Shown: one piece after another, positions 1-35,482 of the stretch | Numbering within the stretch: the first letter of the stretch is position 1 | How the letters are laid out: each line of letters starts with the position of its first letter | DNA from: Dichelobacter nodosus | GTDB taxonomy: Bacteria; Pseudomonadota; Gammaproteobacteria; Cardiobacteriales; Cardiobacteriaceae | Direction of reading: 5' to 3' | Length of the DNA stretch: 35,482 bases | Assembly (NCBI RefSeq): GCF_001263335.1 | Contig: NZ_LGVW01000005.1 | Coordinates: 1 to 35,482 of the forward strand | Translations under genes and position numbers: made by a program | Notes under the pieces: generated by a model | What the model saw: only the letters and a program-made list of their open reading frames with translations | Database searches by the model: none | Told to the model about the DNA's origin: nothing

Positions 1-155
1 ACGCGCGGGGTGCGCGATGATTTGCCACAAAGCCTGAAGTGATTTGAAATGCCGTTTAAAAGCGCGCGATTTATCGTTAAGATTAAGGTTCGCGCGTTGC
101 TGACAAGTGAGTTTACCCGTGTGCATGATGTGGGCATCAATATCACAACCGTTTG

Positions 156-227
156 TGTTCATTAAGTGTCGCAACCTGTTTTTTTATAAGAGTTTTTTTG
201 GTAATGTTTGTTCATTAGTGTTCGTTA
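156..227. repeat. TGTTCRTTA direct repeats, possible integrase arm sites
   Basis: TGTTCATTA occurs at 156-164 and 209-217, and TGTTCGTTA at 219-227. The last two start 10 bp apart, about one helical turn. Short phased repeats beside an integrase gene suit arm-type integrase or excisionase binding sites. The role is inferred. Confidence 0.35.
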
Positions 228-250
228 GCTACCGCTTGAATCCGCGCACA

Positions 251-276
251 ATGTAGGGGTTTAATATAGGGGTTCA
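251..276. repeat. Tandem 13-bp repeat upstream of integrase
   Basis: ATGTAGGGGTTTA (251-263) is followed directly by ATATAGGGGTTCA (264-276), with 11 of 13 bases matching. A plausible promoter (TTGAAT at 236-241, TTTAAT at 260-265) overlaps the repeat, so a protein bound here could control the integrase. This is inference from position. Confidence 0.35.
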
Positions 277-303
277 CCTATTAAATTATTTTTGAGCCCC
301 AAC

Positions 304-1503
304 ATGTTATCTGATGCAAAATTAAGAAAGTTAAAACCGACAGAAAAGAAGTACAAAATCGCCGATAGCCATGGTTTGTTTGCCGTGGTGATGCCAAACG
401 GTAGTATTTTGTGGCGTATGCGTTACGTCTTAGCAGGCAAGCGGCGTGAATTAGCGCTGGGCAAATATCCCGCGGTTTCATTATCAGAAGCGCGTCAAAT
501 CGTTTTGCTGTACCGTGAGCAAATTGAGCGCGGCGTTGACCCACATGCGCAACATGTCGAACGTCATAAAAAACAAGACGGCGTCACGGTTGCCGAAGCG
601 GTAGAATTGTTGCTATCTGAGAAAGCAAAATATTGTAGCGCAAGTTACTTGGAAAGCTGCCGCAGTCGCTTAAGCAATCATGTGTTATCGCGGTTTGGCG
701 CGCGTGCTTTAGCGGAAGTCAGTGAAGACGAATGGCGGGCTTTGATTAATTGGTTAGATAATGGCGGTAAAAATTACACGGCAATCCGCGTGCAAGACCT
801 CGCCGGCGAACTTTACAAAACGGTGCGCTTAAAAACTGGGTTGAAAATTGCCAACCCGATTCTGGAAATACGGGGAACAGTAAAAAAGAAACCAGCACAA
901 AATTATCCGCGTATCACGAACCCCGCCCGTTTTGGAGAGTTATTGCACGCAATCGATTATTTCAATGGACGCTGGCAAGTTTATTTGGCACTGAAATTTC
1001 TGCCGCTGGTTTTTTGCCGACAAATTGAATTGCGGCGAATGGTTTGGCAAGAAGTCGATTTTGAGCGCGCGCTGTGGTGCATTCCCGCCGAAAAAATCAA
1101 GATGAGACGCGCCCATTTGGTGCCGCTTTCAACGCAAGCCATCGCAATATTACGCCAAGCCGAACAGTTACGTTGTAGTGATTTAGTATTTTGCGGCGTG
1201 CGCAATCCACGGCAACCGATTAGTGTAAATACGATTGGCTCCGCATTGCGCACTTTGGGCTTTGGACACGACGAAATGGTCGGGCACGGCTTCCGCGGTA
1301 CAGCAGCAACGTTATTAAACGAATTAGGCTGGGATAGTCATATTGTTGATTTCCAATTAGCGCATTGGCAGCGAAGCAGTGTTTCATCAGCGTATAATCA
1401 CGCTGAATATTTGACGCAGCGCCGCGAAATGATGCAGGCGTGGGCAGATTATTGTGACGAATTAAAAGCAAAAACACGGAAGCGTCTTGGTATTGAAGAT
1501 TAA
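304..1503 (+). CDS. int: P4-type tyrosine recombinase (phage integrase)
   Basis: Site-specific recombinase that inserts and excises the prophage. The N-terminus (MLSDAKLRKLKPTEKKYKI) is the typical start of the DUF4102 arm-binding domain of P4-like integrases. A core-binding region follows at about residues 95-190, then the catalytic domain. Catalytic residues are visible: Arg239 in CRQIELRR, His328 and Arg331 in GHGFR, His354 in LAHWQR, and the nucleophile Tyr364 in SAYNHAEY. At 399 residues it is full length for the family. I start it at ATG 304 rather than the in-frame TTG at 292 because family members begin with this motif. It lies at the left end and reads away from the probable attachment site. 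A hairpin terminator follows at 1549. Confidence 0.93.
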   Translation: MLSDAKLRKLKPTEKKYKIADSHGLFAVVMPNGSILWRMRYVLAGKRRELALGKYPAVSLSEARQIVLLYREQIERGVDPHAQHVERHKKQDGVTVAEAVELLLSEKAKYCSASYLESCRSRLSNHVLSRFGARALAEVSEDEWRALINWLDNGGKNYTAIRVQDLAGELYKTVRLKTGLKIANPILEIRGTVKKKPAQNYPRITNPARFGELLHAIDYFNGRWQVYLALKFLPLVFCRQIELRRMVWQEVDFERALWCIPAEKIKMRRAHLVPLSTQAIAILRQAEQLRCSDLVFCGVRNPRQPISVNTIGSALRTLGFGHDEMVGHGFRGTAATLLNELGWDSHIVDFQLAHWQRSSVSSAYNHAEYLTQRREMMQAWADYCDELKAKTRKRLGIED

Positions 1504-1548
1504 ATAAGCGTCAAGCTGATTATTAAAATATTTCAAATTTCACCACTT

Positions 1549-1591
1549 AAAACTTGCGGAATTGCGCGAATTGGCATTTTTGCAAGTTTTT
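1549..1591 (+). terminator. Probable integrase terminator
   Basis: AAAACTTGC (1549-1557) pairs with GCAAGTTTT (1582-1590), and a T follows. The 24-nt loop has a further small AATT/AATT pairing. It lies 46 bases after the integrase stop. Confidence 0.5.
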
Positions 1592-1677
1592 GACGTAACC
1601 GAACGCTTAAAACGCCGTTTAACGGTCAAATTCAAAGTAAAGGAGAAATAAGCTTGAAATGAAAAACAGAAAATAAA

Positions 1678-1703
1678 AAAGCGGTCACAAAAGTAACCGC
1701 TTT
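1678..1703 (-). terminator. Terminator of the leftward early operon
   Basis: AAAGCGGT (1678-1685) and ACCGCTTT (1696-1703) form a perfect stem with a 10-nt loop. Read on the minus strand it is followed by a T-rich tract (complement of about 1660-1680). It would stop leftward transcripts before they run into the integrase gene from its 3' side. Confidence 0.6.
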
Positions 1704-1777
1704 AGGAATACGGACAGTATTTCCATAGAACAATTTACTGATTGCTACCAACAGTCAGTAAATGACCCCAAAAATCA

Positions 1778-1920
1778 GTACAAAAGGGCGGGTAGTCCTT
1801 TTGTACGCCTCATGCCGTATGGCAAGGAGTTTTTTATGTTTAAAACAATCATAACCAACGGTCAAATTACGCTCTCGCGTTTCGTACCGTTAGTTGTTCG
1901 TTTATGACTGTTTTAAACAT
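1778..1920 (+). ncRNA. Cluster of hairpins, candidate structured RNA
   Basis: Three consecutive foldbacks fill this gap. GTACAAAAGG/CCTTTTGTAC forms a 10-bp stem at 1778-1806 with a G-rich 9-nt loop. TGCC-GTAT-GGCA at 1813-1824, with flanking CCT/AGG pairing, encloses an AAGGAG ribosome-site motif (1824-1829). The third, 1836-1920, is a layered 85-nt palindrome: outer arms 1836-1854 and 1902-1920 match at 18 of 19 positions, AACGGT (1857-1862) pairs with ACCGTT (1886-1891), and ACGC-TCTC-GCGT closes the top at 1869-1880. The layout recalls phage regulatory RNAs such as C4, but membership is not shown. The strand is uncertain, because the hairpins can form on either. Confidence 0.4.
1836..1907 (+). 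CDS. 23-codon ORF inside the 85-nt hairpin
   Basis: This ORF has an AAGGAG motif six bases before its ATG. Its start lies at the outer end of the 5' hairpin arm and its stop in the 3' arm, so translation would depend on the fold. The product (MFKTIITNGQ..., ending FVPLVVRL) is mildly basic with a hydrophobic end, and I do not recognise it. It may be a leader peptide, or the ORF may be incidental. Confidence 0.2.
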   Translation: MFKTIITNGQITLSRFVPLVVRL

Positions 1921-2000
1921 TTTGTAGAGAGTAAATTCTACATTGATTATAATATCACAAATTAAGTTATCTTTTCAATTAAAAATTTGCAATAATAGCT

Positions 2001-2408
2001 TTATGTACCATCGTTTAGCTGCGCCAAAAGCGCGTCGCGTTCTTTATTCACGAGCTGCAAACGCTCGTTTATCTGCTCAAGTTCTGCTTTATCTTCAGCG
2101 AGCTGCTCTTTGAGCGCATCGTTGCGTTCTTTGCTCGTTTCTTTGTAAAACTCGATGAGCTCTTCATAGCTTTTAATAACGCGTTCAAACGTCAAGAGTT
2201 TATGGTTTTCAAAAAATGCGCTCATTTCGGCAGGGTCGCATTTAATACCGTTAGATTCTCTCGTTCCTATCGAATCCAAGACTGCGTTTTCTGTTTCGTT
2301 AATTGCTTGTTCAATATCTGAAATGCTTTTTCTGAGCGCATATTCTTTTTTGTGCAGCCGCGTTAATTCACAGCCAATTTCAACTAAGCGTTCAACAAAT
2401 TCCGTCAT
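2001..2408 (-). CDS. Stand-alone coiled-coil protein resembling the middle of a DUF2326/ABC-3C ATPase
   Basis: A 135-residue, charged, mostly helical protein with heptad-like stretches at about residues 1-45 and 80-132. The segment around FERVIKSYEELIEFYKETSK, followed by an acidic/basic coil and ERDALLAQL, resembles by memory the coiled-coil arm of DUF2326-type ABC ATPases. No Walker A, signature or Walker B motif is present, so it cannot be an ATPase alone. The ATG is preceded by AGGTG and overlaps the stop of the upstream gene by four bases, which suggests coupled translation. It is the last gene of the leftward operon. It may be a remnant of a defence ATPase, a decoy that binds one, or an unrelated coiled coil. 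The family link needs a profile search. Confidence 0.65.
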   Translation of the reverse strand: MTEFVERLVEIGCELTRLHKKEYALRKSISDIEQAINETENAVLDSIGTRESNGIKCDPAEMSAFFENHKLLTFERVIKSYEELIEFYKETSKERNDALKEQLAEDKAELEQINERLQLVNKERDALLAQLNDGT

Positions 2409-2644
2409 TTTTTCACCTGATATATCAGTAAACCGGTTTGCTTTTGGTAAGAAACGAATCCCATCAAAAATAAGAAATGTAATGCATTGAAAAACAAATA
2501 ATGCCCGTTTTTAATTTCTTTTCGGACAAACCGGAATAAATCGTTATAAGAAATAGCGCCCTCATTTTTTAATGCGCGCAGCATGATAAAGCTCGCATAA
2601 AATACGGTTCTATCTGGGTGGTCGTGCTTACTCGGGTATAACAT
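2405..2644 (-). CDS. Small protein resembling an ABC-3C middle component (MC6-like)
   Basis: The 79-residue product begins MLYPSKHDHPDRTVFYAS and contains a predicted helical, winged-helix-like body ending in LHFLFLMGFVSYQ. The PSKHxxPDR start and the final [FL]xxMGxV segment resemble the small middle component (type 6 class) of three-component ABC ATPase conflict systems, in which a small adaptor sits between an ATPase and an effector. This is recognition from memory, not a search. A GGAG motif precedes the ATG, which overlaps the stop of the Q-like gene in TAATG. The next gene, an orphan coiled coil, overlaps it by four bases. No effector and no full ATPase are in the window. Confidence 0.6.
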   Translation of the reverse strand: MLYPSKHDHPDRTVFYASFIMLRALKNEGAISYNDLFRFVRKEIKNGHYLFFNALHFLFLMGFVSYQKQTGLLIYQVKK

Positions 2645-3000
2645 TATTCACTCCGCTGCGAACAGCTGCATAACCAACCTTCTAAAAATAAATGCCCCCG
2701 CCGGCGGTAATCTTTCACCGTGCTTTCTGATATCCCGTGCCTTTTCGCCACGGCTTTATCGTTATATTCGTTATAAAGATAACGGCTTATCAGCACGTCA
2801 TGAATGCGCTGATGATTGCCGCGTAATACCATAAGCCCTTCATTAATTTGCTCACATGCTTCATCATCTAATTCAACCGGATCATCAGCATCGCGTACCG
2901 AGCCGCGGCAAAACGCGGCGATAAAACACCGAGGGCGCGCCGGCAAAACATCTTTTCGACTCCATTTCCCCCACGCCACCAAAAGCTCTTCAATCAACAT
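2644..3000 (-). CDS. Q-type late antitermination protein
   Basis: The 118-residue product begins MLIEELLVAWGKWSRKD and carries a sigma-like helix-turn-helix at about residues 80-108 (YNDKAVAKRHGISESTVKDY). This matches the layout of the phage antitermination Q family of phages 82/21: an N-terminal LxxWGxW motif and a C-terminal DNA-binding helix pair. Q proteins load on RNA polymerase at the late promoter and allow it to pass terminators. I chose the ATG at 3000, with a GAGGTGAAG stretch upstream, over an in-frame ATG at 3021 that overlaps further into RusA. It lies in the expected place, right after the Holliday resolvase. Late-operon terminators such as 34675-34727 are natural targets. Confidence 0.75.
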   Translation of the reverse strand: MLIEELLVAWGKWSRKDVLPARPRCFIAAFCRGSVRDADDPVELDDEACEQINEGLMVLRGNHQRIHDVLISRYLYNEYNDKAVAKRHGISESTVKDYRRRGHLFLEGWLCSCSQRSE

Positions 3001-3374
3001 GGCTTCACCTCGACGACACAAAATCCAAGCTCACGTTTAACCACCGCACCGCGCACCACGCGCAAATCATCAATTTGGTTATCGTTGTGATAAACGCCGA
3101 TTTCTTGCAACACGTCTAGCAATGCTTTTAAACGATTATCGATATCAAACGAACGGCGGTTTGTCGGATATAAAGTGACCGTCATCGCTAAGCGCTGCTC
3201 TTTGCCGAACCACCGCTTATTTTTATTCGGAATTTTGCCAATCGTTTTCAAAATCACGTCGCGGCGGAAAACGCGCGCCTCATCGCTTAAATAAACATGA
3301 CTACCGCGCCGGCGGTAATAATGATTGACGCTCGGCGGCATCGGCAACAACGCTTTAAAAGTATGTACGCTCAT
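2994..3374 (-). CDS. rusA: RusA-type Holliday junction resolvase
   Basis: Dimeric endonuclease that cuts four-way junctions during phage recombination and replication. The N-terminus has the family phrase LPMPPSVNHYYRRRG, and the acidic metal site is seen in SFDIDNRLKALLDVL and YHNDNQIDDL. The protein is 126 residues, near the usual 120. I start at ATG 3374 (MSVHTFK), which has GAGGTGG upstream and lies two bases after the stop of the preceding gene. A GTG nine bases earlier is possible. It is immediately followed by the Q-like gene, the common order in lambdoid phages. Confidence 0.92.
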   Translation of the reverse strand: MSVHTFKALLPMPPSVNHYYRRRGSHVYLSDEARVFRRDVILKTIGKIPNKNKRWFGKEQRLAMTVTLYPTNRRSFDIDNRLKALLDVLQEIGVYHNDNQIDDLRVVRGAVVKRELGFCVVEVKPC

Positions 3375-3376
3375 CG

Positions 3377-3796
3377 TTACCACCTCACGCGCCAGCCAGC
3401 CGGCAGGGGTTGGACGACCAACCCCATATCAACTTGTTTTTTTGTGCGTCGCGTTCGCCCCAATAACAGCTGCTCGTATTTTGCTGAACGACAAAAATCA
3501 TTGTCGCGTGCAACAAAAGCATGAAGCACGCCGTAGCGCAGCAGCACCTTAACTTTATCGACGCCAATCTCATAAATACCGATACAAATATTTAGCTTAT
3601 CCGCATTTTTTATTTGTTTCATTGTAGTAGCGATAGCACAAACGGCTTGGTAATAAGCGGTTTGCACGTAATACGGCTCGCGCGCAATCATATATTCGAG
3701 CCGCTGTATTGCATATTGCGCAATCTCAATGCCTTGCAGCGCTAATAATTGCATGAATAATGCGCGGTACCACGCCTTTAGCATGACGACGCTCAT
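3377..3796 (-). CDS. Conserved-looking phage protein of unknown function
   Basis: A 139-residue product not assigned to a family. The first half is helical and rich in Tyr, Ile and Ala (about residues 8-60). The second half is more basic, with RTRRTKKQVDMG near residues 114-125. It has no membrane segment or catalytic motif that I can name. The start codon overlaps the antirepressor stop by four bases (ATGA) and has a GAAGGTG motif upstream. RusA follows at once, so a role in recombination or regulation is plausible but only by position. Confidence 0.7.
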   Translation of the reverse strand: MSVVMLKAWYRALFMQLLALQGIEIAQYAIQRLEYMIAREPYYVQTAYYQAVCAIATTMKQIKNADKLNICIGIYEIGVDKVKVLLRYGVLHAFVARDNDFCRSAKYEQLLLGRTRRTKKQVDMGLVVQPLPAGWRVRW

Positions 3797-4734
3797 TTTT
3801 CACCTTCCATTTTTTTGCGGCGAAGACACGAACGCGCGGCTTCACGCCCTTCATTGATTACCTCTGTCGGGAACTTCAAATACGATTGCGCTGCACGCAA
3901 ACCGACATGAGCTTCGGCGCAGTTTCCTTGAATTGTTTTTTGCAAGCCGCGCCGCAATTCTTCCGCTTGCTTCTCAATTTGCCGCAAGGCAAGGCATAAA
4001 CATGTGGTTTTAGTCCACAAGTCATGCAACTCTTCGTCTTGCTCTTCGAAAGCAAGAGCAACGTGCTCCATGATCCCAACAGCAAACGCACGTTCTTTCC
4101 GATATTCAAAATTGCTGTTTTTATATTCGATGTGATAACCACCGAGCCACGCTAAACAATCTTGGAATAGTTCCGCCGGTAATTCGTTATAACGCGGAAT
4201 GCGGTAACGCGTTTTTAAATCATGATAGATGCTGTGATGACTGACGCCGTCGCGCTGCGCTTTAGCGTTCACCGCCTCTTGAATAATGCGCTGTTGCTCA
4301 GTATTGATAGTAATAGAAGCGTTCGTTTTTATTTCTCGGTCTAGAATATCTAAAACCCATTTGCGAAAATCTTTAGCATTTTTAGTTCGGCTAAAAAGCG
4401 CGACAAGATGACAACCGCGCAGCGAAAAAATACGGGTTTTGTTTGTTAAATATTCTGCTTTGTCCGTGGCGGTCAAGTTGACGGTCTCGAAGTTTTTTTT
4501 AGTTTTATCCGAGAACGTCAATTTGACGTTCTCGAGAAAATCAATGACTTGCGTCATATTTTCGCTAAATTCATCCGCGTTGCGGTGATAAACCTGAGTT
4601 ACGGCATTCACCCGCTTATACCCCAAAGCTTGCGCTAATTGCGTTGCGGTTAACCAAATCTGGTCATCGTTTAGTTCGACAGGTTTGAAAATAACGTGAT
4701 TAAAAGATAAAGGCTCAGCCTGAAGATTAGACAT
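3793..4734 (-). CDS. Phage antirepressor (BRO-N domain plus ORF6C-like C-terminus)
   Basis: The 313-residue product starts [21 protein letters not shown] type DNA-binding domain at about residues 10-130 carries the hallmark [13 protein letters not shown] and, later, [31 protein letters not shown] second module at about residues 165-235 ([20 protein letters not shown]) resembles the C-terminal domain of phage antirepressors. A Glu/Lys-rich tail completes it. Such proteins bind repressors or DNA to favour lytic growth. The first ten codons and the segment [11 protein letters not shown] are repeated in the gene upstream, showing module duplication. The start lies eight bases inside that upstream gene, with CTCCTTT/AAGGAG just before it, so translation is probably coupled. 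Confidence 0.82.
4511..4533. repeat. Perfect palindrome inside the antirepressor gene
   Basis: GAGAACGTCAA (4511-4521) and TTGACGTTCTC (4523-4533) are perfect 11-bp arms around one base. It lies directly beside one copy of the 38-bp direct repeat. A different palindrome (5021-5039) sits at the same place beside the other copy. Confidence 0.6.
4536..4573. repeat. 38-bp direct repeat, copy 1 (copy 2 at 5044-5081)
   Basis: The two copies read identically and encode the same peptide [12 protein letters not shown] in both antirepressor-type genes on the minus strand. This supports duplication or recombination between the genes. Confidence 0.75.
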
Positions 4735-4746
4735 TTGCAGTCTCCT
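4706..4746. repeat. 41-bp repeated start module, copy 1 (copy 2 at about 5308-5347)
   Basis: The repeat covers the ribosome site (AGGAGAC on the minus strand), the ATG and the first nine or so codons ([10 protein letters not shown]) of both genes, with one base different. The upstream ORF in each case reads through it and ends ETA[NH]V, so each start is embedded in the end of the previous ORF. Confidence 0.8.
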
Positions 4747-5335
4747 TTCGTAATTTTGGATTGACTGCCGCCGTTAAGGCTAAATAAGAGGGCGACAGCA
4801 TACGCAGGATTAGCCTTGCCGCTACGAAAGAAACGGCGAACCTTGCGGTTCTCCTACGTATGCCGCCATAACAAATTTGAGGCATAAAAATAGCGCGGTA
4901 GAAGCGCTGCACACGCTTTCGTATCAACGAGAGGCTAATCTCGACCGCAGATATTGCTGCGGCAACTCGATTATCGCTGAGCGTGCGTTGAAAAGTCAAG
5001 AACGCAAAGTTTTTCTTCGAGAGCCTCAACTTGAGGCTCACGGGAAAATCAATGACTTGCGTCATATTTTCGCTAAATTCACCCGCTTTAAATGTTGGAA
5101 CACCAACATTATGATTTCCGCTTTCATTTTTAAATGTTGGATTACAAGCATTATAATTTTCTCTTTCAATTTCAGCGATTAACGCTTGTGTTTCTTTATT
5201 TTGTAAAAAGAAGGTTGGGCGGTCTTTGTTTGCGCCACCGCTGGCTTTGTGTAAATCGTTTAAAGAATAGAGGTTCTCAAAAACATTAATTGCTTTATTG
5301 AGAATAGATAAAGGCTCAGCCTGAAGATTAGACAT
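4727..5335 (-). CDS. KilA-N-type antirepressor module with atypical C-terminus
   Basis: The 202-residue frame has a recognisable KilA-N-like N-terminal domain: [17 protein letters not shown], then [16 protein letters not shown], at about residues 23-58. After [12 protein letters not shown] (about 87-98) the sequence becomes basic, Arg-rich and unlike a KilA-N protein, ending LRKETANV. That half lies over several strong DNA hairpins (4928-5039), so it may be constrained as RNA rather than protein. I see this as a mosaic: a KilA-N head joined to an Icd-like leader segment, which then runs into the start of the next antirepressor gene. The start overlaps the upstream Icd-like ORF by eight bases. 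It may be functional, or a truncated antirepressor. Confidence 0.6.
4928..5039 (-). ncRNA. Run of hairpins upstream of the antirepressor, C4-like in position
   Basis: Four foldbacks follow one another: CGAGA/TCTCG (4928-4943), CCGCAG/CTGCGG (4945-4962), TGCGTT/AACGCA (4984-5006), and the 19-bp palindrome GAGCCTCAACTTGAGGCTC (5021-5039). In phages P1 and P7 the C4 antisense RNA lies in the leader of the icd-ant transcript and silences it. Here the same relative place, between an Icd-like ORF and an antirepressor, is strongly structured. The identity is inferred. The fold lies inside an open frame. Confidence 0.4.
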
Positions 5336-5585
5336 GTGCAGTCTCCTGTTGGATTATGAGGAGCCGCTTTTTTTGAGGGCGGCGGGACTCACTCTCGGAA
5401 CCAACAGTTTCCGCTGCAAAGTATTCCCCGAAGGTGTTATATTCCTTCGCTATCGTCCCGCCATTATTAGGCTTTCCTAGAAATAGGCATAAAAAAACCG
5501 CGTTTGACGGGTGCGGAAGTCCGCTGTTGGTTTTTGAGAGGACTCCAGTATTACTAACCCGTTTCCCGTTGTCAAGTGCCATCAT
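5328..5585 (-). CDS. Icd/Ash-like small ORF leading into the antirepressor module
   Basis: The 85-residue product starts MMALDNGKR and includes [36 protein letters not shown] and a basic RRPQKKR stretch. Its look and position match small Icd-like or Ash-family phage ORFs that precede and overlap antirepressor genes. In P1, icd affects cell division and its translation drives ant. I start at the ATG at 5585 that overlaps the DnaC-like stop (ATGATGG). An in-frame ATG at 5615 lies further inside the dnaC-like gene. The ORF ends eight bases inside the next gene and contains that gene's ribosome site. Family assignment is tentative. Confidence 0.55.
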
Positions 5586-6346
5586 AAATCCCCCCGCCGG
5601 CGGTAACTGTCCCACGTCATCTCAAGCAATACGCCACCGTGTAAAAGCCGGTCAACAGCGCGTTCTGTTAAGTAATCTTTTAAGCGCTCAAGCGGTAAAT
5701 TGCTTGTGATAATTGTCGGCTTTTGGTCGTTGTACCTGTCGCTTATCACTTCAGTTATGATATTGCGTTCGTTTTCTGTGCCACGCTGCAAACCTGCTTC
5801 GTCCAAAATAAGCAAATAAACTGCGCGATAAGCTGAAAAAACGTCTTTTTCGCGCTGCTCTGCGTCTCTGCTGTACGTATCTGTAATGCTTCTAATCAAC
5901 TTTTGTACGCTTGTAAAACAAACGCTTTTACCGCGTGCCAAGGCGCTTTGTGCGATTGCGACTGCTAAATGCGTTTTCCCCGTGCCAACGGCGCCGGTCA
6001 TGATGATACTGCGACCGATATCCATGCTGTCATCGTAATTTTCAGCATAATGGCGTGCAATGGCGTAAGCGCGCTGCTGTTGCTTAATCGTTTTATCAAC
6101 GCAGTAATTATCGAAACTAGCATGCATAAACCGCCGCGGGATACCGCTTTTGCTCAACAGCGCTGCTCTTGCCGTCAATGCTGCTTGTTTTGCTGCCTCT
6201 GCTTTTTCTTTCTCGATACTTTCGCGAATACACGCCCAGCATTGCCCGTTACTGCTTTTTTGTTTGCCGTGCTTCGGGCAATCAATTTCGTCTACGCTAT
6301 CTAGCTCTTCGATAATACGCGCAACAATATCTTGTGCTGTTTCCAT
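5582..6346 (-). CDS. DnaC-like replicative helicase loader (AAA+ ATPase)
   Basis: The 254-residue product has an N-terminal zinc-finger-like cluster (CPKHG at about 23-27, CWAC at about 37-40), a charged helix, then an ATPase domain. Walker A is GAVGTGKTH near residues 117-125, Walker B is LLILDEAG near 178-185, and TSNLP near residue 215 is a sensor-type motif. DnaC/DnaI-like loaders place the hexameric helicase at the phage origin. It follows the O-like initiator directly, the usual O-P layout. The ribosome site AAGGTG lies five bases before the ATG. The ATG of the Icd-like ORF overlaps its stop. Confidence 0.88.
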   Translation of the reverse strand: METAQDIVARIIEELDSVDEIDCPKHGKQKSSNGQCWACIRESIEKEKAEAAKQAALTARAALLSKSGIPRRFMHASFDNYCVDKTIKQQQRAYAIARHYAENYDDSMDIGRSIIMTGAVGTGKTHLAVAIAQSALARGKSVCFTSVQKLIRSITDTYSRDAEQREKDVFSAYRAVYLLILDEAGLQRGTENERNIITEVISDRYNDQKPTIITSNLPLERLKDYLTERAVDRLLHGGVLLEMTWDSYRRRGDL

Positions 6347-6350
6347 GTTT

Positions 6351-13455: not shown

Positions 13456-14124
13456 ATGACAACAGAAACTATTATCAAAACTGAGAAAGATTTTTCTAAA
13501 TTTAAAGTAGTTATAACTGACGACCACGGCGCTTATCTTTACATGTCTGGCGAGGAAGATAATCGGAAAGTATGCGCGGGCAATATTAGCTATGCGATTG
13601 AGCACGAAGATAACGGTGAAATTATACGCTCGCCGTTCGATGTCACGACACGTGAAGTCACTTACTGGTCTTTCAGTAACTGCCGCGAGGGGACATATTA
13701 CGATATAACATTTGAAGATGATTTTATGCGCAAATTTTTCGGCGACGACTACAAACACGACGAAAGCACATTTCCTATACGGGACTCTTTTGAGAAGTTC
13801 GTATTAGTCGAGGTCTTCAGATTAGGTCGGGCGACTGCAAAAGAATTATATCGCTGCATTATCGAATCAGCGACAAATGATAGACCAGACGCGCGTCACG
13901 AGGAATACAGCAAACGGGTTAGAGCCGTGTCTTTGTCGCCGGAAGTTTTCGGCAAGCTGTTCAGCGACATAGCCGGCGAGGCGGCGAAGAGGGCATTTAA
14001 TGTTATTGAAGACGTAATAGATAAAGAAAGACGTATCAATTCATGGTATTTAAATTATGACTACGTCGCTATGCTTTCGCAATTCCATAAAATACTAGCA
14101 AATTACATGGAACGCAATACATAA
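13456..14124 (+). CDS. Unknown phage protein (MTTET-start gene 1)
   Basis: A 222-residue acidic product beginning MTTETIIKTEKDFSKF. The N-terminal half appears beta-rich with an acidic loop (HDGAYL-like turns, GEEDNRK), and the second half is helical (about 110-220, FVLVEVFRLGRATAKELY). No domain is recognised. AAGGGAAAG precedes the ATG. The start region, including ribosome site and first five codons, matches the next large gene (14276), as if the two had shared or exchanged 5' ends. A strong terminator follows at 14146, so it ends this transcription unit. Confidence 0.7.
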   Translation: MTTETIIKTEKDFSKFKVVITDDHGAYLYMSGEEDNRKVCAGNISYAIEHEDNGEIIRSPFDVTTREVTYWSFSNCREGTYYDITFEDDFMRKFFGDDYKHDESTFPIRDSFEKFVLVEVFRLGRATAKELYRCIIESATNDRPDARHEEYSKRVRAVSLSPEVFGKLFSDIAGEAAKRAFNVIEDVIDKERRINSWYLNYDYVAMLSQFHKILANYMERNT

Positions 14125-14145
14125 CCATCGCAAGCAAAGAACACG

Positions 14146-14169
14146 AGCCAGCCACGCGCTGGCTTTTTT
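14146..14169 (+). terminator. Terminator after the recombination genes
   Basis: AGCCAGC (14146-14152) and GCTGGCT (14158-14164) with a 5-nt loop, then six T ending at 14169. Confidence 0.85.
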
Positions 14170-14207
14170 GCGCCGTGAATTTTAGTAATAAAAACTTTTA
14201 AAAAGCG

Positions 14208-14235
14208 TTGACATTTTAAACATAATGTTTAAAAT
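14208..14235 (+). promoter_or_regulatory. Promoter with palindromic operator, copy B
   Basis: TTGACA (14208-14213) and TAAAAT (14230-14235), spacer 16. The palindrome spans 14214-14234 with perfect eight-base arms (TTTTAAAC/GTTTAAAA) around ATAAT, and its core matches copy A at 16 of 17 positions. It lies 41 bases before the gene at 14276. Confidence 0.65.
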
Positions 14236-14275
14236 ACGCACATCAAAACAAAAACGCAAAAAAAGGAAAAGCAAA

Positions 14276-15370
14276 ATGACAACAGAAACAGTTAAAAAAA
14301 CATACAAAATTGAAGACATCAAATTAGAAGCTAAACAGTACTATAGACGCGGCTATATCAAAATTGATACGCGCTCAAACGACGCGCCGAAAATTTCGAG
14401 CTTTGTGCAATTAATAAGCGTTTATTTTGCAGGCGACAGAGAATTAACAGTAATCGTTGAGTACGACGGCGACAGTGTTTTTATTAAACGGCAGGAAGAT
14501 GAGAACGTAATCAGGCATAAAATGAGCACCGCCGCGGAAGCTGAAGAATTAATCGCGATGGTTAAACAGCTCGCCATTGACACATCAAACGACATATTAA
14601 ATGAAGAACTTAGCTACCACGCTTCACATGCATTAGTCCGAATTATAGAAGGCTTCGATGAGACAACATACGTAACAGCGATTAAATTGCTCATCGCCGC
14701 GATGCCGCTCGTAACAGAAGTTTACGATTTTATGCAATCTGATGAATCTTTGCGAAGTTTCTACGATAGCGACGTTGAAGAAATGGTTGATAGCGGAAAA
14801 ATTGATTTGGAAAATGTACGAGAATTCATTAGAGTGAAAGCAGGCGAGCTTGGCTTAGAACTCTATGATTTAGATGATGATGACGTATTACTTAAAGTTA
14901 TAAGAGACGTGCTATGTGCAATACGAGACTGTGAAGATGATTATAATTTGCGTAGCCGTTATAACTCATATTTTTATTCATTGACGTATGAAGAACGTCG
15001 TGAAGCGTATAGAAAAAAAGTGATTAAAGAAACGGCGGAGCGGCGTCAAACAGCGAAACTGCTGGGTTTAACAGCGCTTAAAGGCACATTGAAGCAAAAA
15101 AAATGGGCGGAAGATATTCGTCGGAAATTTTTAGAAAACGCAAGCGCTGATGAGGACGTCTATTTATTTTTGAAATCTGCATCATGTGCGCAACATTCAA
15201 AATTTTGGATTGAAACGCGAGACATATCAACTGCAGTAAAAGAGCAAGCAATAAAAACGCTCATTGTTGCGACACGAAAAGCAAATGAAATCGGTGAGGG
15301 TAACGAAGGCTACGACGAGCAAGTAAAAATTCGCCAGGCAGCGATTGATAAATTAGGCGTAGAGATTTAA
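14276..15370 (+). CDS. Unknown phage protein with KQxxWAExIR C-terminal motif
   Basis: A 364-residue acidic product beginning MTTETVKKTYKIEDIKLEAK. Residues 1-80 look beta-rich and 90-250 helical with acidic runs (YDLDDDDVLL). The C-terminal part has LKGTLKQKKWAEDIRRKFLE, then KFWIETRDIS, a motif pair that I recall from many phage and plasmid proteins of unknown function. I start at ATG 14276, which has AAGGAAAAG upstream, rather than the in-frame ATG at 14225 that overlaps the promoter. It has its own promoter and terminator, so it can be expressed alone or as a first gene. Confidence 0.72.
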   Translation: MTTETVKKTYKIEDIKLEAKQYYRRGYIKIDTRSNDAPKISSFVQLISVYFAGDRELTVIVEYDGDSVFIKRQEDENVIRHKMSTAAEAEELIAMVKQLAIDTSNDILNEELSYHASHALVRIIEGFDETTYVTAIKLLIAAMPLVTEVYDFMQSDESLRSFYDSDVEEMVDSGKIDLENVREFIRVKAGELGLELYDLDDDDVLLKVIRDVLCAIRDCEDDYNLRSRYNSYFYSLTYEERREAYRKKVIKETAERRQTAKLLGLTALKGTLKQKKWAEDIRRKFLENASADEDVYLFLKSASCAQHSKFWIETRDISTAVKEQAIKTLIVATRKANEIGEGNEGYDEQVKIRQAAIDKLGVEI

Positions 15371-15378
15371 GAATGACT

Positions 15379-15401
15379 AAAGCCGCCTGTGCGGCGGCTT
15401 T
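15379..15401 (+). terminator. Hairpin, weak terminator
   Basis: AAAGCCGCC (15379-15387) and GGCGGCTTT (15393-15401) form a perfect 9-bp stem, but only three T follow. It may attenuate rather than stop transcription into the helicase gene. Confidence 0.5.
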
Positions 15402-15418
15402 ATAACAATGGTGACGGA

Positions 15419-17032
15419 ATGAATTTACGAAGCTATCAGCAGTCAATCTTTGACAAAGTAATTAATTCAAGCGATGACGATTTAGTTCAATTAGACACTG
15501 GCGCCGGCAAAACGCCAATAATTGCGAAGCTCGCAGAATATTATGAGCACGCCGCGATTATTTGCCATCGCAATATCTTAATAAAACAAGCGAGCGAAAA
15601 GCTCGCAATGTGCGGATTAGAGCACCGCATCATCGGCGCGAATAGTACTAAAAAAATATGCGCACGAAACAACGTTGCAAAAGTAGGCAGGCATTTTATT
15701 AATCCGGCGGCGAGCATTTATCTTGTATCGATTGATACGATTAACAGCAGAATAAAGCGCGGCGGCAAAGGGTTAGATGACAACACAAAGATAATATTAA
15801 TTGATGAAGCGCACCACGTCGCTGAGGATAACAAATGGTTTTATATCGCTGACAGTTTAAATGTGCGTTGCGTTGGTTTTACCGCGACGCCGTGCCGCGG
15901 CGACGGGCAGCCGATGCTCAAACAGTACGGCGGTTTTTTTGACAAAATCATACAGGCAGAAGGGTATGAGGAAAATGGTACTGAACGATTAATTGCCGAG
16001 GGATATTTAGCGCAATATCGATGCATCTATTACAAAATAGAAGACCGTGAAGTGATTTATGATAATGGCGTTGACATAGAAATATGGGTCGGCGACGCTG
16101 ACATAGAAGCAGGAGACCGCGGCGCCGAAATAATCGACGTCGCGCGGAAATATTGCAAGAAAAAACAAACAATACTTATTGAGCCGAGAATTGATAACGC
16201 AATTTATTCAGTAGATGAGCTCGCAAAAGCAGGATATTCTTCCGCGGTTATTCATAGCAAAATGCCGCAGTACGATATCGAAAAAATATTAGATGAATTT
16301 GATAATAAGAACGTTCAAATTTTAGTCGCGGTTGATATGATTAATGAAGGTTTCGACGTGCCAGATGCTGACGTACTGATTATTAACAGAAAAGTAAATA
16401 GTTTCGGGCTATATCGTCAGCTGTGTGGGCGTGTGCTTAGACCGCGCGAAAATAAGCAAGCGCTGATTATTGACGTTTGCGGTCACGCCGTCGCTCAGCA
16501 CGGCTTGCCATCTGACAATGTTGATTGGAATAAAAAACAGGGCGAAATCCGCCGCCGCGATTTAACTATTTGCTGCTATTGCGACACATTTTTCAAAGCA
16601 ACGTTGACGCATTGCCCGTATTGTGGTGAATTCAATGATTTATCAATGCGGCACGAGGGGCGCGGCGAGGGTATCGAACTATTTTTTTACACTGCGAAAG
16701 AGGTTGAGCTCGAGCGCAAAAAAATCGCAGCGCGAGAGCAACAGAAATTAATAGAAGAACAAGAGCGCAAAGAAGCAGAACGCGCGCGTAAAGAATACTT
16801 TAATTTTTCACCAAAATTTGATGACTCGCTTGTAGGCAGGCGCTGCGCGCAATTGTATTGTTTGTTGCAAACAGAACTACGCAAGCAACTAACACCGGAA
16901 CAATATAATAACTTTTATAAAAATAATGATTATGTTTTGCAAAGCGAGAGCTTTTATATAAAAAGCATGCCGCGCAATTTTGAAAATAATCCGGCTGCGG
17001 TTGCCGCGAAAATATACGGGGCACATAAATGA
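15419..17032 (+). CDS. SF2 (DEAH-type) helicase with zinc-finger and coiled-coil tail
   Basis: A 537-residue ATP-dependent DNA or RNA helicase. N-terminal RecA-like domain: RSYQQSIFDKV Q-like motif, Walker A DTGAGKTP near residue 27, DEAHH near 131, FTATPCRGDG near 154. Second RecA-like domain: VAVDMINEGFDVPDADVLI, and motif VI QLCGRVLRPRE near 334. A four-Cys finger (CCYC, CPYC at about 385-405) and a Glu/Arg-rich coil follow, then a helical end. I start at ATG 15419, where GGTGACGG precedes it. Its stop overlaps the methyltransferase start in ATGA. Phages often pair such a helicase with replication or modification genes, and the substrate is unknown. Confidence 0.9.
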   Translation: MNLRSYQQSIFDKVINSSDDDLVQLDTGAGKTPIIAKLAEYYEHAAIICHRNILIKQASEKLAMCGLEHRIIGANSTKKICARNNVAKVGRHFINPAASIYLVSIDTINSRIKRGGKGLDDNTKIILIDEAHHVAEDNKWFYIADSLNVRCVGFTATPCRGDGQPMLKQYGGFFDKIIQAEGYEENGTERLIAEGYLAQYRCIYYKIEDREVIYDNGVDIEIWVGDADIEAGDRGAEIIDVARKYCKKKQTILIEPRIDNAIYSVDELAKAGYSSAVIHSKMPQYDIEKILDEFDNKNVQILVAVDMINEGFDVPDADVLIINRKVNSFGLYRQLCGRVLRPRENKQALIIDVCGHAVAQHGLPSDNVDWNKKQGEIRRRDLTICCYCDTFFKATLTHCPYCGEFNDLSMRHEGRGEGIELFFYTAKEVELERKKIAAREQQKLIEEQERKEAERARKEYFNFSPKFDDSLVGRRCAQLYCLLQTELRKQLTPEQYNNFYKNNDYVLQSESFYIKSMPRNFENNPAAVAAKIYGAHK

Positions 17033-17643
17033 TAACATTAATCAATGATAAATCAGAAAACCGCGGCGGCAGCTTTGAGATGATTTTCACTGACCCGCCG
17101 TTTGATATGGGCGCAGGCAAGTTGCATAAAATTTTAAGCAACTATCAGTTTGAGCATCTAGTGTTAATAGCATCAATGCGTCAAGTGTTAGAACTTTATC
17201 CAAAATTAGATATGGATTTTTGTTTTGATTTAGTCGCAAATAGAAGTAAACCGAAAGAATCAAGAAGCTATGCGATGCCGCATTATCTACATAACAACAT
17301 TTTTTATTTTAAAAAACACGGCGTTAAATCAGCGTTTGATAGACGACTAGTTGCGCGCGCGGATCAATATAGCGACACTAAAACGCATTATTATCCGACG
17401 TTTTTTGATGCGCCGAAACGCGATATTGTTTACAGATATCAGAAAAATCAGCAAATGATTGATGACATCATCGGCGCGTTCAATGTATCAACAGTTTGCG
17501 ATATGTTTGCCGGCAGCGGAACAACGGGCTTAGCATGCGTTAAGCATGAAAAAGACTGCACGTTAATCGAAGCAGAAACAGAACCATTTAATATTATGAA
17601 GCAGCAACTTGATTTTTTGCAGGTAAAATATGAAGTACTTTAA
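17029..17643 (+). CDS. Beta-class DNA methyltransferase (N4-cytosine or N6-adenine)
   Basis: The 204-residue product has the permuted motif order of the beta class: the catalytic motif TDPPFDMGAG at about residues 20-29 comes first, and the AdoMet-binding motif DMFAGSGTTGLACV near 158-171 comes last. The target-recognition region between them is short. No restriction enzyme gene is adjacent, so it is likely an orphan phage enzyme that protects DNA or controls genes. It is translationally coupled to the helicase upstream (four-base overlap). The next gene overlaps its end by 14 bases. I cannot tell the methylated base or site from the sequence. Confidence 0.88.
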   Translation: MITLINDKSENRGGSFEMIFTDPPFDMGAGKLHKILSNYQFEHLVLIASMRQVLELYPKLDMDFCFDLVANRSKPKESRSYAMPHYLHNNIFYFKKHGVKSAFDRRLVARADQYSDTKTHYYPTFFDAPKRDIVYRYQKNQQMIDDIIGAFNVSTVCDMFAGSGTTGLACVKHEKDCTLIEAETEPFNIMKQQLDFLQVKYEVL

Positions 17644-18064
17644 GCACGTTACGGTAAACACCGGTCATACTTACATCAGCACGCGCGATGAAGTCAGAGA
17701 TAGCGTCATCGAAACAATGATTGATTGGTTTGAGCGCATGCAAAACGGTGAAACTATTAATATTTATGATGATTACTCGTGCTATCTGATAAAAAGCTAT
17801 AACAAAATGGCTGACTTTATGATAAGTATGCGGAAAAGAGGTGCAGTATATTCTGATAACGTTATTCGTTTTACAGTTTGCTTACATAGCCGAACTGCGA
17901 AAGAATGTTGGTCGATAGTTGGTGGCGAAGGTGCTCCGCCGGAGAACCCGTTTATCGCAGTTTTAATAATTAATCCGCTGCTTGTCGATATTGACCTCGC
18001 CGATTTTGAACGCTGTCTCGCGTGGGGCTTTTACGAAGCAATGCAGCGAAAAAAAATGCAATAA
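17630..18064 (+). CDS. Unknown protein, last gene of the rightward unit
   Basis: A 144-residue product (MKYFKHVTVNTGHTYISTRD..., NPFIAVLIINPLLVDIDLADF) of probable alpha/beta type. No family is recognised. It overlaps the methyltransferase by 14 bases and ends 14 bases before the convergent late operon, with no clear terminator between. Possibly a helper of the methyltransferase, by place only. Confidence 0.65.
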   Translation: MKYFKHVTVNTGHTYISTRDEVRDSVIETMIDWFERMQNGETINIYDDYSCYLIKSYNKMADFMISMRKRGAVYSDNVIRFTVCLHSRTAKECWSIVGGEGAPPENPFIAVLIINPLLVDIDLADFERCLAWGFYEAMQRKKMQ

Positions 18065-18078
18065 AATACATTAAATAA

Positions 18079-18306
18079 TTACACGGGAATACCCGTCCAA
18101 GCAACCGCCGGCGCTTGTCCGATGATGCGCTTCGTATAATCATCATAATAAACATGCTGACCGACTTGCGTCGTGCCGGTGATAACAACAATTAACCCCG
18201 CCGGCGTTTCTGCAACCCACGCATCAGCGCCTTTTTGCGCGATAACTCGCGCTGCTTGTTGTTTTTTCGGCGCAATTAAATCATTGAACTGCTTTAAAAT
18301 ATCCAC
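18079..18306 (-). CDS. Small protein at the end of the late operon
   Basis: A 75-residue product with a GTG start and AGGTG upstream: MDILKQFNDLIAPKKQQAAR..., AETPAGLIVVITGTTQVG, VYYDDYTKRIIGQAP. The second half looks like a small beta-rich domain. It lies eight bases after the tail-tip gene and is the last late gene. The function is unknown, possibly a tail or assembly accessory. Confidence 0.65.
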   Translation of the reverse strand: MDILKQFNDLIAPKKQQAARVIAQKGADAWVAETPAGLIVVITGTTQVGQHVYYDDYTKRIIGQAPAVAWTGIPV

Positions 18307-18314
18307 GGAAACAC

Positions 18315-19991
18315 CTAAAAATCGAGATAACGGTCAACATCTAAAGTTTGCGTCACCACCGGCGCGTCATTTTCAAGAGAAACGGTAAGCGTAACGCTTT
18401 TTACCACGCCTTGAAATTGCTCGCCGTTTTCATTGAATGCCCACACATCGCCAAGTTCGGCGCGCGGCAATTGATATTTATCGGCAACCGGCAAGGTCAC
18501 CGTTTCGGTTTTATGAATACCGGTTTCGGATAAAGCATGAATGCCGGCGGCACGCGCGACCGCCTCTTCAGTATATAACACATGATTTAAAACCGCGGCT
18601 TCCGGAATTTGATTACTGGCTTCACGATAGACTAAAAAACCGCGCGCACTGATGCCGCTGCCGACAACGCGCACGGCATTGGCGCGTACTTTAATCGTTC
18701 TGCGACCGCTGATGCTGTAAATTAATGAAGCAGGAACGGTATGTTTGGGCGGCACATTTTCCCATGCCGCCTTTTGCCAAATCGGTTTGACGCTTAATTC
18801 CTGTAAATACGGGTGACTGCTGACAAAAGCGCCGGCGGCTGATGCAATATCGGCAATAACAGCAATCGGCGTTTGCCCGTTAACCGCATAGTGATTGCCT
18901 TGAATTAACCAATCAACGCATTCCCACGCCGCAATTGCATAAGGTAATAAATACAATTGTTCATCGGCGATTTGTCGCGCATAACGCGCTTCTTGATAAA
19001 TCATGTGTTTGCCGGCGGCATAATCGGCGCCGAGTCTCGCAGTAATACTGCGCCCTGTAATCGTATATGAATTGCCGATAAAGCGGCGATTATCGCTGTA
19101 ATCTTCAGCAATCACATCAAAGCGTTCACGATTGATAAAAATAGACACCACCGCTTCATCGCCTTTTTTGCGCCCATCAATATTCAAACGGGCAAAATCA
19201 TCGGCGCTGATATCAAAACTGGCTTGCCAACAAAACGCGCTGATATCCGTTTGCAGGCGCAGCGATAATAAATGCAGCGGTTCATTTTCAAAAGTAGCGT
19301 TAATTGTGTTATGAATCATATAAGTTTTAAGGTCAGGAATAATGAACGGGAACAGCGGTTTATCCCAGCAGGCAAACGGCAGCGGTAAAACGTCGGTGTC
19401 ACTGATGAGCGGTTGTTGCCAAAAATGCAGCGGCAATTGTGATGCCGGCGGCAGCAGGCGACAAAAATCGCGCGCTTCTTCCGGCGGCGGTGGTGGCGGC
19501 AGTGGTACGGGGAAAAACAAACAAGGCGGACGCACGGCTTTTTGATAACGTACACCGCGGCAATTTTTGAGCGAATAACCGGCAAATTCTGATGCACTGC
19601 AATTGCGCAAAAATATCATCGTGCTGCTGCGCGCGGCAATGCAGTTTTTAAATGCTGCCGGCGGCAGTATCGGCGTAGCAATACAATTTTTTAATGAGAT
19701 GCCGTCAGGGAATGCAGCGGTAAAACAGTTTTTCAGCGACGGGAAAAACGCGAATAAAACCGGCTGGCATCGTTTAACCGGTGCGGCTAATTGCGTTTTA
19801 TCGCTGGCGCAGGACGCGATGCGTAAAAATGGCGTGACTTGATAAGAATAACAGCGCGCAATCGTGACGGGTGAATGATGTCGCACCGGCGCGCAATGTA
19901 CCGCCGGCGCTGGTTTTGCATGATGCGTTGCGCAGTGTTTTACGTTGACCGCGCCGCTGTTTCGCGCACTAAAGCAACTGCTGATTATCAT
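18315..19991 (-). CDS. Tail-tip protein with N-terminal 14-residue Cys repeats
   Basis: A 558-residue protein in three parts. Residues 6-157 hold twelve Cys at spacings of 14,13,14,14,14,14,14,14,14,13,13, several in the phrase LKNC or FKNC. A proline-rich spacer (about 160-200, PVPLPPPPPPEE) follows. Residues about 225-558 form a tail-hub-like domain: NEPLHLLSLRLQTDISAFCW, VSIFINRERFDVIAEDYSD, ITGRSITARLGADYA. This last part resembles the hub or tail-tip proteins of Mu-like siphophages, so it probably sits at the tail end near the host surface. Its ATG overlaps the upstream stop (ATGA), so I keep the repeats as part of the gene. Confidence 0.75.
   Translation of the reverse strand: MIISSCFSARNSGAVNVKHCATHHAKPAPAVHCAPVRHHSPVTIARCYSYQVTPFLRIASCASDKTQLAAPVKRCQPVLFAFFPSLKNCFTAAFPDGISLKNCIATPILPPAAFKNCIAARSSTMIFLRNCSASEFAGYSLKNCRGVRYQKAVRPPCLFFPVPLPPPPPPEEARDFCRLLPPASQLPLHFWQQPLISDTDVLPLPFACWDKPLFPFIIPDLKTYMIHNTINATFENEPLHLLSLRLQTDISAFCWQASFDISADDFARLNIDGRKKGDEAVVSIFINRERFDVIAEDYSDNRRFIGNSYTITGRSITARLGADYAAGKHMIYQEARYARQIADEQLYLLPYAIAAWECVDWLIQGNHYAVNGQTPIAVIADIASAAGAFVSSHPYLQELSVKPIWQKAAWENVPPKHTVPASLIYSISGRRTIKVRANAVRVVGSGISARGFLVYREASNQIPEAAVLNHVLYTEEAVARAAGIHALSETGIHKTETVTLPVADKYQLPRAELGDVWAFNENGEQFQGVVKSVTLTVSLENDAPVVTQTLDVDRYLDF
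19521..19976 (-). repeat. Region encoding eleven 13-14-residue repeats ending in Cys
   Basis: Each unit ends [KR]-x-C or close to it, for example SLKNC, AFKNC, FLRNC, PVKRC. Between the Cys the residues vary, with a hydrophobic centre. The DNA is not an obvious simple repeat, so the units have diverged while period and Cys were kept. A solenoid with a ladder of Cys, disulphide-linked or metal-binding, would fit. Confidence 0.75.
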
Positions 19992-20323
19992 ACTTGTTCA
20001 TCGTATGCTTTTAAAAAATCGTATTGCTCGCGTAAAGTAATGTTGTTTACCGGCGTTATGTAATCCCAAACTGGCGGACGCAAGCTTGAGCGTTTGAAAC
20101 GGTCGCGCGCAAAGAGCGTATAACATTTATCAGCCGGCAAACAAGTAAAACAATAATGCCCGTTTTGGTTTGAGTACGTTTGCGCGACAATCTGCAGCGT
20201 TTTGCTGTCTAACAAAAAAACAGGTTGCACAGCCGGCATATGCGCAACAGTCACAATACCGCCGAGCGTGCCGCCGATGAACCCAGTGTCGTGCGGAATA
20301 TAATGTTTATCCGATAAAATCAT
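19988..20323 (-). CDS. Tail protein with carboxypeptidase-regulatory-like (Ig-like) fold
   Basis: A 111-residue product from MILSDKHYIPHDTGFIGGTL. Its second half carries the pattern of small Ig-like or CarboxypepD_reg domains: PVFLLDSKTLQIVAQTYSN, then NGHYCFTCLPADKCYTLFAR. These decorate phage tail tips. I start at ATG 20323, two bases after the upstream stop, although its ribosome site is weak. In-frame ATGs at 20353 and 20413 would overlap the upstream gene by 29-89 bases. Its stop overlaps the start of the repeat-bearing tail-tip gene. Function is inferred from neighbours. Confidence 0.65.
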   Translation of the reverse strand: MILSDKHYIPHDTGFIGGTLGGIVTVAHMPAVQPVFLLDSKTLQIVAQTYSNQNGHYCFTCLPADKCYTLFARDRFKRSSLRPPVWDYITPVNNITLREQYDFLKAYDEQV

Positions 20324-20324
20324 G

Positions 20325-21191
20325 TTAGTAATACCAAAAATCAGTACGTACATAAAGCTGTTCGTGACATCGCTCTCTGCCGGAACTTGCGTGCACAATG
20401 AATTGCGCGTCATCGTGTTTTACGGTGTCATAACTGTTTGCTGCATGCGTATTTGACGATAAATAAACGCCGGCGATTAAATAAACGCTTTCGCTATCAG
20501 CAACATAAAGCGGTGCGAGATGCGTTTCTACGGTCTCTAAACCAGCGCCCAGCGCACACGAAGCATAAACGTTGCGCACAACAAAATTATTGTTTTGGTC
20601 AACGCGCGCTAAACAGCCGGCAATATGCGTACTCGTATCAAAAGTGGGCGGACGTATACCGTAAATATCTGAATCAGACCAGCTGCCGCCGGTGTGGTGT
20701 AAATAAACGGCGCGCTCGCCTTTTGCATTTTTGCTGCTGTCGCCGCAGACGCAAAAGCTGCCTTTGTTGATGGCGTCGGTATAACCGCAAACCGCAAAAA
20801 AAACAAAACCACGGCTGCTGCCAACCAATAACCACTCGCCCGTGCGGTTTTTATTTGAATATTTATAAGGTGTTTGCGGCGCGCACATGATGCGCCCGTC
20901 ATTAATCCCCGTCATGTCAAGATAAATTTGTAATCTGGCTGAGGCGCCGTTGTCATCGCTGGCGCGTAAAAACCACTGCGGTTCTAAACCGCGCGGTTTT
21001 GGGCAGAATACTTTCACGTGCTCATCTTCAAAAGCAAGTGAAAACCCAAGCGGTTTTTGCTTGCCGTAACCAGTGACTAAACAGGCTTTTAAAATCGTTA
21101 AAAGCGAATCGGGATTACCATTCAGCGGCGGTGCATCTTCATCATCAAAACGATAAACGTTCACCGGTTCTGTTCGATAGTATTGATTCAT
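20325..21191 (-). CDS. Tail-tip associated structural protein
   Basis: A 288-residue product from MNQYYRTEPVNVYRFDDEDA. Near the start, LLTILKACLVTGYGKQKPLGFSLAFED matches by memory a conserved opening of tail-region proteins in Mu-like siphophages. The rest is beta-rich with several Cys and Gly (GSFCVCGDSSKN). I start at ATG 21191, two bases after the large tail gene's stop and seven from GGAG. A start at 21365 would lie inside that gene. It is probably part of the tail tip; receptor binding is possible but not shown. Confidence 0.7.
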   Translation of the reverse strand: MNQYYRTEPVNVYRFDDEDAPPLNGNPDSLLTILKACLVTGYGKQKPLGFSLAFEDEHVKVFCPKPRGLEPQWFLRASDDNGASARLQIYLDMTGINDGRIMCAPQTPYKYSNKNRTGEWLLVGSSRGFVFFAVCGYTDAINKGSFCVCGDSSKNAKGERAVYLHHTGGSWSDSDIYGIRPPTFDTSTHIAGCLARVDQNNNFVVRNVYASCALGAGLETVETHLAPLYVADSESVYLIAGVYLSSNTHAANSYDTVKHDDAQFIVHASSGRERCHEQLYVRTDFWYY

Positions 21192-21192
21192 C

Positions 21193-24100
21193 TTAAAGCT
21201 CCGTGGTGTTGCCACGCAGGCAAATCGTAAAGCCATCGCTGGCGCTTTGTTTTTCAGATGACGGTTGCACTGCGCGCAAAATCCAGACGCCGATGTGCGT
21301 GCCAAACGTATTAAAGCGGACGGTTTCGCCGGCAGCCCAACCGGAAACGCCGCTTCGGATACCAAAGGCGCCGAGCGGTAACGTGAAATACGGTTTATTG
21401 GTGGCAGGATTAATCGGTGCTAAATCCGTTAACGTGTCATAACGACCGACGAAACCGAGTGCCTCACTGTATAAATCAAATTGCATGGCATCGCGCCAAA
21501 CAATCGCCCAGCGGTCAGTTGTTGTGCCGTCGTCTGTTAAAACAAAGGGGAAATCCGTAACGTTTAATCGGCTTCTGATATCATCGCCGCGGCGTTCATC
21601 TGACCAAATATTATCAAATGCTTTTTGCCCGAATGGCGCCGTCACGCGCACTTGCAAATCGCCGCCGATGAGCGCGGAAGAAACAAAGGTGCTGTTTGCA
21701 GGATAAGCGCGGCGCAGCGGAAATTGCAGCGTTAACGTGCCATCAATATCCACGCTGATAATACGGTTTTCTTCTTCTTGCCCATGTTTGACTTTGAGCG
21801 GCATTTGATAAGCTGATAAATCAAGCGGTTCCGACCACGTCAGCGTGCCCGCGGTTAAGTCATAATCATACAAATGAGCATCAACGGATTTGCCGGCGTT
21901 ATCGAAAACACAAAGCCCGTCTAAATCACCGCGCGATAATGACACAACGCCTTTTGCCGTATGCGCGCTGCCGATATCTTCAATAATACGGTTACCGATA
22001 ACAATCATATCGCCGCGGCGGAAAATCGGCACGCGTCCGTCTTGCGGCAAACGCACCGCATCAATGCCGATTACAGCAGTATCAAGCGGTAAATACGTAT
22101 ACGCCACGGCGTTATAAGTAATGGTTTCGGCGAGCACGTGCGCCGGTTTAAATATTTTGCCATCAACAACGGCTTCTGCCTGATACCACGGTTCATTTTC
22201 ATTGCCGGCGGCATTGACTAATTCACCGAATTTAACCGCGGCGACACCGCTTTCAACGTCAACCGTGCCGGTAATTTTATTATCATTGATGCTGCCGTCG
22301 AGTTGTGCAATGGCGCTTAATTGTTCGCCGGTTGCGGTGGTCGCGCGGATTTGCAAACTGCCGGCGCGAATGGGCGAAGATGGGGTGCGGAAAGTAGCGG
22401 CATCAACCGGATTACTGTCAATTGTCGTTGAAAGCGCAACGATGCGCGCGTTGATATCGGTAAATTCTGATAAACGAATCACGCCGTTTTGGTAATCAAT
22501 GGTGCCGACTTTGCGCGCATAGCCGGTTGAAGTATCTAAATCGGTATACATCGCGCCGGCGCGGTCAAAATGAAATTTATTGCCGACTTTAAGATGAACG
22601 CTGCCGGTGACGATGCGTTCTGCTAAATTGGGCGCGAGTTCAATTTCTAAAAAGCGCTCAGTATTGATTTCTTCAAACGTATTGGTGACGGTTTTGGGCG
22701 TAAACCACACTTCAACCACGCCATCATCGCCGAATGGCATAAAAGCGCCAACGCTTTGATACTCAAAACCGGTGAAGAAATTACGAAACACATCGCGCAC
22801 TTCATGCTTATCTGGATCGCTTTGCGATTTGCGAACGATTTCAGTACCCGATTTATAAGTCATATATTGCGCTTTGGGAATTTTAACGGTGGTCTCCGGT
22901 TTAAAAGTGAGTTTGCGCGCGTCGTAATCAATCGTACCGAATGGCACATTATTTTCATCGATGAGTACGCCGGCGCCGTTATCGCGCAATACTTTATACG
23001 GGTCAATGCGTTTTAAATAAATTTCGCCGTATGTTTGCTGTTGAAAATCTTCAATCAATAAATTGTATTTCAGGCGCACAGTATTGGGTGCTATTGGTTT
23101 ATCGCCTAAGTCGAGCACAATTTCGCCGGCGCCATTGCGTAGCGGCGCTTTATGCTCTTGCTGCACTTTATCCGCCTCTTCGAATTTTGAATAAGTGAGC
23201 GTGACTTTTTGCCCCAGCATATAACTTGCGCTATCGAGTTTTATCGTTTTTGTGCGCGCGTCATAATAACCTGTTGCGTTACCGGTGATTTTGCCGGCGG
23301 CGTCACAACTTGCTTGATATGTGTTCCACGTCAATTTCAGCGTTGCCGGATCTGCGGTTTGATTTAATACCAGCACGATGCTTACTTTCGGCGTTTCGCT
23401 GCTTCTGTTTTTATACTGCGCCGGCGTGCACCAAGCAAATAAAATAGATGAACCAACGTCGGGCAATTCGCCGCAGGTCAGCGTAACAGTACCGCTAGCA
23501 TAATTTAACGCGCCGCTGCCGTGTGCCGCGCTAAAGCCGCGCAACGCGCCAGAACCGTCATCATATAAATCATACCAACGCCCTTGCGCGCGATATGAAA
23601 CCAGTAAACTCGCCGGCGCTGGAATCGGATTAATCGCTAACACATAGTTATAACTACGGTTATTAATACTGATATCAATTTTGGTGGTATCAGATACTTT
23701 CAACTCGGAAACCGCAGGACGAAATGAAACCGTGCTGATGCCGGACGTATAAACCGAAAACCGAATTTCACCGCGCGCATAATCAACGGTGCCAATGGAT
23801 TCTTGGCTTGATGCGTTGACTAATGTGCCGCCAACATCATTTGCAGTGATATTGCCTTTAATCGTCAAAGAATCCGGCACAATGGCGCGCCCTAAATGAA
23901 TAACCTCATCGATATTTAAGGTTCGCAGGCGCAAGGTTTGCGTGATAAATCCATCGTCGCCTTTAATCGCATTATCCACTAATACTTGCCGTTGCCCTGC
24001 CGCGGTTAAGTCAACTAATGACGTTTCAACTTGCGACGTCGGCACTAGTTTTTCCATCAACGACGGCACGCGGATTTTCATCGCGCCGGAAACTGCATCA

Positions 24101-24822
24101 GCGCTCAATGCTTTAACGCCGTAATACTGCGCTGAATCGGCGACGTGGGTTTCGCGGATTTTGCACGGTGCATCGCCGTAGCCGAGCACGGGATAATCAA
24201 TGCCGAGCATGTCTTGCTCAAGCGCTGTTGATGTTTCCATTTTTACCACAGTGCGCACAAAATCTTTACCGGTCGGGTCGGTGAAGGTGCGGTCTTCGCT
24301 GGATACTTTAATCACTTGAATATATTGTTCATATTGCGCATAACCTTTTTTGTCCTGCCGCAAACAATAAACATCGCCAATCAGCGGCAACGGCTCACCT
24401 TGGCGTTGATAAGCTTGTATAACGCGGCTGCCGCGTGATTGTACGGATAATAAAGTCATACGGGATTCAATAGTGCCAACTGAATAAGCTTCAATTCTTG
24501 GGACAATATCGCGGCGCTCTTCGCCATATTTAATGCCGCGAAACAATAAATAACTGACGTTTTGCGTTTTCGGCGGCTCGCTTAAAATCACATAAGCACC
24601 GCCCAGCGGCGTATCATCAGGGCGTCGCACGGCAGCGTGCACAGAACGCGCATGAAAAGCGCCCATGGTTCTCGCGACGTCCGAAATGGGATTAAAAAGC
24701 TGATTTTCTTCATCGGTAAGCGCGGTTTTCGTCATCAAACCGCCGCCGTCGTCAGCATCGGTTAAGCGTTCGGTTAAATAAATTTGCAAATCTTGACGCG
24801 TCAGCGCGGTTTTTCGTTCCAT
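21193..24822 (-). CDS. Very large tail protein with repeated beta modules
   Basis: A 1209-residue product beginning MERKTALTRQDLQIYLTERL. The N-terminal 300 residues include NPISDVARTMGAFHARSVHA and ILSEPPKTQNVSYLLFRG, which I associate with the conserved large tail protein of Mu-like siphophages. The remainder has recurring beta phrases, each a GT[IV]DYxxGxIxF pattern: near residues 347 (GTVDYARGEIRF), 440 (GALNYASGTVTL), 631 (GTIDYDARKLTF), 776 (GTIDYQNGVIRL) and 988. They suggest a string of similar beta-sandwich modules. I use the ATG at 24822 with GAGG upstream; one four codons earlier overlaps the previous stop. It probably forms the tail tip or fibre base. Confidence 0.75.
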   Translation of the reverse strand: MERKTALTRQDLQIYLTERLTDADDGGGLMTKTALTDEENQLFNPISDVARTMGAFHARSVHAAVRRPDDTPLGGAYVILSEPPKTQNVSYLLFRGIKYGEERRDIVPRIEAYSVGTIESRMTLLSVQSRGSRVIQAYQRQGEPLPLIGDVYCLRQDKKGYAQYEQYIQVIKVSSEDRTFTDPTGKDFVRTVVKMETSTALEQDMLGIDYPVLGYGDAPCKIRETHVADSAQYYGVKALSADAVSGAMKIRVPSLMEKLVPTSQVETSLVDLTAAGQRQVLVDNAIKGDDGFITQTLRLRTLNIDEVIHLGRAIVPDSLTIKGNITANDVGGTLVNASSQESIGTVDYARGEIRFSVYTSGISTVSFRPAVSELKVSDTTKIDISINNRSYNYVLAINPIPAPASLLVSYRAQGRWYDLYDDGSGALRGFSAAHGSGALNYASGTVTLTCGELPDVGSSILFAWCTPAQYKNRSSETPKVSIVLVLNQTADPATLKLTWNTYQASCDAAGKITGNATGYYDARTKTIKLDSASYMLGQKVTLTYSKFEEADKVQQEHKAPLRNGAGEIVLDLGDKPIAPNTVRLKYNLLIEDFQQQTYGEIYLKRIDPYKVLRDNGAGVLIDENNVPFGTIDYDARKLTFKPETTVKIPKAQYMTYKSGTEIVRKSQSDPDKHEVRDVFRNFFTGFEYQSVGAFMPFGDDGVVEVWFTPKTVTNTFEEINTERFLEIELAPNLAERIVTGSVHLKVGNKFHFDRAGAMYTDLDTSTGYARKVGTIDYQNGVIRLSEFTDINARIVALSTTIDSNPVDAATFRTPSSPIRAGSLQIRATTATGEQLSAIAQLDGSINDNKITGTVDVESGVAAVKFGELVNAAGNENEPWYQAEAVVDGKIFKPAHVLAETITYNAVAYTYLPLDTAVIGIDAVRLPQDGRVPIFRRGDMIVIGNRIIEDIGSAHTAKGVVSLSRGDLDGLCVFDNAGKSVDAHLYDYDLTAGTLTWSEPLDLSAYQMPLKVKHGQEEENRIISVDIDGTLTLQFPLRRAYPANSTFVSSALIGGDLQVRVTAPFGQKAFDNIWSDERRGDDIRSRLNVTDFPFVLTDDGTTTDRWAIVWRDAMQFDLYSEALGFVGRYDTLTDLAPINPATNKPYFTLPLGAFGIRSGVSGWAAGETVRFNTFGTHIGVWILRAVQPSSEKQSASDGFTICLRGNTTEL

Positions 24823-24830
24823 ATCGTGCC

Positions 24831-25235
24831 TCAAATGGTCATAAGATTAATTTTGATGGTGTAAAAATCGCCGTCTTCTTCTGGTGTGCGGTAGACGACG
24901 GGCGTTGCCTCAAAAGCGTTTTCATGCAAGCGAAAGGTGACGTTAAAAACGCGTCCATCGTAATGCGTCAGCATCATTTCCAGCTCCGGCGTCGTCGTCC
25001 AATCCTGCATTGTTTGCAGTTGCGCGCGCCGAATCCATACCCAGTCGCCGGCGAGCGTAATCGGGCGTCCGCTGTATTTAGTGCCTTGTTGAATTACTTG
25101 CGCGCCGGATAATGTGCGCACGGGATTAGATTGCGCGATGTTTGACCAGTCAAATTCATCTATCCAGCGCATGTCTTGGTCAAACTGTAACCATGCCTGC
25201 GTGTCTTTACGGGTGAGTTGCCAGTAATCATTCAT
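24831..25235 (-). CDS. Minor tail protein downstream of the tape measure
   Basis: A 134-residue product, MNDYWQLTRKDTQAWLQFDQ..., with RTLSGAQVIQQGTKYSGRPI and a beta-rich end YTIKINLMTI. Size, position and the ITLAGDWVWIRRAQL segment suit a small distal tail component that joins the tape measure end to the tip. It overlaps the tape measure stop by four bases and its stop overlaps the next gene. Confidence 0.72.
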   Translation of the reverse strand: MNDYWQLTRKDTQAWLQFDQDMRWIDEFDWSNIAQSNPVRTLSGAQVIQQGTKYSGRPITLAGDWVWIRRAQLQTMQDWTTTPELEMMLTHYDGRVFNVTFRLHENAFEATPVVYRTPEEDGDFYTIKINLMTI

Positions 25236-28200
25236 AATGGTCTTCTTTTAGCTGCGTTATAAAGCTCTTTGGCGAATTCTTCTTTGCCGCGCTGCGCGCC
25301 GCGCTCTTCCGCGGCGGCGATTTTAGCGTTCCAAATATCGGCAAGCGCTTCAGCCGTGGGGGCAGAACCAACCAATGTTACCGCCGGTTTATTCATATCA
25401 ACTTGTGGCGTGCGCGCATCGTCAGCCATGCGATTATCCGGCGTACGATTTTGAGCGATGTGTTCGGCTTTATTTTGTTTACGTTGGGCATCGGCGGCTT
25501 GACGTTCAGCCGCTTTCTTTTGCGCTTCAGCAGCACGCACTTCAGCTTGGCGTTGTTCTTCGGCAAAAATCTGTTTTTGTAAAATCAAGGCACGCTCAAA
25601 TTCTTTAGCAGCTTCTTTATTGCCGGCTTTTTGTGCCGCAGCGCGCTTTGCTTCTAATTCTTTTAATTTTTTAGTTTCTTCAATTTGTTTGGCAAGCGAA
25701 TCATCACCGCGCAGTCGCGCCAAATCAGCTTCCAAACTGTCGGCAGTGTCGCGCGCTTCTTCGGATAACGCGCGCATGTGGTTGCGTGCTTCTTTGAGCG
25801 CATCGCGTAAATTATTTAAACGGCTATCACCCAAATTTTGCACGCTATCGACCGAATCCAAAGAGGAAATATGTAATTTGCCCATTGCTTCGGAAATATC
25901 TTGAGCACTAAAAGAACCGTTGCGTAGTGATTCCGTCATTTCATCGATTCGCGCCCGCGCCGAGGCTGCGGCTTTCATCGCGCTGACAAGGGACGTGGCA
26001 ACTTCGTTAACGTTGCTTACACCAAAATTAAAGCGCGTTTTTTGCCAAAAGCTTTGCAGAGCATTTTCAACTTCTTCACTGGTCGCTCCCAGTTCTCTCA
26101 TCGCTTCGATACGTTTGCGCGCTTCGGTGTAATAGGCTGGCGCGGCAAGGGTAATAGTTTTACGCGTTTTTTCGCTTTGAGATTCGACTTTTGCTTCAGC
26201 AGTGCTGGCTTCTTTAGCGGCGTTGGCGCTTTCTTTAAGCGCTTGTGTTTTTTGTTCGATAGCGGCTTTATTGGCGAGCACTTCGCTGGTATTGGCAGAT
26301 AGCGATTGCGTATGTGCCGCGTTAGCTTGCGCTGCTGCTTGTGCTGCGTTCGCGCCGCCGTTGATGCCAGCGCGCAGTTGAGCGAGTTGTTCGGCAGTAA
26401 GTGCGCCGGCGGTACCGGTTTCTTTAAGCGCATCGGAAAACGCTTTGAAATCTTCGGTGGTATGCAAGCTTTTAAGCATATTGTCAAAAGCCAGTCGCAC
26501 GGCTTCAGCGCTTTGTTTGCCCGATGCTTTCAATGCTTCCATACCGGTTTTCCAGTGCGCCAACATTTTTTGCACGCCGGAAGAGGTACGATTGGCGATA
26601 TCGTCCATATTTAAACCCAAAGCTTGCAGTGCTGCGCTTTGTTCATCGGCTGCGCGTTTAGCGAGCTCTTGCGCTTGTGCGGTTTGAAGCACGGCGTGAT
26701 AAAGCTCCTGATTGCCGTCAACCGCTGACATCAATTTTTGGTTTAACTGCTCCTGCGCGGCGCTACTGTCGCCCATGTTTTGACGTGCCGCTTCATAAGC
26801 ACGCGCTAATTGCGCCACGTTGCCCTCAGCAATCACTGCCACCGTTCCGAATGCTTCTAATGATTGCTTGGCTTTATCGCTGATGCCGGTTTCGAATTCG
26901 GAAAAACTTAAGCCCAAAGTTTTAAATGCTTCATTAGCCGCTTCGAAATCCGTCTTCATCACTAAACCGATGGATTTCCCTTCAATTTCTGATGTTAACT
27001 CGATGATTTTTTGTCTGGCGACGTCAATTTGCGAGGAGATATAGGCATAAGTTGCGCCGTTTGCCTCGCCGGCATCGCGCAGCACTTGAAGCGAGGATTG
27101 ATGCTGCTCAATTTGTGCGTTTAATTGATTAATTTGCGCTTGATTCTGCGCAACCATTTCAGCGTGTTGCCGTTCAGCTTCGGCGGCTTCTGCGGCTTTT
27201 TGCGCCAATTGTTCTTTGGCTTGGGCGAGGCGTTGTGTTTCTTCGGTGGCAACTTGCGCGCTGGTTTTATAATAGGTGGCGACATCTTCAAATGTGCTGT
27301 CGCTAAAGATAGCTACAGTGTAAGCCGCAAGTTTGCCCAGACTATCACCGAATGCACGTACGTGTTCTGATTGCTCATAAAGCCAACTACCGAATGAAAA
27401 GCCAGTTGTGAAGCCAGCCGTTGCAGCAGAAAGTACGTTTAGCGTTTTGCTTAAAGCGTTTGCTGCTTTATCCATTTTGCTAAACCCTTCAACGCCTTGT
27501 TCTGTTTCGCCGCGTAAACGGTGCAATCCAGCGCTTGCTTGTTCGCTCCCTGCCCCTAATAATGAAAAACTGTTTTGTGCGACGCCGCCTAATAATTTAA
27601 AACTTTCTGCAGCGGCATAAGCCACGACCTTTATTCCGGCAACCGCAGAGACGAGTTCCGTAATATGCGGGTGTGCCTGTGCAAGCGCCAAAATCTCTTT
27701 GACGGTACCGCCAAAAGCAGATGCTACGTCGGCGATGATGGGTAATAATAGGCTGCCCAGCTCGATGGCAATGTTGTTAATGGCAGTTTTTGCTTGTTCG
27801 ATTTTTTTCGCTGCGGTATCCATTGCCGCGTTTGTTTCTTCTTGCATGGCGCCTGCGGTTGCTTGCTGGTCTGCAACCAATGAGAGTGCGTGGCGAAAGC
27901 TGTCTAAGCTGCCGGCGGCTAAAGCAATATCATCGGCATATTCCAAACCGAATAATTTAGTAAGCGTGATGGCGCGCTGCTGCTTATCAAGCTGACTTAA
28001 TTTTTCCATAAACGACATTAACGCTTGTTCGGGATTGGCGCGAATCGATTGCGCCAGTGCATCAGCTTCTAAGCCGATGCTTTTGAGCGCATCTTTAAAT
28101 TCTTTACCGGCAGCCGGCGCTGTTTGTAGTTTGTTCAACAAAGCATTGATGGCAGTACCAGCAACTTCCGGTGTTTTGCCTAAGGCGATAAAACTATCGG

Positions 28201-29203
28201 CAAGCGCGGCGGCAGATTCGGCAGCGAGCCCGAATTGTTTGGCAGTGCCGCCAATGCGCAAAGTGGCATTAATGATTTCGGCTTCGGTGGCAGCGGTATT
28301 ATTGCCGAGGGTATTAATGGCATCTCCGAGCGCGCGCACATTTTCCAGCGGTATTTGATAAACGTTTGCTAATTTGGCGGCGGCGTCTCCGGCTTGCTCC
28401 GCCGTCATATTAAACGCGACTGCCATTTCGCCGGCGAGACGGGTAAATTCTGGCAAGTCTTGAAACGCCACGCCTAATTGTCCGCCCATCGCCGTAATAT
28501 TAGCTGTCTCTTCGGCAGTCATGCCGAGCTCGTAGGCAAGTTGACGAATGGTGCCGGATAACTGCTGCATTTGTTCGGGCGTAGCATCAACTACTTTTTT
28601 AACGCCTGCCATCGCTGTTTCAAAGCTCATCGCGGATTGCGCGACCACGGAAAGTCCGCCGGCGCTGCTGATAATTTTGGCAAGTCCGCCGGCGATATCG
28701 CCCAAACTGGGTTTGGTATTACGCAGCGCGCTTTCCAGTTCATCGATTTTTTGCCGGTGCGCGTCAGCAGCGTGCGCTAATTCTTTTTGTGCCGTGCCGC
28801 CTTCCTTTTTTAAATCACGGTAGGCATCAACAGCTTGTTCAATTTTACTAACGGCGCGTTCGTCGGTATCGATACCGAGCTGCGTTTTTGTTTTGGCGAT
28901 GGCTTGTAACTGTTGCGCTTTTTCGCTTACGTGCTCAAAGCTGTGCGCCATTTCATCACTTTGCAACACGGCGCCGGCGGTTTGTTTGCCCAAGCCATCA
29001 ATAGCGCTTTCTAATGCGGTGATTTGTTGGGCATGTTGTTCTGGCGTGAGTTTTTCCCATTCGCTGCGCAGTTTTTCGGTTTGGTTTTGTAGCGCTGCAG
29101 TTTGCTGCGCTACGCCGGTTAACGTTTCTGATATTGCTTCGATTTTTTCAAAATTGCGAACGCTGGCATCAATTTTAATGCCAACTTTTAAATCATTTGC
29201 CAT
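25232..29203 (-). CDS. Tape measure protein
   Basis: A 1323-residue helical protein that sets tail length and helps DNA entry. The N-terminus is coiled coil (about 20-170). A phage-tail tape-measure core follows at about residues 185-420, with FETAMAGVKKVVDATPEQMQ, LAYELGMTAEETANITAMGG and IGGTAKQFGLAAESAAALAD. Hydrophobic stretches appear near 470-530 (LGSLLLPIIADVASAF, KVVAYAAAESF). A long Ala/Glu/Gln-rich coil runs to the end, with dense charged repeats near 1190-1270. By the common rule of about 0.15 nm per residue, the tail would be near 200 nm. A weak GGGA precedes the ATG, and a hairpin lies just upstream. Confidence 0.92.
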   Translation of the reverse strand: MANDLKVGIKIDASVRNFEKIEAISETLTGVAQQTAALQNQTEKLRSEWEKLTPEQHAQQITALESAIDGLGKQTAGAVLQSDEMAHSFEHVSEKAQQLQAIAKTKTQLGIDTDERAVSKIEQAVDAYRDLKKEGGTAQKELAHAADAHRQKIDELESALRNTKPSLGDIAGGLAKIISSAGGLSVVAQSAMSFETAMAGVKKVVDATPEQMQQLSGTIRQLAYELGMTAEETANITAMGGQLGVAFQDLPEFTRLAGEMAVAFNMTAEQAGDAAAKLANVYQIPLENVRALGDAINTLGNNTAATEAEIINATLRIGGTAKQFGLAAESAAALADSFIALGKTPEVAGTAINALLNKLQTAPAAGKEFKDALKSIGLEADALAQSIRANPEQALMSFMEKLSQLDKQQRAITLTKLFGLEYADDIALAAGSLDSFRHALSLVADQQATAGAMQEETNAAMDTAAKKIEQAKTAINNIAIELGSLLLPIIADVASAFGGTVKEILALAQAHPHITELVSAVAGIKVVAYAAAESFKLLGGVAQNSFSLLGAGSEQASAGLHRLRGETEQGVEGFSKMDKAANALSKTLNVLSAATAGFTTGFSFGSWLYEQSEHVRAFGDSLGKLAAYTVAIFSDSTFEDVATYYKTSAQVATEETQRLAQAKEQLAQKAAEAAEAERQHAEMVAQNQAQINQLNAQIEQHQSSLQVLRDAGEANGATYAYISSQIDVARQKIIELTSEIEGKSIGLVMKTDFEAANEAFKTLGLSFSEFETGISDKAKQSLEAFGTVAVIAEGNVAQLARAYEAARQNMGDSSAAQEQLNQKLMSAVDGNQELYHAVLQTAQAQELAKRAADEQSAALQALGLNMDDIANRTSSGVQKMLAHWKTGMEALKASGKQSAEAVRLAFDNMLKSLHTTEDFKAFSDALKETGTAGALTAEQLAQLRAGINGGANAAQAAAQANAAHTQSLSANTSEVLANKAAIEQKTQALKESANAAKEASTAEAKVESQSEKTRKTITLAAPAYYTEARKRIEAMRELGATSEEVENALQSFWQKTRFNFGVSNVNEVATSLVSAMKAAASARARIDEMTESLRNGSFSAQDISEAMGKLHISSLDSVDSVQNLGDSRLNNLRDALKEARNHMRALSEEARDTADSLEADLARLRGDDSLAKQIEETKKLKELEAKRAAAQKAGNKEAAKEFERALILQKQIFAEEQRQAEVRAAEAQKKAAERQAADAQRKQNKAEHIAQNRTPDNRMADDARTPQVDMNKPAVTLVGSAPTAEALADIWNAKIAAAEERGAQRGKEEFAKELYNAAKRRPL

Positions 29204-29215
29204 TGTGTTTTCCCT

Positions 29216-29240
29216 GATAAAAACACCGCCCAGCGGCGGT
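29216..29240 (-). terminator. Terminator-like hairpin between methylase and tape measure
   Basis: On the minus strand, ACCGCC-GCTG-GGCGGT (29240-29225) is followed by a short T-run (29223-29219) before the tape measure ATG at 29203. It overlaps the methylase stop codon. Confidence 0.55.
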
Positions 29241-30082
29241 TATGAGAATTTATAAGTCAAATTGTCTTCATAAACAGAAGAGTAATTGAGCCGTGTTTGG
29301 ATATTGATGCGTTGATAATCACTCATGCGGTTGCAGCCTTCGGCGTCGCTCGTGGTCACAAAATTAAGATAATCAAGCCATTCACTTTTGGCGCCGCTAA
29401 ACATGATCCAAGGTGGACGAATGAAACCGGTTAAACGCAAAAATTGAACTAATCCGAAATAAGAGTCCATTTTGTAGCTGCTTTGGTCAGTGCAAATATA
29501 AGGTGGGTCGAGTACAAATAAACAGTTGGGGACGTGGTAAAAGCGCGGTAATAAGTCCGTATAGCATTCATGAGTTATTTCCAAGCCTGCCAAATAATTT
29601 TCTGCCAGCGGATAATCATTTTTCCGGATATTTTGGTAGAACGTTTTTTGATAAAGCGCCGGCAAACTTTGCGCGTTATTGCCAGAAAATAACAACCAAC
29701 TTGAAATACAATTGATATCTTTATAGCCGTTAAACGTTTCTAATATCTGCACGACGGCTTCTTTGACGGGTGCTTTGATTTTCTTTTCGCGCGGTTGATT
29801 TTGTAAAACGTCAAAAAGCATGCGGCGCAAGCGATTCGTGTCTTCAATATGCTGCAAGCGTTCAACATAGCCATCAAAATCGTTATAAATAACGCGCGCT
29901 TTGGGGCAGGTGCGTTTTGCAGTATGCGAAAGTAAACCCGAGCCGCCGAATGCATCGATGATTGTCCAACCGGCGCCGTCGCTCGGGATATGTTCTTTGA
30001 GTACTTTTTGAAATGCGTTTAAAAACATGCGTTTTTGCCCAATGAAAGGCAAAGGTGCTTGTTTAAAAGGTTTATTGTTCAT
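29240..30082 (-). CDS. Dam-like (D12 class) N6-adenine DNA methyltransferase
   Basis: The 280-residue product has alpha-class order: motif X PLPFIGQKRMF (residues 10-20), AdoMet motif I IIDAFGGSGLL (41-51), and catalytic motif IV LDPPY near 192-195. It resembles D12-class adenine methylases, although GATC specificity cannot be read from sequence. A strong AGGAGG precedes the ATG. It stands among tail genes, in the slot before the tape measure where many siphophages encode tail assembly chaperones, and ends in a terminator-like hairpin. It may be a separately acquired cargo gene. Confidence 0.85.
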   Translation of the reverse strand: MNNKPFKQAPLPFIGQKRMFLNAFQKVLKEHIPSDGAGWTIIDAFGGSGLLSHTAKRTCPKARVIYNDFDGYVERLQHIEDTNRLRRMLFDVLQNQPREKKIKAPVKEAVVQILETFNGYKDINCISSWLLFSGNNAQSLPALYQKTFYQNIRKNDYPLAENYLAGLEITHECYTDLLPRFYHVPNCLFVLDPPYICTDQSSYKMDSYFGLVQFLRLTGFIRPPWIMFSGAKSEWLDYLNFVTTSDAEGCNRMSDYQRINIQTRLNYSSVYEDNLTYKFS

Positions 30083-30089
30083 CGTCCTC

Positions 30090-30317
30090 CTATTTAGTTA
30101 ATAATGCGGATAATTCAGTTTTGCTGGCATTTTTACGGTATGAAATGCCGCGCGCGTCTAATTGCGCTTTGAGTTCGGCGACAGTTAAATCTTCGTTAGA
30201 TACCGCAGCGCCTTGTTCGATTAACCAGCGCGCCGTGCTTTCAGCAATATCAATAACACTGCCGGCAGCGCGCGCGACGCCGCCAACAATAACCACTTGT
30301 TTTAATTCAATCTTCAT
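30090..30317 (-). CDS. Small protein with HeH/LEM-like C-terminal domain
   Basis: A 75-residue product. The N-terminal half (MKIELKQVVIVGGVARAAGS, then VIDIAESTARWLIEQGAA) looks like a small beta/alpha unit of the kind found in phage head-tail genes. The C-terminal DLTVAELKAQLDARGISYRK is a typical HeH/LEM helix-extended-loop-helix motif. AAGGA precedes the ATG. Its role is unknown; it is too short and different to call a tail chaperone. Confidence 0.7.
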   Translation of the reverse strand: MKIELKQVVIVGGVARAAGSVIDIAESTARWLIEQGAAVSNEDLTVAELKAQLDARGISYRKNASKTELSALLTK

Positions 30318-30319
30318 CG

Positions 30320-31087
30320 TTATTCCTTCATCTCAACGGTAAAGGCGGTTTCATAACCCTCAGCGGTTTCAGGACGACCTTTAAATGTGATGGTGTTAAA
30401 TTCATCGGTGAAGAAATTGAATTCGCCGTCAACGGCTAAAGTAAACTGCGGCATGTGCAGCAAAACATCTTCACCGGTAATCCGGTTCCTCCCATCGAGC
30501 CACAATTCGCCGCGCAATTCCGTTGATTTGAACGCTTGAATCACCCAGCGCGTCCACGTTGCCGTTTTGTAGCTGACTTTAACGGTGCCGTCGATATTAG
30601 CGGCAGCAGCGCCGGCGGACGTCACGCGGAACAACCCGAGCCGCGGTTCTACTTCAATTTCTTTTGGGTCAACCGTGCCGGCGGCGGTGGCATCTTTAAC
30701 GACGACCTCGCCATCGATATAACGATGCGGCAGTTTGAGCCAAACATCTGGTTTGAAAGCGATTTCTTCATCGGCGACGGTTTCAGCTTTCATCTCATCA
30801 ACGCCTAAAGAACCCATAAGTGCCATTGCAAACGTTTCTTTATTGATGGTGTCAATCGTGATGGAAAGCTCGCCGGCTTTGGGCAATGTGACGGTATTTA
30901 ATACTTGTCCGTAGGTTCCGCGTTTTTTAGAGATGCGCTCGAGCACTTCAGAACTCATCGCAACCGAAAATTCGGTCGCATTACCGAGTTCAAAAATGCC
31001 CAACTCTTCGCGTCCTTTCACTTTTAATTTGACGGTGCCTTCACCGATGAAGGCATCTTCGCGAATATGCGCGGTGGGGTGTCTCAT
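30320..31087 (-). CDS. Major tail tube protein
   Basis: The 255-residue product shows the tail-tube pattern: IGEGTVKLKVKGREELGIF near the start, GNATEFSVAMSSEVLERIS, alternating strands, and a final FNTITFKGRPETAEGYETAF. The body also has GLFRVTSAGAAAANIDGT, which suits a tube domain with extra loops. A GGAG motif lies upstream and the ATG overlaps the terminator-like gene's stop. It follows the tail-completion genes, as expected. Confidence 0.8.
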   Translation of the reverse strand: MRHPTAHIREDAFIGEGTVKLKVKGREELGIFELGNATEFSVAMSSEVLERISKKRGTYGQVLNTVTLPKAGELSITIDTINKETFAMALMGSLGVDEMKAETVADEEIAFKPDVWLKLPHRYIDGEVVVKDATAAGTVDPKEIEVEPRLGLFRVTSAGAAAANIDGTVKVSYKTATWTRWVIQAFKSTELRGELWLDGRNRITGEDVLLHMPQFTLAVDGEFNFFTDEFNTITFKGRPETAEGYETAFTVEMKE

Positions 31088-31551
31088 AATTGTTCTCCTT
31101 TAATATGTAGGCTTAAGATAAATTTAAGCGGATAAAGACTGTATTTATTACGGTGGACGGCGCGCGGTGGCGTCACGGCGCGCAGGCGTTGACTGCTGCG
31201 TTTATCATCAGTAAAAGGTGCAAAGCTCATCAGCGCCGAAAGTACGCGTCCGAGCAATACGCCGGCTTGTTGCGGTTTGCCATCATTGCTGTAATCGAGT
31301 TCGGCAATAACGACTTGATAAGCAATATCAACGGTTTGATGGCGTGTTGAATTGCCGGCAGGTTGCAAAAGCTCGATGCCGTCAAAAGTCACAAAGGCAT
31401 AATGATTGCTGCCGGTGGTTTGCCCGTTGATGATTTTTTCTAAATCCACCGCGCCGCGCACGGCGCGAATTCCATCAACAGCAGCAATGCGCGCCACGAT
31501 GGCGTCCCAAGCGCTATTTAAATCTAAAGGGTCAATCGGCAAAGTAGGCAT
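31084..31551 (-). CDS. Tail terminator / gp37-like joining protein
   Basis: A 155-residue product with LNSAWDAIVARIAAVDGIRA at the N-terminus, a strand-rich centre (AYQVVIAELDYSNDG) and a basic C-terminus. Small proteins with this opening and place (after the gpG-like gene and before the tube) usually cap the tail and join it to the head. GGAG precedes the ATG, which lies 20 bases inside the upstream gene. Confidence 0.7.
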   Translation of the reverse strand: MPTLPIDPLDLNSAWDAIVARIAAVDGIRAVRGAVDLEKIINGQTTGSNHYAFVTFDGIELLQPAGNSTRHQTVDIAYQVVIAELDYSNDGKPQQAGVLLGRVLSALMSFAPFTDDKRSSQRLRAVTPPRAVHRNKYSLYPLKFILSLHIKGEQL

Positions 31552-31957
31552 GAATTATCTCCAGAATTTCTGCTTCTGCATCGGCTTCTAAACCTAAAAA
31601 TGGGCGGGCAGGAATAGCATCGCGTCCGCTTTGATGCGTGAGCGCATACACTAAATCGCTGCCGATGAGCACGCTGCTGTCGCCCATCAATTGGCTTTTA
31701 ATACTGGTTTTTAAGGCGCCGGTGTCGTTAAGCGGAAGATTGCCGCCATCACCGCCGCGGCGATGGGCACGCGGGCGTTTTAATGCTTGCCAGCTGCTGC
31801 CGTCGGGTGCGCGGGCTTGTTCAAAACGTAAGAGAGTATTGCTGACTTCGTTTTCGCCGATTTCAGTTAACAGCGGCGTTAAATCGGCACCGCGTGAAAC
31901 GAGTGCGCGCAAACGTTCGTGTGCTTCATCAAAACCAGAAACGCTTACAAAAATCAC
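31532..31957 (-). CDS. Phage virion morphogenesis protein (Mu gpG / P2 gpS family)
   Basis: A 141-residue product with the family layout: a helical start (DEAHERLRALVSRGADLTPL, LLTEIGENEVSNTLLRFEQ), then APDGSSWQALKRPRAHRRGG, LNDTGALKTSIKSQ and a C-terminal ARPFLGLEADAEAEIL. These proteins complete the tail for joining to the head. The start overlaps the upstream DUF1320 stop (ATGA). Confidence 0.88.
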   Translation of the reverse strand: MIFVSVSGFDEAHERLRALVSRGADLTPLLTEIGENEVSNTLLRFEQARAPDGSSWQALKRPRAHRRGGDGGNLPLNDTGALKTSIKSQLMGDSSVLIGSDLVYALTHQSGRDAIPARPFLGLEADAEAEILEIIHAYFAD

Positions 31958-32421
31958 GACTTCACCAACCCTTTAGCCAGCAAGTCATCGGTGAAAACGG
32001 GCGGGCTCGAAACCACCGCTAAACCGCTGACGCTGCTAACTGCCATTGGCGATGGTTTAATGTTTTTTTGCTGTTGTTCGTTGTGCGCGATGAGTGAGAC
32101 TTCACCACGGGCAACGCGTTCCAGCCATAAAATGGCATCTTGATAGCGTTTGCGCTGCACGCTTGTGCCATCTTCGACTTGGTCGTCGTGCAAACGATAA
32201 CGGGCGATGTCAGCAGCGTATGCAATAAGCACTGCCGGCAGTGTTTTCAAAGGTAAATCTAAAGCGCGGCTTAAATAGCTGTCGATGATGGCATTTGCGT
32301 CGCAGCAGGCGGCTAATAAACGCTCATGGTCAGGGCTTAAATCATCGATAGGCACGGCTAAAATTTGCGCTAATTCATCACGACCAAAACGCGTGATAAT
32401 GTCGGCGCCGGTGATATACAT
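31954..32421 (-). CDS. Gp36-like head-tail connector (DUF1320)
   Basis: A 155-residue product beginning MYITGADIITRFGRDELAQI, the usual start of Mu gp36/DUF1320 proteins. It continues with the helical YLSRALDLPLKTLPAVLIAYAADIARYRL and RYQDAILWLERVARGEV. The C-terminal 40 residues are loop-like. It joins the portal to the tail. AGGAG precedes the ATG, and it directly follows the capsid gene. Confidence 0.88.
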   Translation of the reverse strand: MYITGADIITRFGRDELAQILAVPIDDLSPDHERLLAACCDANAIIDSYLSRALDLPLKTLPAVLIAYAADIARYRLHDDQVEDGTSVQRKRYQDAILWLERVARGEVSLIAHNEQQQKNIKPSPMAVSSVSGLAVVSSPPVFTDDLLAKGLVKS

Positions 32422-32442
32422 AGCAATCTCCTAAAGCGCGGT

Positions 32443-33429
32443 TTAGATTTTGAAATGCATTAAGGTTTTAGGACGCAAACACAAGGGCAACGGCGCGGAT
32501 TCGGTATAAACACTAATGCCGCGCTTATGCGCTAAATCTTCGATATCGATATAAAACGGGCGTGCTATTTGGTTGACAGCGCTCATTAAGGTACCGGTAG
32601 CGTTATAACGGGTAAAACCGCGTTGCATACCTTCTAAATAAGCATGCGCTTCACCGTCGGCAATAACGGGTTTGCCGTCGATTTCGTAGTGATAAACTTC
32701 GAAAATAAAGCCGTTCCATTGAAAGGTATCAACGGGCAAATTACGCGCGAAAGCATTTTCTTGATAACGCTCAAAGGCTTCATGCGCGGATTTATGCGCG
32801 ATAACGCTATCGAAAAAACCACGCGAACATAACACGCGCGCTTGGGTGCAGGTGTCGCCGGCTAAACCGTCTTTCATGATGCGCAAGGTTTTCGCGAATT
32901 GTTGACCGATATCAGCAGCGGCGGCGTCAATGGTGGTTAACGGTTCGCTGATGCCCAATTCTTTAAACAAATCAAATAAAACTGTTTCACCATCGGCATC
33001 AATGATTTTGCCTTTGATGGCGCCGAGCATGAGGTGCTCGATGGTGAGGTCGTGCATTTCGCGGTGTGTTGCAATTTCTTCCTGCATCGCTTCTGCATTC
33101 GAAAGCAGCGCATCACGTGTGCCCACTTTGCGCACATCTTGGATTTGCTCGCTGCGGATAGTGGTTTCTAAATTTAACAGCGGCGGCGTAAAAGTCCGGA
33201 CGGTGCTTCCTTTGCCGTAGGCTCTAACATTAGCCGCACCGACGCGGCTATTAGCCGGAATCAATTTGAGCTCTTTATCGGTAAATTCAACCATCACGCT
33301 GGTAGTGGTTAAATTTTTATCTTGGAATAAACCGCTGTTTAATAAACGATACGGTACATTGGGTTTGCTGTTGACGGCTTCATCAAGTTCAGCTTGAGTT
33401 AGCCCGAGTTTACTTAAAACGTCTGCCAT
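32443..33429 (-). CDS. Major capsid protein (lambda gpE family)
   Basis: The 328-residue product builds the phage head. It shows the gpE-family features FTDKELKLIPANSRVGAA, RTFTPPLLNLETTIRSEQIQ, EEIATHREMHDLTIEHLMLG and, late, EGMQRGFTRYNATGTL. The N-terminal 20 residues (MADVLSKLGLTQAELDEAVN) look like a removable helical lead. GGAG precedes the ATG. Decoration and protease-scaffold genes are directly upstream. Confidence 0.88.
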   Translation of the reverse strand: MADVLSKLGLTQAELDEAVNSKPNVPYRLLNSGLFQDKNLTTTSVMVEFTDKELKLIPANSRVGAANVRAYGKGSTVRTFTPPLLNLETTIRSEQIQDVRKVGTRDALLSNAEAMQEEIATHREMHDLTIEHLMLGAIKGKIIDADGETVLFDLFKELGISEPLTTIDAAAADIGQQFAKTLRIMKDGLAGDTCTQARVLCSRGFFDSVIAHKSAHEAFERYQENAFARNLPVDTFQWNGFIFEVYHYEIDGKPVIADGEAHAYLEGMQRGFTRYNATGTLMSAVNQIARPFYIDIEDLAHKRGISVYTESAPLPLCLRPKTLMHFKI

Positions 33430-33431
33430 GA

Positions 33432-34253
33432 TTATTTACTCCATTTTATGGGGTTTTCCCGTTCGGGGGTTGGGGTGGGATAGGCATTAATGCTTAATGC
33501 CGCGGTTTGTTTTTGTTGCAGCACAAATTGCTCAAGCATCACCTCAAAAGTTTCACCTTCAATAACCGCAAGTTGCGCGGCGGCTACATCGGCGATGCCA
33601 AGCGCTTTTAAGCGTGATAGGCGCGCCGATTGCGCTTGGTCGTTAAGTTGCTTTTTGAGCTGTTCAGCTTCGGCACGCGCTGCGGAAAGTTCGGCGCAAA
33701 CGCGTTCATATTCAGCATTTTGTTCATCTTGCTCATCGGCATTTTGTTCGGCGACTTTTAAGGTGTCGTCGGGTTTGTGGTTCAGCGATAACAGGCTGAC
33801 GTACGTGTTGCCATCAACGCCGAGGGTGCAAAAGCTGACTTCACGAATCAACGCGTTTTCAAAGACCAACACGTTATCTTGTTCAATGGCTTGCCCGTTG
33901 AGCATGTCGCCGCTTTTGCGCTCGCTGATGCGGTCGCTTTCAACGAATACGGATAACTGCCATTCTTTGCCCGTTTCAGCATCGGCAATGATTTCTTGCG
34001 CAATGCTTTTGTTATCCAGCAAAGTGCCGTCGATGATGAGCTTGCCTTCTTGCGCGCGCAGTTTGCCGAAACCGATGGGCGTTTGTGGGTCGTGCTCTAA
34101 CAAGATGGGCACTTGTTTATCCAGCTTTTGAATGCTGCTGATATCAATGCCGATGGTGCTATCGCCGTAAGATAACGTGGTGCCGCTGTAGGCGACGCCG
34201 GTAAATTCGCGCCCCGTCAGCGAGAGGCGCAACGATAAAATGATTTCATTCAT
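33432..34253 (-). CDS. Prohead protease fused to scaffold-like coiled coil
   Basis: The 273-residue product combines two functions. Residues about 10-160 resemble a prohead serine protease: candidate catalytic His in VPILLEHDPQTPIG and Ser in KEWQLSVFVES, with REVSFCTLGVDGNTY after it. Residues about 175-270 are a charged coiled coil (AEYERVCAELSAARAEAEQL, KKQLNDQAQS) and a tail like the scaffolding part of phage proteases. This arrangement assembles the procapsid and then digests the scaffold. GAGGT precedes the ATG. The catalytic assignment is from motif look. Confidence 0.75.
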   Translation of the reverse strand: MNEIILSLRLSLTGREFTGVAYSGTTLSYGDSTIGIDISSIQKLDKQVPILLEHDPQTPIGFGKLRAQEGKLIIDGTLLDNKSIAQEIIADAETGKEWQLSVFVESDRISERKSGDMLNGQAIEQDNVLVFENALIREVSFCTLGVDGNTYVSLLSLNHKPDDTLKVAEQNADEQDEQNAEYERVCAELSAARAEAEQLKKQLNDQAQSARLSRLKALGIADVAAAQLAVIEGETFEVMLEQFVLQQKQTAALSINAYPTPTPERENPIKWSK

Positions 34254-34263
34254 GAGGTACCTC

Positions 34264-34662
34264 TTAGGGTTTGACGCCGCGTTGCACGTCTACGGATTTC
34301 TTCAAAATGATATTTAAGGGTGGGAAAAAATTACCGTAGAATTCAAACGCGCCACCTTTAGCAAATGATGCCGCCGTCACATGATTTAATTTATCAATGA
34401 GAATTACGGCAAAGCGAACGACGAGCGCGAACTTCGCACCGGCTGCCACATCTTCCAAAGCAAAGCCGATTTTGGGCGCATCGCCGGTGGACGGTGGCGG
34501 TGGAGTGCCGTCTTTAAGCACTTCAAAATTGACGCCATCGGTAGCAAGCACCACATCGCCGGCTTTAATGGCAGCTTTAGCGATGCCGATTTCGCGCGAG
34601 ACGTGGGGATTGGCTTCCCAATGGAGGAACTGGGGACGTTCGTAAGGAATCGTTTCAGTCAT
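34264..34662 (-). CDS. Head decoration protein (lambda gpD-like)
   Basis: A 132-residue product with SREIGIAKAAIKAGDVVLAT, LEDVAAGAKFALVVRFAVIL and a proline-rich loop (GTPPPPSTGDAPK). The mix of small beta strands and the place next to the protease and capsid genes fits a gpD-type trimer that stabilises the filled head. AAGGAG lies five bases before the ATG. Twin terminators lie just upstream. Confidence 0.78.
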   Translation of the reverse strand: MTETIPYERPQFLHWEANPHVSREIGIAKAAIKAGDVVLATDGVNFEVLKDGTPPPPSTGDAPKIGFALEDVAAGAKFALVVRFAVILIDKLNHVTAASFAKGGAFEFYGNFFPPLNIILKKSVDVQRGVKP

Positions 34663-34674
34663 TTTGGCTCCTTA

Positions 34675-34700
34675 AAATAAAAAGCCCTCAAAACGAGGGC
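34675..34700 (-). terminator. Second of two tandem late terminators
   Basis: GCCCTC/GAGGGC (34684-34700) with a 5-nt loop, followed on the minus strand by a T-rich tract (34683-34675). It lies 13 bases before the decoration gene. Confidence 0.75.
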
Positions 34701-34703
34701 AAT

Positions 34704-34727
34704 AAAAAAGCCAGCTTTAAGCTGGCT
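34704..34727 (-). terminator. First of two tandem late terminators
   Basis: AGCCAGC/GCTGGCT (34709-34727) with a 5-nt loop, followed on the minus strand by six T (34709-34704). It lies 27 bases after the stop of the 140-residue gene. Confidence 0.8.
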
Positions 34728-34753
34728 GCTGGGGGAATAAATAGGGTTAATGG

Positions 34754-35176
34754 TTAGAAGACAACGCCGAATTTTTCCATTTCTTCTAATTTTTCGCCGT
34801 AGGCTTCAAACTCTTCTTTGGTGCCTAAGAAGACATTAATTGGAGGTATATCTTCGCATAAGCCGGCAAGGCAAGGCGCATAAGGATAAAGCTCTTTGGG
34901 AAAATATTTGTCTGTATCAGAGCCTCTAATCTTGGGCAGGTGGTTCCCAGCCATGGCGGTATATAAACAGGCAGTAAACTGATAAATATCGCGGTAGGGG
35001 TCAGTGATATCAATACCAACGTAAATACTGGTGCCACCGCCCCAACGCCCCCAAGACTTCGCATCAGCGATTGTCTCATCAATAACTTTTTTTATCTCTT
35101 CATCTTCGTAGGTAAAAATACCCTTATCGGTATCCAGAGAAGCTGGTAACTCGTTCAAAGTAAACTCATATTTCAT
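34754..35176 (-). CDS. Acidic protein after the MuF-like gene, possible immunity partner
   Basis: A 140-residue, strongly acidic product, MKYEFTLNELPASLDTDKGI..., SWGRWGGGTSIYVGIDITD, ending KLEEMEKFGVVF. I do not recognise a family. Its ATG overlaps the stop of the upstream head gene in ATGA, so it is coupled, and two terminators follow directly, which isolate the pair from the rest of the head operon. Small acidic proteins coupled to the end of a MuF-type gene are immunity proteins in polymorphic MuF toxin systems. Here that is only an inference. It could also be a minor structural or regulatory protein. Confidence 0.7.
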   Translation of the reverse strand: MKYEFTLNELPASLDTDKGIFTYEDEEIKKVIDETIADAKSWGRWGGGTSIYVGIDITDPYRDIYQFTACLYTAMAGNHLPKIRGSDTDKYFPKELYPYAPCLAGLCEDIPPINVFLGTKEEFEAYGEKLEEMEKFGVVF

Positions 35177-35482
35177 GGCTGATACCTCAATAATAAGCCT
35201 AATGCCAAGTATAACACTTCAGGGTCTTTGTGATGCAAATGATAAACTCTCCATTTTTCGCTATGGCTTTTGTAAGCAGAACCGGCTAATAAATATTGAT
35301 AAGCCATGGTCATCATTTCGAGTGGTTTGGGTTCGTCATCGCTGCCATAGTTTTTCCCAAAATATAGGTTAAAAAAGTGGTCAGCGCGTCCTTTTTCTCT
35401 CGCGTTATATACAGGTTTTTCGCCTTGCTCTTTTAAGATGTCATTGAGCGGTCGCGTTTTTTCGCCGCGCGTGCGGTCAAGC
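35173..35482 (-). CDS. C-terminal end of a MuF/SPP1-gp7-like head morphogenesis protein (partial)
   Basis: Only the last 102 residues are inside the window; the gene runs off the right edge. They begin LDRTRGEKTRPLNDILKEQG and continue with FFNLYFGKNYGSDDE, LEMMTMAYQYLLAG and the end HKDPEVLYLALGLLLRYQP. The phrases YxGKxYG, E-x-[MT]-[ST]-M and DPExxxLxLGLL resemble the C-terminal region of MuF-type minor head proteins. This fits the position between portal and capsid genes. The stop overlaps the next start (ATGA). The identity is from memory of the family and needs the missing N-terminus. Confidence 0.65.
   Translation of the reverse strand, partial: LDRTRGEKTRPLNDILKEQGEKPVYNAREKGRADHFFNLYFGKNYGSDDEPKPLEMMTMAYQYLLAGSAYKSHSEKWRVYHLHHKDPEVLYLALGLLLRYQP

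Follow-up and report, generated by a model that had tools for sequence, protein, structure and literature searches.

The last two genes of a prophage operon in Dichelobacter nodosus encode an orphan middle component and an orphan coiled coil, and their sequences establish that this cassette originated from an MC8-type ABC-3C system of the Lamassu superfamily. Our preferred reading, to which we give somewhat less than an even chance, is that the pair may serve counter-defence, its two products forming a decoy sub-complex, a mechanism that we infer. The window, i.e. the whole stretch of 35,482 nucleotides that was analysed, is contig C5 of a 1.45-Mb assembly in 36 contigs and is present in IMG/VR as IMGVR_UViG_2654587739_000001.

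The minus-strand prophage operon ends with the genes for RusA (2994-3383), a Q-like antitermination protein (2644-3021; phrog_79, E 4.1e-14), a 79-residue protein of the MC8 family (2405-2644) and a 135-residue coiled coil lacking an ATPase head (2001-2408), in that order. The integrase gene (292-1503) faces this operon, and between the cassette and the convergent integrase gene lies a candidate terminator-like hairpin (1678-1703, minus strand), which is a consensus match only. The stop codon of the Q-like gene overlaps the MC8 start in a TAATG junction, and the MC8 stop overlaps the start of the coil gene in the 4-nt sequence ATGA (2405-2408). Both starts are preceded on the minus strand by Shine-Dalgarno-like sequences, GGAG at 2651-2654 ending 6 nt upstream of the MC8 gene and AGGTGA at 2413-2418 ending 4 nt upstream of the coil gene. 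The overlap and these two sites bear out the translational coupling of the genes that an earlier sequence-only reading had proposed, and the Q-like gene upstream agrees with its placing of the pair in the slot after Q. Coupling of the middle component to the next gene is a feature of complete ABC-3C systems that the window pair has too, and in a complete locus of the same genome the ATPase start likewise overlaps the MC8 stop by 4 nt.

The 79-residue protein scored above the Pfam gathering threshold for MC8 (PF20295; E 3.7e-23, 81.8 bits against 25) and also for MC6 (E 1.9e-7, 31.4 bits against 27.2). With this profile match its earlier assignment as an ABC-3C middle component stands. The AF2 model (pLDDT 91.6) has the secondary-structure order H-E-H-H-E-E and matches winged-helix structures (best Z 10.5, rmsd 3.3, 76 residues aligned), so that the protein is predicted to be a winged helix. 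By sequence a weak match was found to PDB 1tbx (E 0.0055), which we take to be the winged-helix protein F93 of SSV1; in the INPHARED phage collection, SSV1 ORF F-93 matched the window protein with E 0.3. Of 26 MC8 columns that are near-invariant (at least 85% of 37 rows) the window protein keeps 19 and loses 7, including D71 and E74 of the wing. The N-terminal motif PxKHxHPDxT is kept.

Searching the genome with both window proteins gave one further place for each, side by side on contig C16. The locus found there (L003 4436-7435) encodes a CTD12 effector (7e-40), an MC8 protein (3.1e-19) that is 53% identical to that of the window, and an intact 593-residue ATPase matching the PADLOC models PDC-M68B (1.3e-47) and LmuB (2.4e-14). 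Its effector gene carries an in-frame premature stop near the start; the MC8 and ATPase genes are intact. Mobilization genes (MobC/NikA-like) share the stretch with this locus, and a search for near-identical DNA between L003 1-14000 and plasmids found nothing. Two plasmids that carry this protein family have the order ABC-3C protein, MC8, DUF2326-annotated ATPase, and in a third plasmid an MC8 match and an ATPase lie at the start of the record, which covers the locus from there on.

The model of the host ATPase gave as its best structural match chain A of 9a6c (YydD-YydB; Z 34.9, rmsd 15.3, 556 residues aligned), in which YydD presumably comes from B. subtilis, followed by the Lamassu LmuB structures 9uxh, 9hqx, 9hqu and 9nyg (Z 23.6-25.7). 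Sequence searches of the PDB with ATPase, MC8 and coil profiles yielded no convincing relative, only unrelated coils and chance matches. In the Walker B region of MC8-type ATPases (host residues 523-534) a 51-row alignment has an invariant D527-G528. ABC ATPases usually carry the catalytic glutamate at that Walker B position. In MC8-type ATPases a glycine appears to replace it, which would fit the slow ATP hydrolysis proposed for Lamassu in the excerpted text of PMC10586767.

The 135-residue protein had no Pfam match above the curated cut-off. It aligned to residues 261-367 of the host ATPase with E 6e-23 in a pairwise comparison and E 1.2e-15 genome-wide, and at 42-46% identity this ATPase is its nearest match found. 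Weak matches in the same register were obtained with PDC-M68B (E 3.5e-4) and phrog_5467 (E 1.5e-4), and the LmuB model matched the window coil only weakly (E 0.015, compared with 2.4e-14 for the host ATPase). Chance coiled-coil similarity was considered and rejected on the basis of the E-values, the register common to the host ATPase, PDC-M68B and phrog_5467, and the gene position. To judge from these comparisons the homology of the pair is beyond chance, and the first observation is real. The sequence-only reading had taken the protein for just the coiled-coil arm of a DUF2326-type ATPase. Neither of the outcomes by which that reading would have been refuted, no profile hit for either protein or intact ATPase homologues unmatched by the coil segment, was obtained. 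The arm-only part of the description holds, while the DUF2326 label was not confirmed by Pfam: DUF2326 is absent among the 25 Pfam matches listed for the coil (to E 2.9). Since the full host ATPase likewise has no DUF2326 match up to E 0.01, little weight attaches to this Pfam test, and the plasmid homologues at the same gene position are annotated as 'DUF2326 domain-containing protein'.

In the alignment the coil protein covers about residues 258-378 of the 593 in the host ATPase, which places its homology in the distal arm of MC8-type ATPases, and it has a 14-residue insert near the hairpin tip. Because its start occupies the position of the ATPase start at the MC8 stop, the coil gene looks like an in-frame-deleted ATPase gene, from which codons 2 to about 258 and everything past about 378 would have been lost. 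In other full loci the ATPase frame, taken as the longest frame, begins at or near the MC8 stop.

Neither of the other components was found at the window locus. Upstream of the MC8 gene, where the Q-like gene stands, there is no effector gene with a C-terminal docking domain, and matches of the host CTD12 region to the window did not rise above chance (E 2.2 and 7.7). Downstream there is no ATPase gene with P-loop and Walker B, only the coil. A search of the window with 87 full ATPases gave matches to the coil region at E ≤ 1 for 14 of them and no convincing ATPase homology elsewhere in the window (best other match E 0.029). Both head lobes and the effector are therefore missing in the window searches, as the lack of ATPase motifs and effector next to the pair had suggested. 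The possibility that the coil gene is a mis-called fragment of an intact ATPase gene was also rejected, as no ATPase sequence flanks the coil.

Modelled with AF2 (pLDDT 84.8), the host ATPase shows arm helices at residues 192-215, 223-250, 258-295, 302-311, 317-374 and 378-440. From these boundaries the retained piece is predicted to be the outermost hairpin of the arm, lying between helix breaks that sit in lower-confidence parts of the model (pLDDT blocks of 52-77 at 251-260, 291-330 and 371-380). This outer hairpin is about three times richer in conserved positions than the remaining arm: positions conserved in at least 90% of 51 ATPases account for 29 of 121 in the retained piece versus 10 of 128 in the rest (Fisher p 4.6e-4). 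In 58 non-redundant pairs, co-variation between MC8 and ATPase was not concentrated in the distal arm, which accounts for 13 of the 50 top-ranking pairs and for 74 of the 341 columns.

In a tree built on 39 pairs of MC8 and coil sequences, with unsettled bootstrap, the window pair is sister to the host C16 pair (88/83), within starred clades that contain viral contig L012 and systems from Psychrobacter and Pelistega. The end branch of the window pair is 1.88 versus 0.20 for the host pair. Among 87 full ATPases, 23 coil positions reach a conservation of 95% or more; the window coil departs from 11 of them, yet it contains no stop. Under a neutral model, which assumes that the changes came after truncation and is based on one genome, a stop-free coil segment would have a probability of about 0.2-0.7% and a stop-free pair one of 0.003-0.03%. 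The coil has also maintained its hydrophobic pattern, with 28 of 33 hydrophobic columns kept and 3 of 41 polar columns turned hydrophobic. Open reading frames despite such heavy divergence argue against decay, and maintenance of the pair by selection is supported.

Searches with the coil brought up a second cassette of this type in genome G672, which belongs to another class of the same phylum. Its MC8-like protein of 77 residues reaches 25.1 bits with Pfam MC8 (threshold 25) and 26.2 bits with MC6 (7.8e-6; under the cut-off of 27.2), and its coil of 109 residues matches PDC-M68B (9.2e-10, register 267-361) and phrog_5467 (8e-9). The two genes overlap by 4 nt and are present without effector or ATPase. 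They lie in a contractile-tailed prophage with genes for head protease, major head, tail sheath, tape measure and baseplate proteins, predicted as IMGVR_UViG_2833052049_000001. The G672 pair is 24-25% identical to the window pair, and its coil lacks the 14-residue insert. Direct repeats of 66 nt, 781 nt apart and 91% identical, flank the cassette, the coil stop lying within the second repeat. The GC content of the cassette genes is 30% and 26%, that of the nearby IetA-like and D12 genes 28% and 30%, and that of two tail genes, the Dcm gene and the phrog_3108 gene 43-47%. The G672-type cassette occurred in 1 of 9 genomes of its genus, and a full MC8-type ATPase was not found in the G672 genome.

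The G672 pair was placed elsewhere in the tree, on a branch of 4.46. Both orphan pairs were flagged as long branches and that of G672 for its letter make-up too, and a single clade for both orphans was not rejected (p-AU 0.34), so we do not claim separate origins. Six MC8 positions (R3, R29, P53, L63, D71 and E74) are lost in both orphans, with 7 lost in the window and 13 in G672 out of 26 (p 0.037). These joint losses are suggestive and could reflect lost surfaces that faced the missing head or effector. For the coil there was no excess of joint losses (7 in common; 19 and 15 lost of 34).

The cargo zone of the G672 prophage (L126 6972-11458) holds an IetA-like ATPase, two methyltransferases and the MC8 and coil genes in one stretch. 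The neighbours comprise an IetA-like AAA protein (4.4e-69, covering positions 66-316 of the 374 of the profile), a Dcm-type methyltransferase (2.3e-81), a D12 methyltransferase (2.5e-35) and a phrog_3108 protein, the latter with 172 residues (3.3e-26) and encoded at L126 10133-10651 between the cassette and the D12 gene. A subtilase is the expected partner of IetA. A search for subtilase in the G672 genome gave 0 matches, and no nuclease partner was recognised beside the methyltransferases among the ORFs listed, part of which were searched. With no subtilase, no recognised nuclease and no motor, several candidate defence components stand together without effectors, and the zone is a possible cluster of disarmed defence parts.

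The arm-only form is rare. Scans with the MC8 alignment covered 11 viral loci and the best 80 of 143 genome loci, together 91 loci, with some organisms apparently represented in both. The downstream ORF has at least 592 codons in 86 of these 91, compared with 135 at the window locus, which is the only one among them with the arm-tip form. At loci L030, L032, L039 and L094 the downstream ORF is shorter but still includes the N-terminal P-loop motif; that of L094 is cut by the contig end. When whole genomes were searched with the coil or a coil profile, the family yielded 1 genome with a match out of 12, the order 1 out of 32, the class 8 out of 369 and the phylum 8 out of 398. Such searches around G672 matched 4 of 150 genomes of its family and 8 of 318 of its class; with the G672 coil as the only query, 2 of the 9 genomes from its genus gave a match, one of these at 24% and within a 570-residue frame. 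These samples overlap; across all of them, only two coil matches occurred in frames below 200 residues, those of the window and of G672:C1. With the Pfam MC8 model as query, the class gave matches in 4 of 369 genomes, including a marginal one in G162 (26 bits) within a 389-residue frame. Loci L030, L032, L039 and L108 were considered as further cassettes and rejected, the head end being kept or the gene broken. L108 (genome G112) has a 288-residue ORF with the reverse truncation, beside another ORF; we take the first to be the outer arm and C-terminal head of an ABC-3C-like ATPase, and its neighbour to be nitrilase-like.

Among 13 distinct viral contigs with MC8 or coil, 2 have the orphan form and 11 a full-length ATPase. 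The pair without an ATPase, the frequency of which in other prophages the sequence-only reading had proposed to survey, thus recurs in the G672 prophage, which brings its count to 2 of the 13 viral contigs. Viral scans with single window proteins returned the window's own contig only, and a scan with the G672 MC8 protein likewise returned its own only. INPHARED phages contained no convincing relative of the window proteins, the host ATPase or the G672 pair (best listed, a Microbacterium phage protein with E 0.04). For positions 10500-35400 of the window, a search for near-identical DNA gave only an 85-base match over an SSB gene.

Other genes of the window were also inspected. On the plus strand, 8950-10383 encodes a 477-residue protein with DUF4041 (2.5e-18) and T5orf172/MUG113 nuclease domains that matches PADLOC PD-Lambda-1 over nearly its full length (1e-140). 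We take PD-Lambda-1 to be SNIPE. In the excerpted text of PMC12904381, SNIPE consists of DUF4041 and a nuclease, attaches to the tape-measure protein of the phage and cleaves injected DNA. The gene at 8950-10383 is therefore probably a prophage-carried superinfection defence. At 15389-17643 (plus strand) a ResIII/DEAD-type helicase is followed by a short N6_N4-type methyltransferase, and by their domains these genes resemble restriction-modification or anti-restriction genes. Two adjacent proteins of 222 and 381 residues, encoded at 13456-15370 (plus strand), had no Pfam, PHROGs or PADLOC match at E 0.01.

As a decoy, the window MC8 protein and the arm tip would form a sub-complex that occupies binding surfaces of a host ABC-3C complex, whether arm-arm, arm-MC8 or the effector docking site. 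Mixed complexes would then be unable to assemble or fire, and the infected cell would consequently not be shut down. Such a dominant-negative decoy could be directed at ABC-3C systems of the host or of rival mobile elements. According to the excerpted text of PMC10586767, the Lamassu effector, middle component and SMC-like protein presumably assemble into a ternary complex, and every component was essential wherever tested, which makes a partial copy a plausible dominant negative. The homology and position of both proteins (MC8 at 3.7e-23, coil on host residues 261-367, the same 4-nt overlap) argue for the decoy, as does the presence of a possible cognate target in the genome, the full locus on contig C16 whose pair is the sister of the window pair. 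It is further consistent with the retention of a conserved distal hairpin between predicted helix breaks, with the signs that the pair is not decaying freely (no stop despite 11 of 23 losses, hydrophobic pattern kept), and with recurrence in a prophage of another class, near methyltransferases and an IetA-like ATPase. Several observations count against it. Owing to the in-frame stop in its effector gene the host system may already be dead, leaving nothing to jam. The window coil has lost near-invariant ATPase residues, possibly contact residues, and co-variation did not single out the distal arm. The G672 genome yielded no full MC8-type ATPase, with the cassette in 1 of 9 genomes of the genus. 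Each orphan form was seen in one genome only, the timing behind the neutral model is an assumption made on one genome, and the helix breaks behind the hairpin point lie in lower-confidence parts of the model.

The sequence-only reading had offered two explanations, a stripped remnant of a defence system or a decoy. A plain remnant is now the less likely of the two in view of the open frames, the kept hydrophobic pattern, the boundaries at predicted helix breaks and the second, unrelated prophage, and the decoy fits. For the pair to be a degenerate remnant, the prophage would once have carried a whole ABC-3C system that deletions reduced to MC8 and an internal part of the ATPase gene, and the frames would still be open only for want of time. 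Such a history would agree with the full-length ATPase in 11 of 13 distinct viral contigs, with the occurrence of broken ATPases (L030, L032, L039 and the head-truncated L108), with the near-invariant residues lost in the window coil and with the broken effector gene that the resident full locus also has. We nevertheless consider it unlikely: despite a large divergence (end branch 1.88) the frames contain neither a stop nor a frameshift, and the pair has preserved its hydrophobic pattern, start codon, ribosome site and gene overlap; no leftover ATPase sequence was found beside the coil; in the four other short ORFs of the 91-locus set the N-terminal P-loop end is still present, unlike in the window; and the two-piece form recurs in the unrelated G672 prophage.

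Two functional alternatives appear less probable still. The pair could be a trans-acting adaptor that joins and re-tunes the host ABC-3C system, for example against competing phages, to the benefit of the prophage. A cognate ATPase in the same genome, the superinfection-type defence gene PD-Lambda-1/SNIPE (1e-140) on the same prophage and the PxKHxHPDxT motif kept in the window MC8 would suit such a helper, but we regard it as improbable, given the interruption in the host effector gene, the lack in G672 of a full MC8-type ATPase that could be helped, and the changes in the window coil at positions that do not vary among full ATPases. Slightly more doubtful again is re-use outside defence, in which the winged helix and its coil partner would act as a regulator of the phage, for instance controlling late transcription beside Q. 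The modelled winged-helix fold, the position of the MC8 gene directly after Q and the weak match to PDB 1tbx (E 0.0055) point in this direction. However, the G672 copy lies in a cargo zone among methyltransferases and not beside Q, and is AT-rich with flanking repeats of its own, and in the excerpted text of PMC10586767 the middle component of known three-component systems is presumed to be part of a ternary protein complex.

The decoy reading can be extended to a broader one, which we consider possible though rather doubtful: the pair may represent a recurrent prophage anti-ABC-3C (anti-Lamassu-superfamily) cassette made from the system's own machine parts, and some cargo zones, as in G672, may consist of 'disarmed' defence components that shield the phage. 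Methyltransferases without nucleases, IetA without IetS and MC8 with the arm but lacking motor and effector would then jam or satisfy several defence systems at once. The orphan pair is present in two prophages in all, and close neighbours that would suit counter-defence (Dcm, D12 and IetA-like) are present only in G672. If the decoy reading is correct, the cassette would inhibit an ABC-3C/Lamassu-type system with proteins built from that very system, the distal arm and the middle component would be marked as a functional unit that is directly testable, and a search rule would follow, namely to look for prophage defence components without their effectors.

No cassettes of an orphan middle component and arm were found among the titles and abstract openings of the open-licence papers listed. 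In the table of a 2026 review (PMC12904381, excerpt), Lamassu has a '-' (unknown) in the column in which other systems have entries that appear to be their phage inhibitors. A close counterpart is the G672 cassette, which likewise has an MC8-like protein and an arm-tip coil with a 4-nt overlap and no effector or ATPase, but differs from that of the window by its 24-25% identity, by a coil that ends in a direct repeat and by the lack of the 14-residue insert. Compared with ABC-3C systems with MC8 (Pfam MC8 and CTD12; PADLOC PDC-M68), the window has the same MC8, coil register, gene order and 4-nt overlap, whereas effector, P-loop and Walker B half are missing and only adaptor and arm tip are left. 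YydD (9a6c) and LmuB (9uxh, 9hqx, 9hqu, 9nyg) are complete coiled-coil ABC ATPases, while the window coil corresponds to the outer arm only. The principle of decoys built from defence parts is already known, as the excerpted text of PMC11656645 describes dominant-negative anti-CRISPRs that derive from or mimic Cas components (AcrIF3, a phage Cas9 with inactive RuvC, and RNA anti-CRISPRs) and states that very few Acrs are derived from Cas proteins. By analogy, the window cassette would resemble these in being a defence part held by a phage that forms a non-productive complex, although the defence system is another one and the inhibition is one that we infer for the window.

What the first reader, a model, noticed from the sequence alone, without database searches (positions are those of the whole stretch)
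19521..19976. Twelve cysteines in a 14-residue ladder at the head of a tail-tip protein
Cys recur at 14,13,14,14,14,14,14,14,14,13,13 residue spacing, mostly after basic or Asn residues. So regular a series is not chance and is unusual for phage tails. It could be a solenoid with stacked Cys, a metal-binding rod or a disulphide-linked spike.
Basis: seen in the sequence. Interest (0 to 1): 0.68.

Follow-up and report, generated by a model that had tools for sequence, protein, structure and literature searches.

The report
Eleven-tier cysteine-ladder phage tail hub
The tail-hub protein of a siphophage of the sheep foot-rot bacterium begins with a real and undescribed 14-residue repeat of about eleven tiers that is shared by distant phages, and in one clade of phages every tier carries a cysteine that selection has kept while almost everything around it changed.

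Summary
The ladder is real. ORF 18315-19991(-) has Cys at residues 6,20,33,47,61,75,89,103,117,131,144,157; 0 of 200,000 shuffles reach the same run. The window matches, ORF by ORF, the published inducible siphophage DinoHI of Dichelobacter nodosus. Residues ~225-558 are a Mu gp44/T4 gp27-type baseplate hub (pLDDT >90, Z about 22); the ladder is its N-terminal extension. In Cardiobacterium phages the extension is only 19-24% identical outside Cys, yet all 12 Cys and the exact spacing are kept without an indel. Cys-free relatives (Pseudomonas, Acidovorax, Shewanella, many others) have the same 14-residue period with W/F/H + Q + A + L/V, and about 11 tiers wherever they can be counted. So it is a fixed-length repeat domain of a hub family; Cys was put on position 9 (usually Gly/Ala) in one clade of Cardiobacteriaceae and Neisseria-type phages. 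A homologue (Shewanella MuM16-1 p48) was found in virions by mass spectrometry. Most likely it is a trimeric, surface-variable stalk below the hub with three Cys per tier. Fold, trimer and redox or metal state are inferred; AlphaFold2 gives no confident structure there. No Pfam, NCBIfam, PDB-sequence or literature description was found.

The parts
18315..19991 (-). baseplate-hub gene, 558 aa; same length and place as DinoHI ORF 809707-811383 ('chp')
   Evidence: PHROG 6079 'tail protein' E 1.2e-61 over residues 207-555; DinoHI Table 1 of PMC2593044
19521..19976 (-). Cys ladder: Cys 6 to Cys 157, eleven 14-residue tiers plus a terminal Cys
   Evidence: conservation
19326..19520 (-). Pro-rich linker and the LPLxF...LPLxFxCW strand pair (residues 158-222) between ladder and hub
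   Evidence: counterpart '..LLF...LVF.C' pair in other lineages
18318..19319 (-). Mu gp44/T4 gp27-type hub domain, residues 225-558
   Evidence: AlphaFold2 pLDDT mostly >90; VIA-align Z 22.5 (Milano), 21.2 (Mu)
19988..20413 (-). upstream small gene, 141 aa, overlapping the hub start
   Evidence: DinoHI 809285-809710
18079..18306 (-). 75-aa gene directly after the hub; a gene of about 75 aa follows the hub in most of the phages fetched
20325..21191 (-). tail assembly-type gene upstream (part of the 20325-21365 ORF)
   Evidence: PHROG 9600; DinoHI 808507-809373
21193..24834 (-). about 1210-aa tail protein, PHROG 6128
25232..29203 (-). tape measure protein, 1323 aa
   Evidence: PF10145 E 7.5e-36

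Best explanation
The ladder is the lineage-specific form of a fixed-length repeat domain (about 11 tiers of 14 residues) that forms the N-terminal extension of a Mu gp44-like baseplate hub. Shown: the repeat, its register, its length constancy, its single clade of Cys bearers, selection on Cys, and the presence of a homologue in virions. Inferred: because hubs of this fold are trimers and the N-terminus points to the distal side, three extensions run together as a slender stalk or spike below the hub, each 14-residue tier being strand-turn-strand-turn (hydrophobic positions 0 and 6, Pro/Gly/small residue at 3-5, small residue at 8-9). Position 9, often Gly/Ala, became Cys at every tier in this clade, giving a stack of Cys trios. 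They would be reduced during cytoplasmic assembly and could cross-link into disulphides once the virion is outside or in the periplasm, stiffening the stalk while its outer surface diverges fast.
For: Ladder real. Same 12 Cys and spacing in Cardiobacterium phages at 19-24% non-Cys identity with no indel. Among four C. hominis-type phages 23-47 of 152 ladder codons differ non-synonymously per pair, 0 of 12 at Cys, while the 338 hub codons have 17-32 such changes. Lag-14 autocorrelation z 13-21 for aromatics, Q and hydrophobics in 51 N-termini without the Cys clade (related sequences, so z is inflated). With Cys masked and end tiers left out, Cys-type and WQxA-type 14-mers align best at shift 0 (score -6.9, next best -12.8; 0 of 2000 column permutations as good). 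Tier number: 11 by profile walk in eight WQxA-type proteins with 20 allowed; signal stops after about 10 tiers back from the anchor in three lineages. All ladder bearers fall in one clade, support 100/99. Hub fold. [quoted passage not shown] MuM16-1 p48 is in virions by MS (PMC8541194). DinoHI makes particles, tail 203 nm, base plate 13 x 15 nm (PMC2593044).
Against: AlphaFold2 gives the ladder pLDDT 25-45 and the WQxA form only a low-confidence long helix, so no fold is shown; only monomers could be predicted. Partial-ladder relatives put W, Y, H, R, E, D or P at position 9, so a buried Cys trio is not obligatory. DinoHI lacks the N-terminal flank its relatives have. The distal position rests on analogy with JBD30, a remote relative. 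The agreement of the Cys type with the HQDA-type repeat alone is not significant (P 0.39).
Confidence: 0.5

Rival explanations
1. The extension is a flexible or extended strand with periodic short motifs that docks along another repeated or symmetric tail component; Cys is a sticky or tolerated anchor residue in this clade.
For: Very low AlphaFold2 confidence; composition changes widely (Ala/Gln/Arg-rich, Ser/Thr/Tyr-rich, Pro-rich) and net charge of the 152-residue ladder runs from +16 to -18 at fixed length.
Against: No indels over 152 residues at 19% identity and a constant tier number are unusual for disorder; no partner identified.
Confidence: 0.25
2. Each chain folds on its own as a beta-solenoid with 14 residues per coil and stacked Cys at one corner.
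For: Constant coil length, two hydrophobic positions and two turn-like positions per unit; stacked identical residues are typical of solenoids (general knowledge).
Against: AlphaFold2 usually finds solenoids (general experience) and did not here; bulky and charged residues replace Cys in relatives.
Confidence: 0.13
3. The Cys ladder is a metal rod: Cys trios of a trimer, or neighbouring tiers, bind Zn, Fe or Cu at each level.
For: Tail tips do use metals: JBD30 upper baseplate protein has a four-Cys putative metal site, and iron-sulphur clusters are reported for lambda gpL and the RcGTA hub (PMC11445458).
Against: No CxxC motif; nearest Cys are 13 residues apart; individual sites are lost freely in relatives.
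Confidence: 0.06
4. Alpha-helical coiled coil with a 14-residue (two-heptad) period.
For: WQxA-type units have hydrophobics at 0, 3 (Ala), 6 and 10, and AlphaFold2 draws a helix for them at low confidence.
Against: 9-12% Pro in the ladders of DinoHI and Cardiobacterium phages and a strand-like make-up in the Shewanella/Vibrio forms; WQxA units carry Pro or Gly at position 5 in 43% of cases.
Confidence: 0.06

Closest known systems
Phage Mu gp44 / T4 gp27-type baseplate hub (9ki1, 1wru, 8fqc, 3d37)
   Same: Residues 226-556 superpose over about 300 residues, Z 20-22.5
   Different: The roughly 220-residue N-terminal extension with the ladder lies outside the aligned ranges, which start at about model residue 217-231
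PHROG 6079 (tail protein)
   Same: Family match to residues 207-555, E 1.2e-61
   Different: The match starts after the ladder; PHROGs gives no note on the repeat
Triple beta-spiral shafts (fibre shafts, as defined in PMC3150272)
   Same: Period close to 15, Pro/Gly turn followed by a conserved aliphatic position, trimeric fibre as proposed here
   Different: Period is 14; only two of five required hydrophobic positions are met in all groups
Iron-sulphur tail-tip proteins (lambda gpL, RcGTA hub) and the JBD30 upper baseplate metal site
   Same: Cys-bearing tail-tip proteins of siphophage-type tails
   Different: The JBD30 site is one metal held by four Cys; here 12 Cys are spread at 14-residue steps in an N-terminal repeat

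Membership tests
Mu gp44 / T4 gp27-like baseplate hub | hub fold | tested here: met
   Z 22.5 to 8fqc_C1, 21.2 to 9ki1_G, model residues 226-556; Foldseek 3d37_A E 2.7e-19
Mu gp44 / T4 gp27-like baseplate hub | trimer at the centre of the baseplate | not testable with these tools
   monomer prediction only; homologue MuM16-1 p48 is in virions by MS (PMC8541194)
PHROG 6079 tail protein | profile match | tested here: met
   E 1.2e-61, residues 207-555, profile 257-603 of 605
Triple beta-spiral | 15-residue repeat, hydrophobic at c, e, g, k, m and Pro/Gly at j | tested here: not met
   period 14; only e and k are hydrophobic in all groups, Pro/Gly near j, c only in the marine group, g and m fail; definition from PMC3150272
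Alpha-helical coiled coil | heptad hydrophobics without frequent Pro | tested here: not met
   14 Pro in the first 157 residues, 7-12% Pro in close relatives
Beta-solenoid | regular coil stacking in a predicted or solved structure | tested here: inconclusive
   pLDDT 25-45 in residues 1-163, no coil pattern in the model
lambda gpL / RcGTA iron-sulphur tail-tip proteins | family profile match | tested here: not met
   no Pfam family at E 0.1 for the window protein
Zinc ribbon / CxxC metal sites | CxxC pairs | tested here: not met
   smallest Cys spacing 13

The most novel reading that the evidence does not exclude
A new kind of fibrous trimer: an 11-tier, 14-residue-per-tier stalk of fixed length but freely evolving surface, built into the hub of many siphophages, in which one clade has turned every tier into a ring of three cysteines, making a redox-switched or metal-filled spike.
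Probability: 0.15. Interest if true: 0.78.

Novelty: new variant of a known kind. Interest (0 to 1): 0.55.

Why it matters
It defines an unannotated, fixed-length repeat domain in the hub of a widespread group of siphophages (including phages of Pseudomonas aeruginosa, Acidovorax, Shewanella, Cardiobacterium and Neisseria) and gives a natural series from 0 to 12 cysteines in one scaffold, so that the role of the Cys (cross-link, metal or neither) can be tested directly. If the stalk model holds, it would show what stands at the tip in phages whose hub resembles that of Mu and that carry this extension.

Tried and rejected
DNA-level tandem repeat or uptake-sequence origin: no tandem array over the ladder, mixed TGC/TGT codons, no neisserial uptake sequence in the window. 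Note that two such sequences lie inside the ladder-coding part of the Neisseria-type phages and may account for part of their local similarity. Chance or Cys-rich make-up: rejected; the other ORFs sampled average 1.0% Cys, and the tape measure and tail tube proteins have none. First idea that Cys replaces the Trp of the W-type repeat: rejected, masked register analysis puts Cys at position 9 and Trp at position 0. Family searches: nothing in Pfam or NCBIfam, nothing credible among PDB sequences for the extension (ezrin at 0.012 I take for a weak compositional match). Papers on a 14-residue tail repeat: none relevant. An alignment of nine very diverse hubs was too divergent for the locus finder. 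While weighing the triple beta-spiral idea I began to recall fibre letters of an animal virus in my reasoning, stopped, and used only the published motif definition. The structural list covers only the hub domain, so it says nothing for or against a known fold of the ladder.

Full report
What was claimed and whether it is there. The Cys ladder lies on the minus strand in ORF 18315-19991 (558 aa). Cys occur at residues 6, 20, 33, 47, 61, 75, 89, 103, 117, 131, 144 and 157, i.e. spacing 14,13,14,14,14,14,14,14,14,13,13, with codons exactly between 19976 and 19521. Shuffling the first 175 residues 200,000 times never gave a run of more than five 13/14 gaps. Codons around the Cys differ and no DNA tandem repeat is found there, so the constraint is on the protein.

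What the gene is. The window is the provirus IMGVR_UViG_2654587739_000001 in a 1.45-Mb genome whose nearest relatives with this gene are Cardiobacteriaceae. Its ORF lengths and order match Table 1 of the paper on DinoHI, an inducible siphophage of Dichelobacter nodosus (PMC2593044): hub 809707-811383 (1677 bp), the 426-bp and 228-bp neighbours and the 3972-bp tape measure gene. That paper lists the hub gene as 'chp' and does not mention cysteine; it shows particles with a 203-nm tail and a 'claw-like base plate' of 13 x 15 nm. The gene therefore belongs to a phage type known to make particles, and its short N-terminus is the published start. Residues 207-555 match PHROG 6079 'tail protein', and residues 225-558 are predicted with pLDDT mostly above 90 as a Mu gp44/T4 gp27-type hub, Z 22.5 to the Milano hub and 21.2 to Mu gp44. 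The ladder (residues 1-163) has pLDDT 25-45.

The Cys are under selection. Three hubs from related genomes (Cardiobacterium valvarum, C. hominis and an uncultured Cardiobacteriaceae) carry the same region. Against C. valvarum the 152-residue ladder is 19% identical outside Cys, yet 12 of 12 Cys match, with no indel; the uncultured one keeps 10 of 12. Among four C. hominis-type phages each pair differs non-synonymously at 23-47 of 152 ladder codons and at none of the 12 Cys codons, against 17-32 of 338 codons in the hub. So this is a fast-changing sequence on a rigid frame.

The repeat is older than the Cys. Viral-contig scans gave many further hubs. Their N-terminal extensions have no Cys ladder but the same period: with the Cys clade left out, lag-14 autocorrelation has z 13.4 (aromatics plus Cys), 21.4 (Gln) and 14.5 (hydrophobics) over 51 N-termini; the sequences are related, so these z values are inflated. 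The clearest member, L136, reads LRSHWQESAPVATA-LRSHWQDSDSISVG-HIARWQLARPLHTM and so on. A profile walk that could have gone to 20 tiers stopped at 11 in eight WQxA-type proteins, and a lineage-independent score falls to background after about ten tiers back from the last one in three lineages. The HQDA-type group is recognised by the profile walk for only about seven tiers, and the Shewanella/Vibrio forms are clear for about seven to eight, so the number 11 is firm for the WQxA and Cys types and probable for the others. Aligning the 14-mers with Cys masked and the end tiers left out puts Cys and WQxA types in one register (shift 0; 0 of 2000 column permutations as good): position 0 W/F or other hydrophobic, 3 Ala/Gly, 4-5 Pro, 6 Leu/Ile/Val, 8-9 small, and Cys at position 9, where HQDA-type repeats have Gly or Ala in 69% of units. 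The match of the Cys type to the HQDA type alone was not significant (P 0.39), though HQDA and WQxA types agree strongly with each other.

One clade, graded occupancy. In a hub-domain tree all ladder bearers lie in one clade with support 100/99 (bootstrap not fully settled). Occupancy runs 12 (DinoHI, C. valvarum, C. hominis types), 10 (uncultured Cardiobacteriaceae and Neisseria-type L029), 8, 6-7 and 4; lost positions hold T, W, A, Q, E, G, R, Y, D, P or H. L029 is called Neisseria-type because its 29.9-kb record holds 26 neisserial uptake sequences and no control matches. Net charge of the ladder region ranges from +16 to -18 at the same 152-residue length.

It is in virions. Mass spectrometry of Shewanella phage MuM16-1 virions identified p48 (PMC8541194), which is the homologue fetched and carries W-type repeats.

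How it most likely works. Shown: a repeat domain of near-constant length, its register, selection on Cys, and a virion-borne relative. [quoted passage not shown] Fixed tier number, absence of indels and free surface change suit a stalk better than a disordered tether. In this clade each tier then carries three Cys. The bulky or charged replacements in relatives suggest that position 9 is at least partly exposed, which favours optional cross-linking over an obligatory buried or metal site. Disulphide formation outside the reducing cytoplasm is the mechanism I would bet on first, but it is untested.

What it is not. It fails the published definition of a triple beta-spiral (period 14, only two of five hydrophobic positions in all groups), it is too Pro-rich for a coiled coil in this clade, it has no CxxC motif, and it has no Pfam or NCBIfam family. 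A monomeric beta-solenoid is not excluded.

Verdict. The right frame is broader: a fixed-length 14-residue repeat domain of a siphophage hub family, with a clade-specific Cys series under strong purifying selection. The hub is of a known kind; the repeat domain appears undescribed in the sources searched.

Noticed in passing
window 1-35482: ORF lengths and order match the published D. nodosus siphophage DinoHI (CP000513 788865-827603, PMC2593044), so the window is a DinoHI-type prophage.
   Followed up: yes
window 29240-30082: A 280-aa D12-class adenine methylase ORF lies between the tail-tube and tape-measure genes, where the DinoHI table lists only a 210-bp ORF; the spacing implies an insertion/deletion of about 630 bp.
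   Followed up: partly
window 6827-6951: Perfect 21-bp x2.6 and 12-bp x3.0 tandem repeats inside the O-like replication gene (6351-7238), as expected of lambda-type origin iterons.
   Followed up: no
L029 4785-4794 and 5020-5029: Two neisserial DNA-uptake sequences lie inside the N-terminal coding part of the Neisseria-type hub gene; the record holds 26 in 29.9 kb.
   Followed up: partly
window 19326-19520 and N-termini of L006-L010, L012, L014: Paired 'LxF ... LxFG' or 'LPLxF' motifs flank the repeat domain on both sides in relatives; DinoHI keeps only the C-terminal pair because its protein starts at the first tier.
   Followed up: partly
L094 (879-aa hub), L012, L002: A second repeat of roughly 23-28 residues ('xLxGxLPxLxxxA') of variable number precedes the 14-residue domain in many relatives, unlike the fixed 14-residue domain.
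   Followed up: no
window 18079-18306: A gene of about 75 aa directly follows the hub gene in most phages of this group; function unknown.
   Followed up: no
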